Source: Bacilli bacterium
Lineage (GTDB): Bacteria > Bacillota_I > Bacilli_A > ML615J-28 > CAG-698
Assembly: GCA_017962745.1 (NCBI GenBank)
Contig: JAGCUR010000016.1
Span: 62,001 to 126,000, forward strand
DNA length: 64,000 nt
Reading direction: 5' to 3'
Shown: piece after piece, positions 1 through 64,000 of the stretch
Layout of the letters: every line of letters starts with the position of its first letter
Numbering within the stretch: the stretch's first letter is position 1
Made by a program: the position numbers and the translations under genes
Notes under the pieces: model-generated
Seen by the model: the letters and a program-made list of their open reading frames with translations, nothing else
Database searches by the model: none
What the model was told of the DNA's origin: nothing

Positions 1-2004
1 ATTATAATCGCTTAAGTTACCTAGTAAGAATCTAAATGTATTTCTAATCTTACGATAAGCTTCCGCATTTTGTTTAATAATATCAATACTAATTCTAACA
101 TCAGCTGTATATTCTACACTTGCAACCCATAATCTTAAAATATCAGCACCAAATTCTTGGCATACTTTAAGCGGATCGATTGTATTTCCAAGTGACTTAG
201 ACATCTTATTGCCAGCACCATCTAATACAAATCCGTGTGTTAATACTTCATTATATGGTGATACTCCTGCTACAGCAACGCCAGTTGATAAACTAGAATT
301 GAACCAACCACGATATTGGTCAGCACCTTCTAAGTATAAATCAACAGGATATGGATATTTTTCACGTTTACAAATGTATTGATGGCTGCTTCCAGAATCA
401 AACCATACATCCATGATATCATTTTCTTTAGTAAAGATACCATTTGGAGAATGAGGGTTAGTATAACCAGCTGGAAGTAATTCCTTAGCATCACGCTCAA
501 ACCATACATTTGATCCATACTTTTCAAATAGATCAGCTACATGATTGATAATATCGGTATCTAGAATTATTTCACCATCTTCGCAGTAGAATACTGGAAT
601 TGGTACACCCCATACTCTTTGACGAGAAATACACCAAGCTTCACGATCTTTGACCATATTGCTAATTCTTACTTCACCCCAAGATGGGATCCAGTGAACT
701 GATGCAATATTTTCTAACATATCTTTCTTAATATCATCGATTGAAGCAAACCATTGAGCAGTTGCTCTAAAGATAATAGGTTTATTAGTACGCCAATCAT
801 GAGGATATGAGTGGGTAATTTCTTCAGCTTTAAGAAGAATTTGTTTTTCAGCAAGCCTATCCATGATTGGGCCTTGAGCCTTTTCATAGAACATTCCTTC
901 AAATTCACCAGCTTCTTCCGTCATAAAACCACGGCTATCAACTGGGCAAACTACTTCTAAGTTATATTTTTTACCTACAATATAGTCATCTTCACCATGT
1001 CCGGGAGCAGTATGAACTAAACCAGTACCACTTTCAAGTGTTACATGGTCTCCACAAATAACTGGACATATTTTATTATTTAATGGTTGGAAATATGTAA
1101 CATATTCTAAATCGGCACCATTAATTTCTCTAATAATCTTATGTTCGTTATCTTCGCCACAAACATGGTTTAAGAAACTTTCAAGTAGTTCTTTAGCTAC
1201 TACGAATTTACGGTTATTAAATTTCTTTAAACTTACTACTACATAAGTGAATGTAGCATTTACACAAACAGCAAGGTTAGCAGGAATTGTCCAAGGAGTT
1301 GTTGTCCAAATAACTAATTCTTCATCTTTATTTAGAATACCTTTACCATCATTTACTTTAAATGCTAAGTAAATTGAAGGTGAAGTAATATCATGATATT
1401 CAATTTCCGCTTCAGCTAAAGCAGTTTCTGAAGATGGAGACCAATATACTGGTTTTAATCCTTTATAGATATAACCATGTGACGCCATCTTACCAAATAC
1501 TCTAATTTGTTCGGCTTCAAAATCTTTAGCTAGTGTCAAATAAGGATTATCGAAATCACCGATTACACCAAGTCTTTTAAAACCAACTTTTTGACCTTCT
1601 ACTTGCTTAAGCGCATATTCTTCACATAATTTTCTAAATTCACTAACGCTTAATTCTTTACGATTAACTTTCGAATTTTTAGTTAATGCATTTTCAATTG
1701 GCAGACCATGTGTATCCCAACCAGGAACATAAGGTGCATAAAACCCGTTCATTGATTTATATCTAATTATGAAATCTTTTAAGATTTTATTTAAAGCATG
1801 GCCAACATGAATGCTACCGTTAGCATATGGTGGACCATCATGAAGAATAAAGGTTGGTTTACCTTCATTTTTCTTTAAAATTTCATGATAAATATCTTTT
1901 TTATCCCAAGTCTGTACCATAGTTGGTTCTTTTTGATTAAGATTAGCTCTCATAGAGAACTCAGTATTCATCATATGTAATGTATCTTTATAATCTTTTG
2001 CCAT
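1..2004 (-). CDS. ileS: Isoleucyl-tRNA synthetase (3' end outside window)
   Basis: Class I synthetase that charges tRNA-Ile. The first 668 codons are present and open to the window edge, so the C-terminal anticodon-binding and zinc regions (about a quarter to a third of the usual 900-plus residues) are missing. The HIGH motif reads HVGH at residues 66-69 after DGPPYANGS, and KMSKS lies at residues 600-604. The editing domain between them includes the run [11 protein letters not shown]. The ATG at 2004 begins MAKDYKDTL. It follows yggT by 11 bases in the same operon. No T-box leader precedes it; the likely promoter is far upstream, before yggS. Identity is secure. Confidence 0.98.
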
Positions 2005-2015
2005 AGTTTACCTAC

Positions 2016-2285
2016 CTAAAATATACTCGACAATAATTGTAAATAATAAAATATACAATTCATGCCAAACGAATAAATAAGAAAGCCAATAATAGGTGTT
2101 AAATCTAAAAATCCTATTACTATCCAGCCTCTAAAAGGTTTTAAATATAGATCAGTTCCTTTTTTGAAGAAACCAAATACTTTTGTACCATATAGTGGAG
2201 GTATCCAACTCATAATGATACTTATCATCATAAATCCTTCATAGGCTAGCATTAGCCAATATAAAGCATAAATGATGTAGAACAT
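2016..2285 (-). CDS. ylmG: YggT/YlmG family membrane protein
   Basis: A small integral membrane protein of 89 residues with two hydrophobic spans (about 1-30 and 55-85) separated by a loop containing SWIPP and KPFRGWIV. YggT-family members have this size and a conserved P-x-R segment after the first span. The family is linked to division and chromosome segregation in Gram-positives, without an established biochemical activity. Its ATG overlaps the sepF stop as TAATG, which indicates translational coupling. Position between sepF and ileS matches the ylm cluster of Bacilli. Confidence 0.85.
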   Translation of the reverse strand: MFYIIYALYWLMLAYEGFMMISIIMSWIPPLYGTKVFGFFKKGTDLYLKPFRGWIVIGFLDLTPIIGFLIYSFGMNCIFYYLQLLSSIF

Positions 2286-2635
2286 TATTTATTGTCCTCT
2301 ACATATTGAAGAAGCGATCCATCTTCGTAATCTTTCTTGCTACCAAAGATAAATAGTTTTGGTCCAATTCTAATAGCTTGTCCTTCAAGAGCATAAACTA
2401 CACCTGATATGAAAGCTAACATATAATTGCAATCAGCACCATTTAATTTATCGAAGTTTACGATAACTGGTTTACCACCAAGTAATGTATCGCAAATCTT
2501 AAATAATTCTTCATCTTCTTTAGTCTGTACACAAATATAATCTAGGCGGTCAAATGACGTCTGTAATCCCGGTTTATTTTCACCTTTATAATCTGAAAAC
2601 TTAAATTCTTTTTCTTTTTTACGATTAAAACGCAT
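2285..2635 (-). CDS. sepF: SepF cell-division protein
   Basis: SepF tethers FtsZ to the membrane and helps align the septum. The 116 residues have a charged N-terminus rich in Lys/Glu/Phe, where SepF normally carries a membrane-binding amphipathic helix; here that helix is not obvious. The C-terminal core (about 30-110) has the family signatures GKPVIVNF and MLAFISGVVYALEGQAIRIG. It lies 9 bases after yggS and overlaps yggT. A good AGGAGG lies upstream of the ATG. Length is slightly below the usual 140-150 residues because the linker is short. Confidence 0.9.
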   Translation of the reverse strand: MRFNRKKEKEFKFSDYKGENKPGLQTSFDRLDYICVQTKEDEELFKICDTLLGGKPVIVNFDKLNGADCNYMLAFISGVVYALEGQAIRIGPKLFIFGSKKDYEDGSLLQYVEDNK

Positions 2636-2644
2636 AATATCCTC

Positions 2645-3301
2645 CTATTTATTAATATATTTTGTAAATTTAGATCCGATTCTAATTAAAGTAGATCCAT
2701 ATTGTAAAGCGATGCGGTAGTCATTGCTCATGCCCATTGATAATTCATGGCATGGAGCATAATCTAAGCCCATCTCTTCAACTTCTTGTTTCATATCTTG
2801 CATCTTCTTAAATGATCTAGCTAATTCTTCTTCATCATTTGTAAGTCTGGCAATGCACATTAGACCAACAATTCTAATCTTTGAGCACTTAGCAAGGCTC
2901 TTAACAAGTGGTTTTACTTTGCTTAAAGTAACACCTGACTTATTAGGTTCATCCGATATATTTACTTGAATGAAACAATCAAGCGGTTTTTCTAGTCTCT
3001 TATCGAATTCCATAGCGATTGATAATCTATCAAGTGTATGCAAGCAATCGATTCTGTTAACTAAATCTCTTACTTTTCTTGATTGAACAATGCCAAAGAA
3101 ATGCCATTTAACATCATAATCTTTCAAAGCTTCATATTTTTCTAAAAACATATCAGCTCTATTTTCACCGATTTCATTGATGCCGGCTTCGATTATTTTC
3201 TTTGTACCTTCAATATCAAGGTATTTTGTGGCTGCGACAACTTTCGCTCCGTATCTTGCCGCTTCCGCTTTTACTTTTTCAACTTTTTCTTTAATGTCCA
3301 T
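2645..3301 (-). CDS. yggS: YggS-type PLP homeostasis protein
   Basis: A 218-residue alanine-racemase-like barrel that binds pyridoxal phosphate and buffers its level; no catalysis is established. Family landmarks are the PLP lysine in AATKY (near residue 26), GENRADMF, HFFGIVQSRK (usually HFIGxxQxNK), QVNISDEPNKSG, ELSMGMSNDY and the C-terminal IRIGS. It is the first gene of the ylmE-sepF-ylmG-ileS run, as in Bacillus. The best ribosome binding site (AAGGAG, 3330-3335) is 28 bases from the ATG, and a perfect 6-bp hairpin fills the gap, so the effective spacing when folded is about 11 bases. Confidence 0.93.
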   Translation of the reverse strand: MDIKEKVEKVKAEAARYGAKVVAATKYLDIEGTKKIIEAGINEIGENRADMFLEKYEALKDYDVKWHFFGIVQSRKVRDLVNRIDCLHTLDRLSIAMEFDKRLEKPLDCFIQVNISDEPNKSGVTLSKVKPLVKSLAKCSKIRIVGLMCIARLTNDEEELARSFKKMQDMKQEVEEMGLDYAPCHELSMGMSNDYRIALQYGSTLIRIGSKFTKYINK

Positions 3302-3310
3302 GTCTATCTC

Positions 3311-3327
3311 GTATCGACAAGCGATAC
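3311..3327 (-). promoter_or_regulatory. Hairpin between ribosome binding site and yggS start
   Basis: On the minus strand the leader reads AAGGAGAA, then GTATCG-CTTGT-CGATAC, then GAGATAGAC and ATG. The stem is six perfect base pairs with a five-base loop. Unfolded, the spacing is too long for initiation; folded, it becomes normal. This is visible in the sequence; a role in translation control is inference. Confidence 0.5.
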
Positions 3328-3354
3328 TTCTCCTTATAACTATTACTATTTAAC

Positions 3355-3383
3355 ATTATACACCGAATTAGGCTTCTTTGCAA
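3355..3383 (-). promoter_or_regulatory. Promoter of the yggS-sepF-yggT-ileS operon
   Basis: Minus-strand TTGCAA (3383-3378), a 17-base spacer, then a perfect TATAAT (3360-3355). Start of transcription would be near 3348, giving a leader of about 47 bases that contains the ribosome binding site and the hairpin. Confidence 0.7.
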
Positions 3384-3414
3384 TTGATTTTACGGACAAT
3401 TATATTTTTAAAAA

Positions 3415-3450
3415 GCGGAAAAAGAAAGATTACCAATCAAATTGGTAATC
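3415..3450 (-). terminator. Rho-independent terminator after the argS operon
   Basis: A perfect 10-bp stem (GATTACCAAT at 3428-3437 with ATTGGTAATC at 3441-3450) and a three-base loop, followed on the minus strand by a T-rich tract. It lies just past the stop of the DUF308-like gene. Confidence 0.85.
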
Positions 3451-3458
3451 TTCTAAAT

Positions 3459-4151
3459 TTAAGCTGTTACTTCTGGCGCATTGTCATTATCGCCATCAAT
3501 ATTAGAATTTGTTTCATCTTCTTTTTCAATTTCAATTTGATCGCTCGTTGGGGCTTCTTTAGTATCTTCTACCTTCACGTTTTCGGTAATGCGCTTAGCA
3601 GCAAGTTCGTTACGGTATGAAGAATAATTCTTAATGCCACTAAATACGATAAAGCCAGCTGATAAAATCGCGAATGCTAAAATGACCCAGCCTAATGTGC
3701 TTAAAGTAAAGCCCTTGCTTGCAATACTCCAAGTACCTACTGTTAGTAAAATGATATTTGCTAAAAATGGTAAGAAGGTTGTTACGTCTTTACGAAGTGA
3801 TGTGCCTAAGAAATATACAAATCCATGTAGATATAATATACCGCCGACGATATAACCAAATAATGCTTTCGAATCATCGATATCATTACCTTTTTTAATT
3901 GCTAAAACGATTAAAACCACGCCGGCTGCCACTTCTATTATCATTTCACCTGCATAAAACCATTTTAAGAATTTATCTTCGGTAGTCTTTACTAGAGGGA
4001 TAATTCTAAATAATCCCATAAAGACAAAGATAGTACCGACTATAAAATATAAAACTACGGGTACAAATTTACAAACTAGTCCTACTCCTATAATAATAGC
4101 AGCACCAATGAATTCAAAGAGCCATAAATATCTTTTAAATATTTGTTTCAT
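3459..4151 (-). CDS. DUF308/HdeD-like multi-spanning membrane protein
   Basis: A 230-residue integral membrane protein of unknown function. About six hydrophobic segments occupy residues 10-170 (for example FEFIGAAIIIGVGLVC, VVLYFIVGTIFVFMG, VILAFAILSAGFIVFSG), arranged as short helical hairpins as in the DUF308/HdeD group. The last 45 residues are hydrophilic and strongly acidic (EIEKEDETNSN, DGDNDN), so a cytosolic tail is likely. The ATG overlaps the argS stop as TAATG, so it is co-translated with argS; no functional link is apparent. Family assignment is tentative. Confidence 0.6.
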   Translation of the reverse strand: MKQIFKRYLWLFEFIGAAIIIGVGLVCKFVPVVLYFIVGTIFVFMGLFRIIPLVKTTEDKFLKWFYAGEMIIEVAAGVVLIVLAIKKGNDIDDSKALFGYIVGGILYLHGFVYFLGTSLRKDVTTFLPFLANIILLTVGTWSIASKGFTLSTLGWVILAFAILSAGFIVFSGIKNYSSYRNELAAKRITENVKVEDTKEAPTSDQIEIEKEDETNSNIDGDNDNAPEVTA

Positions 4152-5791
4152 TACATCTTCTCCTTAATTCCAACCCCAATTAAACTTAGAGCATCTTTTA
4201 ATACGATACCAACAGCCCTACTTACAGTTAATAGCTCGTTAGTTTTTTCTAAATCTTCACCAATTATCTTATTATCATTATAGAATGAATGGAAGGCTCC
4301 AGCTAGATTGTAAGCATAACTAGCTATCTTATGAGGTAATCTCTTAGTTGCTGCTTCTTCGATAACTTTTGGATATTGAAGAAGTAAGCCTACTAACTCT
4401 TTAATTACTTCATCAACTTTATCTAGACTAGTTGATTCCCTAAATTCTAAATTATTAGCTTCCATATTTCTAAATAAGCTACAAATTCTCGCATAAGCAT
4501 ATTGCACATAATATACTGGATTTTCATTTGTTTGTTTTACAATCAAATCTAAATCTAGATCCATATGACTAGATAAGGCTTTTGAAGAGAACATATAACG
4601 TAAAGCATCAACTCCAGCTTCATCGATTAAGTCTTTTAGCGTAATTGCTTTACCGCTACGCTTGCTCATCTTAATCTCTTCACCATTTTGTAAAACTCTA
4701 ACCATTTGTAGAATCTCTACAATTAGTTTATCTGGATCATAACCCATATAGAAAATAGCTGCTTTTAATCGATCTATATAGCCGTGGTGGTCAGCACCAA
4801 GAACATCAATGATTGTATCATAGCCTCTAGCTAACTTATTAGAGTGATAAGCAATATCTGGAGTAAGATATGTTAAAGTCGAATCGCTTTTAACGATTAC
4901 ACGGTCTTTTTCATCGCCTCTAGCTTCAGTCTTTAACCAAATAGCACCTTCTTTAGTATAAGTATCACCATCATTAACTAATTTATCGATAGTTGCTTTT
5001 ACAGCGCCACTATCGTATAAAGACTTTTCGCTAAACCAAACATCAAAGTCAACGCCAAATTCTACTAATACTTCTTTTAGATTATTAAGTAAATATTTCA
5101 CCCCATAATCTCTAAAGTAATCAAACCATTCTTCATGTAAATATTTATCACCATGAAGTTTTACTAAATCCTTAGCAATCGTAATGATTTCTGGTCCATG
5201 ATAATAATCATCTAATAAATTACAATCTAAGCCTAATTGTTCTTTATATCTTTCATAAATACTATTAGCTAGATTATTAATTTGATTACCACCATCATTA
5301 ACATAATATTCTCTAGTAACATCGTATCCACATTTTTTTAGGATTCTAGCCATTGAATCACCATATGCTGCTCCTCTCGCATGACCTACATGGAGAAAAC
5401 CAGTTGGGTTAGCACTAACATATTCTAAATTAATGCGTTTACCTTCCCCAATCTTACTAGAACCAAATTTATCATTTTCTTTAATAATTTGAAAGATAAC
5501 ATCATTAAGATGTCCTTGATCCATAAAGAAATTAATGAAACCAGCACCAGCTACTTCAACTTTACTTAAATTATTCTTCTTAAGATCAATTTTGCTAATG
5601 ATTTCATTAGCAATAACTAACGGTGCTTTTCTTAAAACTCTTGCTAATCTCATAGCAACATTTACCGAATAATCACCAAAAGAAGGATCCTTAGGAACTT
5701 CAAAGAAAATATCAATATCTTCTTCTACCCCTAAATCCTTAATTATTTCTTTCAAATCTAATTTTAAATTGTCTAATGTTTGATTTATCAT
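4151..5791 (-). CDS. argS: Arginyl-tRNA synthetase
   Basis: Charges tRNA-Arg. The protein has 546 residues, normal for bacterial ArgS. An N-terminal Add-1 domain (FGDYSVNVAMRLA) is followed by NPTGFLHVGHARGAAYGDS (HVGH motif), YYVNDGG, the stretch DVLGADHHGYIDRL and KMSKRSGK, then the all-helical DALR domain from about residue 425. A GTG at 5800 is in frame, but AGGTGA sits five bases before the ATG at 5791, so the ATG is preferred. A TATAAT box lies about 15 bases further upstream. The gene overlaps the downstream membrane protein. Confidence 0.97.
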   Translation of the reverse strand: MINQTLDNLKLDLKEIIKDLGVEEDIDIFFEVPKDPSFGDYSVNVAMRLARVLRKAPLVIANEIISKIDLKKNNLSKVEVAGAGFINFFMDQGHLNDVIFQIIKENDKFGSSKIGEGKRINLEYVSANPTGFLHVGHARGAAYGDSMARILKKCGYDVTREYYVNDGGNQINNLANSIYERYKEQLGLDCNLLDDYYHGPEIITIAKDLVKLHGDKYLHEEWFDYFRDYGVKYLLNNLKEVLVEFGVDFDVWFSEKSLYDSGAVKATIDKLVNDGDTYTKEGAIWLKTEARGDEKDRVIVKSDSTLTYLTPDIAYHSNKLARGYDTIIDVLGADHHGYIDRLKAAIFYMGYDPDKLIVEILQMVRVLQNGEEIKMSKRSGKAITLKDLIDEAGVDALRYMFSSKALSSHMDLDLDLIVKQTNENPVYYVQYAYARICSLFRNMEANNLEFRESTSLDKVDEVIKELVGLLLQYPKVIEEAATKRLPHKIASYAYNLAGAFHSFYNDNKIIGEDLEKTNELLTVSRAVGIVLKDALSLIGVGIKEKM

Positions 5792-5848
5792 ATTATTCAC
5801 CTATGTATAGATTATACTACTAAAGCTATCTTTAATAAAGATAAAAAA

Positions 5849-6271
5849 CTACGCTCTTTCAATAATCATATCGATTAACTTACTAGGTTCAATTGCAGGA
5901 ATTCCTAAATCTGCATAATCTTTTATATTTCTTGTAACTATATAATCTATTCCGCTTCTCTTTGCTCCTTCAACTAGCACTGCATCTTCATAATCATTAT
6001 TGTTTGAAATAAGTGCATTAATGCAATCTTCTCCAGTTGTATCAATTATAGTTAAAAAATCATATATGACATTCAAAATATATCTAGAATCAATTTCACT
6101 ATGTGAATGCTTTCTAATAATATATCTCACATCAATTGCTGACTTAGCTGAAACGTATCCTTCAAAATCATCATCAGCAGCTAGTAATAATAGATTTTGG
6201 GCATCCTGAAAGAATGGATCCCTTTTTTGCAAGGCATCAATGATTACGCAAGTATCGATTAATACTTTCAT
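5849..6271 (-). CDS. PIN-domain toxin (VapC-like ribonuclease)
   Basis: A 140-residue PIN-domain protein, expected to be a magnesium-dependent RNase neutralised by the protein encoded just upstream. The acidic active-site positions are visible: D6 in MKVLIDTCV, an Asp in SAIDVRY (D47), D96 in YEDAVLVEGA and the TRNIKDY motif with N115 and D118. The ATG overlaps the antitoxin stop as ATGA, the usual coupling in such modules. The RNA target cannot be told from sequence. Confidence 0.85.
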   Translation of the reverse strand: MKVLIDTCVIIDALQKRDPFFQDAQNLLLLAADDDFEGYVSAKSAIDVRYIIRKHSHSEIDSRYILNVIYDFLTIIDTTGEDCINALISNNNDYEDAVLVEGAKRSGIDYIVTRNIKDYADLGIPAIEPSKLIDMIIERA

Positions 6272-6483
6272 ATTTTATTAATCCTTTCTTCTAAATCAGC
6301 TTCAATATCTATATCATTTGGCAAGCAGCCAAAAATTCCTTTTAACCTTTCCACTCGATCTTTATAAGGATTTGTTAGCTTACTAATTACTTTACCATTT
6401 TTAGTCACAAATACATCTTCCTCTTTAGATAAAGCAAGATATTTACTTACATTATTTTTTAGTTCTGTTGCTGTAATATTCAT
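6268..6483 (-). CDS. Phd/YefM-type antitoxin
   Basis: A 71-residue antitoxin with the Phd/YefM fold: the N-terminal DNA-binding part reads MNITATELKNNVSKYL and VFVTKNGKVISKLTNP, and the C-terminal tail, which would wrap the toxin, is acidic (NDIDIEADLEERI). GGAGG precedes the ATG. It ends in TGA, one of only three TGA stops seen here, forced by the ATGA overlap with the toxin. Upstream palindromes are likely its binding sites. Confidence 0.85.
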   Translation of the reverse strand: MNITATELKNNVSKYLALSKEEDVFVTKNGKVISKLTNPYKDRVERLKGIFGCLPNDIDIEADLEERINKI

Positions 6484-6520
6484 AATATTCCTCCATTCAA
6501 TTTAATTATATATTATAAAC

Positions 6521-6571
6521 GTACATTTTACAAAATAAAAATGTACATTATTTTTTATAATAATGTACATT
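6521..6571 (-). promoter_or_regulatory. Operator palindromes of the toxin-antitoxin pair, overlapping a terminator
   Basis: Three GTACATT-type elements form two inverted repeats: GTACATTTT (6521-6529) with AAAATGTAC (6538-6546), and a perfect 13-bp stem, 6540-6552 with 6559-6571. A TATAAT box lies at 6517-6512. The first repeat covers the spacer and -35 area, as expected for autorepression. On the minus strand the 13-bp hairpin is followed by a T-rich tract, so it probably also ends the GNAT transcript. Confidence 0.7.
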
Positions 6572-6577
6572 TATTAG

Positions 6578-7075
6578 CTATTTTTCTATCTTATAATAAT
6601 AAACATAATCATCCATATAATAACCACTACCAATATCATTGCATTCACTTCTAATCTTTTTAAAACCAAGATGTTCGTAAATCATACAAGTAGGATTATG
6701 TTTATTAACATTTAATTCAATGCCACCTAGATTATTATCATTACAATAGTTAATTAAATAATCTAAAATACTTCTTAAGCATCCTTTACCCCTATTTTCT
6801 TTATTAATATATAGTTTAGATAAATATAAATCTTTACCTTTTTTATAATATGCTATAAAGCCAATATTGATCTTATCTACATTAATAAAATAGTATTGAT
6901 AATTATGATTAAGTTGATCAGTTATTCCATCAATGCTTTGAAATTTAGCTAGCATATAATCATTTTGCACAGGACCTACTATATTATCGTAATAATCTTT
7001 TAAAATAGCGGTAGCAATGGTAGACATTTCTTCAATTTCAGTATAGTTATCTTTATCTAGTCTAATTAATTCCAT
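6578..7075 (-). CDS. GNAT family N-acetyltransferase
   Basis: A 165-residue acyl-CoA-dependent acetyltransferase of unknown substrate. The acetyl-CoA-binding signature is LYINKENRGKGCLRSILDYL (R/Q-x-x-G-x-G/A type), followed by ELNVNKHNP and IYEHLGFKK, the standard end of the fold. A longer frame runs back into the M3 peptidase gene, but MELIRLDKDN at 7075 is the natural GNAT start. It lies four bases after the peptidase stop with no strong ribosome binding site, so it is probably translationally coupled. Confidence 0.8.
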   Translation of the reverse strand: MELIRLDKDNYTEIEEMSTIATAILKDYYDNIVGPVQNDYMLAKFQSIDGITDQLNHNYQYYFINVDKINIGFIAYYKKGKDLYLSKLYINKENRGKGCLRSILDYLINYCNDNNLGGIELNVNKHNPTCMIYEHLGFKKIRSECNDIGSGYYMDDYVYYYKIEK

Positions 7076-7079
7076 ATTA

Positions 7080-8783
7080 TTACAATTTAGATTCAAATTC
7101 ATCGATAACTTTACTAATCTTTTCACTAATCCATTTAACAGTTTCTTCTTCAAATGGATTATCTAAATTAGATTCTTTAAGTAATGCAAAGTAACCTTTA
7201 GTTCCACCTAGTTTGCATAAATTCATATAGCCATCAAAAGCATCGCTAAAATTATCTAATCCTTTTAAGAAGTATTGATAAGCACAAGTTTGAGCTAATG
7301 CATAATCAATATAATAGAATGGATATAAGAATATATGTTGTTTCTGCATCCAGAAACCACCTTGACCTAAGAATTCATTGCCATCATAATCACGCCATGG
7401 CATAAATTCTTCTTCAATTTTCTTCCATGTAGCGCGGCGTTCCATTGCGCTCATCTTTGGATTTTCAAAGATAGCATGTTGGAATGCATCGACACTTACT
7501 AAATATGGAATAACTTCAATCGATTTTACTAAATGATGATAGCGATATTTATCTACATTTTCCCCAAAGAATTTATCCATAAATGGATATGTGAAATGTT
7601 CCATTGACATTGAATGGATTTCATTAATTTCACTAGTTGATGACATTTGATTCATTAATTCAATGTTACGTGATCCCAAATATGCTTGGAAAGCATGACC
7701 TGCCTCATGTGTCAAAACATCCACATCAGCACTAGTACCATTGAAATTAGAGAAAATAAATGGTGCTTTATAGTTAGGTATAAATGTACAGTATCCACCT
7801 AAATGCTTACCAGGTCTAGTAGTTAAGTCAAATAATTTATGTTCACACATAAAATCGAAGAATTCACCAGTTTCTTTTGATAACTCGTGATACATTATTC
7901 TCGCTTTTTCTACAAGTTCTTCTTCGGTTCCAATTGGTGTTGCATTGCCTTCTTTAAATGTTAATTCTTCATCATACCAATGAAGTTTATCAATTTCTAA
8001 ATCTTTAACTTGCTTTTCATATAATTTAGAGCATAAAGGCACAATATATTTCTTAACTGCTTCTCTAAATTTAGCTACTTCTTCTTTAGTATAATCATAT
8101 CTTCCTCTAGCAATATATGAATAATCAATAAATGAATCAAATTTTAATCTTTTAGCTTTCTTAACTCTTAAATCGATTAATTTAGTATATAGTTCATCTA
8201 AATTATCGCTAATTGAAGCATATAAATCAGCCCAAGCGATAAATGCTTCTTTTCTTTCAACGCGGTCAGTAGATTGCATATGTTTAAGCAAACCATAGAA
8301 GTTACATTCTTCACCTCTAAAGTTAGTTTTACATGCGGCAACATCTTTAGAATACTTTTGCGTTAAAGCGCCTTCTTTAATCGATAAAAGAATAATCTTA
8401 GGACTCATTACTTTTTTAGACATTTCTAAATCTTGAATAATGAACTGTCCATAATCTTTTTTTATATCTTCTTTATATTTACTCTTTAAAACTGTGTTTG
8501 CTAAGGAAAGCATTGCTAAAGAAAGTGGTGCACTTGCTTTATTAATGTATTTTTCTTCTTCATCATAGAATTTATCAGTTGTATCAATCGTATTACGAAT
8601 TGATGCAATTGTGCCCATGGTAATTACTTCTTTTAAGATTTCTTCTGTATTAACATAAGCTTTCTTAAATTCTTCATAATTAGCAGCGCTCTTCATTACC
8701 TTAACATTATTTTTTATATCTTTACTTGCTTTCTTAAAATCGGGTCTAACATATTTAATATCTTCAAACTTGCCAAATTCCAT
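7080..8783 (-). CDS. M3 family oligoendopeptidase (PepF-like)
   Basis: A cytosolic zinc metallopeptidase that trims short peptides. Length 567 fits the M3B oligoendopeptidase group. The zinc motif HEAGH is at residues 359-363 in DVLTHEAGHAFQ, followed by the third-ligand helix around 381-395 (STSEINEIHSMSMEHF). There is no signal peptide. AAGGAGG precedes the ATG. It lies 11 bases after the interrupted esterase gene and immediately before the GNAT gene. Confidence 0.92.
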   Translation of the reverse strand: MEFGKFEDIKYVRPDFKKASKDIKNNVKVMKSAANYEEFKKAYVNTEEILKEVITMGTIASIRNTIDTTDKFYDEEEKYINKASAPLSLAMLSLANTVLKSKYKEDIKKDYGQFIIQDLEMSKKVMSPKIILLSIKEGALTQKYSKDVAACKTNFRGEECNFYGLLKHMQSTDRVERKEAFIAWADLYASISDNLDELYTKLIDLRVKKAKRLKFDSFIDYSYIARGRYDYTKEEVAKFREAVKKYIVPLCSKLYEKQVKDLEIDKLHWYDEELTFKEGNATPIGTEEELVEKARIMYHELSKETGEFFDFMCEHKLFDLTTRPGKHLGGYCTFIPNYKAPFIFSNFNGTSADVDVLTHEAGHAFQAYLGSRNIELMNQMSSTSEINEIHSMSMEHFTYPFMDKFFGENVDKYRYHHLVKSIEVIPYLVSVDAFQHAIFENPKMSAMERRATWKKIEEEFMPWRDYDGNEFLGQGGFWMQKQHIFLYPFYYIDYALAQTCAYQYFLKGLDNFSDAFDGYMNLCKLGGTKGYFALLKESNLDNPFEEETVKWISEKISKVIDEFESKL

Positions 8784-8794
8784 TGTTTACCTCC

Positions 8795-9769
8795 TTAAAA
8801 ATCACACTTTAATACTTTCTTTGCAAATTCAATCTTCTTTGGTAAATGTATTTCTTCAAATCCACCATGCCCATATCCCTCATATGGGTGTATTTCTTTT
8901 TCACTATTAATCTTTTTATATGCTTGATAAAAATATTTAGGTGGACACACATTATCAATTGTTCCAACTGAAGATATAACAGCTGCTTTAATTCTAGGTG
9001 CCATATTGATAACATCAAAATAGTCTTGATTTGCCATTACAACTTCTTTTAGGTCTGGATGATCGCGTAAAAAATCATCTATCACTGTATATTTACCTTC
9101 TCGATTAATAATTCTATCTTTAATTGCACAATCGCTTGGTACATCTGATAAAGATACAGCTATTTCATAATCAGACATCGCTGAAACCATTAAAGATAAG
9201 CCACCACCTTGGCTAGGTCCCGCTACAATTAGCGGTTGATTTGCTAAAGGTGTACCATTAATATCTTTAAATAAAGTAGGATCTTTAATAATATCTAATA
9301 ATTTTAAAGCATCTTGATCTAGTCTTTTATTATAACAAGTCTCTAAATCATCAATATTGAAGCAGGCTGATGGATAATCCATATAACGATATTTAGTATT
9401 ATCGATTACTTTTCCATTTTGGAAACGCATATCGATAGCAAATACGTTAAATCATGCTGCTACTAAATTCATGCAGTGCCAATCGTTATCTGGATGATCG
9501 ATATAACTCATATGTCCATGATAATATGCTACTACTGGAAGCGATGGTTCCCATCTTAAATATAGTTTGGCATAAATTTTAGCTCCATCTACTGAATCAT
9601 AATAAAAACTAATGATCTTACCAAAACCATCGAGTCTCACATCTTCATTGATGATTTCAATACTATTTTTAACATCATGGACTTCTTTTAACCATTTAGC
9701 CCATCTTTCATCAAAATCAGCAGGTTTAGTTGTAGATACTTTGCATTCTAGAGTATTTAAATCAAACAT
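8795..9769 (-). pseudogene. CE7-type acetyl (xylan) esterase interrupted by in-frame TGA
   Basis: An acetyl esterase of the AXE1/CE7 alpha/beta-hydrolase family, expected to remove acetyl groups from imported oligosaccharides. One reading frame covers the family from MFDLNTLECK to the C-terminus, but a TGA at 9454-9452 splits it into about 105 and 218 codons. The broken position follows NLVAA and precedes FNVFAIDMR, where CE7 enzymes have glycine; GGA to TGA is one base change. The rest is intact: nucleophile in GPSQGGG, VGTIDNVCPP with the Asp, and GYGHGGF with the His. No good ribosome binding site precedes the internal ATG at 9430. It starts five bases after manA ends. It is probably a recent nonsense mutation; readthrough or sequence error are alternatives. 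Confidence 0.85.
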
Positions 9770-9773
9770 CTTT

Positions 9774-10712
9774 TTACCTATATGATTCTACAATCAATAG
9801 TTTTCCTTTCCCTACAATTTCTTCAGTTTCGGCTAGTGAAGTTACAATAAAACTTTCACCAACGCTAATTATCATATCTTCATATCTAAATAAGCCACTA
9901 GCAACTGTACATAAATAATATTTATGTTCTTTATTCATAAATCTAATTTTTCTTGGAACATTTACTAATTTAATATTGAAATATTCATTATTCCATAACT
10001 CTACATCATCTCTACTATCTAGGTAATCCGTATCATCAATGGTTAGATCATTTGGTACTTTAATTACATCTAATGATTTATCTAAATGTAATTCTCTTAA
10101 ATTACCATTTTTATCTTTTCGATTATAATCATATAATCTGTAAGTTAGATTAGATGACTGTTGAACCTCTAGGAGGACTAAGCCTTTACCTAAAGCATGG
10201 ATTGTGCCAGCTGGTACTGGTACAAAGTTACCTCGCTTCACATTATGGTATTTAAGGAATGAGAAATCGCCACTTCTTGCCATCTTTTCTAGGCTTTCTT
10301 TATCTTTTTGATTATGGCCATAAACGATTTTACCATTGTTACTATTTATAATTAACCATGATTCAGTCTTACCTAGATCATTATCTTTTTTCGCATATTC
10401 ATCATCAGGATGAACTTGCACGCTTAAATCAGCGCTTGTTGCGATCATCTTAACTAATATTGGAAATTCATCGGAATTTGAATTTGCAAATAGTTCGTGA
10501 TGCTCTTTATATAACTTATCAAGGCTAACGCCTTGGTATTTTCCATTTTTAATAATTGATGGGAAACTACTATATCCTGATATTGTCCAGTATTCCCCAT
10601 AGTCTTTATCATCTTTTGCTAGGTTTAATACATCTTTAAAATAATTGCCACCCCAAATCATTTCTCTTAAAGGGCTATTTAAAAATATTACTTTATCATT
10701 ATCTTTATTCAT
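9774..10712 (-). CDS. manA: Mannose-6-phosphate isomerase, class I
   Basis: Interconverts mannose-6-phosphate and fructose-6-phosphate; zinc dependent and cytosolic. The 312 residues carry MIWGGNYF, the metal-binding VQVHPDDEYA, GKTESWLI, PAGTIHALGKG and EVQQSSNLTYRLYDYNR. The ATG at 10712 has AGAGGT six bases upstream; an in-frame ATG further up would put the start inside the terminator hairpin and is rejected. Placed directly after the mannan operon, it would move released mannose into glycolysis. Confidence 0.95.
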   Translation of the reverse strand: MNKDNDKVIFLNSPLREMIWGGNYFKDVLNLAKDDKDYGEYWTISGYSSFPSIIKNGKYQGVSLDKLYKEHHELFANSNSDEFPILVKMIATSADLSVQVHPDDEYAKKDNDLGKTESWLIINSNNGKIVYGHNQKDKESLEKMARSGDFSFLKYHNVKRGNFVPVPAGTIHALGKGLVLLEVQQSSNLTYRLYDYNRKDKNGNLRELHLDKSLDVIKVPNDLTIDDTDYLDSRDDVELWNNEYFNIKLVNVPRKIRFMNKEHKYYLCTVASGLFRYEDMIISVGESFIVTSLAETEEIVGKGKLLIVESYR

Positions 10713-10741
10713 AATTTTACCTCTATTAGATATAAAAATAA

Positions 10742-10789
10742 AAAGGATAGCATTACCCGAAGGTAATACCATAGGTAATACTATCCTTT
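10742..10789 (-). terminator. Terminator of the mannan operon, also leader of manA
   Basis: A 16-bp stem with one mismatch (10742-10757 with 10774-10789) and a 16-base loop, followed on the minus strand by a T-rich run. It separates the 2964-residue gene from manA. Because manA has no clear promoter between hairpin and start, manA is either read through from the operon or starts from a promoter inside the end of the large gene, which would make this hairpin an attenuator. Confidence 0.8.
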
Positions 10790-10802
10790 ATATTAATTTG
10801 AA

Positions 10803-13800
10803 TTATTGAGCTAATTCGTTACCACTAAATATTACAGTTCCTTGGTAAGCAACATCACCATGGTGAATTGTAAGATTGATAGTAGTAGTTGCAGCAAATT
10901 CTGCATTTGCAAATGTAACATAACATCTAACTGCACCATTTGCTAAATCATCAAGTTGTTGACCAACGATTGCAGGTGCTTGTCCAGAAGTTTCTGCTTC
11001 TACTGTGAATTCCGCCTTGTTTTCAGCTGTTAATCCCATGCTTGATGCATCAATCCAAATCCATGCGCCAGCACCTTCGATATGGTTACGTGCATTGCCT
11101 TCTGCTTCTAAGTTAGCTAATTGGAATGCAGCAGGGCTTGATGCAGGTGTTTCATCAACTTCTACTGTAATGCTATATAAACGCATATTCCAGCTTGCAA
11201 CTTTAGTTTCGTAAACTTTAATACCAGCAAATGCAGCAGTTGGAACGATTTCAATAGTGTATTCAACAGCAGCTGTCTTGAAGCTCTTAGTAATCATTGT
11301 TCTAGTGCTTTCAATTTCGTTGCCATCTTTATCTAATAAGACAGCATATGCAGCATGATCATCATCTAAATCTTTATTGCTACCTGTACCAATTTTAACC
11401 GTAACGATTAATTTAGCAGGAGCTTCAGCAAAATATGCTTTGCTTCCTAAGATTTGATAACTATATTTTGTTTCTGCAGTTCCACCAGTTTGATAGTAAT
11501 AATCAGAACCAGTGTTCTTAACAGACATATCAGTTGTAGCAGCACCACCAGCAACAACAGGAGTTGAGCCATCAAATGATAGACTTGGTAATACAACAAC
11601 ACCAGCTTCAGTTGTTTGAACTAAGATTTGAGTAGGTCCGCCAATAACAGCAGTGTATACGCCTTCTACAGCAGATACAGCAACGCCATTAACAGTTACT
11701 GATTCAATTTCATGACCGTTTTCTACATCAACTTTGAATGTGAATGTTGAGCCATTTGCACCAGTTTCAGCACTAATTTCTTTAACTGTAGCATGTTCGC
11801 TAGAAGTCTCAGAAACGCTAACTGTACCATTTCCAACCTTGCAAGCAGCAATTTCAGAATATTGAGTTTGTCCATCAACTTTAGTACTACTGATTTCAAG
11901 TGTTCCACTATAATTCATTAAGTAACCATGGATTAAAATTTCATCGTTAACATAAATCTTTGTAATATCAGCACCCTTATTAGCACTAAAGATTAATAAT
12001 GCAGGTTTGCCACCTAATGTACTAGCAATCTTAATATTTTGTACATATGTATTTTGATCTGCGCCGGCATTTACAACATATCCTTTAACCCATACTTCTT
12101 GAACATCATCTGATGATCTACTCATTCTTGCAGCAATATCTAGAGCTTCTTCTACAGTTAATGGATGTTCTTGAGATGATAATTCATATGTTAAATGAAG
12201 ACTACCAACATATAAATATGTGCTCTTTTGTAATGCACTCTTTGTTACGAATACTACTTGTTTAATTTCTGCAGCATCGAAATGTAGGTTGAAATCTTCT
12301 ACATCAGTAGTAGTATGGAATGCATACCATTCGCTTGAACTACCTAAGACATATATTTCTTTACCTGCAACTGTAACAACCTTAATCTTAATGCTCATTT
12401 CAGCCTTGTCTGACCAATAGTTACCCATCTTGAAGCTTAGAGTATTTGCTAGGCCTAATGATGAACCAGTTCCATATGTGAAGCGCATTGTCATTCCATA
12501 GCCATTTGCCATGTTAGTAACAATAGCACCACCATCAGAAGTTCTAGATCTCATTTGTACATCAGTTTGTACTGTCCAGTCAGTTGTATACTTTTCAACT
12601 TTCCAGTTAGGGCTCTTATAATCAGCTTTTGGAGCAGGCATATCAGCTAATAAATCAACATTTGCAGGAGCAGCAGGAGCAGTATATCCTTCTTCTACAA
12701 CAACGCCATAGATATTAATTGCAGCTTCTAATCCACCAATGAAGTATGTTCCAGGTTTATCAAGAACTGCTTCAAGAATAGTAATTTCACCAGCACCATA
12801 AGCTAATTTAGTTGCAACAGCAACGCCATCTTCACCGAAGATATGAACGTTTCTATTTTCAGAGCTTGATGAACTATAAGCATAAACTGTAACTTTTACA
12901 GATGATGATTTTGTAACGAATTTAACAGCACCTGCTGAAGTAGTAGATTTTCCACCTAGTTTTAATCTTTGAGTGAATGAAACAGAACCAGCATTCTTAT
13001 TGTTACCATCTACAACAACTTTTGTACCATTAGGAAGTACTGTGAAGAAATTGTCAACTGTTAATGCAGCTTCAATTGTTTCTTGAGTCATAGTTGAAGC
13101 ATCTAAAGTGTGCTTAGTATATGGATATGGAGCAACATGAACTGGAAGTTCTGCTTTTCCTTCATTGCCAGCAGCATCTTTAACTGTAACTGTAACTTTG
13201 TAATCACCAGCGACTAATTGGTTAAGTGTTAATCCACCTAAATCAACCATTTCTTGTGTAACTGTGATTGCTCCATCGAAATCATCATTAGCGCTCAAAC
13301 CAGCTAATAGTTGAGCGAATAATGCAGATGCATCTTGACCTTCAGTTAAGTTAGCAGCAGCTAATGCTTGTAATACAGCGTCAGCAACTGTAACAACTGG
13401 AGCAGTCTTATCGATTGAAACAGTCATAGTGTTTGTAGCAGGATCATAAACAAGTTTATATTTCAAAGCTTGTCCTGGCATCCAACGAGCGCCATCGCCT
13501 GCTTCATGATATAAATATTTATTCCATGCATCGCCAAGTTTGTCAGCAGCAGTAATAGCACCTTCGAATTTAGCATTTGTATACCATAATGCAACTTCTG
13601 AATCATCTTCAGCTACAACTACGAATGAAATTCTATTCCATGCACCTAGTTCAACTAATGCTTCGTATTTACCATCTTTTAATACAAAATCGCCTTGCTT
13701 AGCTCCATCATATTTAACTGCTTTAATTGAAGCAGGAACTGCAGGAACTGCAAAATCAATTGATAATGTATTAGTTGCTGGATTATATGAAACGCTATAA

Positions 13801-16800
13801 TGAGTTTCACCAGCTTTGCTTAGGAAGAATTGTCCGTTTGCTGCAGATGTTCCATCAACATCAGCATATAATACATTGCTACTAGGAGCTGCATGTGGTG
13901 CATCCAAAACAGCAGATCCTACAATCTTAGCATTGCTATATTTAATTGAGAATACTGATTCATCAGCAAATACTTTTTCAATACGTACGTTAGACCAAAT
14001 ATTAGTTAATGTAAATGATCCTTCATATACGCCTGTTTCTTCATTTTTAACTAAATCTGCACTTACTGTACCAGCAATTTGCATCTTAACTAATTCAGAT
14101 TCAGGTTCAACTACATTAACTACTACAGCCTTAGTTTCTGGATTGTAAGTAACTTTATAAGTAGTCTTAGCACTAATTCCATGGCAGAAGTTACCAGCTG
14201 CAACAGCTGCATCTTCATCAGCATATAATTGAGCATTTTCAGGAGATCCTGCTGCCTTTGCAGACAAGATACCATCGCCAGAGAATGTTGCATTGTTATA
14301 AGTTAGAGCTACAGTTGAAGAATCGCTATATACTTCAGCAAATGCTACACTGCCCCATAAGGCACTGATTTCAAATTTGCCTTCCCATACTTTGCCTTCT
14401 GCGTTGTATGCTAGAGCAACATCTGCAGCACCACTTACTTTAACACCAGTTAATACTGGAACTTCAGGTTTAACATATACTAATTGACTGATAATAAATG
14501 GGTTACCAGAACCAGCTGTACCAATGTTAGGGAATACTACCATAGCAGGTGCATTTGAATTATAAGTAGCATTTGCAAAATTAATTGTGCCCTCCATTGC
14601 TTTGCCAGTCATTTCAATCCAGCTTTCAGCATCTTGGTTATTATTAGGTTTAATGCATAATACATCACCTTGTGTTCCACTAACTACATATTTAACTTCT
14701 GTAGCACCAGTTAGATCAGTAGGTACTGTGATTTCGATGCAATCCCATTGTTCAGTATTGTTAGTAGTTTTAGTTAAAACTAAATCTCTACAAGCCTTAA
14801 CATTTGCATCAACAACGATTTCGCAAACTAATAAATCGATAGGATCTTTATCTGCGCCTTGTAATTCAAGCTTTGTAAGCGTGAATTCATTTCCTAGACC
14901 AGGTATATTGAAGTCAGGGAACATAATCATCGCCTTCTTGCTAGCATCCCAAGTAAATCCTTCAGGTAAATCAAACTCAACTGCTAAAGCTTCGCCAGTT
15001 GTTGTAACACCTTTTTCAAGAGTGTCATTTACTTTGAATGTAAAGGCAGCTCCTTCAGGTCCAGTAATTTCTGCAACCATCGTAGTGTAACCAGTTAAAT
15101 CACCATTATATAATAATCCAACCCAGTTCCATGCACCACCACCGTTCTTCATCATACGAATTTGATGAGCAACTTGAATAGTCTTAGGATTAATTGTACC
15201 AGTTAATAGGTCAATACTATCTGCTACAGCTTCAGGGTAAACAGGAACATATACCTCTTCAGCTTTTACAAAATCAATTGAAATTAATTCGATTGAACCA
15301 GTTGTTAAAGCTGCATCGCCTTCTAGACCACTGCTTGGGAATACGACGCATTTACGAATATTTTCTACAGCGAATGCTTTACCAGCAGCTTCAGCAGCAG
15401 CTTTGAATTCAGCTAAGTTCCATGTGAATGTAACTAGGCCATCTTCTCCAGCAACTTGAGTAGTTTTGTTACCTTTAATAGCATCATATGCATTACTTTC
15501 AGGAGTAGTTGAAGCATCAATCTTAGCACAGATTCTTAAACCAGGAGTAGCTTTAAATTTAACTACTACATCTGTATAACCTTTATCAGTTACAGAATCA
15601 AAATCCCATCTTGCCCATCCATTATTTCCACTGTTTTCTGCAGGAAGACCTGTGAATGTAACAGTTTGTAATCCTTCCCAACTAGCGAATGTAGGAGAGC
15701 TTTGGTTAACAGCAACAGGTTCTACATGACCAGGATTTTCTGGTTCTGGTTCAGCAGGTTTTTCAACGATATATTTCATTTCTAGAATGAATACAGGGTT
15801 GTCTGTACCATTAACAAGTAAATCAACGAATAAAATCATTGCTGACTTAGCTGGGTTATATTGCATACCAGTTAAATCAATCATACCTTCTTGAAGAGTA
15901 CCATCTAAAGTAACTTGTCTTTGATAACTTCCATTATCATTAGGTTTGAGTGTAGCTATTGTATTGAATCCAGGAGCGCCAATAATAGCGTATTTAACAG
16001 CTGCATAACCAGTTAAATCATCACTAACTTGGAATTTAGCGCAGTCATATTGTTCTGCATTGTCAGCAGCTTTTGTTAATGTTAAAGCTTTTTGAGCAGT
16101 GCAAGGATCTGCTTTAGTGATAGTAGCATCTAATAGATTGATTGGATCCTTGCCTTCGCCTTGTAATTCAAGGCTAGCAATTAGATAATACTTACCAGTA
16201 CCTACTACATCTGCATCAGGCATTAAAAGTAATGCTTGCTTGCTTGCATCTAAAGTAAAGTCTAGTGCATGTTCAATTTCTTGCCATTGGCCATTCATTG
16301 TATATCTAGTTTCTTTAGGTTGAAGATCATTAGGTTTGAATAATAAAATTCCATCCTTTGGACCATAAACTTTAGCAACGATCTTATCATAGCCTTCTAA
16401 ATCTGTTTCCTCAGGTTTGAAAGCAATCCAATCCCAGTTGCCTGAGTTTGTAGCCTTAGAAATAACTAAGCCTTCACCAGCAATGTGATGTTGAGGATCA
16501 ATTGTAACAGGTAATAAGTTAACATCACCGATTTCTTTTACAGAATATATTGCTAATTCTGTGAAGTAAATGTTATTGCCGTTTTCGCAAGCGCCAGCTA
16601 CAGGACCTACACAGAATTCAATTGTTGGACCCCATTCAAATTTTTCATTTTGAACAGTGAACATAATATCAAATGTCTTATAATCAGTTGTTAATGCAAC
16701 AACATCAGTTCCTTCTTCTGCTAATGGATATTTTTCCATCCATACACCAGTTGCATTTCCATCCATTGCTTCACCAATGTTGAATTGAACTGATCTTGCT

Positions 16801-19697
16801 TTGTCAGCTTTAGCAGTGAATCTTAAAACATATGTTTCGCCTTGAACAACAGTTGGATTGAACTTCATCTTATTAGCTGATGCCCAATCACCGATTGCAG
16901 AAATTTCAACCTTGTATTCGCCTTCTGTTTCAGTAACTGCGCAGAATTCTGCAGCAGCAGGTGCTAATGGAGCTAAATCAAGAATAACTTCATCTGGAAC
17001 AGAAATAGTGTTACCTTTTTCTCTTACAGAGATTTTAACAGGGTGTTCTGTCTTATTACCAGCAGCATCAACTACTTCAATAATAACTTGGTATTCACCA
17101 GGTTTAGTGAAGTCAACATCTGCTAAACCTTTAACCATTGCTTCAGTTAAAGTAATAGCACCATCTACATTATCAGTAACTGTGAAGTTAGCAATAATAT
17201 CAGCAGCGCTTAAAGCAGTTCCAGCATAAGTCTTAAGGTCTTTACCTTCAACTTTTGGAGCTTCTTTATCGTTAACTGTAATAGTAACAGTTAATGTAGC
17301 AACATTACCACTTGAGTCTTTAACTGTATAAACGATGTCATAAGTTCCAGCTTTATTGATGTTAGCGTTAGTTTCAATCATATCCATAGTGATTTCGATT
17401 GGACCATCAACAGCATCTGTAGCAGTGATGAACTTAGTGATATCTGGAGTAGCTGAGAATTGATCAAATACTTTTACAAGTCCTTCAGCTTCAGTTAATA
17501 CTGGAGCAACAGTATCTGCTTCTTCTAAGACTTTAATCTTTAAAGTAATAGTAGATTCAGCACCTTCACTATCAGCAACTTTATAAACAACATCATATGT
17601 ACCAGGAGTATTCATATCAATAGCTTCAGTGATATGAGCAGCAGTAATTTCGATGTTTCTTGCATCTTCTCTATCGTATGCAATTACATATTGAGTTAGA
17701 TCAGGTTTTTCTTGACCTTTACCAAATGTAGTTGGAAGTTCACCATTAATCTTTAATGTTGGAGCAGCATTTTGGTTAGATAATAGATAGAATTGTAAGT
17801 TATCGAAATAGAATGTATTTCCGATTTCTTTTTCTGAATTCCATTCAAATGTACCATTCTTTAACTCACAAGAAATTCCAGTATATCCATCTGCACTTGC
17901 GTTAGCATGTACGTAGAATACAACGTATTTAGTCTCAAATTCAGTTGAAACATTTAATGGATAGTTAGATGCACCAGCAAAGTTTTCAAGCCATACTGGA
18001 GCATCAGCAGCAAGACCGATACGAACTGTCATTTGTCTAGCAACTGCAGCCTTAACATCAAACTTCAACATGTACCAATTGCCGCCTTGCAATACAGTTG
18101 AATCTGTATCGATAATTGGGCAAGAAGCTGAGTCATATCCAGGAGCATCAGTTGATCTATTGTGATGTACTAATACGCCATCAGCAATGTACATTTCAGG
18201 ATCACCAGCACCACCATGTAAACGCCAATGTTCCCAAATTGGGTCAGTTGTGCCTTCTTCATATCTTGAATCAGTTGAGAATGTAGGATCAGCGATTAGA
18301 TTTGTACTATATGCTTTAGCAAATTCTACAGTTCTAGTAGCTTCGCCTCTATTTCCAGCTGTGTCAATAGCAAAGATTGTAACTTGTTTTTCTTCATATG
18401 TACCAGCAGCAATACCAGTCATATCAACATCAAGTTTAGAATTCATTACCATATCAACGTTATCTTGAGCAGTAACGCCATTTAAGATGAATCCTTTTAA
18501 TACATTTAAGTCATCTACGTCAGCAGGTAAAACTATTTTTCCTTCAGGAACGTTAATTACAGGAGCAGTAACGTCTTTTGCTTCTGCGAATGCGAATTTA
18601 ACTTCAGTGAATGTTAAGTTAGCATCTTCTGGAGCAGTAAGTTTTAAAGCGCCTTCTGCGATTGCAGAATTAACTCTGAAGTAAATAGTAATTTCATTAT
18701 CGCCAGCTGCTAATTCAATCTTAGCTTGAGCAGTACCATTAGTAATAGCAGGTACTAATTCACAAGCAGCAGCTGCATTAACTTTGAATGATAACTTAGC
18801 TAATGCGAAATCAGAAAGTTGAGTGTTAATGCTTTCTAAAGCAACAGCGAATTGATAATCATTACCTTCTTTAGTAAATTCTTTATCTGCTAATTCTTCA
18901 AATTGGAATTCACCTAAACCAACTGTGATAATTCTAGTTGCTTTAGCTTCATTTCCTGCGGCGTCAGTTACAGAATATTTAATTTCGTAATCGCCAAGTT
19001 TCCAAATATTTAATTCGCCAGAAACTTGAATATTAGCAGAAACATCACCATCGATAGCATCATTTGCGCTAACATTATCTGTTAGTTTGAATGCTGCATC
19101 ACCAATAATGATAGTCTTATTTTGAGTACCAGTTAATAATGGAGCATCTGTGTCGTTAGCAACGACAGTAACTTTTCTAACTACAGTTGTTACATTGCCT
19201 TCATTGTCTCTTACAGTGTATGTAACAGTGTATTCACCAACTAGGTTGTAGTTAACGCTACCTTGAATGTCGATTTGATTTGTTAAATCGCCATCTTCTT
19301 CGTCGCGTGCAGTTACGCCATCCATTGGTGCAAATCTTTCACCTTTTAAGATTTGTACATCATCTGCACCACTAATAACAGGTTTGTTACTAGCAACTAC
19401 AGTGATTTCTAGACTAGCTTCGCCAGTCTTTTTTCCGCTTTTAGCGGTAACTGTAATAGTAACTTTACCAGCACTAACACCGGTAACAGCACCATTATTT
19501 ACAGTTGCGACAGCATCATTGCTTGAAGCCCATGTGAATGTAGCTCCCTTCTTTGATGCTTCAGGAGTCAAATTAATTGTTTGACCAACTTTAACTTGTG
19601 CATCGCCTGATAACTTAACAGTTACTTTTCCGCAGGCAACTAAGCTAAATGTTACAAGTAACAATAAAATTGACATCAAAATTCTTTTTGTTCTCAT
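10803..19697 (-). CDS. Giant multi-domain surface lipoprotein (2964 residues, Big2/DUF5011/CBM-like modules)
   Basis: I cannot name a family for the whole protein. The N-terminus is a lipoprotein signal with lipobox LVACG (Cys about 22), so it is anchored outside the membrane at its N-terminus; there is no LPxTG or C-terminal anchor. Approximate order: Big2 Ig-like domain (24-101); two DUF5011/HYR-like domains (105-260); beta-sandwich and another Ig domain (to about 460); a CBM4/9-like module (about 465-655, NLIADPTF to FYFDNLQFY); three more Ig domains; a second CBM-like module; two diverged copies of a roughly 250-residue module (one has NNTEQWDC, the other NAEQYDC) with an unrelated module between; three copies of a ~110-residue unit ending in YKVTYNPET or a variant; then more sandwiches, an OB-fold-like part (VWVKGYVVNAG) and further sandwiches. 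No catalytic motif is evident. Last gene of the mannan operon; it probably binds glycan. GGAGG is 15 bases from the ATG, which is long. Confidence 0.85.
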   Translation of the reverse strand: MRTKRILMSILLLLVTFSLVACGKVTVKLSGDAQVKVGQTINLTPEASKKGATFTWASSNDAVATVNNGAVTGVSAGKVTITVTAKSGKKTGEASLEITVVASNKPVISGADDVQILKGERFAPMDGVTARDEEDGDLTNQIDIQGSVNYNLVGEYTVTYTVRDNEGNVTTVVRKVTVVANDTDAPLLTGTQNKTIIIGDAAFKLTDNVSANDAIDGDVSANIQVSGELNIWKLGDYEIKYSVTDAAGNEAKATRIITVGLGEFQFEELADKEFTKEGNDYQFAVALESINTQLSDFALAKLSFKVNAAAACELVPAITNGTAQAKIELAAGDNEITIYFRVNSAIAEGALKLTAPEDANLTFTEVKFAFAEAKDVTAPVINVPEGKIVLPADVDDLNVLKGFILNGVTAQDNVDMVMNSKLDVDMTGIAAGTYEEKQVTIFAIDTAGNRGEATRTVEFAKAYSTNLIADPTFSTDSRYEEGTTDPIWEHWRLHGGAGDPEMYIADGVLVHHNRSTDAPGYDSASCPIIDTDSTVLQGGNWYMLKFDVKAAVARQMTVRIGLAADAPVWLENFAGASNYPLNVSTEFETKYVVFYVHANASADGYTGISCELKNGTFEWNSEKEIGNTFYFDNLQFYLLSNQNAAPTLKINGELPTTFGKGQEKPDLTQYVIAYDREDARNIEITAAHITEAIDMNTPGTYDVVYKVADSEGAESTITLKIKVLEEADTVAPVLTEAEGLVKVFDQFSATPDITKFITATDAVDGPIEITMDMIETNANINKAGTYDIVYTVKDSSGNVATLTVTITVNDKEAPKVEGKDLKTYAGTALSAADIIANFTVTDNVDGAITLTEAMVKGLADVDFTKPGEYQVIIEVVDAAGNKTEHPVKISVREKGNTISVPDEVILDLAPLAPAAAEFCAVTETEGEYKVEISAIGDWASANKMKFNPTVVQGETYVLRFTAKADKARSVQFNIGEAMDGNATGVWMEKYPLAEEGTDVVALTTDYKTFDIMFTVQNEKFEWGPTIEFCVGPVAGACENGNNIYFTELAIYSVKEIGDVNLLPVTIDPQHHIAGEGLVISKATNSGNWDWIAFKPEETDLEGYDKIVAKVYGPKDGILLFKPNDLQPKETRYTMNGQWQEIEHALDFTLDASKQALLLMPDADVVGTGKYYLIASLELQGEGKDPINLLDATITKADPCTAQKALTLTKAADNAEQYDCAKFQVSDDLTGYAAVKYAIIGAPGFNTIATLKPNDNGSYQRQVTLDGTLQEGMIDLTGMQYNPAKSAMILFVDLLVNGTDNPVFILEMKYIVEKPAEPEPENPGHVEPVAVNQSSPTFASWEGLQTVTFTGLPAENSGNNGWARWDFDSVTDKGYTDVVVKFKATPGLRICAKIDASTTPESNAYDAIKGNKTTQVAGEDGLVTFTWNLAEFKAAAEAAGKAFAVENIRKCVVFPSSGLEGDAALTTGSIELISIDFVKAEEVYVPVYPEAVADSIDLLTGTINPKTIQVAHQIRMMKNGGGAWNWVGLLYNGDLTGYTTMVAEITGPEGAAFTFKVNDTLEKGVTTTGEALAVEFDLPEGFTWDASKKAMIMFPDFNIPGLGNEFTLTKLELQGADKDPIDLLVCEIVVDANVKACRDLVLTKTTNNTEQWDCIEITVPTDLTGATEVKYVVSGTQGDVLCIKPNNNQDAESWIEMTGKAMEGTINFANATYNSNAPAMVVFPNIGTAGSGNPFIISQLVYVKPEVPVLTGVKVSGAADVALAYNAEGKVWEGKFEISALWGSVAFAEVYSDSSTVALTYNNATFSGDGILSAKAAGSPENAQLYADEDAAVAAGNFCHGISAKTTYKVTYNPETKAVVVNVVEPESELVKMQIAGTVSADLVKNEETGVYEGSFTLTNIWSNVRIEKVFADESVFSIKYSNAKIVGSAVLDAPHAAPSSNVLYADVDGTSAANGQFFLSKAGETHYSVSYNPATNTLSIDFAVPAVPASIKAVKYDGAKQGDFVLKDGKYEALVELGAWNRISFVVVAEDDSEVALWYTNAKFEGAITAADKLGDAWNKYLYHEAGDGARWMPGQALKYKLVYDPATNTMTVSIDKTAPVVTVADAVLQALAAANLTEGQDASALFAQLLAGLSANDDFDGAITVTQEMVDLGGLTLNQLVAGDYKVTVTVKDAAGNEGKAELPVHVAPYPYTKHTLDASTMTQETIEAALTVDNFFTVLPNGTKVVVDGNNKNAGSVSFTQRLKLGGKSTTSAGAVKFVTKSSSVKVTVYAYSSSSSENRNVHIFGEDGVAVATKLAYGAGEITILEAVLDKPGTYFIGGLEAAINIYGVVVEEGYTAPAAPANVDLLADMPAPKADYKSPNWKVEKYTTDWTVQTDVQMRSRTSDGGAIVTNMANGYGMTMRFTYGTGSSLGLANTLSFKMGNYWSDKAEMSIKIKVVTVAGKEIYVLGSSSEWYAFHTTTDVEDFNLHFDAAEIKQVVFVTKSALQKSTYLYVGSLHLTYELSSQEHPLTVEEALDIAARMSRSSDDVQEVWVKGYVVNAGADQNTYVQNIKIASTLGGKPALLIFSANKGADITKIYVNDEILIHGYLMNYSGTLEISSTKVDGQTQYSEIAACKVGNGTVSVSETSSEHATVKEISAETGANGSTFTFKVDVENGHEIESVTVNGVAVSAVEGVYTAVIGGPTQILVQTTEAGVVVLPSLSFDGSTPVVAGGAATTDMSVKNTGSDYYYQTGGTAETKYSYQILGSKAYFAEAPAKLIVTVKIGTGSNKDLDDDHAAYAVLLDKDGNEIESTRTMITKSFKTAAVEYTIEIVPTAAFAGIKVYETKVASWNMRLYSITVEVDETPASSPAAFQLANLEAEGNARNHIEGAGAWIWIDASSMGLTAENKAEFTVEAETSGQAPAIVGQQLDDLANGAVRCYVTFANAEFAATTTINLTIHHGDVAYQGTVIFSGNELAQ

Positions 19698-19746
19698 AAT
19701 TTTAAAACTTTTCCTCCTTAACTTTTATAATTTGATTTGTTTAAAA

Positions 19747-20691
19747 TTATTCACCAGCAATACCTGAACGATCCGCGCTCTCTACAAACCATTTTTGAGT
19801 GAACGCATACAATAACAATAATGGCAAAATTGTCAGCATTGTTCCCGCAAATAAAACACCTTGATTGAACGATTCTGCTGCACTTCCAATACCAATCGAT
19901 CCAGATGGGAATAGTTGTGAATACATGTGTTCAAAACTAGATAATGCCATCTGTAAAGTAGTAATGTTTCCTTGGAAATAAGTTGTAGCTAAAACCGTCT
20001 CATTCCAGTACCAAACAAATGAATATAATATACATATTATAAATGCCGGTACCGACATAGGAATCGCGATTCTAACGAAAATTCCTACTTCACTCGCTCC
20101 ATCAATCTCAGCGGATTCACTTAATTCATGAGGTATAACCTTAAAAAACTGATAAAAGATTAAGATGAATACGCTTTGACGCAACCCAAATCCAGTTAAG
20201 GCCGGATAGATATACGCCTTTAGACTGCCTAACATATGAAACTTTTGAAATATAACATACGTCGGGATACTCATTAACATTGTTGGGAGTAAGAATATAC
20301 CAACAAGTAAAGCCATCCAGATTTTTTTACCTGGAAACTCAAAATGAGCAAATCCATAACCAATCAGTGATGATGAGATCACCGCACATAATGTTGGCAG
20401 AATACCAACTTTTAGAGAATCGCCAAGCGATTTCCAAAAGTTTAATACTTCGCTTGCTTTTTGATAATTACCAAAAACAAACCTTGTTGGAATCCAAATT
20501 ACCGTTGGATCCATTAAATCTTCCAAACCCATAAAACTCTTCGAAATCATCTTTAGGATAGGATACATGAAAATAAAACTAATACCGATTAACAACAAGT
20601 AAATGAAGAATTTACCAACGAATCCAGATTCGCCTCTTTCACCGAGTAAAAACTTCTTAAATGTTTTCTTCTTCTTAAATGTATTTTCCAT
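19747..20691 (-). CDS. Carbohydrate ABC transporter permease (MalG type)
   Basis: Inner-membrane permease of a sugar importer, 314 residues, with six hydrophobic segments and the cytosolic EAA loop ESAEIDGASEVGIFVRIAIP that contacts the ATPase. The ATG at 20691 has GGTGGG just upstream; an earlier in-frame ATG overlapping the preceding gene lacks a site. It pairs with the MalF-type permease immediately upstream. No ATPase gene accompanies the pair. Confidence 0.92.
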   Translation of the reverse strand: MENTFKKKKTFKKFLLGERGESGFVGKFFIYLLLIGISFIFMYPILKMISKSFMGLEDLMDPTVIWIPTRFVFGNYQKASEVLNFWKSLGDSLKVGILPTLCAVISSSLIGYGFAHFEFPGKKIWMALLVGIFLLPTMLMSIPTYVIFQKFHMLGSLKAYIYPALTGFGLRQSVFILIFYQFFKVIPHELSESAEIDGASEVGIFVRIAIPMSVPAFIICILYSFVWYWNETVLATTYFQGNITTLQMALSSFEHMYSQLFPSGSIGIGSAAESFNQGVLFAGTMLTILPLLLLYAFTQKWFVESADRSGIAGE

Positions 20692-20698
20692 AACCCAC

Positions 20699-21751
20699 CT
20701 ACTTATACTTCCTATTAGCAAGTTTGAAGATTAATACATATACAAATATTACTACTATCTCAATACCGAATAACATCCAAGATAGAGCTGAAGCATAATC
20801 ACGTCCATATGTTGCGGGAGCGATTCTTTCACTAATTATCCTTGTCAGCTCATTTCCTGTATTAGCATATATTACAGTAGTGTAGATAATATTAATATTT
20901 ATTAGGGGCATCAATGTCGGAAAGGTAATTTTCCAGAACATTTCCCACTTATTAGCACCATCAATACTAGCAGCTTCATAAATTGCATTATTATCTTTTT
21001 GTAAACCGGCTAAGAAGACGAGGGTTTGGACACCGCTAAACCATAATATTAATATGATTTTACCAAACACATTAATTATAACATCAACAACCTCTTCCGG
21101 CAAATAAAACGCTAACATTCCCTGAAGTTCTGAACTTTGTAATGTTGATACTGTCAATAAGTCATATGAATTAAAGTAACCAAGTAAGTTTCCTGATAGT
21201 AAAATTACCGGAATGAAGAATATCATTCTAAATATTTTAATACCTTTCAACTTACGATGAAGTAATAACGCCAGTAATAGTGAAAAGATTAGTACAAGCG
21301 GAACAACGACAGCAATATCTACAAGTGTCGACACAATCGCTTCCACATCATCGGGGTTATCTTTAAAGATTTGCTTAAATTGACTAATTCCAAAGCCACC
21401 AATGAAGAATTTAACTGAGCTATCTCCTTCTTCCCCAACAACAACTCGCGTTTCTGCGTAATCTGATGTTGCCATTCTAATTGATTGGACAACTGGTCGA
21501 GCAGCAAATAGCACAAAACCAATAATCCATAAACCAATAAATAGATAACCAGCAATCGCTTTTTTATGTTTATTAGAAACATTTTTACGGTATTTAGCGG
21601 CTAACCAGCTAATACCCGTATATTTACCAATAAACTTTAGTCCTTTCCCAATCCAAACAGCTAACTTACATCTAATAAATTCACTGATGATGATCCAAAT
21701 CTTTTTTAAGAAATCACCAATCTTTTGGAAAAATGCTTTAATCTTTTTCAT
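20699..21751 (-). CDS. Sugar ABC transporter permease (MalF type)
   Basis: Permease partner of the downstream MalG-type gene, 350 residues. It has a basic, hydrophobic N-terminal extension of about 65 residues, then six membrane spans and the EAA loop IYEAASIDGANKWEMFWKITFPTL. An extracytoplasmic loop between spans 1 and 2 (about 90-130) is longer than usual. The ATG overlaps the stop of the DUF5696 gene as TAATG. Confidence 0.92.
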   Translation of the reverse strand: MKKIKAFFQKIGDFLKKIWIIISEFIRCKLAVWIGKGLKFIGKYTGISWLAAKYRKNVSNKHKKAIAGYLFIGLWIIGFVLFAARPVVQSIRMATSDYAETRVVVGEEGDSSVKFFIGGFGISQFKQIFKDNPDDVEAIVSTLVDIAVVVPLVLIFSLLLALLLHRKLKGIKIFRMIFFIPVILLSGNLLGYFNSYDLLTVSTLQSSELQGMLAFYLPEEVVDVIINVFGKIILILWFSGVQTLVFLAGLQKDNNAIYEAASIDGANKWEMFWKITFPTLMPLININIIYTTVIYANTGNELTRIISERIAPATYGRDYASALSWMLFGIEIVVIFVYVLIFKLANRKYK

Positions 21752-24036
21752 TAGTTACCTCCTTTCACTAAATAGCTATAAGGAGTTAAGCTAACGCCAT
21801 CTACATTAACATTTTTGTTATTGTAGTTAACATAAATGGTAACACCATTACTATAACTACACTTACTAACCCCATTATCTACATAACTATGCGCAGTTAG
21901 TCTTGCGCCAATTACACTAGATAGAGCATCGTTAGTTTTTGTATACATTCTAATCATTAAATCTTTCCATAAATCATATTGAGTTGAATTCAAATACTCA
22001 TAATTTGTATATCTTAAATCATATGCTTCCTCATGAGTAATGATGAATGATGGATAGATATTGTACTCAATCATTCTAAGAATCGCTAAGTCATAATCGC
22101 TAATATAGTTGATACTGGGCATGTATTGATTAATTACTCCACTTAAAAGAATTGACATAAATGGAATTGAATCAGTTTCATAAATAAACTTATTAGATTC
22201 ATAAAATGCACTATAATAATTCGTTAGATATTTAAGTAGGTAACTATTAGGCTTTTCCGCACTAATTTTATAACCATCTAGTTTGCTTAATTCATTAGCA
22301 ACCTGATCAATCATTTGCGTGCGATATACCGCATTTGCTTTATAACGATATGAATAAGCAACATTGAGATTATCTAACTTCAAATTAGTAATACCTAATC
22401 TAGCATATCTGTTTGCTTTTTTATTAATAATAGATGCTAAATCAGTTGGTAGAACATAATATCCAGTTTGTTCTAATGATGACTTTTGCGTTACTTCAAA
22501 TGGCGATAAGCCAATCTTTTTAACATTCTTACTACCAGCTCCATAATTATTAGATACATATGGATTAACTGTATAGTCGATATCATATCCTTTTTCGGAA
22601 ATGTAGCTTGAAAGTTTTTTAAGTTTAGCTTTTCCTCCTAGAAGGTAGGCCGCTTTCGCGTTTGTGGCACCTTTAGTGAAGTAGCCACCCCTGTTCCAAC
22701 CAAGATAAGTAATATTAAAGTTATTAACATTATTATCTTCTAAGTCGCGAATGATATCTAGGGCTTCACTGAATGAAGTCATCTTGACAAAATTTTTACC
22801 AAATAGGCCTGGTTTATAGTCGAGTCCTAAAAATTCAAGTCTAAGTGGGATATTATTATCAGCCTCAGTAGTTTGATCTAAACCTAAAGATTCACGATAA
22901 GTGTTAGCCATACCAACATAGTTAGCACTGTTACCATTTAAGAAGGTATAACTTAACTTATAATTACATGGATATGGTTCTTCATTTAATAAAGTCATGG
23001 TAGATGTAGACATCTTAACTGTAAATGTATCCTTCACATAATATTTAAAGAAAGATGTATTTACTGGAATTAAGCTATACATATATGGATATGAATGAAG
23101 TTCGGCACTACCATAGCCATCTTCTACTTGACATAAGAAGGCTGCTTGGTTATAGCCATGATTTACACCATATATTGGTAAGCTTAAGACGCCATTTTCT
23201 TTGATGTTTGAAGATTGTGGATAATCAGTGAAACTGTAATCATCACCATATAGTTTTTTAATATATGCTGTAGAGGATTTATGATCATTGTATCTGATTA
23301 AAGCACCACTGCCATCAGGAATAAAGCAATATCCATTAATTTCGTAGTTCTCTGATCCCAAATATGGGAATAAAATAATACTCTTTAGTTTATAATTCTT
23401 GGGATTTAGCGTACCTACTGTCACTTCAGTAATTGATTCATAAGGAATACTAACTGTTAACTTGCCGCCATCGATTCTAATTTCTACTTTGAAACTAATA
23501 CCATATGAAGCAAAATCAACTGCAGCATCAAAGCCATTATCAACTTTAGTAACAGTAGCTGCTCCAGCAGTTTTGTTATTTGATTTAGAACAATAACTAA
23601 TTTCTGCTGATTTGATAACTCCTTTTGAGTCTACTGAATAATATTCTAATGTGATACCCGAATCGATTTTGTTTTGTACAGCAGCAGTATTAATAAATTC
23701 ATGGGCTCTTTCGTATGTAGATAACCATGTATAACCATTTTCTTTATCATAGATTGCAATTCCAAATGTTTTTGCTTTGAAATACAACTCAAGATTACTG
23801 TTTTGAGCCATTAGAGTATACCCATCAGCTAGGATGCTTGCACGCTTATCGGTAATTTCAATAGGCGTAGTATCTTCTACTTGGGTAAAGAAGTTACTTG
23901 AAGGATCGAGTTCGTGTAACATCTCAACAGCCCCACTTGTCTCTTTCGCAAATGCTAAATTACTATTTGCTACTATGAATAAACTAATCATCAATATGAT
24001 CAAGAATGTGATAATTTTCTTAAAGTTTTTAGCCAC
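21751..24036 (-). CDS. DUF5696-like secreted protein of sugar-transport operons
   Basis: A 761-residue exported protein of unknown activity. An N-terminal hydrophobic segment ends in AFAKE, a type I signal-peptidase site, and no lipobox is present. The body starts with a beta-rich part (about 45-400: YLWLSTYER-like strands, FIPDGSGALIRYND) and continues with what looks like a TIM-barrel region (about 410-740: FNITYLGWNRGGY, ITNLKLDNLN, ISAEKPNSYL). This matches my recollection of the DUF5696 family, found beside sugar ABC permeases in Bacillota. The start is GTG with a very good AAGGAGGTG site, inside the last codons of the upstream gene. Confidence 0.65.
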   Translation of the reverse strand: MAKNFKKIITFLIILMISLFIVANSNLAFAKETSGAVEMLHELDPSSNFFTQVEDTTPIEITDKRASILADGYTLMAQNSNLELYFKAKTFGIAIYDKENGYTWLSTYERAHEFINTAAVQNKIDSGITLEYYSVDSKGVIKSAEISYCSKSNNKTAGAATVTKVDNGFDAAVDFASYGISFKVEIRIDGGKLTVSIPYESITEVTVGTLNPKNYKLKSIILFPYLGSENYEINGYCFIPDGSGALIRYNDHKSSTAYIKKLYGDDYSFTDYPQSSNIKENGVLSLPIYGVNHGYNQAAFLCQVEDGYGSAELHSYPYMYSLIPVNTSFFKYYVKDTFTVKMSTSTMTLLNEEPYPCNYKLSYTFLNGNSANYVGMANTYRESLGLDQTTEADNNIPLRLEFLGLDYKPGLFGKNFVKMTSFSEALDIIRDLEDNNVNNFNITYLGWNRGGYFTKGATNAKAAYLLGGKAKLKKLSSYISEKGYDIDYTVNPYVSNNYGAGSKNVKKIGLSPFEVTQKSSLEQTGYYVLPTDLASIINKKANRYARLGITNLKLDNLNVAYSYRYKANAVYRTQMIDQVANELSKLDGYKISAEKPNSYLLKYLTNYYSAFYESNKFIYETDSIPFMSILLSGVINQYMPSINYISDYDLAILRMIEYNIYPSFIITHEEAYDLRYTNYEYLNSTQYDLWKDLMIRMYTKTNDALSSVIGARLTAHSYVDNGVSKCSYSNGVTIYVNYNNKNVNVDGVSLTPYSYLVKGGN

Positions 24037-26125
24037 GGAAAATCACCTCCTTGAAAATATCAACGCCAAAGCCAAATAATTGAGCGAATACTAAATAAAC
24101 TAAGATAATTACGATTACTAAAACAAACATCATAAATAATGTTAACAAGAAATTAACAATTGTTTGTTTCACTGAGAAGTTATGAGTTTCTTTGATAACT
24201 ACGAATAGCAAAATAAATGACCAAATAAACATAACTACTAGTGGGAAGTAATATAAGAATCCTTCATTTAGAGTTAATGCATTAGATATTAAGATAATCC
24301 AAGGCATTACGATTACAATTGGCATTAGTGAGCCCATTGTATTAATCGTAATTGTTCTAAATGTTCCTTCACCGCTCATTAGCGAAGAAATCAAATAATT
24401 ACTTACAATAAATAGAGCAATCGGTAATACTACTTTAGTTAATTCTTTTAATAAAATAGTTCGTTCTAATACTACATCCGTAAATAAGAAGCCGGTAAAG
24501 ACTAAAGATAATAAATAAATACCAAGTAATAATGCTAATACGATAAAAGCATTATAAATCTTAATCTTTTTATCATACCTTACATAATATACGGCATCAA
24601 ATGGATGACGGATATATTTAAACATTATCAAAATATTCTTTATTGTCGGTCTAGATGCAAACTTTTTAATTGGATTAAAGATTTTATCTAGGTAATGATG
24701 TTTCTTGTTAGTCTTTATTACTACAATAAGACCAGCAATTAAGACAATTGCAATGATGGCAACTTTTGTAATATTATTCATTAACCAGATATTTCTAGCT
24801 TCCCAAAATGCTTCAGAGTATTGTTCTTTCGCATTAGCAAGCTTTAGTTTATCCATTGCATTAATAAAGTCGCGTTCGGTATAGTATGCCATACCGATAC
24901 CTTTATGAGCTAAGTCAAACATCGAATTGTATCTTAGTACTTCTTCCCAAAGTTCTTTCGATTCGGTGTATTTACCGCCCATATAAAGTTCTAATGCTTG
25001 GTGAACGTTATTTGTAAATTCTGTTTTTCTAAATACTTGGATTGAGTTAGCTTGATCATCCACTACATATAAGTCATCACTGCTATTAACAGCGATTGAG
25101 GAAGCAGATTTGAATAAACCTAATTGTTCATCGCCGCTAATTGTTCCTGAGAACATGAATAACAAGTTACCTTCAATATCGTATTCATAGATAACTCCAC
25201 CCTTACTAACAGCATAAACTGTTTTATGAGCTGAGCTCCATGTGTCCACAAAACTACTAGAAACGATCATTTCGTCTGTATAGAAGTTGAGGCCACCGAT
25301 ATTTACTTTTTTAAGCGTATCACCTAATTCGTTCTTCGTTACCCCTTGTGTTACGGTATAGATATAACCTGAATCATCTAACATTACGTTTTCTGGCGCA
25401 GGAGCAATCTTCTTCGATAACACAACTTTTTCATTTTCCCCATAAAGGTAAGTCCTTAGTAGGTCGATAAAGTTACCAGTTGATGAGTTAGGTGCAAAGA
25501 AGTTCAAGAATCTATTTTCACTATTAACTAGTAAAACACCATTACTTGATCCGTGCGATACGATATACATCGTATAGTTAGAATCAACTGCGATCTTCAT
25601 CGGTCTATATAAGAAGTCATCTACTTCCATTAAAGATCCTGTCGGTCTACCAAATGTTTTATCATAAGTTACCGTACCTAGATCTTTATCGAACTTGTAA
25701 ACAACTGTTTTTCCTGAATGAGTATCTAAATCATCACCAAAATCAGTAACATAAATATATTCATTACGCACAAATATACCATTTGGCTTAATCAGTAAAT
25801 CGCTACCAAATTCGGTAATGTATGTCCAATCTTTATCTAAAATTACAACACGTTTATTTCCTGTATCACATACATAGAAGTAATCTTCTTTATCAATGAA
25901 TAAATCTTGCGGTGAATTAAAGGTATCGTTAACACCTGCTTTTTCAAATGATTTGATGTTTTGAATTGGGTCATATGCCCCTTGTGTTTCCACAATCTCG
26001 CCATAACGGTTGACTGTTTTAGTAACATATGGCGCGCTTGCTTTAACATTTATACAAGAAATAACTAATACTATTACTAGTACTACGATAAAATACTTAG
26101 TAATTAAACTAACCTTTTTACTCAT
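24029..26125 (-). CDS. NHL-repeat and Yip1-domain membrane protein
   Basis: A 698-residue membrane protein of unknown function. After an N-terminal anchor come repeated strands typical of an NHL/beta-propeller (about 45-370: FNSPQDLFIDKEDYFYVCD, IKPNGIFVRNEYIYVTD, FKSASSIAVNSSDDLYVVDD), a short TPR-like stretch (about 375-450: MGGKYTESKELWEEVL, AHKGIGMAYYTERDFINAM), a membrane span (KVAIIAIVLIAGLIVVI) and a C-terminal block with about five spans resembling Yip1 (500-695). It would display a propeller outside the cell. It overlaps the genes on both sides, so it is likely part of the transport assembly. Confidence 0.65.
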   Translation of the reverse strand: MSKKVSLITKYFIVVLVIVLVISCINVKASAPYVTKTVNRYGEIVETQGAYDPIQNIKSFEKAGVNDTFNSPQDLFIDKEDYFYVCDTGNKRVVILDKDWTYITEFGSDLLIKPNGIFVRNEYIYVTDFGDDLDTHSGKTVVYKFDKDLGTVTYDKTFGRPTGSLMEVDDFLYRPMKIAVDSNYTMYIVSHGSSNGVLLVNSENRFLNFFAPNSSTGNFIDLLRTYLYGENEKVVLSKKIAPAPENVMLDDSGYIYTVTQGVTKNELGDTLKKVNIGGLNFYTDEMIVSSSFVDTWSSAHKTVYAVSKGGVIYEYDIEGNLLFMFSGTISGDEQLGLFKSASSIAVNSSDDLYVVDDQANSIQVFRKTEFTNNVHQALELYMGGKYTESKELWEEVLRYNSMFDLAHKGIGMAYYTERDFINAMDKLKLANAKEQYSEAFWEARNIWLMNNITKVAIIAIVLIAGLIVVIKTNKKHHYLDKIFNPIKKFASRPTIKNILIMFKYIRHPFDAVYYVRYDKKIKIYNAFIVLALLLGIYLLSLVFTGFLFTDVVLERTILLKELTKVVLPIALFIVSNYLISSLMSGEGTFRTITINTMGSLMPIVIVMPWIILISNALTLNEGFLYYFPLVVMFIWSFILLFVVIKETHNFSVKQTIVNFLLTLFMMFVLVIVIILVYLVFAQLFGFGVDIFKEVIFRG

Positions 26126-27078
26126 TATTTAATACCCGAATGAGCCATCGTATTCATAACTTGTTTTTGAAGAATGATGAACAAAATCAAGTTAGGCAAG
26201 AATATGATTAAGCTCGATGCTGCTTGGATACCTTGGGCAGCGATAGAGTTTGTAGCGAGTGTCAAAGTTCCAAAGTAGTATGGTAAAGTCTTTAGCGCTT
26301 CATCAACGATATATAAAGCTGAAGTTTCGGTATTGTTCCATACAATTTGGAAGGCTAGAATTGCCACAGTTGCTAAGGCAGGTTTAACCATCGGTAGAGT
26401 CACATGCCAATATACTTGCCATTTTGTGGCACCATCGATGATCGCTGCTTCATTTAATTCCTTTGGAATTTGTTCCATAAACTGCTTAAGTAAGAATACC
26501 CCTACTGGCATTGCAATTAACGGAATTATATGCGCTAAGTATGTGTTAGCAATTCCTAAATATGTAATCATCATAAATCTTGGTACGGCAACCGCAATCG
26601 CAATAAACATAATGGCAAGTTGGTTTGCTGCATACAAGAACTTTTTACCTTTGAAATTTAAGTAAGTAAAAGCAAATGCTGCTAAACTACTTAAAAGTAA
26701 AGATATGATGATAACTAATATACTTACGATAATACTATTAAATAAATATCTGCCAAATGGAATATCGGTTTGTGAAGTCGCATTAACTAACGCTCTAAAG
26801 TTATCAAAGCTTATTCTACTCGCAAAGAACTTAGGAGGATATGCATATAACTCTTCGATCGGTTTAAATGCATGCGACACGATAAATAATATTGGTAGGA
26901 TTGTAAATACTAAAACTGGAAGTAAAATCAAATAAAATTTGATTTGACTTGGATGGAAGCCTTTAGGGTCAATCATTGCCCCAAAGTAAGAAGGCCTCTT
27001 TCTTCTTCTTTCTTTTGCTTCCATCTTTTTCTTCACTTTGTGAAGTTTTTTATTTTCGGATTCAGTAGTTCGCCTCAT
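26125..27078 (-). CDS. Carbohydrate ABC transporter permease (MalG type), second system
   Basis: A 317-residue permease with a basic N-terminal segment (KVKKKMEAKERRRKRP), six membrane spans and the EAA loop LNEAAIIDGATKWQVYWHVTLP. It forms a pair with the MalF-type gene just upstream and is diverged from the permease at 19.7-20.7 kb, so the operon encodes two distinct permease pairs. Stop and next start overlap as TAATG. Confidence 0.92.
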   Translation of the reverse strand: MRRTTESENKKLHKVKKKMEAKERRRKRPSYFGAMIDPKGFHPSQIKFYLILLPVLVFTILPILFIVSHAFKPIEELYAYPPKFFASRISFDNFRALVNATSQTDIPFGRYLFNSIIVSILVIIISLLLSSLAAFAFTYLNFKGKKFLYAANQLAIMFIAIAVAVPRFMMITYLGIANTYLAHIIPLIAMPVGVFLLKQFMEQIPKELNEAAIIDGATKWQVYWHVTLPMVKPALATVAILAFQIVWNNTETSALYIVDEALKTLPYYFGTLTLATNSIAAQGIQAASSLIIFLPNLILFIILQKQVMNTMAHSGIK

Positions 27079-27080
27079 AA

Positions 27081-28004
27081 TTAATCATCCGACTTAAATA
27101 AATGGTTAGCAACGAAATAGAATACAAGAACTAACATCAGTAATACTACTGATAAGCTTGAGGCATATCCCATTTCCATACGGCTAAATGCATAATCTTG
27201 CATATGGTCACTAATTAGCCAACCGGCTAGCTGTGGCGTTGGACTCGCACCGGTTAAGGCGCTAGCAAGGCCTGCTGAGTTAAATGTTGATACGATTGCC
27301 ATTACGGCACCGAACATCATTTGTGGTCTCATGCTAGGAATTGTAATATAAATAATTTCTTGGAATCTGTTTTTCATTCCATCTACATAAGCGGCCTCAT
27401 AAATTTCACGGTTGGTATTTAGGATACCTGATAACATAGCTAAGAAACCAATACCCATACTGCTCCACAACCCTACAAATACCATAATGATAAAGATGGT
27501 AGTTTTATCTTGAAGGAATTGAAGCGGTTCGTTAACGATTCCCCAGCTTAGAAGTAGGTAGTTAATGTAACCTCTACTATCACCACTAAACATTGCTTTC
27601 CAAACAACTGATATTAATACGCTACCAGTCAGTGATGGACTATAAAGGATAATAGCAGCTACATTTCTAAACCTTCTTGGTAGTTGGGCTAAAACCCAAG
27701 CTAGGAAGAATGCTAACATGTAGCCAACCGGACCAACAATTAAAGCATATTTGATCGTGTTAGGTAATGCTGATTGCATAAAGTCTAAATCTTGTGTAAA
27801 CAGTGTTACATAATTTGTTAGACCTATGAATCTTGGCATATTAACACCATCGTAATAAGCAAACGATAATAAGAAGGAAATTAATATTAGTAGTACTACA
27901 AATATTAAGAAAATTATCGCATAAGGCCCAATAAACAAGTAGGCAGTATTAAATCTACGATTTCTTGTTTTATGATCTTTTGTTATAACTTGCGATTTAT
28001 TCAC
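27081..28004 (-). CDS. Sugar ABC transporter permease (MalF type), second system
   Basis: A 307-residue permease with six spans and the EAA loop IYEAAYVDGMKNRFQEIIYITIPSMRP split by its cytosolic turn. The start is GTG at 28004, with AGAGGT seven bases upstream, lying inside the last codons of the solute-binding protein gene. Gene order binding protein, MalF, MalG is standard for family 1 sugar importers. Confidence 0.92.
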   Translation of the reverse strand: MNKSQVITKDHKTRNRRFNTAYLFIGPYAIIFLIFVVLLILISFLLSFAYYDGVNMPRFIGLTNYVTLFTQDLDFMQSALPNTIKYALIVGPVGYMLAFFLAWVLAQLPRRFRNVAAIILYSPSLTGSVLISVVWKAMFSGDSRGYINYLLLSWGIVNEPLQFLQDKTTIFIIMVFVGLWSSMGIGFLAMLSGILNTNREIYEAAYVDGMKNRFQEIIYITIPSMRPQMMFGAVMAIVSTFNSAGLASALTGASPTPQLAGWLISDHMQDYAFSRMEMGYASSLSVVLLMLVLVFYFVANHLFKSDD

Positions 28005-30996
28005 TTTGTCTACCTCTTACCCATCTAGAAATATTAGAGTTATTTGGTACTACATAACTTGAATTAGTTGTTCCTTCTTCAACTAAATTAAATTCACGAT
28101 ATTTTCGATATAATTCGCGGTTCATCTTATCAACCGATTCACTTACCGCTACTCTTACGTCCATTCTATCGATTACAACTTTATTCCAAATGTTTGATAG
28201 CTCCCTTTCTACCACATAACTTCCTGGTAGAACTGCAGGAATTCTTGACCACTTAGCAGCAAGTGATACTTGTTCTTTAATCTCACGATCCCAAGGGCTT
28301 CTCTTTAATGCATCTACATTAGCAGGAATTACTAAATATTTTTCGCCTAGACGCATTTGAATGTTTTGTAAATATTCAACTTGCGTATCAGTAGAATGCC
28401 ACCATTTTAAGAAATTCCAAGCTTCATCTTTCATCTTTGAATTCTTAAACATGATTGAACACTTACCATAAGCCGTTGCCCATCTTTCAACTTCGCCATC
28501 ATCATCAGTATCAAATCCTGGAATTGGGCTAATGCCCCACTGACCAGTTAGTTCAGGAGATGCATATTTAAGTTGTAAATACATATCAATAGTTCCAACC
28601 CCAATAGGTAGCGTTCCTGATCTAAAGTGTTCGAAGAAGTTAGATACTTGAAGTGGCATATTATAAACATTGAATAAATCTGTCATATAAGTAATTGCAC
28701 TAATTACTTCTTCGCTATCTACAGTAGTTGTAACACCACTTTCACTAAATACTTCGCCACCGAATAAATAAATAAACTGAGTTGTGGCTCCAAAGTTTTT
28801 GTATGTAGAATCTGATCCTAAAGGATGATAGAAATTCATCTGATAACTTTGAAGAATTGGTAACATCTTAAGCACTTCTTCCCAAGTTGATGGTACATCT
28901 AAATCTAGATAATCTAGAATATCTTTACGATAAAACATGATATACATACCTTGAGTTTCAGGAATCGCATAAACACCATCTTTACAAATAACTGGTGTAA
29001 AGCAGTTAGCGTAAATATTAGATGTAACTTCCTCAAAATCTTCAAAAACTTTAAGGTCTTGTAAAATACCACGAAGAGCATAACTATAAGGTTCCCAACT
29101 ATCGATACTTAATACTAAGTCAGGATTAGTCTTAGTAGCATTATTTAAAACTATCTTTTGTGTCGATGGTAAAATACTAATCTTTACTTTTTGACCAGTA
29201 GCTGCTGTATATTCATCATCAACCATGTTTTGAAGAATATCTAAGTATAAAGTTGATTGGGCAATCCATACTTCTAAGACATCATCATTAGCATTTCCTG
29301 ATACTTTGTATCGCTTGTCAAAGAATGAATATACAAATGATTTAATGCTAAACCATGCTTTTGCAAAGATATTAGATTTAGCTTTTGGAAGCTTATCAGT
29401 ACCATTGTATAAATAAATACAATCAATATTCATCGGTTCACTAAGTAGTGTACCAATTGCATTACCAATTAATTGGTAAGCTGAACCGCTTCCAGAATTA
29501 AGTTGGTTAAGCTTTAAATGAATTCGATTCGGTCTAGCACATAACTTCTTAAGAAGTTTTGATGCATTATGTAATGTTTGAATTTCTGATGCTTCCCTAG
29601 ATTCTGGGTTCATCGCATTAATAGCATCATATACATCATCAACACGCTTTGCGAAGTTTTGCAAGATTTCAACTAAATCAGGAATATATTTTAATAAATT
29701 CCAATCATTATAAGCATTCGATGATGATCCAGTAATTGATGCAACCAGTAAACCTAGGCTATTAATGCCATCCATTACTGAATATAATTCTTGAATGTAA
29801 TCATTGTATCTACATAAACTAGTTTCAATCGTAATCGTATATGGATGTCCCGCTTCAAAATAGAACATGTATGGATTTCCACTACCATCACTTAATGTGT
29901 GATTACGCCATTTTTGCGTTTCTGGAAAAGCATATCCTGCCATTTCGCTAAACGGAATTTTCCCATCTATATAAATGTTCTTCATTGCATTTAAGCCTTT
30001 TAAACTATTTTGTAAATACTTAAATGCAATACTATAAAGACCCGTTTCTTCCACAGTTATTTCATAAGAATAACTTGTACCACCTCTACTCGAAGATGAT
30101 CCATCAACCATATTTAAAACGGTATTTTTATAAGCTGAAGGAGTCATTCCGGGATCTTTATAATAAGAAGCTTTAATTTCAATATCATTTTTATACTTGA
30201 ATGATTCGGCTTGAATTGTATTAATTCCGCCTACTACTTTCGCATTATTATAATTACTGATGTAGTCATTATAATCACTCAAGTTTTCTTTACCTTTAAT
30301 GTAAAACTCTTCAATTTCTAAGTCATAATCAAAGGTTTTAATTGTGACGATGTTTTCGCCTTCTTCAAGTAAGAAATAGAATGGCTCAATGTATCTTGCA
30401 TTGACATCATCAAAATAATATTTGTATGCTTTATCAATCGATACTGAGTAAGGAAGTAGTTCGTTTCCAAAACTATTGTAACGTTTTGCTTCTTCCCTAA
30501 CTTCAAGTTCCCACATTACCTCAAGCGGTAATTCAGATGCTTCATTGTATGGAATCACGCCATTTACTTTAATTTCAATATATGGTTCATCATCAAACTC
30601 AGAAGCAATTCGATATAGCATACCCATATGATATAACCCTTTAGCAGGGGCAGTTATAATCATATTGAATGATTGATCCACTTCTAGTAAGGCTGCCTTT
30701 CCTTCCTCATTATTAATATAATCGATTTCAGGATTTAGAGCTTCTACTGCTGGATCATCGATACTAAAGCGTACTTCGTCGATATTAGATTTACTAAAAT
30801 CTTTCGATAATCTATTTAATGTTTGGAAGTAAGCAGTTTCTCTGAATTCAGAAGTATCTATGCTTGAGGTACTGCTAGCGGGATCGCTAGCAGATACCTT
30901 CATAAAGCAAAGAGATAAGATAGCTATGATAGCAAGAGCAATCATTGCTATTTTATTTAAGTATTTAATTGCGTTCGGTTTCAGTTTTTTATTCAT
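27997..30996 (-). CDS. Large extracellular solute-binding protein with extra N-terminal domains
   Basis: A 999-residue exported protein. The C-terminal 400 residues (about 570-965) are a family 1 solute-binding domain: VWIAQSTLYLDILQNMVDDEY, PDLVLSIDSWEPYSYA, DGVYAIPETQGMYIMFYRK and the closing helices AWNFLKWWHSTDTQ. About 500 residues in front hold two beta-sandwich-like parts, each with a segment resembling a ligand-binding face (IEIKVNGVIPYNEASELP; KNIYIDGKIPFSEMAG), plus a helical linker. The signal ends VSASDP with no lipobox, unusual for a Gram-positive binding protein, so anchoring is unclear. It probably serves the permeases directly downstream. Confidence 0.85.
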   Translation of the reverse strand: MNKKLKPNAIKYLNKIAMIALAIIAILSLCFMKVSASDPASSTSSIDTSEFRETAYFQTLNRLSKDFSKSNIDEVRFSIDDPAVEALNPEIDYINNEEGKAALLEVDQSFNMIITAPAKGLYHMGMLYRIASEFDDEPYIEIKVNGVIPYNEASELPLEVMWELEVREEAKRYNSFGNELLPYSVSIDKAYKYYFDDVNARYIEPFYFLLEEGENIVTIKTFDYDLEIEEFYIKGKENLSDYNDYISNYNNAKVVGGINTIQAESFKYKNDIEIKASYYKDPGMTPSAYKNTVLNMVDGSSSSRGGTSYSYEITVEETGLYSIAFKYLQNSLKGLNAMKNIYIDGKIPFSEMAGYAFPETQKWRNHTLSDGSGNPYMFYFEAGHPYTITIETSLCRYNDYIQELYSVMDGINSLGLLVASITGSSSNAYNDWNLLKYIPDLVEILQNFAKRVDDVYDAINAMNPESREASEIQTLHNASKLLKKLCARPNRIHLKLNQLNSGSGSAYQLIGNAIGTLLSEPMNIDCIYLYNGTDKLPKAKSNIFAKAWFSIKSFVYSFFDKRYKVSGNANDDVLEVWIAQSTLYLDILQNMVDDEYTAATGQKVKISILPSTQKIVLNNATKTNPDLVLSIDSWEPYSYALRGILQDLKVFEDFEEVTSNIYANCFTPVICKDGVYAIPETQGMYIMFYRKDILDYLDLDVPSTWEEVLKMLPILQSYQMNFYHPLGSDSTYKNFGATTQFIYLFGGEVFSESGVTTTVDSEEVISAITYMTDLFNVYNMPLQVSNFFEHFRSGTLPIGVGTIDMYLQLKYASPELTGQWGISPIPGFDTDDDGEVERWATAYGKCSIMFKNSKMKDEAWNFLKWWHSTDTQVEYLQNIQMRLGEKYLVIPANVDALKRSPWDREIKEQVSLAAKWSRIPAVLPGSYVVERELSNIWNKVVIDRMDVRVAVSESVDKMNRELYRKYREFNLVEEGTTNSSYVVPNNSNISRWVRGRQSE

Positions 30997-31023
30997 ACTG
31001 AATACCTCTTTTCTTATTATATT

Positions 31024-32589
31024 TTAGTTGTTTTGATGAGAAGCAATTGATTCTTCTAAAGCAGCAAGAGCATTATTGTAGCCTTGCATAGCAGCTAATT
31101 GAATAGTTTCATATAGAGTAGCATAATGTGCTTCGCCGTTTAGAATTGATGCTAAATAATCTTTGAATGTATTTTCACCAAAATCCCAAGCAACGATTTC
31201 TTTATTAGCCTTAATTGCGCCATTTCTTAATGATTCAGCGAAGTTAACAGCACCAAATCCAGGAGCAGTTTCTGTATATGGAATATGATCCCAAATTAGG
31301 TTTTCACCACGAGCATTATATCCATAATCAGATACTGGATAAGGATAGTTATTAGCTGACATATATAATTCATTGCCATATTCTTCATATAGAGCATATC
31401 TTGTAATAATACCTTCTTGATCAAAGCTCATCCACTTTAATAATTGGTAAGCGGCTGCTTTGTTTTCGCATAATTGACAAACACCAGCGATATCTGTGTT
31501 TCCACCAGTTACACCGCTTGGGCCTGGATATACATCCCATTCAAATAATAAGTCAGCCATAACGTTCTTGAATGACCAAGCTGGTTCACGCCAAATAGCA
31601 ACTTGACCAGAGTATCTAGGATCATCAGTGCTTCCGTAATATGCGCTTAATGTTTCTTCATCTAGAGCATTAACTAACCAACCTTCAGATAAGCCTTGTT
31701 CCATCTTAGCCATTGCATTGATGTATGCTAAGTCATCAAAGTTGAACTTAGTTCCATCAAAGCCATATGCTAACCATTTAGCACCTTCTGTAGGATTATC
31801 TTTAAGTTTCATGATCTTTGGTAATTCAAAATAATATTGTTCAGTTCCAAAAACACCAATCTTATGTTCAGTTCCTCTAGCTGCATATACTGCTTTAGCG
31901 ATTGATTCCATTTGTTCCCATGTCCAATCATATTTAGGAGCAGGAATGTTGCAACTTGCAAGTAAGTCTTTATTGATGATCCAAATTTCTGGATAAACGA
32001 ATGTTGGTAAGCAATATCTCTTGCCTTTATATAATCCTAAATCTTTAAGACTATCAAACATGTATTTAGCATCATCATCATGATCAAAGAATGATCCGAT
32101 ATCAGCTAACATATTATATGGTAATAAGTTTTCTAATCTATTGATTAGGAAAACATCTGGAAGTTGATTATCATCAACACTACCTTCAAGTCGAGCTAAT
32201 AAGTTAGTTTCAAATTCGTAGTCTTCACCAACAGGCATCATCTCTACAGTGATGTTTGGATATTTTTCCATAAATGCTCTAAGCATTAAAGTATCAATAG
32301 TGACAACTTCTGGATCAACCCATTGCCATGTAGCGTAAGTTAAAGTAATTTCTTTTTCTTGCCAATCAGGAGTGCCGTTTTTATCTGCATCCCAGAATAA
32401 TTCATTTTCTGTCCATTCGTGTTGTTGGCCGCCACCTTGACCTTGGCCTCCGCCTTGGCCGCCACCTTGGCCGCCACCGCCACCACCATTACCGCCTGGT
32501 TCTTCACCGCAGGCGATTAATGCTAATGCAAGTAAGCTAACGAAGCATAGCATAACAAGTTTAGGTAAAAATTTCATAATTCTTTTCAT
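31024..32589 (-). CDS. Sugar-binding lipoprotein (family 1 solute-binding protein)
   Basis: A 521-residue lipoprotein with lipobox LIACG (Cys about 27), then a Gly/Gln-rich flexible linker (about 30-56, runs of GGGQ) and a binding domain: ITLTYATWQWVDPE, FMEKYPNITVEMM, LPDVFLINRLENLLPY, PTFVYPEIWIINKDLL, AAAYQLLKWMSFD. The segment WDADKNGTPDWQEKE resembles a calcium-binding dockerin or thrombospondin type 3 repeat. AAGGAGA precedes the ATG. It is the second binding protein of the operon and may feed the permeases at 19.7-21.8 kb. Confidence 0.92.
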   Translation of the reverse strand: MKRIMKFLPKLVMLCFVSLLALALIACGEEPGGNGGGGGGQGGGQGGGQGQGGGQQHEWTENELFWDADKNGTPDWQEKEITLTYATWQWVDPEVVTIDTLMLRAFMEKYPNITVEMMPVGEDYEFETNLLARLEGSVDDNQLPDVFLINRLENLLPYNMLADIGSFFDHDDDAKYMFDSLKDLGLYKGKRYCLPTFVYPEIWIINKDLLASCNIPAPKYDWTWEQMESIAKAVYAARGTEHKIGVFGTEQYYFELPKIMKLKDNPTEGAKWLAYGFDGTKFNFDDLAYINAMAKMEQGLSEGWLVNALDEETLSAYYGSTDDPRYSGQVAIWREPAWSFKNVMADLLFEWDVYPGPSGVTGGNTDIAGVCQLCENKAAAYQLLKWMSFDQEGIITRYALYEEYGNELYMSANNYPYPVSDYGYNARGENLIWDHIPYTETAPGFGAVNFAESLRNGAIKANKEIVAWDFGENTFKDYLASILNGEAHYATLYETIQLAAMQGYNNALAALEESIASHQNN

Positions 32590-32603
32590 TGTTCTCTCCT
32601 TAC

Positions 32604-33617
32604 TTATTTCATTATTTCCTTAATCAATTCATCTACTTTACAAGTAGCGACACAACAGAATCTATCTGCACCACCATAATATACATATAGTGTGTCCCCA
32701 ACAATTACATTACCTGTTGGGAAGGTACAGCCGTTATAAAACCCTTTTGTTTCATAATCTTCAGTTGGTTCTAAAATAAAATCTTTAGTCTGACCAAGAA
32801 TCTTTTCTGGGTTATTTAAATCTAGTAGCAATGCCCCAACTCTATAAGTATCATCCACATCTGATACACCATGATATAAAACTAACCAACCATCTTTAGT
32901 TCTAAGTGGTGGAGTTGATCCGCCTAATTTCTTCTTTTCCCAATCATTTTTCGGAGTTAAGAATAATTTTGCTTCGCCCCAATCGAGACAGTTATCAGAA
33001 TAGTTGATCCAAATTGATGGAACGTCACATCCATATTCAGGTCCATATGCTTCCATTGGACGTTCGAATCTCACAAATTTCCCATTAATTTTTTCCGGGA
33101 ATAAGATAACATCGCGGTTATCTGAATCATATTTAGTAATTCTACCTAATTTTTTCCAATGGATTAAATCAGGTGAAATCGCTAATGCTGTTTGACTAAC
33201 ATTCCAACGAAGTCCAGTTGGTAAAAAGTCATTCATTGGTAGGTCAATTGTGACCTTTTTATCATCGCGCCAGTATTGACCGGGCGCCCAAGGACGATAT
33301 GCATAAGTTAAGAAAAATTCATTATCAAACTTAACTAATCTTGGGTCTTCGCAACAACCAGCATCATATCCGTTAGGAGTTGGTGCTAAAACTGGTTTAT
33401 CTGAATACCTTTCAAAATTAAAACCATCTTTAGAAGTAGCTAATCCTAAATAAATGAAGTGATCTCTATCATTACCAGCTGCACGATATAGCATATAAAA
33501 TGTACCATTTTCATACCAAGCAGCAGGGTTACATACTACTAATTCTTCCCACTGATTTTTGGGATTTGGTTTTAAGATTGGATTTCCTTCGTATTTTTTT
33601 AATCTAAATGGAATCAT
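32604..33617 (-). CDS. GH130 beta-mannoside phosphorylase
   Basis: Cytosolic five-bladed propeller enzyme expected to cleave a beta-mannoside with phosphate and give mannose-1-phosphate. The 337 residues have the GH130 signatures YEGNPILKP, MLYRAAGND and CCEDPRLVKF, with the putative general acid Asp 91 in EDPR. No signal peptide. The exact substrate (mannosyl-glucose, mannobiose, longer chains or N-glycan core) cannot be decided from sequence alone. AAGGAGG precedes the ATG. Confidence 0.88.
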   Translation of the reverse strand: MIPFRLKKYEGNPILKPNPKNQWEELVVCNPAAWYENGTFYMLYRAAGNDRDHFIYLGLATSKDGFNFERYSDKPVLAPTPNGYDAGCCEDPRLVKFDNEFFLTYAYRPWAPGQYWRDDKKVTIDLPMNDFLPTGLRWNVSQTALAISPDLIHWKKLGRITKYDSDNRDVILFPEKINGKFVRFERPMEAYGPEYGCDVPSIWINYSDNCLDWGEAKLFLTPKNDWEKKKLGGSTPPLRTKDGWLVLYHGVSDVDDTYRVGALLLDLNNPEKILGQTKDFILEPTEDYETKGFYNGCTFPTGNVIVGDTLYVYYGGADRFCCVATCKVDELIKEIMK

Positions 33618-33629
33618 TACTTCCTCCTT

Positions 33630-35684
33630 TTATTCAATAATAAATGCGATATCATTGGTAAATGCTGGGAAGTTAACGGTAACCGATCCATCACTTACTG
33701 TGATACTATTTGAAGATATTTGATAACCGGTATTAGTGTTATAAATAGTTAGAGTATATGTACCATCTGTGAATGGAATAACTACATTAATGTTATTTAA
33801 TTCACCAGTAGCATTGTTATACTTCCAAGCTGTATCATAAACATATCCATAAATGCGATTATCAAATCGATATCCAAGTAGGCCTACGCCACTTGATTTG
33901 CTAACGCCACTTAAAGTTCTAAGTTGCTTATAATCAGCACCTTTTAGATTAAGTAGTTTAGCATATGCTCCGGCACCTGCAAATTGATGATATAGATCAT
34001 ATGGATGAACATATGAATCCCACCACCAGTTCATAGCTCCACTGGCACCACCGCCCATCATACCAGCCCAACTAGCTTGTTTAAGGCTAACACCTTGTGG
34101 ATCTAGACGATAATTGTTTTGACCATTTTCCCAGTCTATACCGATTTCAGCGTAAAGGACTGGTTTTTTATATTGGCTATATAGTTTATCTTGAACACTA
34201 GGAAGCGCTTCACAAATATTTTTATTAGCATATCCATAGTTATGTGGACATACAAAATCAATTTCATCTAAAGTAAATGCTAAACCTTGTTCAGTTTTAT
34301 ATGATGTAGAGACCATATGGCCATATGGATCATTTGCTTTAATAAATGTTGCCATTTCTTTGTGCCAATTCTTAATATTTACCGCATTGATTGAAGCATT
34401 ATCTGTCCAATCTACTTCGTTAAATAATTCCCAGCACATGATATGATCGCAGTAACCATATCTTGCAACAATGTACATTAATTCGTTTTTATAAACTTTT
34501 TTAGCTTCATCATTTGTAAAGAATTGTTCTGGTTTTGTTAGGATTCCACCTTTAGCAACATTATATGGATTTGATGCCCATTCAGCGTTAGTTTGTGATG
34601 AGAACTGGCCATGGTTAACTAGCGTTAACATAATGTATTGATCAAATTGATCCGCATATTCTAAGGTTCTATCTAACCTTGCGGCATAATTTAATCTATC
34701 GCTTAAATCATAAATACTTTTACCCCAGTGTAAGCAAAAGCCCCATGTAGCCATCCAAATACGCGCGATATTCATATTGTTATTATGAGCATTTAAGAAC
34801 CATACATAAAAGTCATATGTCTTACGTGAATTATTAGTCCACCAACCAATATTTTCACCAATTGGCATGAATGTTGAGCCATCTTCGTACATAAATACAC
34901 GATTATTAGATTTATCTACTTGGATTTGACCTTTGTATTCTTCTTCGCTATCAGCAACTTCTATATTGCCGCTTAATTCTTCGTAAGTATTTTCACCTAA
35001 AGCGACACAAATTTTATAGCTCCACTGTCCAGCTTCATCTGGTCTAAAACGAATACGATATTCCGGATCGCCTCTAAAATTAACCATTTCTAGGCCATCA
35101 GGTTCACCTGGTTTAGCAGTTCCTGTAGACATATTAGTATTTAGGCTAATAACATAATCGCGATACCAGAAAGCTGAAGCTTTAATTTCTTTATTAGTTG
35201 GCGATGTAAATACTCCATAAACATGAATTGCATTATAATCAAATGGATTATAACTTTCTTTAATAAAGCCTAAATTTCTTTCTTCTAAAGCAATCTCAAC
35301 TTTTTCATGAATTACTGGAGCGCTAATCGTATTTATTCCACAAAACAGACTCACTCTTGTTTCCTTTTTTTCCCTTACATTAATATCATATTCTTGAATC
35401 TTATCTTCTACTTGGATTTTAATCGTCGCCGTGCCTTGTTTTATGCCGGTGATTACTCCGTTTTCTACAGTAGCAACGGTTTCATCGCTACTTGACCAAA
35501 CCACTTCTTCATCACTTCCATCAACTTTAGCTGATAATGTTATTTGTTCACCCACATATACATTATTAGCGCCGCTAATCGAAATGATTATTTTACGCGT
35601 CGGTTCTTCTTCGCAACCACCTAAGACAAGGATAAATAAGCAAGCCATTACCAAGAATAGTAATTTCTTTATCCTAGTTGCCAT
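33630..35684 (-). CDS. Surface lipoprotein glycoside hydrolase (Big2, DUF5060, GH5-like barrel)
   Basis: Probable endo-acting mannanase of 684 residues, placed outside the cell. The lipobox is LGGC (Cys 24). Domains: Big2 (33-103, ITLSAKVDGSDEEVVWSSSD), a DUF5060-like beta domain (about 118-225, ending RFRPDEAGQWSYKICV), a GH5-like barrel (about 255-590) and a C-terminal beta-sandwich (600-684). Candidate catalytic residues are Glu 423 in WELFNEVDW (acid/base) and Glu 513 in YAEIGID (nucleophile), the GH5/clan A arrangement. Aromatic residues are abundant around the barrel (NIGWWTN, NWWWDSY). Mannan as substrate is inferred from the GH130 and GH2 neighbours. The ATG follows the upstream TAA by one base. 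Confidence 0.82.
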   Translation of the reverse strand: MATRIKKLLFLVMACLFILVLGGCEEEPTRKIIISISGANNVYVGEQITLSAKVDGSDEEVVWSSSDETVATVENGVITGIKQGTATIKIQVEDKIQEYDINVREKKETRVSLFCGINTISAPVIHEKVEIALEERNLGFIKESYNPFDYNAIHVYGVFTSPTNKEIKASAFWYRDYVISLNTNMSTGTAKPGEPDGLEMVNFRGDPEYRIRFRPDEAGQWSYKICVALGENTYEELSGNIEVADSEEEYKGQIQVDKSNNRVFMYEDGSTFMPIGENIGWWTNNSRKTYDFYVWFLNAHNNNMNIARIWMATWGFCLHWGKSIYDLSDRLNYAARLDRTLEYADQFDQYIMLTLVNHGQFSSQTNAEWASNPYNVAKGGILTKPEQFFTNDEAKKVYKNELMYIVARYGYCDHIMCWELFNEVDWTDNASINAVNIKNWHKEMATFIKANDPYGHMVSTSYKTEQGLAFTLDEIDFVCPHNYGYANKNICEALPSVQDKLYSQYKKPVLYAEIGIDWENGQNNYRLDPQGVSLKQASWAGMMGGGASGAMNWWWDSYVHPYDLYHQFAGAGAYAKLLNLKGADYKQLRTLSGVSKSSGVGLLGYRFDNRIYGYVYDTAWKYNNATGELNNINVVIPFTDGTYTLTIYNTNTGYQISSNSITVSDGSVTVNFPAFTNDIAFIIE

Positions 35685-35685
35685 T

Positions 35686-36702
35686 TTATCTACCTAAATC
35701 AGCATCTCTGCCAATTCCTTCATGATTTTCTTTAATATACTTAACAACTTCATCAACAGTTGTAAAGGCTAGTGCTAAATATGTATCAGCAGCGCCATAG
35801 TAAATAGCGATTCTGCCAGTATCTTTATCGACTAAGCTAGTACATGGGAAGCATACATTAGGTACAAATCCTACTTCCTCATATGGTGCTTCTGGTGTCA
35901 GTAAGTAATATTTGCAACGGTATTTTACAATTGATGGTTCATCTTTATCTAAAATTACACCGCCAATGCTATAAACATAGCCGTTGCAGTTATTAATAAC
36001 GCCGTGATAAAACATTAGCCAGCCATCTTCAAGTTCGATTGGAGCAGGACCGCCACCAATCTTAAGTCCTTGCCACCAGCCATTGCCACCTTTTTCCATA
36101 ACGTGGCGGTGACGGCCCCAGTAACGCATATCTGGGCTTTCAGAAATGAAGATATCACCGAATGGTGTATGACCATTATCTGATACTCTACTAATTAGTT
36201 TATACATGCCATTTATTTTACGTGGGAATAATACACCGTTACGATTAAATGGAAGTAAAGGATTTTCTAATCTAACAAATGTCTTAAAGTCGTATGTGCG
36301 CGCAATTCCTAAAGCAGGTCCGTAAAATTCTGTACACCAAATAATATAATATGCGTCTTCCACTTTAACTAAACGTGGGTCATATGCATAATATGGACGG
36401 TAAGGATTACCATCTTCATCTACAAAGTTAATTTCATGATCATCAATTTTCCAATTGATTCCATCATCACTATAACCCATTCTTAAATGAGGAAGGGAAG
36501 CTATAGTTTCTGCTCTAAAGACACCAATATATTTGCCATCTTTATAAATTACACCACTATTAAATATTCTAGCTATTTTATCAACAGGATGACGATTGAT
36601 AACTGGATTTCCAGAATAACGCCAAATGGGACCAGGACAGTTAGCTGGTTTATCTTCCCAAGGAAGGTTAGGAATGCTTTGTTCACCTAATACTTTAATC
36701 AT
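35686..36702 (-). CDS. GH130 mannosyl phosphorylase, second paralogue
   Basis: A 338-residue GH130 propeller enzyme, clearly different from the one at 32.6-33.6 kb. Landmarks are YSGNPVINRHP, GVFRAE, YYAYDPRLV with the likely catalytic Asp 108, LISRVSDNGHTPFGDI and KIGGGPAPIELEDGWLMFYHG. No signal peptide. Two GH130 enzymes in one operon fit the known division of labour in which one acts on mannosyl-glucose or mannobiose and the other on longer mannooligosaccharides; which is which is not decidable here. Its ATG overlaps the LacI stop. Confidence 0.88.
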   Translation of the reverse strand: MIKVLGEQSIPNLPWEDKPANCPGPIWRYSGNPVINRHPVDKIARIFNSGVIYKDGKYIGVFRAETIASLPHLRMGYSDDGINWKIDDHEINFVDEDGNPYRPYYAYDPRLVKVEDAYYIIWCTEFYGPALGIARTYDFKTFVRLENPLLPFNRNGVLFPRKINGMYKLISRVSDNGHTPFGDIFISESPDMRYWGRHRHVMEKGGNGWWQGLKIGGGPAPIELEDGWLMFYHGVINNCNGYVYSIGGVILDKDEPSIVKYRCKYYLLTPEAPYEEVGFVPNVCFPCTSLVDKDTGRIAIYYGAADTYLALAFTTVDEVVKYIKENHEGIGRDADLGR

Positions 36703-37720
36703 TATTTTTCTCCTTATTTATGTCTTTTATTGAATCACGTTCAATTAATGTCGTCTTAATTAATATACGATTGTATTGTTTTACTGGATTTTCAATCTTT
36801 TTAATGATAACTTTGCACGCTACATCGACCATTTCATCCACATTATTATCAACGGTAGTGATTTGTGGATTAGATCTAATCGAAAACTTCGTATTATCAA
36901 AGCTTGCTACCGATATATCATCGGGTACTTTATAACCTTTATCTTGAAGTAGTTTTATTAAATCATATGCTACTTGGTCATTATTACAGACAAAGGCAGT
37001 AGGTAAGTTTTCTGGTAAAGTTAATGTAATAAACTCACCTTCATCATTTCGGTCACTAATGATTAGATTGCTATCAATTTCTAGTTTATGCGCTAGCATT
37101 CCTCTACAATATCCTAAGAATCTGTCTTGGATTGAGGAAGTCGAGTAAACGTTCCCTACAAAGCCGATCTTGCGATGGCCTTTTTTAATTAACATTTCTG
37201 TTAAATTCCAACCTGAATAAAAATTATCGGTTACAACACAATCAACTTGCGTATCGTTTATATAAAAATCAAAGAATATTACGGGTATATCGGCTTCCTC
37301 AAATAGCTCTAAGTAGTCATCACTTAACTGTCCCATGACGATTAAGCCATCTACTTTATGGTCGATATAAATCTCTGGTAGTTTTAAATCTTTTTCATCT
37401 TGCGGCTGAATTACTTCCAAAATTGAAGAATAACCTAAACTTGTAAGTTTTGTTACTACTTTAATGTAAACCCCGAAGTAATAAGAACTATCTGACCCTA
37501 CATACCTGCTAGGAATAATTACCCCAACATTGTAGTTTTTATTGGTCTTGAGTCCGCGAGCAGCTGGATTTACACGATAACCAAGTTCTTTTGCTTTATC
37601 TTTAATTTCTTTTCGAAGTTCTTCGCTAACGCCCGCTTTATCGTTTAAAGCTTTGGAAACAGTAACTTTACTGACCCCAAACATTTTAGCGATTTCTTCC
37701 ATGCTAACTTTTGGACGCAT
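36695..37720 (-). CDS. LacI family transcriptional regulator
   Basis: A 341-residue repressor. The N-terminal helix-turn-helix and hinge read SMEEIAKMFGVSKVTVSKAL and VNPAARGLKTNKN, followed by a periplasmic-binding-protein-like sensor (about 62-330, NVGVIIPSRYVG, DGLIVMGQ, KIGFVGNVYS, PDDISVASFDN). It sits inside the operon between beta-mannosidase and GH130 genes, so it probably controls its own operon in response to a mannose-containing sugar. The ribosome binding site (TAGGGT) is moderate. A candidate operator lies at 41.89-41.93 kb. Confidence 0.93.
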   Translation of the reverse strand: MRPKVSMEEIAKMFGVSKVTVSKALNDKAGVSEELRKEIKDKAKELGYRVNPAARGLKTNKNYNVGVIIPSRYVGSDSSYYFGVYIKVVTKLTSLGYSSILEVIQPQDEKDLKLPEIYIDHKVDGLIVMGQLSDDYLELFEEADIPVIFFDFYINDTQVDCVVTDNFYSGWNLTEMLIKKGHRKIGFVGNVYSTSSIQDRFLGYCRGMLAHKLEIDSNLIISDRNDEGEFITLTLPENLPTAFVCNNDQVAYDLIKLLQDKGYKVPDDISVASFDNTKFSIRSNPQITTVDNNVDEMVDVACKVIIKKIENPVKQYNRILIKTTLIERDSIKDINKEKNND

Positions 37721-37728
37721 ACTAAACC

Positions 37729-40200
37729 CTAAAAACTATCAACTAGATTGATAATCTTAATATCCCTTTCTTTAATATTTTTATTAGTTTTAAACTTAAT
37801 GATCTTTTCTTCACCTTTATAAAGGTTGAAGAAATTATCATCAAAGTAAACATCGGTATTTTTTAAATCTACCCATACATATTTTGTATAAGTATCGCTT
37901 ACTAGATGAATATAATATTCATCTTCTTTTTTCTCTAAATGATAACTTATGTTAGGTTTCTTAAGACTTAAATATTTATCCCTAACAAATGAAGCATAAT
38001 TTTCAAATCTTCTACCTTTATTATCATTTACGATAACTCTTAAATAACAATTTGTTTGTTCTTCGAAAGTTAAATTAAATTCTAAATTATCTAAATCGAC
38101 TTTAGAATATTTATCTACGCTAAATTCTTTAGCACCTTGTTTTAAAATTTCGCCATCAAAGTTACATAACATCCATTTGTATGTACCACTAAATGCATCT
38201 TTAGTTTCATTTGTTAAGACTACTTTAGCGCTTTGCGATCCATCTTTTACAGTGTAAGCTAGGCTTGCACTGTTTTCTTCTTCGATACTTACAATAACTG
38301 GTGCATAAAATTTCTTTGAATAGTATTGTAATGCTTTATAGCGATCATAATAATCAATGCTACTCCAAGAAGCTACTGGCCAACAATCATTTAATTGCCA
38401 ATAAATTGATCCCATACAGCGTGGATAATTTCTTCTTAAATGCTCTACGCAATATCTTACAGCTTCTGCTTGAATAAGTTGTGATACATAAGCAATGTAT
38501 TCTAAATCCTTAGGATATTTAAACATTGAGCCAATATAATTCATAATCTTTTGGTTAGCACTACGATTCTTTTGGTGTCTTTCCATTACAAATGAATAAA
38601 TGTTTCGATCTTCTGGTAAAGTAAACTGTTTAATTGTTTTCATGCAAGGGAATGATTGCATCCCAAATTCGCTTAACATTCTTGGGTAAATTGTACGGTA
38701 TGCTTCAATTGGTTGATTACCATGCCATACATCCCAATAATGCATATCACCACGATTATCGCTATTTGGATCATCAAAACCACCACCACTTGATGGACTA
38801 GATGGCCAGTAAAAGATATCTGGTGCTACTTCTTTAACTAAAGATGGAATTAAATCTTCATATTGGTATAAATACCATTTCTTTGTATATTCAAATGATG
38901 GTATTCCCCAATTAAGAGCTGCTGTTTCATTTTCATTGTTTCCACAGATTAGCATTAAGCTCGCATGATTGTGAATTCTTTTCACATTATCTATGATTTC
39001 CGCTCTAATTTCAGAAACAAACAACTGGTTTTCCATATTGTAGTATCCACAAGCAAACATTAAATCTTGCCATACTAAAATACCGGCTTCATCGCATAAA
39101 TCATAAAATTCATTGCTTGGATATAATGCTCCACCCCATACACGAATACAGTTTTGATTGCCTTCAAGCATCGCACCGATTAAGAATTTCGTATGTTTAA
39201 TATCTTTATGCGATAGAATATTATCTTCAATAATGTAATCTGATCCTTTAATAAAGACATCTTGCCCATTTACACAAACAGTAAATGATTCCCCATATTC
39301 ATCTTTTTCTCTTTTTATCTTGATATCTCTTAAGCCAATTCTTTGTTTATATGTATCTACTATTTTACCTTTATGGGCTAATCTAACTTCTAATTCATAT
39401 AAAGGTTGATCACCATATCCTACTGGATACCATAGTTTTGGATTAACAATATCGATATTAATCTCATTAGCATCATTTGCTTTAATTTTTTTAGTAATTA
39501 CATCGTTACCATCTCTAATAACAACTTCTAAATCTAAGCCTTTAGCTAATAAATGATTATTTACTTTAATATTTAGTTTAGAAATATCTTTAGATGTATG
39601 CTGGTAAACTAAAACATCTTCAATTCTACCTTTATCTAATATTTCTAGGAAACACTTTCTCCAAATACCACCATCTGGCATTTGTGGACCCCAGTCCCAG
39701 CCAAACATACAATGCGCTGTGCGGATATTAGCATATCCTTTAACCGCATATTGCATATTCATCAGTTGATGGGTATTCTTTTTATCTTCTTCTTTTATGA
39801 AATCTAAGCAAGATTTAATAACTACTTTTAAATCGTTTTTACCAATGTGTACATAATCATTAATATTAATGCAGTACCTGCGGTGCATATTAAAAGTATT
39901 TGCTACTAACTTATCGTTTACATAAATATTAGATACGCTATCGATTCCTAAAAATACTAAATTGATTTCTTTTTTCAAATCGCTAGCGTTGATATTAAAT
40001 TGGCGCGAATATGTGTAGTCATCTTCCATGATAGCTAGCATTTTCGCTTCATTAGCGCGAAAATATGGTTCTTCAATTAATTTATAGCGAAGTAAATCGC
40101 TATAAACCGAACCCGGAACTTTTACTTTTAAATTAGCTATATTACGCCTTTTTAAAAAGTCACTATTAAGTTGCCAGCTACCATTTAGACTTTTGCGCAT
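37729..40200 (-). CDS. GH2 beta-mannosidase
   Basis: Exo-enzyme that removes mannose from the non-reducing end of beta-mannosides; 823 residues, cytosolic (no signal). GH2 architecture: sugar-binding jelly roll (MRKSLNGSWQL to about 180), Ig-like domain, then the barrel (about 310-620). Candidate acid/base Glu 423 lies in LICGNNENE and nucleophile Glu 511 in LSEFGMQS; WDWGPQMPDGGIWR and VWGGALYPSNEFYDLCDEAGI are typical of the beta-mannosidase branch. C-terminal beta-sandwich domains complete it. AGAAGGT precedes the ATG. Confidence 0.92.
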   Translation of the reverse strand: MRKSLNGSWQLNSDFLKRRNIANLKVKVPGSVYSDLLRYKLIEEPYFRANEAKMLAIMEDDYTYSRQFNINASDLKKEINLVFLGIDSVSNIYVNDKLVANTFNMHRRYCININDYVHIGKNDLKVVIKSCLDFIKEEDKKNTHQLMNMQYAVKGYANIRTAHCMFGWDWGPQMPDGGIWRKCFLEILDKGRIEDVLVYQHTSKDISKLNIKVNNHLLAKGLDLEVVIRDGNDVITKKIKANDANEINIDIVNPKLWYPVGYGDQPLYELEVRLAHKGKIVDTYKQRIGLRDIKIKREKDEYGESFTVCVNGQDVFIKGSDYIIEDNILSHKDIKHTKFLIGAMLEGNQNCIRVWGGALYPSNEFYDLCDEAGILVWQDLMFACGYYNMENQLFVSEIRAEIIDNVKRIHNHASLMLICGNNENETAALNWGIPSFEYTKKWYLYQYEDLIPSLVKEVAPDIFYWPSSPSSGGGFDDPNSDNRGDMHYWDVWHGNQPIEAYRTIYPRMLSEFGMQSFPCMKTIKQFTLPEDRNIYSFVMERHQKNRSANQKIMNYIGSMFKYPKDLEYIAYVSQLIQAEAVRYCVEHLRRNYPRCMGSIYWQLNDCWPVASWSSIDYYDRYKALQYYSKKFYAPVIVSIEEENSASLAYTVKDGSQSAKVVLTNETKDAFSGTYKWMLCNFDGEILKQGAKEFSVDKYSKVDLDNLEFNLTFEEQTNCYLRVIVNDNKGRRFENYASFVRDKYLSLKKPNISYHLEKKEDEYYIHLVSDTYTKYVWVDLKNTDVYFDDNFFNLYKGEEKIIKFKTNKNIKERDIKIINLVDSF

Positions 40201-40217
40201 ATTCTTACCTTCTATAA

Positions 40218-41876
40218 TTATTTATCTAATAATTCTTCAATAAATGCTGTTAATTTATTTGCTATTACTTGGTGACTAGCAGCACTTGGATGTGAATTGT
40301 ATCCCATACCATCACCAATAATTTGAATTATAGCAAGATTTGGAATCTTACCTTGAGCAGCACTAACGATATTTTGTGTTGCATCATAAATATTTACTTC
40401 ATTCATTAGACCATATAAAACAATTAATTGAGCATCAGGGTATACTTCATGAAGATGTTCTAAGAATTGAATATATTTTCTTTGGAATGCGTTCATTCTT
40501 GCATCTTTTTCGGCTGCGGAAGTAGCAGCATTGATGTAAGACCAGTCATTTGTTCCAAGGTTAACTACTACTACATCAGGAATATATTTACCAGCTGACC
40601 ACTTTTGACTTTCAGTCTTGTTTTTATAACTACTGAAATCTACATAATCATATGCATCAGGAACGTTTAGATTATTTGGAGAAGTCCACTGACTTGCTGA
40701 GCATCCCCAACCACTTGCAGAGAAAATGCTAATATCTGCATTTAATGCTTGAGCAGTTAAAAATGCAAATCCTTTTAAAGCATCTGAGTTTTCTGTAGTC
40801 TTACTAGGACTAGTAGGGCTACCTAAGTTACCATAACCAGTTGATGATGATGCGGCAATGAATTCTAATTTTAATTCTTTATTGACGATCTTTTGGATAA
40901 ATACACCATCAGTTCTGATCGATGTAATGCCGATATGTGAATCGATTGATTCACTTCTCTTGTATAAATCAATCTTATGTTCAAGTGCATCTGTATTACC
41001 ACTTACTAATACTACATCTTGAGTAGGTTTATCTAAGAATAATGTCTTCGCGTTGGCGAAATCATCATCGATTACGATAACGATGCAAGGGCGAGCATTA
41101 ACGCTAGCAGAATTTGTAGCAGTAATTGTAGCTACAACTTCGCTACCTTTGAAGAATAATTCAAAACCACTTGCAGAATGGTAAACTCTATTAACTTTGT
41201 TTTCTTCATCATAATAAGTTCTACCCATCCACTTAATATAGCCACCGCTTACTAATGCTTTTTCTTTAAATTCCATAATTTCTTCTGCCTTAGTATATTC
41301 AATAGGTGCTGAATAATCAGAATCTACATATCCTTCTTTATCAGCTTTAGCCTTGATGCTTACTTGATAAGTACCTTCAGGAATTACAAGTTCTGAAATT
41401 GACATTCCCGCATCAACGCTTCTTTCAATAACAGTATCACCGTTTTCAAACTTAATGACATATTCGCTAGTAGCGGCAATGACATTAAAGAATACATAAC
41501 CATCATCGATTGATAATCCTTTTGGACTAGCAAGCTTAGTTTGTTTAACATAAGTAATGGCTGCACTCCATTCAGATTCAACTCCGTTATTGCCAACCGC
41601 TTTAATTCTTAAGCTATTTTCCCCATTACTTAGGTTAAGAGCATCGATTTTATCGCCATTCTTAACTGTAACAGTCCTTGCACTTCCACCAGCAGGTGTT
41701 ATTTCGCACACGTAACTGTTAGCGTTTTCATTTTCGTTAAATAATAAAGTTTCATTTTCAATTTTAAAGCCTGTAGGTGCATCTAGCGTAACAGTTTCAG
41801 TTCCGCCTTCTCCACAACCTACTAAACTAAACATTAAAACAACTAAAAATAATGTTAAAAATAAATGTTTTTTCAT
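40218..41876 (-). CDS. Surface SGNH/CE2-type acetyl esterase lipoprotein
   Basis: First gene of the operon, 552 residues. The lipobox is LVGCG (Cys 21), so the protein acts outside the cell. Two FN3-like domains (about 30-200) precede a jelly-roll part (205-325, GYIKWMGRTYY) and a C-terminal SGNH hydrolase (330-552). The block I serine is kept (AASSSTGYGN) but the usual GDS reads AAS; the oxyanion motif GTNDW and the C-terminal HPSAASHQ with the catalytic His are present. This order matches CE2 esterases, which deacetylate mannan or xylan oligomers. GAGGGG precedes the ATG. Confidence 0.8.
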   Translation of the reverse strand: MKKHLFLTLFLVVLMFSLVGCGEGGTETVTLDAPTGFKIENETLLFNENENANSYVCEITPAGGSARTVTVKNGDKIDALNLSNGENSLRIKAVGNNGVESEWSAAITYVKQTKLASPKGLSIDDGYVFFNVIAATSEYVIKFENGDTVIERSVDAGMSISELVIPEGTYQVSIKAKADKEGYVDSDYSAPIEYTKAEEIMEFKEKALVSGGYIKWMGRTYYDEENKVNRVYHSASGFELFFKGSEVVATITATNSASVNARPCIVIVIDDDFANAKTLFLDKPTQDVVLVSGNTDALEHKIDLYKRSESIDSHIGITSIRTDGVFIQKIVNKELKLEFIAASSSTGYGNLGSPTSPSKTTENSDALKGFAFLTAQALNADISIFSASGWGCSASQWTSPNNLNVPDAYDYVDFSSYKNKTESQKWSAGKYIPDVVVVNLGTNDWSYINAATSAAEKDARMNAFQRKYIQFLEHLHEVYPDAQLIVLYGLMNEVNIYDATQNIVSAAQGKIPNLAIIQIIGDGMGYNSHPSAASHQVIANKLTAFIEELLDK

Positions 41877-41893
41877 ATTGACCCCTCACTTTA

Positions 41894-41940
41894 GTTAACA
41901 ATTAGTTTATCGGTTAATTTATGTTAACATTATATTCAAA
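41894..41940 (-). promoter_or_regulatory. Candidate promoter and LacI operator of the mannan operon
   Basis: Directly upstream of the first gene, GTTAACA (41894-41900) and TGTTAAC (41922-41928) form an inverted repeat 21 bases apart. Between them is an imperfect palindrome with a central CG at 41911-41912, the usual core of LacI operators. A TATAAT box lies on the minus strand near 41933-41928, touching the second arm. The -35 is not convincing. Assignment to the LacI protein encoded in the operon is inference. Confidence 0.45.
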
Positions 41941-42001
41941 ATAAGTCAACTTATATAAGTAAAATAATTAAGAAAAATCCGTTTTTTTCCATTTTTATTT
42001 A

Positions 42002-42037
42002 AAAATTAGAGAGCATTTTTATATGCCCTCTAATTTT
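42002..42037 (-). terminator. Terminator after the phosphatase gene
   Basis: AAAATTAGAG (42002-42011) pairs with CTCTAATTTT (42028-42037), with further pairing GCAT/ATGC inside. The stem includes the TAG stop of the phosphatase gene. It isolates this transcript from the mannan operon promoter. Confidence 0.75.
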
Positions 42038-42470
42038 GTTCTAAATATCCGTATAATGCCTTGCATCCTTTAACTAAATCATCATAACATTCTTCAAATC
42101 TTCTAGAATACCATGGGTCAATTACATCACGATTTAGTCCACAATATTCTAATAGCTTATGAATTTTACTAGATCCATTAAAGTAATAATTTAAATCATC
42201 CATATTTTCTAAATCCATTCCGATAATTAGATCAAATTTATCAATATCTTCTTTTCGGATATGGCGCGCTTGATGGTAAGTATATGGAATATGATGTCTA
42301 TTTAAAGTGTTTTTAGCTTCATAATAAATATCATTGCCAATCTCTTCGTATGATGTAGCAGCGGAATCAATGAAGTAATCTTTATGATCTTTAGTAATAT
42401 CTTTCATGATGAACTCTGCCATCACGCTTCTACAGATATTTCCGTGGCAAACAAATAATATTCGTTTCAT
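42030..42470 (-). CDS. Low-molecular-weight protein tyrosine phosphatase
   Basis: A cysteine phosphatase of 146 residues. The P-loop CHGNICRS has nucleophile Cys 8 and Arg 14, and the general-acid loop is DPWY with Asp 118. Full-length for the family. It may act on protein tyrosine or arginine phosphate; the substrate cannot be assigned. It starts right after the PatB-like gene and shares its transcript. Confidence 0.93.
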   Translation of the reverse strand: MKRILFVCHGNICRSVMAEFIMKDITKDHKDYFIDSAATSYEEIGNDIYYEAKNTLNRHHIPYTYHQARHIRKEDIDKFDLIIGMDLENMDDLNYYFNGSSKIHKLLEYCGLNRDVIDPWYSRRFEECYDDLVKGCKALYGYLEQN

Positions 42471-42472
42471 GA

Positions 42473-43645
42473 TTATTTCCTACTATTAATTGCTTTAGCA
42501 ATTCTATCAAAGGCTTCCATTACCATTTTTTTAGGGGAAGCTATACAAAATCTTTGGAATTGATCATTATCATCAAAATGGCTTCCCGCTTGCGCTATAA
42601 CATGGGCTTCTTTATAAATAACATCATGAAGCTCGGCATCAGTTAGTCCATATTTAGAAAAGTCAATCCACAAGATATATGTACCTTCTGGCTTTTTAAC
42701 AATAGCTTTTGGCATCTTTTCATGAATAAAATTAACCACTTCTTCAATCTCTAAATCTAAATATTTATTTAATTCATCGACCCAATCACTCGCTTTATTA
42801 TAACAAGCAATGGTAGCAGCTATTTCAAATGGTGAAGCATTGCTATGATATTCTTCATATAATTTTGACAATTTATTATCTTTAATTAAAAAATAAGTCG
42901 ATGCTAAACCTGCTAAATTAAATGTTTTATTAATACCATTGCAAGTAATGATTCCTTTTGGTCCTACTACCTTAACAAGGGGCTTAAATTCTTTATTTGA
43001 TCGCACTATGTCGCCATGTACTTCATCACTAATGATAACTACATGGTGGAATCTACAAACATATGCCATTTTGATGAGTTCATCATCGCTAAATATTTTA
43101 CCAGTTGGGTTTTGTGGATTACATAAAACAAATGCTTTAGCTTCTTTACAAGCTTCCTCAAACTCATCAAAGTCAATCGTATAATTACCATTATCATTAT
43201 GCATTTTAATGCCAAGCATAATTCTACCAATATTATCAATATCGCGGTGATATGAATAACTTGGTAGTAATACGATTACTTTATCGCCAACACTAGTTAC
43301 TCTTTTAACTGCTTCTTCAATCGCTTTATGCGTACCATGTGAATGATAAATATGATAATCATTAATATCTAGCTCGTAGCGATCTAAATACCATTTCTTA
43401 ATGGCATCATAATAATCATCACTAGGTACAGAATACCCATATATTCCATGTTCAGCCACATTCATAATTGCTTCTTTAATAACTGGTGCACATTTAAAAT
43501 CCATATCCGCTACATGCAAAGCAATTACATCATCAGGAATACAATCTTCTCCAAAGCAAGAAAGGGCAAAGCCATTCTTTGCCCACTTGCTTGAGTAACT
43601 ATATAACGCATTTTTGCGATCTACTATTTCATCAAAATTATACAT
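42473..43645 (-). CDS. PatB/MalY-type PLP-dependent C-S lyase (cystathionine beta-lyase)
   Basis: Fold type I PLP enzyme of 390 residues that probably cleaves cystathionine or cysteine conjugates to give pyruvate and ammonia; members can also act as aminotransferases. Markers are VADMDFKCAPVI near the N-terminus, NPQNPTGKIF, ISDEVHGDIV and the PLP lysine 240 in CNGINKTFNLAGL. AAAGGA precedes the ATG. It lies between the M16 peptidase and the phosphatase in a three-gene operon. Confidence 0.9.
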   Translation of the reverse strand: MYNFDEIVDRKNALYSYSSKWAKNGFALSCFGEDCIPDDVIALHVADMDFKCAPVIKEAIMNVAEHGIYGYSVPSDDYYDAIKKWYLDRYELDINDYHIYHSHGTHKAIEEAVKRVTSVGDKVIVLLPSYSYHRDIDNIGRIMLGIKMHNDNGNYTIDFDEFEEACKEAKAFVLCNPQNPTGKIFSDDELIKMAYVCRFHHVVIISDEVHGDIVRSNKEFKPLVKVVGPKGIITCNGINKTFNLAGLASTYFLIKDNKLSKLYEEYHSNASPFEIAATIACYNKASDWVDELNKYLDLEIEEVVNFIHEKMPKAIVKKPEGTYILWIDFSKYGLTDAELHDVIYKEAHVIAQAGSHFDDNDQFQRFCIASPKKMVMEAFDRIAKAINSRK

Positions 43646-43659
43646 ATTAATTCCTTTTA

Positions 43660-46539
43660 TTATTTGAATAAATTCTTAGTAACTTTGAATAATTCTTTAT
43701 TCTCTTCAATCTTATTTTCATTTCCGATTGTACAAATACCACTTGTCTTTAAGATTTCCTCAAATAAAGGTTTTAATGCTTTAATATCATCAATTGTACA
43801 ATTGATCATTTTATTTCTTTCTTCTATGATTTGCTTACTATCTACATTAGTTAAATAAGCTATCATTGCCACATCACCTTTTCTCTTTGGAGGAAGTGGA
43901 GCATCGATATCACCAAATGTACCAATGATATAACCAGTAATATCACCGCTTAAACTATCGATATATTCAGGAATCCTCTTAAATACTTCATAAGTTTCAG
44001 CTAGTTTTGGGTCACGATAAGATCCTAACATGATATCGCCTTCTCTTGTAAAGTTACAAGTGAAGCCATATGCACCACCAAGTACTCTAACTTGGGTCCA
44101 TAAATAATCATATTTTAAAGCCGTACCAAGTACTCTTAAAACTGGATTATACTTAGAAATATTAGCATAACTACCTGCTAAGCAAGCGAATTGAACAGTT
44201 GAGCTTGATTTGAAACCTTCATTTTTGAATTCAGGTACAAATTCAAAGCTACCTGCTTCACATTCGCCACTGTATAAGCAGTTATTAAAATCTTTAACTA
44301 ACTTTTCTTCAATACGATTAGGGTTAGTATATGAATAAATTAAGTTTTCTTTTCTAAAGATTATCTTTGCTAACTTCTCTAGATTTTCTTTAAATTCAGA
44401 GAATCTTTCTTCAAAATTAGCTTCTAAATCTTCAATAAACTTATATTGATCAATTCCTGAGATTAACTCATTATATTTAGCAGACTTTTTATAATAACTT
44501 AAAGCTCTACCGATACCAGCACCCATACCACTAGCAGCTAACATCATTTGACCGCGTGATTTGTCTTTAGCTACGATTTCATATAAACGTTTCTTATCAT
44601 CAAATTTAGAAGTTTTGATGATTTCTTTTACCATATCAAAAGCAAATTCAGTCTTTGATTCTAATACTCTAACATCAATATTTAAATAAGGTAGGGCATC
44701 ATCAGCATTTGCATATGCTTGAGCTGCAAAATTAATACCACCAGTATTAATTAATATTTCATTTGATAATTCAGAATAGTTGTAATGTTCTGTAGATACA
44801 GATCCAAGTACACTAGTAAGTAATCCTACATATGGAAGTAAGTCGTTACTTACTTTAGAGAAATCAAACATAAATGTGATGTAGTTAATACCATTTGTGA
44901 ATAAATCGTGGCGAACTAGTTTAGTTCCATCGATTTCCACACAATCATTTTTAACTTCATCTAAATCTTTCTTAATATCATTAATTGTAAGTCTAGGAAG
45001 TTTAGCTAAATCTTCAGGGCTTGATGGACTTCCTTGATATTCTTTTAATGCTTTTGTATCGTTAATTAGTTTTTCAATTTGTTCATCGCTTAGGCTAGCT
45101 TTGTAATTAGCTAATTTTTCTGCTACTGCTTTTTCACGTTCTTCACCTAAAGTGTTAGAAGGTGAACATGTAACATAAGCGATATGGTTATTATTTAATA
45201 AATATTTTTCAATAATTCCTTCAAAATAATTACCATTTGCATCATTTCTTAACTCATCAAATACTTTATTAGTTAATAATCTATTGAATGGATCATTATC
45301 ATCATATAGCCATGTTTCAAGCATACCAATCGCATAGAATAAACCTTTTGGTGCGCCACCAAAATCAGCTTCTCTAATCTTAAAATCATAGTAGTTAATA
45401 GCAGCAAGTAATGCTTTCTTATCGATACCTTCTTTTACGATTTTACGAAGTGTTTCATTGATAATTCTAGCGAATTCTTCTACTTTTCCATCTTTGGCAT
45501 CTTTTACTTCAATTGAAATAACTGGTTGAAGAATGCCTGAATCATAACTTGACATTACATCTTTACAAATACCACTATCAAGTAATGCTTGTTTTAGTGG
45601 AGCACCTGGCATATCAAGTAATGCATAATTTAAAATACTAAAAGCATTAGCTAGTTTTGTATCACCATTTTCCCCAATTAAAACATTATATGAATAATAT
45701 GTTTTATCATCTAATGATTCATCTTTACCAACTGGATAGTATATTTGTTCGTAACGCGGTTTATCAAATGGTTTTTGATAAGCAATTTCACTATGAGGCT
45801 CAATTTTATCAAATTTAGATAAATATTCTTTATCTAACCAATCAATCTTTTCTTCCATATTCATATTTCCATATAAACAAATATATGAATTAGATGGATG
45901 ATAATATTTAGAATGGAAATTCTTAAAGTTTTCGTAAGTTAAATCCGGAATAAATTCAGGATCGCCTCCCGATTCTACTCCATATGTAGTATCTGGAAAT
46001 AGTGCATGCATGCTAGCTCTAGCTACTACTTGTTCAGGAGATGAGAAAGCACCTTTCATTTCATTATAAACAACACCATTATAAATGATTGGGCTATCTT
46101 TATCTGCTAATTCATAATGCCATCCTTCTTGTTTGAAGATTTCTTCGTGAAGGTATACATTTGGATAAAATACGGCATCCATGTATACTTCCATCAAATT
46201 AGCGAAATCTTTATCGTTGCATGAAGCAGTTGGATATAAAGTCTTATCCGCAAATGTTAAGGCATTTAAAAATGTATTTAGCGAACTCTTCAATAGTTCT
46301 ACAAACGGATCTTTAACTGGGAATTTCTTTGATCCACATAATGTAGAATGTTCTAAAATATGAGGTACACCAGTATCATCAGTAGGTGGTGTTCTAAATC
46401 CTACTTGGAATACTTTGTTTTCATCATCATTAGCTAGTAATACTAGTCTTGCACCACTCTTATTATGTTTTAAAAGAGTAGCTTTTGAATGAATTTCTTC
46501 GATAAATTCTTCTTTAATAACTGTATAGTTTTTATTCAT
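43660..46539 (-). CDS. M16C family zinc peptidase (presequence protease-like)
   Basis: A 959-residue cytosolic insulinase-type peptidase that degrades peptides inside a closed chamber. The inverted zinc motif HILEH is at 60-64 within DDTGVPHILEHSTLCGS, followed by PFVELLKSSLNTFLNALT typical of the M16C/PreP branch. The third-ligand region lies in YNEMKGAFSSPE. The length fits the fused two-half architecture of M16C. AGGAGG precedes the ATG and TATAAT lies at 46572-46567. Confidence 0.92.
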   Translation of the reverse strand: MNKNYTVIKEEFIEEIHSKATLLKHNKSGARLVLLANDDENKVFQVGFRTPPTDDTGVPHILEHSTLCGSKKFPVKDPFVELLKSSLNTFLNALTFADKTLYPTASCNDKDFANLMEVYMDAVFYPNVYLHEEIFKQEGWHYELADKDSPIIYNGVVYNEMKGAFSSPEQVVARASMHALFPDTTYGVESGGDPEFIPDLTYENFKNFHSKYYHPSNSYICLYGNMNMEEKIDWLDKEYLSKFDKIEPHSEIAYQKPFDKPRYEQIYYPVGKDESLDDKTYYSYNVLIGENGDTKLANAFSILNYALLDMPGAPLKQALLDSGICKDVMSSYDSGILQPVISIEVKDAKDGKVEEFARIINETLRKIVKEGIDKKALLAAINYYDFKIREADFGGAPKGLFYAIGMLETWLYDDNDPFNRLLTNKVFDELRNDANGNYFEGIIEKYLLNNNHIAYVTCSPSNTLGEEREKAVAEKLANYKASLSDEQIEKLINDTKALKEYQGSPSSPEDLAKLPRLTINDIKKDLDEVKNDCVEIDGTKLVRHDLFTNGINYITFMFDFSKVSNDLLPYVGLLTSVLGSVSTEHYNYSELSNEILINTGGINFAAQAYANADDALPYLNIDVRVLESKTEFAFDMVKEIIKTSKFDDKKRLYEIVAKDKSRGQMMLAASGMGAGIGRALSYYKKSAKYNELISGIDQYKFIEDLEANFEERFSEFKENLEKLAKIIFRKENLIYSYTNPNRIEEKLVKDFNNCLYSGECEAGSFEFVPEFKNEGFKSSSTVQFACLAGSYANISKYNPVLRVLGTALKYDYLWTQVRVLGGAYGFTCNFTREGDIMLGSYRDPKLAETYEVFKRIPEYIDSLSGDITGYIIGTFGDIDAPLPPKRKGDVAMIAYLTNVDSKQIIEERNKMINCTIDDIKALKPLFEEILKTSGICTIGNENKIEENKELFKVTKNLFK

Positions 46540-46573
46540 ATTAGCCTCCTCAAGTCTATTTATTCCATTATAA

Positions 46574-46603
46574 CAAAAAAAGTTATAGTTTAAAACTATA
46601 ACT
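46574..46603 (-). terminator. Terminator of the structured RNA gene
   Basis: AGTTATAGTTT (46581-46591) pairs with AAACTATAACT (46593-46603), 11 bp with a one-base loop as drawn. On the minus strand a run of T follows (46580-46575); on the plus strand eight T follow after CA, so it can work both ways. It separates the RNA gene from the M16 peptidase promoter. Confidence 0.85.
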
Positions 46604-46789
46604 CATTTTTTTTATCAGCCCAGAAAGCCGTTAATACGCATGTGGACCATAAAGTTCACAGGGTGGATGTCTCTTGCGTAGCTTCGGGATTCTCTGCAGG
46701 GGGGCAAAGCGTTCACGCCCACTACACCTTGACTTCCTAAAAATAAAATGTTCGGCGCGCAATATAGTATAAATGCGAACTTTCCAGGT
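46575..46789 (-). ncRNA. Structured small RNA gene of about 215 nt (family not identified; 6S-like candidate)
   Basis: A non-coding stretch richer in G and C than its surroundings, with its own perfect promoter and terminator on the minus strand. The expected transcript begins near 46789. The ends pair: CCTGGAAAG (46788-46780) with CTTTCTGGG (46627-46619), then CGCAT (46777-46773) with ATGCG (46641-46637). Inside, GTGTAG pairs with CTACGC, and GGGC with GCCC around a small hairpin. Length, closed-end stem and single-gene transcription resemble 6S RNA, but I do not see decisive family sequence. It lacks the SRP RNA signature, a tRNA-like end (tmRNA) and RNase P conserved blocks. A 74-codon open frame here is not credible. 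Confidence 0.65.
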
Positions 46790-46795
46790 AATTTC

Positions 46796-46824
46796 ATTAT
46801 AGTCAAAGATATTTTATTTGTCAA
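46796..46824 (-). promoter_or_regulatory. Perfect consensus promoter of the RNA gene
   Basis: TTGACA (46824-46819), a 17-base spacer and TATAAT (46801-46796): identical to the sigma-70/sigma-A consensus at all twelve positions. It is the strongest-looking promoter in the window and drives no protein gene, which supports an abundant RNA product. Confidence 0.9.
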
Positions 46825-46852
46825 CTTTATACCCGCCACATTTCACATTATT

Positions 46853-47551
46853 TTATTTAATTAATGTAAATAATCGTCTAGTCTCTTTTGCCTCATTTGG
46901 CCATGCATAATAATCTATTTTTAGATCTTTAAAATACATCTTAAAGATACTGATCCACTCTTCATCAGTCATTGAATTTAGTCTTAAAACCCCATCGATA
47001 AAGACAAGTGAGCCACTAACTTCTGCTCCTCTATTTTTCATTAAAACGGGATCTATATAATAATTTAGCGAAAATATTACCTTTGATCCTTCTTTTACTA
47101 CTCTAGATGCTTCTTCTACAATCTCTTTTGCCATATCAAGCGGAATTACATCAATTACATTAGAACAAAACAACCCATCATATTTATTGCAATCTTGTTC
47201 CTTTAGCCATTCTTTATCAATAGCAAAAGCGCTTATTTTATCGTTTACCTTAAAACCTTCACAATAAGCTTCAACCATTAACTTTGCATTTTTAGCTACA
47301 TCAACCGCATCAATATGGCTTACTCCATTTTTAGCCATAATGATTGATGCCCAGCCACTTCCGCAGCCATAATCTAAAACATTTCTGCATCCTTTAAAGC
47401 TAGCAATTGCATCATGTTGTTTTTGGGATGGTGCTAAAGATTTATAATCAACATCTGGATTAATTGATTTAATGATTTCATCCTTATCTTCTTCACTAAT
47501 TCCAAAACCTTTATTCCAAAACTCTACTAAGTTTAAATAAACATCTTTCAT
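46853..47551 (-). CDS. Class I SAM-dependent methyltransferase
   Basis: A 232-residue methyltransferase of unknown substrate. Motif I is NVLDYGCGSGWASI (about 58-71), followed by HIDAVDVAKNAK (motif II acidic residue), YDGLFCSNVIDVIP and a UbiE/Methyltransf_11-like C-terminal half. AAGGTGA precedes the ATG. It appears to be transcribed alone, upstream of the RNA gene, whose promoter begins about 30 bases past its stop. Confidence 0.82.
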   Translation of the reverse strand: MKDVYLNLVEFWNKGFGISEEDKDEIIKSINPDVDYKSLAPSQKQHDAIASFKGCRNVLDYGCGSGWASIIMAKNGVSHIDAVDVAKNAKLMVEAYCEGFKVNDKISAFAIDKEWLKEQDCNKYDGLFCSNVIDVIPLDMAKEIVEEASRVVKEGSKVIFSLNYYIDPVLMKNRGAEVSGSLVFIDGVLRLNSMTDEEWISIFKMYFKDLKIDYYAWPNEAKETRRLFTLIK

Positions 47552-47611
47552 CTTATCACCTTATTTTCTAGTTAGACTAGTTATTACTTCAACTGACCAC
47601 GGCTTGGTCTC

Positions 47612-47645
47612 GCAAAAATGATTTCGGACCACTTTTTGCTTTTTT
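47612..47645 (+). terminator. Terminator-like hairpin on the plus strand
   Basis: GCAAAAA (47612-47618) pairs with TTTTTGC (47633-47639), followed by six T on the plus strand. No plus-strand gene precedes it. It overlaps an inverted repeat TGGTC/GGACCA, so it may be an end of the decayed insertion sequence to its right. Confidence 0.4.
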
Positions 47646-47811
47646 GAGAACATATAAGACATCTTATTACAAAAACTTAATCAAAAATAGCATCCGTATA
47701 AACGCTTATCTTTTTGGGTAATATAAACCTCCACGCATTAAAACACACACCGAATATTTTTCAACTCAATTTTATCATATATGTTATTATTTAATACACC
47801 TTTTAGTCTCA

Positions 47812-48030
47812 CATCATTTACAAACTAACAGTACACCAACTGATAACCCAATTATTGAATCTTTAAATGGTTGGATAAATGAAGAATTGTATAAAGATTT
47901 TAAACTATATAAATCAAATAATATTTATAAAGCAATAGATGATTATATTGCCTACTTTAATAATGAGCGGCTGGCTTGTACCCTAGGGTACAAAAGCCCC
48001 ATTCAATATAGAACTGAATGGGGTTATTAA
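47812..48030 (+). pseudogene. IS3-family transposase remnant (C-terminal part)
   Basis: The only plus-strand coding trace in the window. The frame ending at TAA 48030 translates as TPTDNPIIESLNGWINEELY, then YIAYFNNERLACTLGYKSP and IQYRTEW. This is the end of an IS3-type DDE transposase (PTDN...E with the final Glu, then the FNxxRxxxxLGYKxPxxYR tail). The catalytic core upstream is missing or unreadable, and no start exists. The 3' end of the gene contains an 18-bp perfect palindrome and a CCCCATTCA/TGAATGGGG hairpin. Confidence 0.75.
47976..48024 (-). terminator. Palindrome and hairpin used as likely terminator of the 5'-nucleotidase gene
   Basis: CCCCATTCA (47997-48005) pairs with TGAATGGGG (about 48015-48023), and on the minus strand GGGGC is followed by TTTTG. 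Just beyond, TTGTACCCTAGGGTACAA (47976-47993) is a perfect 18-bp palindrome. Both lie in the transposase remnant. Confidence 0.5.
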
Positions 48031-48095
48031 TTATTTCTTTTTGTGTCTACAAATACTTTACTATTTCATTAATAGTTACTTTTAATATATTGTGA

Positions 48096-49751
48096 TTATT
48101 TCACAGTAATTCTGCCTTCAGTATCACTATATTTATCTTTAAGATTTCCATGTAATACATTTACAATGTATTCAACAAGCACTTCATAATCATATTTTTC
48201 ACTAAATGGTAATAGTTCATTATTCATTAATTGATTTAAGCCATCACCACCATTTTGAATTAAATAATTATGAGACGCAACAATATAAGTTTTATTAACA
48301 TCTAATGGAACATATTCGCCATTCTCTAAAACCATTACGTTATTCACTCTTCTTGCTCCATTTACTTTTACAAACATATTATTGCTATCCACTTCTACAG
48401 TTGATTCAATGCTTGTATCAATGCTATATCTAAGCCCTGATACATTAAGAAAACCACCACATTCACCAATAGCTATGCCGTCTTTTTTATAATCACTTTG
48501 GACTAATCTTGATGCCATCTCTAATAAATCTAATATTTGTTTACCGCTTGCTTTCACAATACATACGGTATTACCATAAGGATGAATTGCCATAATATCT
48601 TTGAAAGAGATATCGCCCGATTTTAAATTGTCTCTAATACCGCCACCATTTACAAAGGCAATGTCAGCACCTGTTATACTACGATAAGCATCAGCAATTA
48701 AATTACCAAGCGGTGTTTCTCTACTTCTTACTAGTCTTATGCCTTCTTCATCAAAAATTGATAACGATATATCGCTAGTAGCTAACACTCTATTTCCTAA
48801 TTCCTCAGATTTATTTCTTACTATTCCTATATAATCTGCAATTTTTTGATCTATACCTTCATAGTCAGTAATAAAATCATATTCTAATTTGCCATCTTTC
48901 TTAATGGTCAATTTTCCAAATTCATTTAGTTTATAACCTGCATCGCAAATCCTAACTTCTTTTCCATCTTTATCTTCACAAGATATCCAATTAAGATCTA
49001 AATGCTGATGGCCATCCATAATAACATCTACGCCATTAATATTCTTAATTAAATTTTTAGAAGAAAAAATAGTAACATCAGAATAACCCAAATGAGACAA
49101 AAGAATGATATAATCAGCACCATCATTTTTACATGCATCAATGCTTGATTGAACGCAATCATAAAATTCTTGCGTTGTAGATGAAGAAAAACTATATGCA
49201 TATTTCCCATCTTCCATAAAGTTACTAGGTGATGATTCTGATAATGAATTCGGCGTAGTCACTCCAACAAACCCAACATCATATTTTCCATATGTTTTTA
49301 TAACATATGGTTTAACCATATCTATCTTGTTTTCATTACTACCTTCATATTTAATATTGCAAGATACTATATCACTATTTAAATTACTTAATAAAGAACT
49401 TAATTGATCAAAGCCATAATCAAATTCATGGTTACCTAATGTAACTACATCATATCCGATTTGATTCATTATATCTATGATATAAGAGCCTTTTGAAATC
49501 GTTCCAATATAATCACCTAGGATAAAATCTCCTGCATCAGCCAAAGCAACATAATTGTTATCTTCTATCATCGCATTTTTATAGGCACTTACTTTAGCAT
49601 AGCCCAAAGAATTGCTGTTACTGACATCATCAATAGAGCAATGAATATCTGTTGTATAAATAATAACAATATCTTTATCATTTGACCTCTTTGCACATGC
49701 AGTAAGACTGATAACAAAGATTAATAATAAAATACTAACTATTCTTTTCAT
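48096..49751 (-). CDS. 5'-nucleotidase/UshA-type surface lipoprotein
   Basis: Exported metallophosphoesterase that hydrolyses nucleotides or related phosphates, 551 residues. Lipobox LTACA near residue 19. The calcineurin-like domain shows TTDIHCSID, LADAGDFILGD, TLGNHEFDYGF and MDGHQHLD (metal ligands); the C-terminal 5'-nucleotidase domain (about 310-520) has ETPLGNLIADAYR, FVNGGGIRDNLKSGDIS and LIQNGGDGL. An in-frame ATG lies 15 bases further up, but AGGTGG sits just before the ATG at 49751, so that start is chosen. Transcribed alone. Confidence 0.92.
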   Translation of the reverse strand: MKRIVSILLLIFVISLTACAKRSNDKDIVIIYTTDIHCSIDDVSNSNSLGYAKVSAYKNAMIEDNNYVALADAGDFILGDYIGTISKGSYIIDIMNQIGYDVVTLGNHEFDYGFDQLSSLLSNLNSDIVSCNIKYEGSNENKIDMVKPYVIKTYGKYDVGFVGVTTPNSLSESSPSNFMEDGKYAYSFSSSTTQEFYDCVQSSIDACKNDGADYIILLSHLGYSDVTIFSSKNLIKNINGVDVIMDGHQHLDLNWISCEDKDGKEVRICDAGYKLNEFGKLTIKKDGKLEYDFITDYEGIDQKIADYIGIVRNKSEELGNRVLATSDISLSIFDEEGIRLVRSRETPLGNLIADAYRSITGADIAFVNGGGIRDNLKSGDISFKDIMAIHPYGNTVCIVKASGKQILDLLEMASRLVQSDYKKDGIAIGECGGFLNVSGLRYSIDTSIESTVEVDSNNMFVKVNGARRVNNVMVLENGEYVPLDVNKTYIVASHNYLIQNGGDGLNQLMNNELLPFSEKYDYEVLVEYIVNVLHGNLKDKYSDTEGRITVK

Positions 49752-49883
49752 ATGCCACCTCATCATTTTTTATGATTATATAATAATACCTAAAAGACTA
49801 CTAGCATTAAAGCACTACCGAAGATAAAGAAACAATTATCTCAACGTGACTCAGTTTGTATTCGGTAACAAATAAACTAAGTT

Positions 49884-49912
49884 TCAGTTGTTCGGAAATT
49901 CCGAACAGCTGA
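49884..49912 (-). terminator. Stem-loop downstream of the AbiEii gene
   Basis: TCAG-t-TGTTCGGA, a three-base loop, then TCCGAACA-g-CTGA: twelve base pairs with one T/G mismatch on each arm. It lies just past the toxin stop. There is no long T-run, so it may be a weak terminator or mRNA-end stabiliser. Confidence 0.5.
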
Positions 49913-49918
49913 CTTAAG

Positions 49919-50728
49919 TTATATTAATCCTTTCAAAAATACAATTATTCCATTCAGTACTTCTTCGTTAGAAACACCTAACCAATTTTTATCCGATGAA
50001 GATAATCTATCAATATATACTCGATTACTAAATGTACTTTCTAGTCTGCTAATGATGTCATTTACATTCTTTTCTTTCATCTTATCATCATCAAATATTA
50101 ACACCTTAAATGCATTGATAGTCTTTTCCTTATTTACGTTTGATATTAAATAATAGATATCATAAATATCTTTATATCTTGTGGATAGGAAACCAAACTT
50201 TAGAATTGACTTTAATTTTTCTGCTAATATTTGTTCTTTAGAATTAATAAATAGTGTAGCCCCACCTGTATCAAAAGAAAGATCAAAGCAGTATTCTTCT
50301 TGTACTAATTTTACATATTTATGAACACCAATATCAATCTTACTTGTTAGTGCATTATTAAACACATCCTTAATGTTTATATATACTCTTTTTCCTTCAT
50401 AATCTTGATGTTTAAGTTCTTCAGGAATACCGATAACATCAATTCTAATTCCCATGATTCCATTTAATGACTCAATAAAATTAGTAATGCCATCATCAGT
50501 TAAAGGATATCTAATAAAATCAAGGTCAATATCAAGAGTTGCCCTACGAGTATTATTAGTTATACTTCGCATTACAACTCCACCCTTTATTGTTATATTA
50601 TTAGCATAAGCACTTTTTGATATTAATAGCAAAATAATATCTTGACATAGTTTTGCATCGACATATTCGCCTTCATATCCTTCTTTCTTTATTGAGTTCG
50701 TTAATTCTAAAATATTTATGTTATCCAT
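49919..50728 (-). CDS. AbiEii-type nucleotidyltransferase toxin
   Basis: A 269-residue toxin of the type IV toxin-antitoxin/abortive-infection system AbiE, which transfers nucleotides to tRNA in characterised members. Motifs: KGGVVMRSI...TRRATLDIDL (nucleotidyltransferase G-[GS] and the D-x-D pair, about 48-70), then KIDIGVHK, AEKLKSILKFG and RYKDIYDIYYL. The ATG overlaps the TGA of the upstream antitoxin frame (TGATG), with AGAGGT inside that gene. The toxin gene is intact although its antitoxin frame has a premature stop. Confidence 0.87.
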   Translation of the reverse strand: MDNINILELTNSIKKEGYEGEYVDAKLCQDIILLLISKSAYANNITIKGGVVMRSITNNTRRATLDIDLDFIRYPLTDDGITNFIESLNGIMGIRIDVIGIPEELKHQDYEGKRVYINIKDVFNNALTSKIDIGVHKYVKLVQEEYCFDLSFDTGGATLFINSKEQILAEKLKSILKFGFLSTRYKDIYDIYYLISNVNKEKTINAFKVLIFDDDKMKEKNVNDIISRLESTFSNRVYIDRLSSSDKNWLGVSNEEVLNGIIVFLKGLI

Positions 50729-51270
50729 CAGAGTACCTCTTCTTGAATTATTTTAAGAATCATATCCTTCTTAGGAAAGTCTTTTAAAATATCTATTACT
50801 TCTTGAAAATTAATTTCGTTAACATTCTTGCGATAATAATTGATTAATTCTTTATAGTAGTCTTATGCAATATCATGTTTATATCTTATTAATTCAATTA
50901 ATAATCTTTCTTTTGAGTAAATATTTATTTTAGTTCCAAAATACTCAAATGAAGTAACACCAAGATATAATATGTCATTATCCATAAAGAACTGTTTTAT
51001 AGCTGGATCATTATATTTAGCCCCATTTTTATTTGAGGCTATATAATACTTATCAGGAATAACATCGCTTATACCATAATAATAAAAAGCAGATTTGAAA
51101 GTGAATATTGGGTTATTATATTTCTTTACAACAATATCTATTTCTTTAACTGATTTGGTTGCTGAATACAAACCATTATCTATTTTAAATATTTCTTCTT
51201 TTTCAATAGCTTTCTTTAATTTGTACCAATTACCATACTTTTTAATTATTTCATCATAATCATAAATCAT
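50728..51270 (-). pseudogene. AbiEi-type antitoxin/regulator with premature TAA
   Basis: Cognate antitoxin of AbiEii. The N-terminal winged-helix part (MIYDYDEIIKKYGNWYKLKK) and the AbiEi body (FTFKSAFYYYGISDVIPDKYYIAS, IYSKERLLIELIRYKHDIA) are followed by TAA at 50865-50863. In the same frame the sequence continues DYYKELINYYRKNVNEIN to EEVL and TGA, the family's normal C-terminus, overlapping the toxin start. Position suggests TAT or TAC (Tyr) mutated to TAA. The short form has 135 residues; the full frame would have about 180. The ATG at 51270 has AAAGGTGA just upstream, so an in-frame ATG 18 bases earlier is not used. The truncated product may still bind DNA. Confidence 0.8.
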
Positions 51271-51308
51271 AAGGTCACCTTTGAGCATTTAACCACAAAA
51301 TATTATTT

Positions 51309-51358
51309 TTTGTGCGCTTTTACACAAATAGTATATATTATATTTAACTATTAGTCAA
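51309..51358 (-). promoter_or_regulatory. AbiE promoter with inverted-repeat operator
   Basis: TTGACT (51358-51353), a 17-base spacer and TATACT (51335-51330) form a good promoter. Just downstream, TTTGTG (51309-51314) and CACAAA (51323-51328) form an inverted repeat covering the transcription start. AbiEi proteins are known to repress their own promoters through inverted repeats; assigning this one is inference. Confidence 0.65.
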
Positions 51359-51365
51359 TATAAAA

Positions 51366-51392
51366 AGAAGTAATTTTTCATTAATTACTTCT
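51366..51392 (-). terminator. Terminator at the end of the mobile element
   Basis: AGAAGTAATT (51366-51375) and AATTACTTCT (51383-51392) form a perfect 10-bp stem with a seven-base loop; five T follow on the minus strand. It would end transcription coming from the recombinase gene before the AbiE promoter. Confidence 0.75.
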
Positions 51393-51477
51393 TCTTGTTT
51401 TCTCTTTTCGGACAAAGTTTTATTCTTTGTTCTCTATTAACTGCCCAGTCCGCGAGATAATTGAACATACACTCTCC

Positions 51478-51532
51478 ACATATTTGCACTTGTATAAGAG
51501 TATTATCCTGAGAATTGTTGTTCTCAGGTTAA
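51478..51532. repeat. 55-bp direct repeat, copy A, with internal stem-loop
   Basis: Matches copy B (51562-51616) at 49 of 55 positions, 84 bases apart start to start. Inside, CCTGAGAA (51507-51514) and TTCTCAGG (51521-51528) form a perfect 8-bp hairpin; outside it ACTTGTATAAGA (51488-51499) pairs with TCTTATATGAGT (51536-51547) at 10 of 12 positions. It lies between the recombinase stop and the terminator. Confidence 0.8.
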
Positions 51533-51549
51533 AAGTCTTATATGAGTAT
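51521..51549. repeat. Left copy of a 29-bp repeat that brackets the 12-kb element
   Basis: Identical at 26 of 29 positions to 63573-63601, in the same orientation, near the other end of the element. It may be an attachment-site remnant or a replication/recombination site carried twice by the element. Confidence 0.6.
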
Positions 51550-51561
51550 CATCGTGAATCG

Positions 51562-51616
51562 ACATATTTGTACTTGTATAAGAGTGTTATCCTGGGAATA
51601 GTTTTTCTCAAGTTAA
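51562..51616. repeat. 55-bp direct repeat, copy B
   Basis: Second copy of the repeat at 51478-51532. The internal stem is partly lost (CCTGGGAA against TTCTCAAG). It ends ten bases past the recombinase stop. The 336 bases between the AbiEi start and the recombinase stop contain only these repeats, the terminator and the AbiE promoter. Confidence 0.8.
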
Positions 51617-51625
51617 CATATATTT

Positions 51626-53662
51626 TCAGCTGTTCGTCGGTTCGTCCATTACATATATATTAGTCTTATTTTGAGCAATAATCATATTAATTGGCTTATT
51701 AGGCGTTATACCGAAACGTTCTAAAGCCTCCTTTATTACTAAATATTTTTGTCCTTTTGGTAAATACCCTTTTACTTGTTTACCCATTATATCATGGCGG
51801 ACATTCATGATATATTTTCTTGGAATGTTTAAATTGTGTGTTTGTTTAATGTAATCTACGATAAAGTTGTCAGAGTTTACGGCCATAGGCCGATTTCTAG
51901 TTTTAGGTTTGTAGTGTTCATGATGAATTATTGGGAAACCGATTTTACCCAGAATGTCATCAATTTCTACTCCGATTGAAACATCGTTCCTTCCTTCTAA
52001 CTTTTGATAGATATAAGGTAGGTTATCTTTATCCCATTTGATTTCAGATGTTTCATCTTGATTATTGAATAGTGGAAATTGAAAAGCGATTCTTTTAATT
52101 GGGTTTTCTCCTTCTTTGAAATCTTCTCTTAATTCAATTCCAGCAATTATCTTATGCAGCAATATCTTTTGATTATCTGGATCTAAATTTTTAATTAATG
52201 TTCCTGAGCCTTTAATGATTCCTAAGATATTTTCAGTATTGATAGAACGTGAGGTAATGTTATTTAGTTTATCTTGTGCTTTTTCTTTTAAATCTTGTAT
52301 TGTATACATATCATTATAGAATGCATCAAGTCTTCTATTTAAGTCTTTGTTCTTATCTACATATCTTGGATCACCTGTTGGGAGATTATCTATTTCTGTT
52401 ATTAATAGATTCTTCTTTTTCGTTAAATCCTTGTATTTAGCTTCATAAGTTTCAATTTCAATCTTTAGCTCTTCTACTGATTCTGTAGAATTGAGTTCTT
52501 TTACTACAACATCTTTTAAAGTGTCCGAACATGCAAACTTATCGATTATATCGATAACTACATTTTCAATGGCTTCAGCTGGTATCTTGTGTTTAAATGA
52601 GCATTTATCTTGATCATGCTTCTTTTGAATTGCATAGTGGCAAGCATAGGAGTGAGATCTATAGTCCTCTCCATCTTTATTTTTATAATGGATAGTATGA
52701 ACAAGAAGTGATCTGTAACATGTAGGACACATTATTAAATCAGATAATAAATAAACATGTTTCTTTGATTTTACATATCTTGATTTATTAAGTTGTCTTT
52801 TGTTCTTTACTCTTTCAAATAGTTCTTCTGATATTATGCCTTCGTGTTGGCCTTTTTCTTTTAAGTAGTTTTCTTTATTAACTCGATGATAATCGTTTTT
52901 AGTTCCTTTGACTTTTTCTTTACAGTATCTACCATATGGCATTAATCCTTCATAGACTTCATTATCAAGCATATACTTAATACCACTTTCTGTCCACTTA
53001 GTATATGCTTTTAATGTTCTATCAAATCTTGGATGATTAATATTAAGATATCTAACTATATCTCTAATACTCATTTTACCTGATGCATACATCTCGAAAA
53101 TGAATTTAACGATTTTAGCTTCATCTTCGTTTTGAATTAATATTCCATCTTGAATACTATATCCATATGGTGAAAAGCCACCATTCCATTTACCTTGTCT
53201 TGCTTTTTCTCTACGTCCAAGCATTGTTTGTTCTTGGATGTTTTCTCTTTCAATTTCAGCTACAGCCGATAAAACAGATATTAATAGCTTCCCTGATGGT
53301 GTTGAAGAATTGATTCCTTCATTAACACTAATCAAATGAACATCATAATCTCTAATAAATTCGATACTACTTAAAATATCTACTGCACTTCTACCGAATC
53401 TTGATAATTTAAAAACTAATACATAATTAACTTTCAAACCATTACCAATATCAGCCATCATCTTTTTGAAGGCAGGTCTACCTTCAATTGATTTACCACT
53501 CTTTCCCGCATCTTCATACTCTTCTACGATTAGCAAGTCATTCCTTTTTGCATATTCGTATAAAGTTTCTTTTTGCGCGCTGAGTGAGTAACCATCAACT
53601 TGCATCTCTGTTGACACTCTTACGTAAATTACACATTTTTCCTTTTCTTTTTCAGTATTCAT
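51626..53662 (-). CDS. Large serine recombinase/integrase
   Basis: Site-specific recombinase of 678 residues that probably integrates and excises the element. The resolvase domain (about 8-150) has the catalytic serine 17 in YVRVSTEMQ and the Arg motif KLSRFGRSAVD; the recombinase domain follows (GGFSPYGYSIQDG, ARQGKW), then a zinc-ribbon region (CPTCYRSLLVHT...YACHYAIQKKHDQDKCS), a coiled coil (about 390-460) and an unusually long C-terminal part of about 130 residues with NKPINMIIAQ. AGGAGG precedes the ATG by six bases. It ends in TGA, unlike the chromosomal genes. Gene order at the element's edge is typical. Confidence 0.93.
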   Translation of the reverse strand: MNTEKEKEKCVIYVRVSTEMQVDGYSLSAQKETLYEYAKRNDLLIVEEYEDAGKSGKSIEGRPAFKKMMADIGNGLKVNYVLVFKLSRFGRSAVDILSSIEFIRDYDVHLISVNEGINSSTPSGKLLISVLSAVAEIERENIQEQTMLGRREKARQGKWNGGFSPYGYSIQDGILIQNEDEAKIVKFIFEMYASGKMSIRDIVRYLNINHPRFDRTLKAYTKWTESGIKYMLDNEVYEGLMPYGRYCKEKVKGTKNDYHRVNKENYLKEKGQHEGIISEELFERVKNKRQLNKSRYVKSKKHVYLLSDLIMCPTCYRSLLVHTIHYKNKDGEDYRSHSYACHYAIQKKHDQDKCSFKHKIPAEAIENVVIDIIDKFACSDTLKDVVVKELNSTESVEELKIEIETYEAKYKDLTKKKNLLITEIDNLPTGDPRYVDKNKDLNRRLDAFYNDMYTIQDLKEKAQDKLNNITSRSINTENILGIIKGSGTLIKNLDPDNQKILLHKIIAGIELREDFKEGENPIKRIAFQFPLFNNQDETSEIKWDKDNLPYIYQKLEGRNDVSIGVEIDDILGKIGFPIIHHEHYKPKTRNRPMAVNSDNFIVDYIKQTHNLNIPRKYIMNVRHDIMGKQVKGYLPKGQKYLVIKEALERFGITPNKPINMIIAQNKTNIYVMDEPTNS

Positions 53663-53754
53663 AATGCACCTCCTAAAACGATAACATCATACAGCCCTGG
53701 TTAGCCGTATCGTGCCATCGAAGAAAAATTCTTAAAACATTTTCTCAAGAAGGC

Positions 53755-53782
53755 TTTTTTAGTCATTATTTGAACTAAAAAA
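53755..53782 (-). terminator. Stem-loop after the zincin gene
   Basis: TTTTTTAGT (53755-53763) pairs with ACTAAAAAA (53774-53782). On the minus strand this ends in a T-rich arm, fitting a terminator between the zincin gene and the recombinase. Confidence 0.6.
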
Positions 53783-53796
53783 CAGAAAAAGAGTAT

Positions 53797-54378
53797 TTAG
53801 TAATAACGATTTATGTACTCATCAACAATCTTAGAATAGTCATCATTAGATATTTTAATATCTAATCCAAATAGTTTTTTAAAATAAACTTTAGTAAATG
53901 CATAGGCATCTACTTCAATTGTTTGCATCATATATCCTTCATAATCTTCAACATCTACATAATATTTAAAATTATCTTGATATATTCTAGCAATATCACC
54001 AAGTGGTGAAGTATCATCTTTAAATAAAGCTATAAAATAGAGCTGATATAAATGTCTATATTCATGTGTTATACACTTTAAACATTCATATAGATTCTCT
54101 CTTAATGCCTCATTAATTGCGATGTACTGTTCTTTTACATATATCCTTGAATCTTCTTTGGCTAACTCTTCAAACACAATTGGAACAGGATCTATCCCTA
54201 GATAGTTAGCTACTCCATCTCCAAATGGAATTAGTTTTGCTAGCATTTCTTCTTCATTCCATTTATCTATTCCAAATGATTCAATGAATCTTGCTTTAAG
54301 ATCATCATCAGACATATTTTTAAAAACTTTTGAATACCTAAGGGCTAATTCTTTTAATTGTTGCAAGTTGTTGTTCAT
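53797..54378 (-). CDS. Small zincin metallopeptidase-like protein
   Basis: I do not recognise the family. The 193 residues carry HEYRH at 105-109 (HExxH) inside CITHEYRHLYQLYF, and MQTIEVDAYAF near 151-161 offers Glu 155 as third zinc ligand with Asp 157 nearby, the layout of a minimal gluzincin. There is no signal peptide or membrane span, so it is cytosolic. AAGGAGG precedes the ATG. It stands between the recombinase and the tandem structured repeats of the element. Similar small zincins in mobile elements can cleave a repressor (ImmA-like), but the substrate here is unknown. Confidence 0.6.
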   Translation of the reverse strand: MNNNLQQLKELALRYSKVFKNMSDDDLKARFIESFGIDKWNEEEMLAKLIPFGDGVANYLGIDPVPIVFEELAKEDSRIYVKEQYIAINEALRENLYECLKCITHEYRHLYQLYFIALFKDDTSPLGDIARIYQDNFKYYVDVEDYEGYMMQTIEVDAYAFTKVYFKKLFGLDIKISNDDYSKIVDEYINRYY

Positions 54379-54569
54379 CGTACCTCCTTTTTAAACAACA
54401 ACACCTCGTGTACACGCAGATATTATACCCGAAATTGAAGGTTTTTTGAACAGCATTTTTGAGTAATTTTTTAATTCTTTGATATTGTATAAAATACCTT
54501 TTCTATGCAGCTTTCTTAGAAAATATTTAACTTGTTTTTCTCAAATTTTCTCCTTTCGATAATATTAAA

Positions 54570-54774
54570 CATGGGGAGGTTATCATATAGTGATAAAGAA
54601 CAAACTTTTTTATCTTTTTCCCAATGTTTAGGACATTAAACCATGGAGGGTGGTCGTATTATGGCCATGAACAAAAAAAGTTACTTTTTTATCTCTTTTT
54701 CCCTATGTCACTAGCATTATTTCATAGTGGACTATCGTATTATGATAGTCTGGAAAAAAATTTAAATTTTTGCA
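54570..54774. repeat. Three tandem cruciform-forming repeats
   Basis: Units begin at 54570, 54642 and 54723. Each has CAT, a G-rich arm, a central hairpin, an A-rich stretch and a T-rich stretch; the first two end CCC...ATG. Central hairpins: TTATCA/TGATAA (54580-54596), TGGTC/GGCCA (54651-54667) and GACTATC/GATAGTC (54730-54750). The last two share loop GTATTAT although their stems differ, so pairing is kept while sequence changes. In units 1 and 2 an outer stem also forms (CATGGGGA with TTCCCAATG; CATGGAGGG with CCCTATG). The interval 54379-54805 has no gene. Confidence 0.7.
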
Positions 54775-54803
54775 TAAAAAAACTTCAGGTTATTATCCTG
54801 AAG
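54774..54803 (-). terminator. Terminator of the DUF2971 gene
   Basis: CTTCAGG (54783-54789) and CCTGAAG (54797-54803) enclose a seven-base loop; a run of seven T follows on the minus strand. Confidence 0.85.
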
Positions 54804-54805
54804 CT

Positions 54806-55900
54806 TTATTGATAATCATCATTTTCATAAATATAATCGTTTATATATTTATTAAACCTTCTATACTTAATAGACCAGTTATTTTCTCTAGCTAAATCAA
54901 TAAGTTCCTTAGCTCTTTCTGTTTCTTTACCGTTTTCATCGATGATAATTGATGAAACAATATTTACAAACAATTTATTATCACCTTTATACTGAAGAAT
55001 TCTCCATTCATCTTCACTAGAATAAAATGACAATTTAGAAATCATTTGTTCATATACTAATCGTTCTTGTTCGCTATAAAAATCTTTATCGGCAGTTTCT
55101 AAAACAATTCTCATCAAGATCTTAGAAAGAGAAAATTTTTTCAATTGTTTATAATACTTCACCTTGAAGCATCTTAAAAGCAGTCTTTTAATGCTTTCTT
55201 TTTCTATGCAAGCTTTATTAAAATCATATTCTATGCAAAATCCATTTCCTTTTGAATAATCATCCCACATAAAATTATTATTATGCGAACCAGACATAGA
55301 AAAAATCTTAGTATCTTTTCTTATTCTCTCTGTTATTTTTAAAATATCATTAAATGATTTTTCAATTTCTTCTGTATGCTCACTGATAGAATCATTAATT
55401 ATCTTCACCATACGCTTTGCCATCTCGTTAGATTCTATACGAGACATTCCAGACATATTGAGTGAATCAACCAAATTATCAAAGCTCACCTTTCCATCAT
55501 TACTATTAATATTCTTGATGAAAATTTCAATTATTCTTCTATGTTGAGAAGTCAACTGATTTTGAATATTAGGATTATTTTTATATAATGAAGCAAATGC
55601 AACATATGGGTTTTCTAGAACAAATTTCTTTAAATCCATCATATCACTTTGATAATCAACATTTAACCTAGCATCCCTCTTATCTTTCATATCTTCTGCA
55701 TCTGCAATCCAAAGATATTTTTCTTTTAGAGAGTCTAGAGTTTTATTAAATTGCTCATCTTCAAAATTTCGATATTTATATAGTCTTCCTTTATTAGGCA
55801 ATGTATTTAATAAATCGTTAAACAATTCATTTATATCTTCATTTGATAATTGTTCAAATGGCTTTTTATTCAGTTTTTCAAAATATTCATTACGTTTCAT
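54806..55900 (-). CDS. DUF2971-like protein of the defence island
   Basis: A 364-residue cytosolic protein of unknown biochemical role. Family features of DUF2971 are visible: RLYKYRNFEDEQFNKTLDSL near residue 40, LWIADAEDMKDKRDAR (usually ...FNDPFD), IFSMSGSHNNNFMWDDYSKG and GFCIEYDF (about 200-230), and SSEDEWRILQ near 305. A helical insert with many charged residues occupies about 80-195. DUF2971 genes are often found among phage-defence genes. It has GAGGG before the ATG and its own terminator, so it is a single-gene unit. Confidence 0.7.
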   Translation of the reverse strand: MKRNEYFEKLNKKPFEQLSNEDINELFNDLLNTLPNKGRLYKYRNFEDEQFNKTLDSLKEKYLWIADAEDMKDKRDARLNVDYQSDMMDLKKFVLENPYVAFASLYKNNPNIQNQLTSQHRRIIEIFIKNINSNDGKVSFDNLVDSLNMSGMSRIESNEMAKRMVKIINDSISEHTEEIEKSFNDILKITERIRKDTKIFSMSGSHNNNFMWDDYSKGNGFCIEYDFNKACIEKESIKRLLLRCFKVKYYKQLKKFSLSKILMRIVLETADKDFYSEQERLVYEQMISKLSFYSSEDEWRILQYKGDNKLFVNIVSSIIIDENGKETERAKELIDLARENNWSIKYRRFNKYINDYIYENDDYQ

Positions 55901-56043
55901 AAGATTCCCTCAAAAGCATTTATAAGCTTTATTTCATAAATAAAAATACTTGCTATTTTATTGATTATCTATGTTTTTTTAGGCTTTTTTATCAACAAGT
56001 TGCGTAAAAGATATATCCCGTTTCCAGGAATATCTTCCGGAGT

Positions 56044-56769
56044 TTAGATTGATTCTACTCTCCTTTTCGAAATATTAAAAAACTCTTTTTCTTTTTCAAT
56101 TCCAATGTATCTTCTTTTTAGTTTCTTTGCCACATAGCATGTTGTTCCACTTCCACAAAACGGATCTAACACTATATCTCCAGGATTACTACAAGCTTTA
56201 ATAATTCTTTCAAGCAAAGCTTCTGGTTTTTGCGTTGGATGATAGCCATACTTTTTTTCACTCATTTGAACTGCTGGAATTGTCCATACATCTTGTAGTT
56301 CATCATTATTGATTTTAAACATGTCATTATAATTAAATGTGTGCTTAAAACCTTTTGATGCCCAAATTAACAGTTCATAAGAAAATTTTAATTTGTTTTT
56401 ATAGATCAATGGCGGCGGGTCTGTTTTATGCCAAACTACGATATTAATGATTTTATAACCTATTTCATCAACCATATTTTTAACATCAAAGATATTATGA
56501 ATAGTTCCACTTATCCAAATAGAACCATTCTCTTTTAGAACCCTAAATGATTCCTTTAACCAGTTACGAGTGAATTCAAGATGATTATCATATTTTGATT
56601 TATCATCCCAGTCACCTTTGTTAACAGATACCACTTTCCCGCTGTGGATACTTTTTCCTCCATTAGATAAAAAATAAGGAGGATCAGCAAAAATTAAATC
56701 GATTGAATTGGAATTAAGAGTTTTTAATACTTCTATACAATCTTCATTGTATAGCAACTGTTTGAACAC
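56044..56769 (-). CDS. Beta-class DNA adenine methylase (DpnA-like), second copy
   Basis: Site-specific DNA methyltransferase of 241 residues. Motif IV FADPPYFLSNGG comes before motif I DPFCGSGTT, the beta-class order; VSVNKGDWDD and YHPTQKPEALLERII match the DpnA-like methylase 4 kb away, so the two are paralogues. No nuclease gene is adjacent. The start at 56769 is GTG with a poorly placed site; a TTG at 56757 is nine bases from AGGTG and is a fair alternative. An inverted repeat at the promoter suggests regulation. Confidence 0.85.
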   Translation of the reverse strand: MFKQLLYNEDCIEVLKTLNSNSIDLIFADPPYFLSNGGKSIHSGKVVSVNKGDWDDKSKYDNHLEFTRNWLKESFRVLKENGSIWISGTIHNIFDVKNMVDEIGYKIINIVVWHKTDPPPLIYKNKLKFSYELLIWASKGFKHTFNYNDMFKINNDELQDVWTIPAVQMSEKKYGYHPTQKPEALLERIIKACSNPGDIVLDPFCGSGTTCYVAKKLKRRYIGIEKEKEFFNISKRRVESI

Positions 56770-56788
56770 CTCACTTTCACAGTATATT

Positions 56789-56815
56789 TGTCATTAAAAT
56801 GACACAAAGATTATA
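56789..56815 (-). promoter_or_regulatory. Promoter and inverted repeat before the second DpnA-like gene
   Basis: TATAAT lies at 56815-56810. Just downstream TGTCATT (56789-56795) and AATGACA (56798-56804) form a 7-bp inverted repeat with a two-base gap over the transcription start. Confidence 0.5.
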
Positions 56816-56828
56816 CCATTTTTAGGCT

Positions 56829-56853
56829 AAAATAAAAAGGCTGTTAGACAGCC
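56829..56853 (-). terminator. Terminator of the pyrophosphohydrolase gene
   Basis: GGCTGT (56839-56844) pairs with ACAGCC (56848-56853); on the minus strand TTTTTATTTT follows. It ends the run from the DpnM gene down to the MazG-like gene. Confidence 0.85.
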
Positions 56854-56937
56854 AATTTTTATTTTTCAAAATACGGTTAATTAAGTTAATTAATACTAAA
56901 TAAAGTATCTAATACGCCATTTTTTTATAAAAATTTA

Positions 56938-57267
56938 TTAATCATCCTTAGTTGTTAGATTTATCATTTTCCCATCGGGATATTTATTTAAGTTCTTTTT
57001 TAATTTATTGCTAATTATTTCATCAACATCTAAGTGGTAATAATCAGCCATCATATAGCAATAGATAAAGATATCAGCTAGTTCATCTTTGATTCTATCA
57101 AGCCTATCTACTCTATCTAAGTCTTTACCACTCCATTGAAATATTTCTAACAGCTCATTTGCTTCTAGAGAAATAGAAATAGAAAGATCTTTACCATTAT
57201 GATACTTTAACCAATCTCTATCATCTCTAAATTTTAGTATTTGATTTTTTGTTTCTTGCTTAGACAT
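56938..57267 (-). CDS. MazG-like nucleotide pyrophosphohydrolase
   Basis: Short all-alpha NTP pyrophosphohydrolase of 109 residues, of the dCTPase/RS21-C6 type. Motifs: FRDDRDWLKYHNGKDLSISI, SLEANELLEIFQW with the metal-binding E-x-x-E, and DELADIFIYCYMMAD. It would hydrolyse (deoxy)nucleotides to monophosphates. In a defence cluster it may limit nucleotides for a phage, or be an accessory gene. GAGGA precedes the ATG. It follows the GmrSD-like gene. Confidence 0.85.
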   Translation of the reverse strand: MSKQETKNQILKFRDDRDWLKYHNGKDLSISISLEANELLEIFQWSGKDLDRVDRLDRIKDELADIFIYCYMMADYYHLDVDEIISNKLKKNLNKYPDGKMINLTTKDD

Positions 57268-57299
57268 AAATTAAATCCTCTAAATAGTTCTAGCATAGT

Positions 57300-59381
57300 T
57301 TATTTAATATAAATAATAATATCTACAACTTCATATTGCATATTTTCAAATAATACTTTTAATATTTTAATCTTTCTATCGGTATTGTTATTTGTTTCAA
57401 CATATAAACCATCAGCAATTAGTTGTGGAGATTTAATGTCATTTTTATCATTTGAAATTAAAAACCTTTCAGAATTAAATAAATCCTTATTTGATAACAA
57501 AGAAAGTAATAATTCTTTATTCTCTTTATACAAGTATTTAATTACGCTTGCATATAAATTTGACCACGAATCCTCAATAATTTTTTCATCTCTTATTATA
57601 ATTCCTGCAGGATTTGTTCCCATATAGTCGTATTCTTCATCTTCCAATAAGAAATGAGATTCTGTTGCAATATCTTCTATATTAGCTACTTTTGGATATG
57701 GCCATAATTGAATTGCGAGTTTTGATAATTCTGCAGCTCTATCATCTATACAAGATTCATTTTTCCAATCATCAACTGAGTCAAAATATTTATTTAATGT
57801 AAGTCTACTAAAATCCATATGACTCTTTTTTTCAGAATATAGCTTATTAGACATTTCAGAATTATAAGCAGTCAAAGTTAAATTACCCAATCTATTGCAG
57901 TACATCTCGTGGTACTTCTCATAATCGCTTCTATCCAAGTATTTAATCCATTCTTTTGATAGTTGTTGAGGCATAACGTGCTCGATAGTAATCTTATTAA
58001 AATCTATTATTTCTTTTGATTGCTTAAAAGTTTCCATTTTTTGCAAAATGTAAGCAATATTTCTCGAATGATACATATCTCTAGTAGTCAGTTCTCTAAC
58101 AAATTCATCATCCCTTGGAAAATATGCTTTCGTAGAAATACCTGCTAAAGCACTGGCAATTTTTCTATAGCTGTCTTTATAAAATTCATCGCCATGTCTT
58201 TTTATTATATCGTTATATAAGGACGCCATTACTTGAGACAATCCACCACCAGCTAAATTACAAACATTTCTCCTGATTAGATATGCCTCTAGAAGTCTTA
58301 ATATTTTTGCCAAACAATCATCGCTTATCTTTTTTCTTCCTTCTTCATCAGGAGTATTGTCAATCAATAGCCCAAAAACAAAAGGATATGTTGTCGCCAT
58401 ATCTAATGAAACAAAGTCTTCCAATGCTTCTCTCAAAACTTTTTCATCAGCTTGTGGTTTCAATAATCTAGTATATATTTTAGCCATTGAATAAAAATGT
58501 TCCATGAATTCGGCTCTAGAATAATCATTCTTTTTGTAATACTTTTGGAAAGTTGTATATGGAATATTCTTAGTACTTGGTGTAACTATTCCATTTTTGA
58601 AAGAAAGATAATCTCTAACAAATTGCAAAAACTTATTATCAAGTAATTGTTCAATTTTTAGCCAATAATTTTTGTATAGTTCTTCTTGTTCTGATGGCTT
58701 ACAATTCATTAATAAATAATTTCTAATTAAATCAACATCAGTTAGTTCTAGTCCAGTAGAGTTAAGACTTTCAAAAATGACTTGTGGATTATCAGTATCA
58801 TCTAAATAAACAACAACACCTTCAAGTCTCTGTAAAGCATTATAAAAATCTTCAAAAGGAACTGCCATTTTTTCAATTCTTTTTTTGAATACATTATAAT
58901 TTCTACCAATAGTAGAATTAATATCCACTTCTTTTCCATCCATTAAATTATTGAAATTGTCATTGTCCAATTGATTTGGCTTCAACTTAAGTCTTAAAGT
59001 GTAATCTTTAGCAAATTTATTAATCAAATAAGTCTCTTGTATTTCACTTCTTACTTCATCATATTTATCACCAAATTGTTCTAAATAATCATATAGAGCT
59101 TTCAAAATAAGCGTGATAGATGTTAGTCTTTGTTGACCATCAATAAGTGTAAATTGATTATAATTTGTATCCACAAATCTTGTGAACTTGCAAACAAAGG
59201 CACCCATAAAATGTTTTCTTTCTGGATGATCCTTATCTGTCGCTAAATCAATAATATCATCAAATAATTTTTCACAGTCTTTTATTCTCCAATCGTAATT
59301 TCTTTGAAAAACAGGAATTACAAATTGACATTTTGTTCCAGATATTAACTCATTTAATATTTCTTTTTCTTTTGCTTCCAT
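57300..59381 (-). CDS. GmrSD-like DUF262/DUF1524 nuclease
   Basis: A 693-residue protein of the type IV restriction group that cuts modified DNA in characterised members. The N-terminal DUF262 domain has FVIPVFQRNYDWR and the ParB-like NTPase signature LIDGQQRLTSITLI (about 80-93), then VIFESLNSTGLELTDVDLIRNYLL. The DUF1524 HNH-type nuclease domain (about 450-530) shows ITIEHVMPQQLS and NRLGNLTLTAYNSEMSNK. A C-terminal part of about 120 residues (from about 575) is not assigned. It follows DpnII by 15 bases, in the same transcript. Confidence 0.9.
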   Translation of the reverse strand: MEAKEKEILNELISGTKCQFVIPVFQRNYDWRIKDCEKLFDDIIDLATDKDHPERKHFMGAFVCKFTRFVDTNYNQFTLIDGQQRLTSITLILKALYDYLEQFGDKYDEVRSEIQETYLINKFAKDYTLRLKLKPNQLDNDNFNNLMDGKEVDINSTIGRNYNVFKKRIEKMAVPFEDFYNALQRLEGVVVYLDDTDNPQVIFESLNSTGLELTDVDLIRNYLLMNCKPSEQEELYKNYWLKIEQLLDNKFLQFVRDYLSFKNGIVTPSTKNIPYTTFQKYYKKNDYSRAEFMEHFYSMAKIYTRLLKPQADEKVLREALEDFVSLDMATTYPFVFGLLIDNTPDEEGRKKISDDCLAKILRLLEAYLIRRNVCNLAGGGLSQVMASLYNDIIKRHGDEFYKDSYRKIASALAGISTKAYFPRDDEFVRELTTRDMYHSRNIAYILQKMETFKQSKEIIDFNKITIEHVMPQQLSKEWIKYLDRSDYEKYHEMYCNRLGNLTLTAYNSEMSNKLYSEKKSHMDFSRLTLNKYFDSVDDWKNESCIDDRAAELSKLAIQLWPYPKVANIEDIATESHFLLEDEEYDYMGTNPAGIIIRDEKIIEDSWSNLYASVIKYLYKENKELLLSLLSNKDLFNSERFLISNDKNDIKSPQLIADGLYVETNNNTDRKIKILKVLFENMQYEVVDIIIYIK

Positions 59382-59396
59382 AAAAATTATTCCTTT

Positions 59397-60254
59397 TTAT
59401 TTAAATGATGATAGAATTCCATCTTCAAGTTCTTTAATATTATAAACAGTATCTAAGACATCAAAAGTTTCTTCTAAATTATTTCTTGCATCAACCCATC
59501 CAAGTCCATCTGTAATCCATACGAATTTGAATCCTTCAATGCTTTTAGCTTCTAAAGCAAGAGTCTTATAACTTCTTGCTGTTTCATTTAGTTTAGAACC
59601 AGATGAAGCATAGAAATTAGTCTCTATTGCATATACCATCTTATCTTTGATTATAACGTAATCAAATCTTTTAACTGTCTTTCCAGAATTAGATAAAGCA
59701 GCAAGTGATAAACCTGTTAGCTTTTCTAATTCTTTTATTTTCATTTCTTTGAAATATGTCTTATCCTTAATAAATCCAGCTTCAACTATATATTTTTCAA
59801 CGAGGTTTTCCATTAAATGGCCTCCTCTATTCTTTCTAGCATTAGAATCAAGGCCTACTTCTACTCCAAGAACATAATCAACTAGGTCTTTTAATACTTT
59901 ATTAGCTAATAAATCGAATAGACCAGTTTCTCTCATGAAATAACAGTATTGATCAATATCATAATTTTTGTTTTTGAAATTGTATTTGAATACGCCTTTA
60001 TCGTCTTGACAATAGATTTCGCTTTCTCTTTTAGCAAGTAAAATTGGAATTGCTTTTAATACTTCTGGATATTTAGCAACAAGATTCTTGAAATCTGTTT
60101 CGATATTTTTTGAACCTACTAAAGAATTTAATATGTTTAATTCTACTTTGAATTCATTTAAATTCTTATATGCACTTTCAAAATCAATATAATACTTGTA
60201 ATCAGCTATACTTTCCCTAAATGATGATAGCCATGTGTTAAAATCTCTATTCAT
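59397..60254 (-). CDS. DpnII/MboI-type restriction endonuclease
   Basis: Type II endonuclease expected to cut unmethylated GATC; 285 residues, full length. Family markers are ETGLFDLLANKVLKDLVDYV, GVEVGLDSNARKNRGG, and the PD-(D/E)xK core FDYVIIKDKMVYAIETNFYA, with Asp and Glu-Thr-Asn in place. The ATG overlaps the stop of the DpnA gene (AATGAATAG), which keeps nuclease production coupled to the methylases. Confidence 0.92.
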   Translation of the reverse strand: MNRDFNTWLSSFRESIADYKYYIDFESAYKNLNEFKVELNILNSLVGSKNIETDFKNLVAKYPEVLKAIPILLAKRESEIYCQDDKGVFKYNFKNKNYDIDQYCYFMRETGLFDLLANKVLKDLVDYVLGVEVGLDSNARKNRGGHLMENLVEKYIVEAGFIKDKTYFKEMKIKELEKLTGLSLAALSNSGKTVKRFDYVIIKDKMVYAIETNFYASSGSKLNETARSYKTLALEAKSIEGFKFVWITDGLGWVDARNNLEETFDVLDTVYNIKELEDGILSSFK

Positions 60255-61065
60255 TTTCTTTTATCCTTTCATATCTTCTTATTGTTAAATCTAAGTATTC
60301 TTGTTCTTGCTCTATGCCTATATACTTTCTATTAAGCTTTATGGCAGCAATCCCTGTTGTTCCACTTCCACTAAATGGGTCTAGTATTAAATCCCCTTCG
60401 TTTGTTGAAGATTTAATGATTCTTTCTAAAAGACCTAATGGCTTTTGCGTAGGATGTTTTCCTTCCTTTTTCTCAGATTTAGGTGTTACTGATGAAACAT
60501 AGAATTCTGGCTCTTCTTCAAATTGCCAAACATCTTTCATTTGTTTGCCATTATTTTCTTCTTTCATTAAAGCGTAGTTGAATGTATGTTTACCTTTTTT
60601 ATTTGGAGTAAGTTGCTTTCTAGCCCAAATAACAGTTTCAGTTGAATGGGTAAAGCATCTACAAGCTAGATTTGGACTAGGATTAGTCTTTTGCCAAATT
60701 ATATTGTTAATAATACTAAATCCTTCCATTTCTAATGCAACGCCAATTGCATAAACGCTATGCAGAGTTGCTGACACCCAAATTGTACCATTGTCTTTTA
60801 ATACTTCTCTACACTTTTTTATCCAACCTCTATGATATTTTAATCTTTCATCAATCTCTAGTTTCGAATCCCATGTACCTTTGTTAACTGATACTTGTTT
60901 TCCTCCACTACAGCTGATGCCTCCACCTGATAAGAAATAAGGTGGATCTGCAAATATCATATCTACAGATTTCTCTTCGATTTTAGAAAGTTTTTTGAAA
61001 CAATCGCCATAAATCAAAGTAAAATCTTTATCGTTAAAATAAATATCTTTTTTCGTTAATGACAT
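60247..61065 (-). CDS. dpnA: DpnA-type GATC adenine methylase
   Basis: Beta-class adenine methylase of 272 residues, the second methylase of DpnII systems; in Streptococcus it can also methylate single-stranded DNA and protects incoming plasmids. Motif IV FADPPYFLSGGG, then KGKHTFNYALM, KHPTQKPLGLLERIIK and motif I DPFSGSGTTGIAAI. It lies seven bases after DpnM and overlaps DpnII, the standard M1-M2-R order. Confidence 0.92.
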   Translation of the reverse strand: MSLTKKDIYFNDKDFTLIYGDCFKKLSKIEEKSVDMIFADPPYFLSGGGISCSGGKQVSVNKGTWDSKLEIDERLKYHRGWIKKCREVLKDNGTIWVSATLHSVYAIGVALEMEGFSIINNIIWQKTNPSPNLACRCFTHSTETVIWARKQLTPNKKGKHTFNYALMKEENNGKQMKDVWQFEEEPEFYVSSVTPKSEKKEGKHPTQKPLGLLERIIKSSTNEGDLILDPFSGSGTTGIAAIKLNRKYIGIEQEQEYLDLTIRRYERIKENE

Positions 61066-61072
61066 ATTATTC

Positions 61073-62116
61073 TTAGTAATTAGTAATAATTACTTCCTCA
61101 ACAGGACCTCTTCCATTAGCATTTGAATTAATCATTCTTTTTGCTTCAATAACATGAATATTATGGTCTTTATACAAATCTCTTATGAATTTAGTATTAT
61201 GATTACTTAGCATTACTTTAACGCCTTTTGATGTTAATTCATCAAATACAAAGGCAAGTCTCTTTTGTTCTTCTTTTCCAAATGCATCTTTTGAATATGC
61301 TGTAAAAGAATCTTTATCATCTAGCGTGTCATATGGAGGGTCAAAATAAACAAAATCTCCAGCTTTAGCATGAGAAACTACTTCTTCATAATCCCCATTA
61401 AATATATTTACCTTATTATTTGCAAAGTAGTTTTTAATTGAATACATATTGTTTTTATCGTAAGTGTTAACTTTTTCTTTCTTTCCTGAAGGAACATTGA
61501 AAAAGCCTTTAGCATTTACTCTATATAAACCATTAAAACATGCTTTATTTAAATAAATCATTCTTGCAGCACGAACATAAATAGGTAGTGTATTAAAGAA
61601 TGGATTCTTATCCATTTCTCTTATTGAATAATAATATTCTTCACTATGATTCTTTTCGTGTTCATCAAGTAATTCTAATAACGAATTAAAATCATCATCG
61701 TTTTTAAAACACTCATATACACATATTAGTTCACTATTAGAATCATTAATATAAGCTTTCTTAGGAGCAATATCAAAGAACAAGGCTCCACCGCCAACAA
61801 ATGGTTCAAAATAGGTATCATAAGATTCAGGCATTAGTTCTTTCAACTTCGCCAATAGTTGCGTTTTACCACCAGCCCATTTTGCAAATGGATGCATCAC
61901 TTTTTGATATCTAAAATTTAATAATTCATTAATTGGAACTTTTATCGCATTACTTAGTTTTTCCATTGTTTCCAAAGTGACATTAGCTGTTCCGTTCTCA
62001 ATCTTTGAAATTTGCGCTCTTTCAATGCCAGATAGCTTTGCAAGGTCTAATTGAGAAAGCATTGCACTAGTTCTTAATTCTTTTAATCTAATTCCAAAAG
62101 CTTCTTGTATTTCCAT
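61073..62116 (-). CDS. dpnM: DpnM-type GATC methylase with N-terminal XRE domain
   Basis: Alpha-class Dam-like adenine methylase fused to a DNA-binding domain, 347 residues. Residues about 8-60 form an XRE helix-turn-helix (RLKELRTSAMLSQLDLAKLSGIERAQISKIENG, in two pieces). The methylase follows: PFAKWAGGKTQLL, motif I FEPFVGGGALFF, NKACFNGLYRVN and motif IV GDFVYFDPPYD. DpnM itself is about 284 residues without this domain, so the fusion may replace a separate controller protein. The ATG at 62116 has GGGTGA upstream; a longer frame is rejected. TATAAT lies at 62138-62133. Confidence 0.9.
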   Translation of the reverse strand: MEIQEAFGIRLKELRTSAMLSQLDLAKLSGIERAQISKIENGTANVTLETMEKLSNAIKVPINELLNFRYQKVMHPFAKWAGGKTQLLAKLKELMPESYDTYFEPFVGGGALFFDIAPKKAYINDSNSELICVYECFKNDDDFNSLLELLDEHEKNHSEEYYYSIREMDKNPFFNTLPIYVRAARMIYLNKACFNGLYRVNAKGFFNVPSGKKEKVNTYDKNNMYSIKNYFANNKVNIFNGDYEEVVSHAKAGDFVYFDPPYDTLDDKDSFTAYSKDAFGKEEQKRLAFVFDELTSKGVKVMLSNHNTKFIRDLYKDHNIHVIEAKRMINSNANGRGPVEEVIITNY

Positions 62117-62132
62117 TTTTATCACCCATAAC

Positions 62133-62163
62133 ATTATATCATAAATGTGTAATAAAATACACA
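62133..62163 (-). promoter_or_regulatory. DpnM promoter with inverted-repeat operator
   Basis: A TATAAT box (62138-62133) is preceded by TGTGTA (62146-62151) and TACACA (62158-62163), a perfect 6-bp inverted repeat with six bases between. It covers the spacer and the -35 area, so a protein bound there would block transcription. The XRE domain of the gene product is the obvious candidate; this is inference. Confidence 0.6.
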
Positions 62164-62191
62164 ATCAATATTATTTTTTTATTCTATATTT

Positions 62192-62218
62192 AAAAAAACA
62201 AGTTCCTTAAGGAACTTG
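62192..62218 (-). terminator. Terminator of the rep gene
   Basis: CAAGTTCC-TTAA-GGAACTTG (62199-62218) is a perfect palindrome followed by seven T on the minus strand. Confidence 0.9.
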
Positions 62219-62224
62219 CTTCTA

Positions 62225-63388
62225 TTAAAATGGTAAATCTCTAAAGCTTTGAATACGCTTCTCTATTAACAACTCAAGATCATTTGTTTCATTTCCTGTT
62301 ATAGGTTTAGCGCATAACGATTTTAAATATTCATTAATCCGTTCAAAATCTCTACTATTAAATGATTGTTTTTGAGTTAATTTTAGTAAATCAATTATCG
62401 TTTTATCTATGTCATTTCTATTGATTAGACAAATGTATTGTATATATTTGCCTACAATTGGTTCTGCCCATTCTCGATAATTTTCTAATTTTGATTTCTT
62501 TTTAATCTTATATCTTTTTAATTTACATTTAGATACATCATTTAGGAATGCTTTCCATTGATGGTCTGTTTCAATTTTATATTGGTTATTGTTGTCATAA
62601 TCATTATCTTCTTTAAGATCTAGCAAATCATATAAAAGAGAATAAAAGAATTCACTATATTTGTCTACTTCACAGTTAACTAGATTCATACAGACATCGT
62701 ATGCCTTTTCTCTTCTGAATCTCATTTCAAATCTTAACCAGTATGGTTGTCTGCAATATCCTTTTTTCTTTTTTTGTTCTTTATTCTTTTCATAGATGCA
62801 GAGTTCTTGAGTCGATTCATGACTTCCTAGTTGTAATGTAAAACCTAATTCATCATTTCCATGAATAATGTATTTCTTACTTCTAAATGAAGTTGTGTAA
62901 TAATCATTATCCATTTTATATCTGATATATTCTAGATTTACATCTTTACCTTCATAATCATCAATGGTTAAATCGATTCTGGTTGGTGTTCCATTAAGTC
63001 GAATCAAACAGAATTCTATAAAATCTTTCCAGGTTTTATCTTTATTATGATTTTCCCATTCTCTGCAACCTTCTCCTTTAAGTTCTATGCTGCAAGAGTG
63101 ATATCCTGATTTTAACTCAGGGCCAATTAATCTTAAAGTTATACATCCAGCTATTGTATATTGATGTTTAAAACGATTTTGAGCATATTCTTCTTTCACT
63201 ATATCTTCTTTTGTATAGCCCAAAAAATCAATAATCATATTAACTATATCTTCAATAACATATAATTCATAATCTTCTGCATGTATTAGAAACGGAAATG
63301 TACACGAGATGTAATCAATAATAATATGTGTTCCCGTTCTAATTTCATCTAAGTTTGTTAAATCGATAAAATCGTTATTATTACTCAT
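62225..63388 (-). CDS. Rolling-circle replication initiator (Rep_trans/MobT-like)
   Basis: Replication initiator or relaxase of 387 residues that nicks one strand at an origin. Family features: IIIDYISCTFPF near the N-terminus, GTPTRIDLTIDDYEG (about 130-145), and YWLRFEMRFRREKAYDVC, the R-x-E-x-R-x-R strand typical of the Rep_trans group that includes plasmid Rep proteins and the Tn916 relaxase. The tyrosine in SYHS or IEYIRYK-like segments could be the nicking residue; I cannot fix it. The ATG at 63388 was chosen because the longer frame runs through the origin-like hairpin; no clear ribosome binding site precedes it. Confidence 0.82.
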   Translation of the reverse strand: MSNNNDFIDLTNLDEIRTGTHIIIDYISCTFPFLIHAEDYELYVIEDIVNMIIDFLGYTKEDIVKEEYAQNRFKHQYTIAGCITLRLIGPELKSGYHSCSIELKGEGCREWENHNKDKTWKDFIEFCLIRLNGTPTRIDLTIDDYEGKDVNLEYIRYKMDNDYYTTSFRSKKYIIHGNDELGFTLQLGSHESTQELCIYEKNKEQKKKKGYCRQPYWLRFEMRFRREKAYDVCMNLVNCEVDKYSEFFYSLLYDLLDLKEDNDYDNNNQYKIETDHQWKAFLNDVSKCKLKRYKIKKKSKLENYREWAEPIVGKYIQYICLINRNDIDKTIIDLLKLTQKQSFNSRDFERINEYLKSLCAKPITGNETNDLELLIEKRIQSFRDLPF

Positions 63389-63420
63389 ATTTATCTGTTT
63401 TCTAGAACAAACTTTCAGAT

Positions 63421-63534
63421 AGCGCCCATATAATATAAAAATATAAGTATTATTACAGGTAATTCCCAATTTATGTGTTACGACCGCTATTAGTATAGCG
63501 GTCGACACCACATATAATTTTGGGCGCCTTACCT
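63421..63534. other. Candidate double-strand origin (nick region) for Rep
   Basis: A perfect 10-bp stem, CGACCGCTAT (63481-63490) with ATAGCGGTCG (63495-63504), has the four-base loop TAGT. It lies inside crossed inverted repeats: GCGCCCA (63422-63428) with TGGGCGC (63521-63527), and AGGTAA (63457-63462) with TTACCT (63529-63534). It is among the most G+C-rich parts of the element. Position directly upstream of rep is usual for origins of rolling-circle replicons. Confidence 0.6.
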
Positions 63535-63572
63535 ATTAATTACATAATATATTACCCAATTATATGATTATT

Positions 63573-63601
63573 TTCTCAGTTTAAGAGTCTTATATAAGTA
63601 T
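63573..63601. repeat. Right copy of the 29-bp repeat bracketing the element
   Basis: Matches 51521-51549 at 26 of 29 positions. Beyond it, up to the next gene at 63740, the sequence is AT-rich with no gene; the stretch CGACGGTCTGTTGCGACGT near 63612-63630 is unusually G+C-rich for its surroundings. Confidence 0.6.
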
Positions 63602-63739
63602 GCGAGTGTCTCGACGGTCTGTTGCGACGTAAGTGAAACACACTTAGAAAACATATTATACTATTAATTAATAATCTATGTGATTATACCAAAATATTAG
63701 CCCAGTTAAACAATACTTATATTTATGATTTCTTCTGTT

Positions 63740-64000
63740 TTAAAAATTATCCTTCATTTCGCAAATTGAAATTAAAAGTTCAGCAAATTTTTCACACCCA
63801 AAATTATTTAATTTAGCAATTTCAATATACTCGTCTTTTTTTCCAATAACTTTCATGCCATTATGAAGAATATTGTAAACAAAATCCGCAAGTTCCTTAG
63901 CATTCAAATTACTATGTCTATTTACATAAGCAAATATTTCTGCAGCATAACTGTCATATTCATCTGATGGAAACATCGACAAATCGTACGGATCCCATAA
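63740..64000 (-). CDS. C-terminal part of a small protein, possibly DUF1871-like (5' end outside window)
   Basis: The frame is open to the right edge and translates LWDPYDLSMFPSDEYDSYAAEIF and onward to CEMKDNF, 86 residues. A W-D-P-x followed by D-E-Y-x-x-E and a helical rest resembles DUF1871 (YugE-like) proteins, often found near immunity or toxin genes, but the match rests on a few residues. An internal TTG or ATG could start a shorter version, yet the WDP motif lies before it, so the gene probably begins outside. Confidence 0.45.
   Translation of the reverse strand, partial: LWDPYDLSMFPSDEYDSYAAEIFAYVNRHSNLNAKELADFVYNILHNGMKVIGKKDEYIEIAKLNNFGCEKFAELLISICEMKDNF

Follow-up and report, generated by a model that had tools for sequence, protein, structure and literature searches.

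The minus-strand locus at 46575..46789 almost certainly represents a 6S RNA gene (ssrS) of the B. subtilis 6S-1 type, an ordinary member of a known family and not a new class of RNA. 6S RNA is the small RNA by which many bacteria restrain their main RNA polymerase during slow growth. All positions refer to the window, i.e., the whole stretch of 64,000 nucleotides that was analysed, in which the gene and its signals are arranged as follows:

46575..46789, minus strand: 6S RNA primary transcript, about 215 nt, both ends predicted from the sequence
46613..46793, minus strand: match to Rfam RF00013 (6S / SsrS RNA), full model 1-187, 51.2 bits
46796..46824, minus strand: predicted sigma-A promoter of the 6S gene, TTGACA-17-TATAAT, kept in relatives
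46575..46602, minus strand: predicted intrinsic terminator, a 9-bp A+T-rich hairpin with a 3-nt loop followed by T7, also seen in a same-genus relative

The initial annotation had proposed 6S RNA as its best guess, together with a covariance-model search. This search, a cmscan of the window against all of Rfam, yields RF00013 as the sole match in the window, clear and over the whole model, with 51.2 bits (gathering score 46.4 bits) and, for the window as a whole, E 2.7e-7. A lineage model (see below), built partly from this very locus, scores it at 148.6 bits. The margin of only about 5 bits over the RF00013 cut-off would also fit a new housekeeping RNA class that resembles 6S RNA in size and closing stem only, as would several relatives that fall below this cut-off or are missed by RF00013. 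However, the match extends over the entire length of the 6S model, the locus contains a matching pRNA template motif as well as a hairpin on the 3′ bubble side, and the lineage model places genomes without an RF00013 hit in the same family. We thus reject a new class. The initial annotation, which had considered one possible, had itself named a clear match to a known family as the result that would take away the novelty. The assignment to 6S RNA is supported by the RF00013 match, by conservation with covariation in the lineage, and by a pRNA template motif like that of B. subtilis 6S-1 with its GUUCGG start.

The predicted promoter and terminator delimit a putative independent sigma-A transcription unit, about 200 nt in length. 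The window contains a single perfect site, TTGACA-17-TATAAT at 46824-46796 (chance expectation 0.17), in agreement with the perfect sigma-A promoter described initially, for which no strand had been given. The promoter matches at 12/12 positions in the same-genus relative and at 8 to 12 of 12 positions over 22 aligned rows, with the -10 element mostly 2 nt ahead of the aligned 5′ end. Counted from the inferred +1 (A, position 46789) to the last T of the terminator run (position 46575), the transcript would span the previously claimed 215 nt. Its ends, already noted as paired, form the closing stem CCUGGAAAG/CUUUCUGGG. The terminator hairpin is formed by GUUAUAGUU/AACUAUAAC (9 bp) and is followed by seven T. 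Hairpin and T-run of the terminator formerly called strong are thus present, but its strength was overstated because the stem contains just 2 G-C pairs; a terminator scan requiring 3 G-C pairs does not list it. Promoter, closing stem, and terminator are all kept in the same-genus relative.

Two further observations concern the terminator region. With a relaxed threshold, further Rfam families such as MIR405 and Clostridium-PBP match in and around this region, but far below their respective cut-offs, and were rejected as chance matches. Moreover, a promoter-like site on the minus strand (TTTAAA-16-TATAAT with TG, 46567-46594) overlaps the 6S terminator and stands directly ahead of the M16C peptidase gene, in a region conserved in the same-genus relative (L020). 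Consequently, the 6S terminator and the next promoter may share sequence.

The RNAalifold consensus of the 22 aligned sequences, computed independently of the Rfam structure, adopts the rod-shaped fold with a closing stem, a large central bubble, and a terminal stem-loop, all conserved with strong covariation over the 22 rows. Standard pairs occupy 91.7% of the consensus cells versus 79.7% upon shuffling, and 19 of the 30 consensus pairs display changes on both sides. None of 500 shuffles reaches the observed pairing values, while sliding the partners reduces pairing to 35-49%. The single-sequence folding z-score of the window copy is modest (-1.75). The RNA gene postulated initially is confirmed as real. 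Folded locally, the window copy and most relatives additionally show a small hairpin in the bubble:

46642..46659, minus strand: GUGAACUUUAUGGUCCAC, small hairpin in the 3′ side of the central bubble

B. subtilis 6S-1 RNA has likewise been described to form a short hairpin on this side of its bubble (PMC8876501). In the window RNA, the opposite bubble side harbors the putative template for product RNA (pRNA):

46750..46755, minus strand: CCGAAC, 5′ side of the central bubble, predicted pRNA template (nt 35-40)

Transcription from this template is predicted to start with 5′-GUUCGG at nt 40 of the inferred transcript, generating the pRNA GUUCGGCGCGCAAUAU, the reverse complement of the 5′ bubble side. 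GUUCGG is identical in 21 of the 22 aligned rows, the exception being GUAAGG in one relative (L027), and equals the start of the B. subtilis 6S-1 pRNA, 5′-GUUCGGUCAAAACUA (PMC12005410). Two pRNA hallmarks described for lactic acid bacteria, an adenine directly upstream of the start and GG at positions 5/6 (PMC8414754), are both found at the window locus, the GG in the predicted pRNA. A lineage-specific 6S subtype seems improbable. In such a subtype, GUUCGC would have two alternative partners, GCGAAC beside the template and CGAAC within it; the latter pairing would create a 5′-bubble hairpin that conceals the start of the pRNA and might thereby control release. Such a hairpin is seen in several relatives folded in isolation and weakly in the window copy.

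Among 60 relatives of the window genome, 33 give an RF00013 match at E <= 0.001, and 26 of these 33 exceed the gathering score. The lineage model was built from the alignment of 22 Rfam-found sequences of the same family and order, including the window locus, with 15 rows derived from the window's own family. It detects a full-length copy in 26 of the 28 family genomes (one each, E 1e-26 to 9e-43), of which 15 are part of the model alignment and match by construction, while the other 11 are independent. Among the 12 family genomes without an RF00013 match, the lineage model gains ten (G004, G006, G007, G010, G011, G012, G013, G017, G019, and G026) and leaves two, G020 and G027, in which it finds no 6S RNA; G027 is 61% complete. 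Since RF00013 missed these ten genomes, a seeming lack of 6S RNA in groups of this kind can be a false negative. Beyond this point and the retention of 6S RNA, with a pRNA start like that of B. subtilis, in a small-genome Bacilli lineage, the finding amounts to routine annotation.

A second, 6S-2-like copy was sought in the window's genome with both RF00013 and the lineage model, and none was found. Three relatives carry tandem 6S pairs about 55 to 120 nt apart, which we regard as local duplications (G034:C102, L008; G048:C25, L003; G052:C1, L002). A weak second lineage-model match of 77 nt and 27.8 bits in another relative (G014:C7:17549-17625, L123) possibly reflects a degenerate copy or chance.

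Open frames of 74 and 43 aa exist on the minus strand and overlap the 6S gene, yet the probability that they constitute a short protein-coding gene is close to nil. The 74-aa frame begins upstream of the promoter, and in the same-genus relative 1-nt indels and stops break the frames, while the RNA features are retained there. A Pfam search of both ORFs returned no match. Because of the missing Pfam match and the disrupted frames, the protein-coding reading was rejected, in line with the initial view that the locus holds no credible reading frame. The 6S RNA gene is instead flanked by two protein-coding genes:

46853-47551, minus strand: class I methyltransferase gene, upstream of 6S
43660-46539, minus strand: M16C/PreP peptidase gene, downstream of 6S

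The same-genus relative (L020/L031) shows the order methyltransferase, 6S, peptidase as well; at the remaining loci inspected, neither of the two proteins turned up within some 1.5 kb of 6S. At 47887-48030 on the plus strand, 47 aa of an IS transposase integrase core remain (rve_2, E 4.5e-10), apparently from an insertion sequence that has decayed. An AbiEii-type nucleotidyltransferase toxin gene (E 2.4e-18) and an upstream 141-aa gene occupy 49919-51288 on the minus strand. The 141-aa gene has no Pfam match and lies where an AbiEi antitoxin would be expected; the two genes likely form a type IV toxin-antitoxin pair.

Since the pRNA start, the hallmarks, and the 3′ bubble hairpin are as in known 6S RNAs, the RNA is expected, by analogy with the family, to sequester sigma-A RNA polymerase and to release it through pRNA synthesis. 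The RNA would fold as a rod whose central bubble resembles an open promoter, and would thereby sequester sigma-A RNA polymerase when growth slows. Upon return of nucleotides, the polymerase would copy a short pRNA from the bubble, starting with 5′-GUUCGG, and this synthesis would refold the 6S RNA and free the polymerase.

With RF00013 6S / SsrS RNAs, the window RNA shares the full-length 1-187 match, the closing stem, the central bubble, the terminal stem, and its own promoter and terminator, and it differs from them by ordinary sequence divergence alone. With B. subtilis 6S-1 (bsrA), it shares the first six nucleotides of the predicted pRNA, GUUCGG, and the small hairpin in the 3′ bubble side. 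In contrast, the pRNAs diverge past nt 6, with CGCGCAAUAU predicted here versus UCAAAACUA in B. subtilis. Further, the window genome encodes one 6S copy versus two in B. subtilis, and, unlike bsrA, the window 6S gene adjoins the M16C peptidase and methyltransferase genes.

Follow-up and report, generated by a model that had tools for sequence, protein, structure and literature searches.

A mobilizable element from a gut-type Bacilli bacterium carries, in its largest non-coding gap (427 nt), a tandem array of three units, each with a central hairpin. The stems of these hairpins differ from unit to unit and keep pairing, which raises the question of whether the array acts as an RNA, acts as DNA or does not act at all. 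The most probable of the readings considered here, which we hold tentatively, is that the array specifies a short structured + strand RNA, private to this element. All positions refer to the window, that is the whole stretch of 64,000 nt that was analysed.

The coordinates, the spacing, the stems and the two GTATTAT loops given in an earlier note on this DNA are all present in the sequence (Table 1). CAT marks each of the three unit starts, which lie 72 and 81 nt apart, and every unit follows the same order: a G-rich start (CATGGGGAGG, CATGGAGGGTGG and CATAGTGGAC), followed by the central palindrome, then an A-rich and finally a T-rich stretch. The stem letters are TTATCA/TGATAA in unit 1, TGGTC/GGCCA in unit 2 and GACTATC/GATAGTC in unit 3; the pair numbers in Table 1 include G-U pairs, the 3-nt loops are ATA, ATT and ATT, and the GTATTAT loop is that of units 2 and 3. 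A stretch of 25 nt is common to units 1 and 2 (80% identity), whose 3' ends read TTTTTCCCAATGT and TTTTTCCCTATGT, and indels set the units apart from one another. Conservation among the units concerns the centre and the flanks rather than the arms. The outer stems that had been described for units 1 and 2 were recovered in unit 1 (11/12 complementary), whereas by hand reading that of unit 2 is weaker and bulged and unit 3 has none. The array was not listed by Tandem Repeats Finder, presumably because the copies are too divergent.

Table 1. Array features and main genes of the element, with their positions in the window
Feature	Position	Strand	Description
Unit 1	54570..54634	+	Outer stem CATGGGGA ... 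TCCCAATGTTT; direct repeat D1, inverted repeat I20; covariance model 40.6 bits
Unit 2	54642..54708	+	Covariance model 55.1 bits
Unit 3	54723..54774	+	No outer stem; covariance model 54.4 bits
Hairpin 1	54580..54596	+	TTATCATATAGTGATAA; 7 pairs, 3-nt loop (or 6 pairs, loop of 5)
Hairpin 2	54650..54668	+	GTGGTCGTATTATGGCCAT; 8 pairs, three of them G-U; disrupted on the minus strand
Hairpin 3	54728..54752	+	TGGACTATCGTATTATGATAGTCTG; 11 pairs, 3-nt loop
Terminator hairpin overlapping the DUF2971 stop region	54783..54803	both	T7 tail on the minus strand (DUF2971), reaching 54776
Predicted promoter of the zincin-recombinase genes	54422..54450	-	TTCAAA-17-TATAAT
Large serine recombinase of the element	51626..53662	-	
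Zincin-like HExRH protein	53797..54378	-	Found together with the serine recombinase in related elements
DUF2971 protein	54806..55900	-	PF11185; PADLOC PDC-S31
Rep_trans/MobT-like relaxase	62225..63511	-	

The three-unit array is not due to chance. Its gap-free self-similarity at offsets of 60-99 reaches 21.2; in 1000 dinucleotide shuffles the mean was 8.7 and the maximum 15. A triple of stems with 7 or more pairs each, the same loop size (3) and a spacing of 60-90 was found in 0 of 5000 shuffles and, in 425 kb of real DNA of these genomes read on both strands, only in the array and in one other place; both statistics were picked after the array had been seen. Hairpins of the size listed in the earlier note, taken alone, are not rare: a weaker test (at least 5 pairs, loop of 7, G-C not required) was passed by 17% of the shuffles.

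A helix of nine pairs can be followed through the three units. Within it 24 of the 27 cells pair, three pairs are altered on both sides and four of the nine vary on one side, always by way of G-U. The measure of helix pairing and double-sided change was reached by 18 of 500 shuffles and the covariation score by 12 of 500, for three paralogous copies within one array only. The three double-sided changes suggest selection on structure, as had been argued from compensatory change, in copies of this array that have no independent homologous array to stand beside them. The covariation signal is weakened once a possible unit from the sister genome G001 (see below) is included, with the double-sided changes reached by 161 of 500 shuffles and the covariation score by 9 of 500.

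The tolerated non-Watson-Crick pairs on the + strand comprise 5 G-U and 0 A-C, in a small sample of 4-5 independent pairs. Because these mismatches are without exception G-U when read on the + strand, folding is poorer on the minus strand: hairpins 1, 2 and 3 have energies of -3.6, -8.0 and -10.8 kcal/mol as + strand RNA and of -2.4, -0.7 and -8.0 kcal/mol as minus-strand RNA, hairpin 2 has -0.4 kcal/mol as minus-strand DNA, and the whole array as RNA has -54 on the + strand against -40 on the minus strand. This G-U-only pattern mildly favours a folded + strand RNA over a folded minus-strand DNA. The fold z-score is -3.4 on the + strand, where it was matched by 0 of 200 shuffles, and -2.1 on the minus strand; z-scores of similar strength occur in more than 20 other stretches of the same element, so that fold energy alone is no argument. 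The repeated RNA of the earlier note is thus mildly favoured by the G-U-only pattern and the difference in z-score, but the analysis turned up neither a convincing + strand promoter nor a partner for it.

In the predicted fold of a + strand RNA covering 54560-54812, hairpins 2 and 3 and the terminator hairpin form with a probability of ~1 and hairpin 1 with a probability of ~0, since units 1 and 2 engage each other in a more extended helix that encloses hairpin 2. A picture of three equal beads therefore holds only at the local scale.

The array is thus flanked by the DUF2971 terminator on one side and by the predicted zincin promoter on the other. The terminator hairpin follows closely on unit 3; on the + strand its T tail is weak, and it could possibly mark the 3' end of an array RNA. 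No + strand promoter reaching even a loose consensus was found between 54380 and 54560. The unit hairpins were rejected as tandem intrinsic terminators, for no T-run directly follows them. A protein-coding repeat was likewise rejected: GxxSY-like motifs occur in a 62-aa ORF on the + strand (54624-54812) and in a 22-aa stretch of unit 1, but in different frames and with no good ribosome-binding site, and the 62-aa ORF had no match in PHROGs. A frame with RIM, common to units 2 and 3 and to the G001 unit (there RMM), meets a stop codon in unit 1, and the similar sequences seen in viral contigs belong to a phage protein gene.

Transcription of a + strand RNA would converge on that of DUF2971 and diverge from that of the zincin gene, and may start from a weak promoter around 54460-54500. 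Units 1 and 2 are predicted to form one long hairpin capped by hairpin 2, followed on the 3' side by hairpin 3 and then by the terminator hairpin shared with DUF2971. Such a multi-site RNA would probably bind a protein through its repeated hairpins with their common AUU loop, and DUF2971, by adjacency, is the sole obvious candidate for this partner. If transcribed and bound by protein, the array would provide an RNA component for a poorly studied candidate defence protein and would extend the set of mobile elements with tandem stem-loop RNAs. On present evidence the array is an isolated feature and belongs to none of the described RNA families tested.

The element is bordered by a core 5'-nucleotidase gene (48096-49766) on one side and on the other by an rlmD-like 23S rRNA methyltransferase gene, which lies immediately beyond the right edge of the window (L043:89-1438). 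Its genes all lie on the minus strand, in the order AbiEi/AbiEii-like, serine recombinase, zincin, DUF2971, methyltransferase, MazG-like, GmrSD, DpnII restriction, methyltransferase, HTH-Dam fusion and Rep_trans/MobT-like relaxase, the AbiEi/AbiEii-like genes being possibly outside the element, at its left edge. In the fusion gene (61073-62164), part of a DpnII-type restriction locus, HTH_3 is joined to a D12-class (Dam-like) methyltransferase. An att-like repeat, ACATATTTG(C/T)ACTTGTATAAGAGT(A/G)TTATCCTG(A/G)GAA, is present in two copies at the left (51480-51615), and another, TTCTCAG(G/T)TTAA(A/G)AGTCTTATAT(G/A)AGTAT, at both ends (about 51.48-51.62 kb and 63570-63605), which may be the ends of the element. 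The array was rejected as a set of recombinase attachment sites, since the att-like repeats occur at those ends instead. The Rep_trans gene opens with a strong palindrome, ACGACCGCTATTAGTATAGCGGTCG (63461-63511), which is a candidate oriT or nick site. Elsewhere in the window, a 6S RNA is encoded on the minus strand at 46613-46793 (Rfam RF00013, 51.2 bits).

The earlier note had placed the array between the zincin and DUF2971 genes and considered a link to defence possible. By PADLOC (PDC-S31), DUF2971 is still a candidate defence gene, but its homologues have no such array, and no close relative of it was found in the genome contigs. A second DUF2971 gene of the same genome (39% identity; L107:322-2580, G000:C7) adjoins an Abi_2 (AbiF-type) gene. 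The region upstream of that Abi_2 gene has, on the same strand, TTGACA...TATAAT, which resembles a promoter, and a short RNA-like stretch with strong folding (z of -5.2 for the whole gap, no match in Rfam), a candidate for an unlisted AbiF antitoxin RNA.

For the zincin, a link to defence finds no support. Its homologues in the order and class have HExRH and E-x-D-A-x-A-F in common, and the zincin has no Pfam family above cut-off. In at least four related elements (L027, L052, L055 and L056), the zincin gene has a related serine recombinase gene behind it (37-40% identity across longer stretches) and a divergently oriented gene in front, which Pfam classes as HTH in L052 and L056 and, only weakly, in L027 and L055; the more distant L030, L035, L050 and L060 have an identical gene order. 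A divergent HTH gene, a zincin gene and a large serine recombinase gene thus recur as a module of mobilizable elements, in some with Rep_trans nearby. Since its homologues pair with a serine recombinase, the zincin belongs to the integration module and not with DUF2971. The window lacks an HTH gene at this place, and the corresponding interval is filled by the array; the HTH-zincin gap contains three TTTCC...GGAAA dyads in L052 and dyads of the GATAAC/GTTATC type in L055. A hairpin triple like the array was found in none of the gaps of four related Rep/recombinase elements. Close relatives of the recombinase, Rep and zincin were absent from the viral contigs, and those of the zincin from phages and plasmids.

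No second array was found in Rfam, phages, plasmids and viral contigs, by DNA search within the genus, in 28 family genomes (DNA, pattern and covariance model searches), in 395 class genomes (DNA search) or at the loci of homologues of both flanking genes. Rfam gave no antitoxin-RNA match at gathering scores in the window, and for the array itself a limit as loose as E 5 brought none either. One candidate relative emerged, a single unit in G001 (rumen Bacilli MAG RGIG8164, L011:4057-4098), intergenic beside tRNA-Ser and 87% identical over 38 bases (30.8 bits, E 0.0015). It is borderline, because the next covariance-model match, a chance coding match in G025, scores 29.1 bits; most other matches checked are also genic. 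A DNA match in G349 (E 1e-5), rejected as lying inside a sugar-kinase-like gene, calibrates chance in the same way. The G001 unit pairs poorly and its predicted fold lacks the expected hairpin, which, if it is a real relative, it has not kept. A covariation search in related elements, proposed in the earlier note, hence came down to this one unit and no homologous array. Judged by these searches, the array appears private to one genome or element, and this isolation restricts how far sequence comparison can serve as proof. The tRNA-Ser(GCT) flanks of G001 (L011:4090-5398) are split ~35 kb apart in the genome of the array (G000:C4:38373-39595 and 73065-73162), suggesting an island integrated at that tRNA or a rearrangement beside it.

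The main rival of a + strand RNA, only somewhat less probable, is a neutral or decaying tandem repeat without function, left by duplication of a palindromic unit in a non-coding gap. Template switching during replication would perfect quasi-palindromes in one step and so mimic compensatory change. The restriction of the array to one genome and its absence from related elements fit this explanation, as do the indels between units, the outer stem missing in unit 3, the want of a + strand promoter and the unpaired state of the possible G001 relative. Template switching yields Watson-Crick pairs, and a G-U-only pattern on one strand, here in 4-5 independent pairs, is expected neither from it nor from drift, which argues mildly against a neutral origin.

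The array could instead consist of double-stranded DNA operators, three dyads that would bind a dimeric regulator of the zincin-recombinase operon. It stands where L052 and L055 have a divergent HTH gene and repeated dyads, and units 1 and 3 have TATC-N7-GATA in common; the half-sites of unit 2 differ (GGTC/GGCC), and it is not the arms that are conserved. As the dyads lie ~130-330 bp upstream of the predicted zincin promoter, without overlapping it, and the gap has no HTH gene, we consider operators improbable.

A single-strand (lagging-strand) origin, in which hairpins would prime second-strand synthesis on the displaced strand of this Rep-driven element, had been proposed in the earlier note and is disfavoured here as quite improbable. 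Known sso elements (pBAA1, ICEBs1 sso1) also have three stem-loops, and in ICEBs1 the relaxase gene is followed directly by sso1 (PMC4595007). The array occupies the largest non-coding gap of an element with a Rep_trans/MobT-like relaxase, but ~7.4 kb away from the relaxase gene. By analogy with ICEBs1, the displaced strand would be the relaxase sense strand, here the minus strand, on which hairpin 2 is broken; related Rep/recombinase elements lack a similar array.

An antitoxin RNA of the type III kind, with DUF2971 (or the zincin) as its toxin, is very improbable. In type III and AbiF systems the antitoxin is an array built from a repeated structured motif, with a terminator close by (PMC12373285); the three-unit array resembles this and adjoins a defence candidate. 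The known arrays, however, precede the toxin gene in the same direction, whereas the strand favoured here converges on DUF2971 and diverges from the zincin gene, and their units measure 33-50 nt against 72-81 here; no Rfam type III or abiF match was obtained, and the DUF2971 homologues lack an array. Similarly improbable is a new tandem stem-loop RNA binding and controlling the DUF2971 protein in an RNA-regulated defence or toxin pair, where the stems would vary freely and the triloop and the A/U-rich spacers would be recognised.

Turning from these rivals to the described systems themselves, the array can be set beside four of them. Like the HTH-zincin gap dyads of related elements, which are likely operators, the array comprises several dyads in the corresponding intergenic interval; unlike them, it has no HTH gene, lies far upstream of the promoter and has arms that are not conserved. 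With sso elements of the pBAA1 and ICEBs1 sso1 type it shares ~200 nt of non-coding DNA, three hairpins and a Rep-driven element, but its stems pair better on the strand opposite to the one presumed to be displaced, the relaxase gene is far away, and related elements have not conserved it. TIGR arrays (Tas/Nop systems, PMC12045711) are also tandem stem-loops whose palindromes vary yet stay paired. Unlike them, the array does not consistently place box C (CCA) and box D (UG) on either side of spacers of 8-12 nt (among the three units read, CCA occurs only at the start of unit 2 and no box positions are common), and the flanks between its units 1 and 2 are conserved instead of being variable spacers; a Pfam scan of the recombinase, zincin, DUF2971, methyltransferases, MazG, GmrSD, DpnII, AbiEii and Rep revealed no Nop domain. 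From the type III antitoxin RNAs (ToxI, antiQ, TenpI, CptI) and the AbiF antitoxin RNA (RF03085; RCd22), the array is distinguished by its position downstream of and opposite to DUF2971, with no ToxN or AbiF gene beside it. What it has in common with them is a series of short tandem structured repeats, carried by a mobile element and placed near a candidate defence gene and a terminator.
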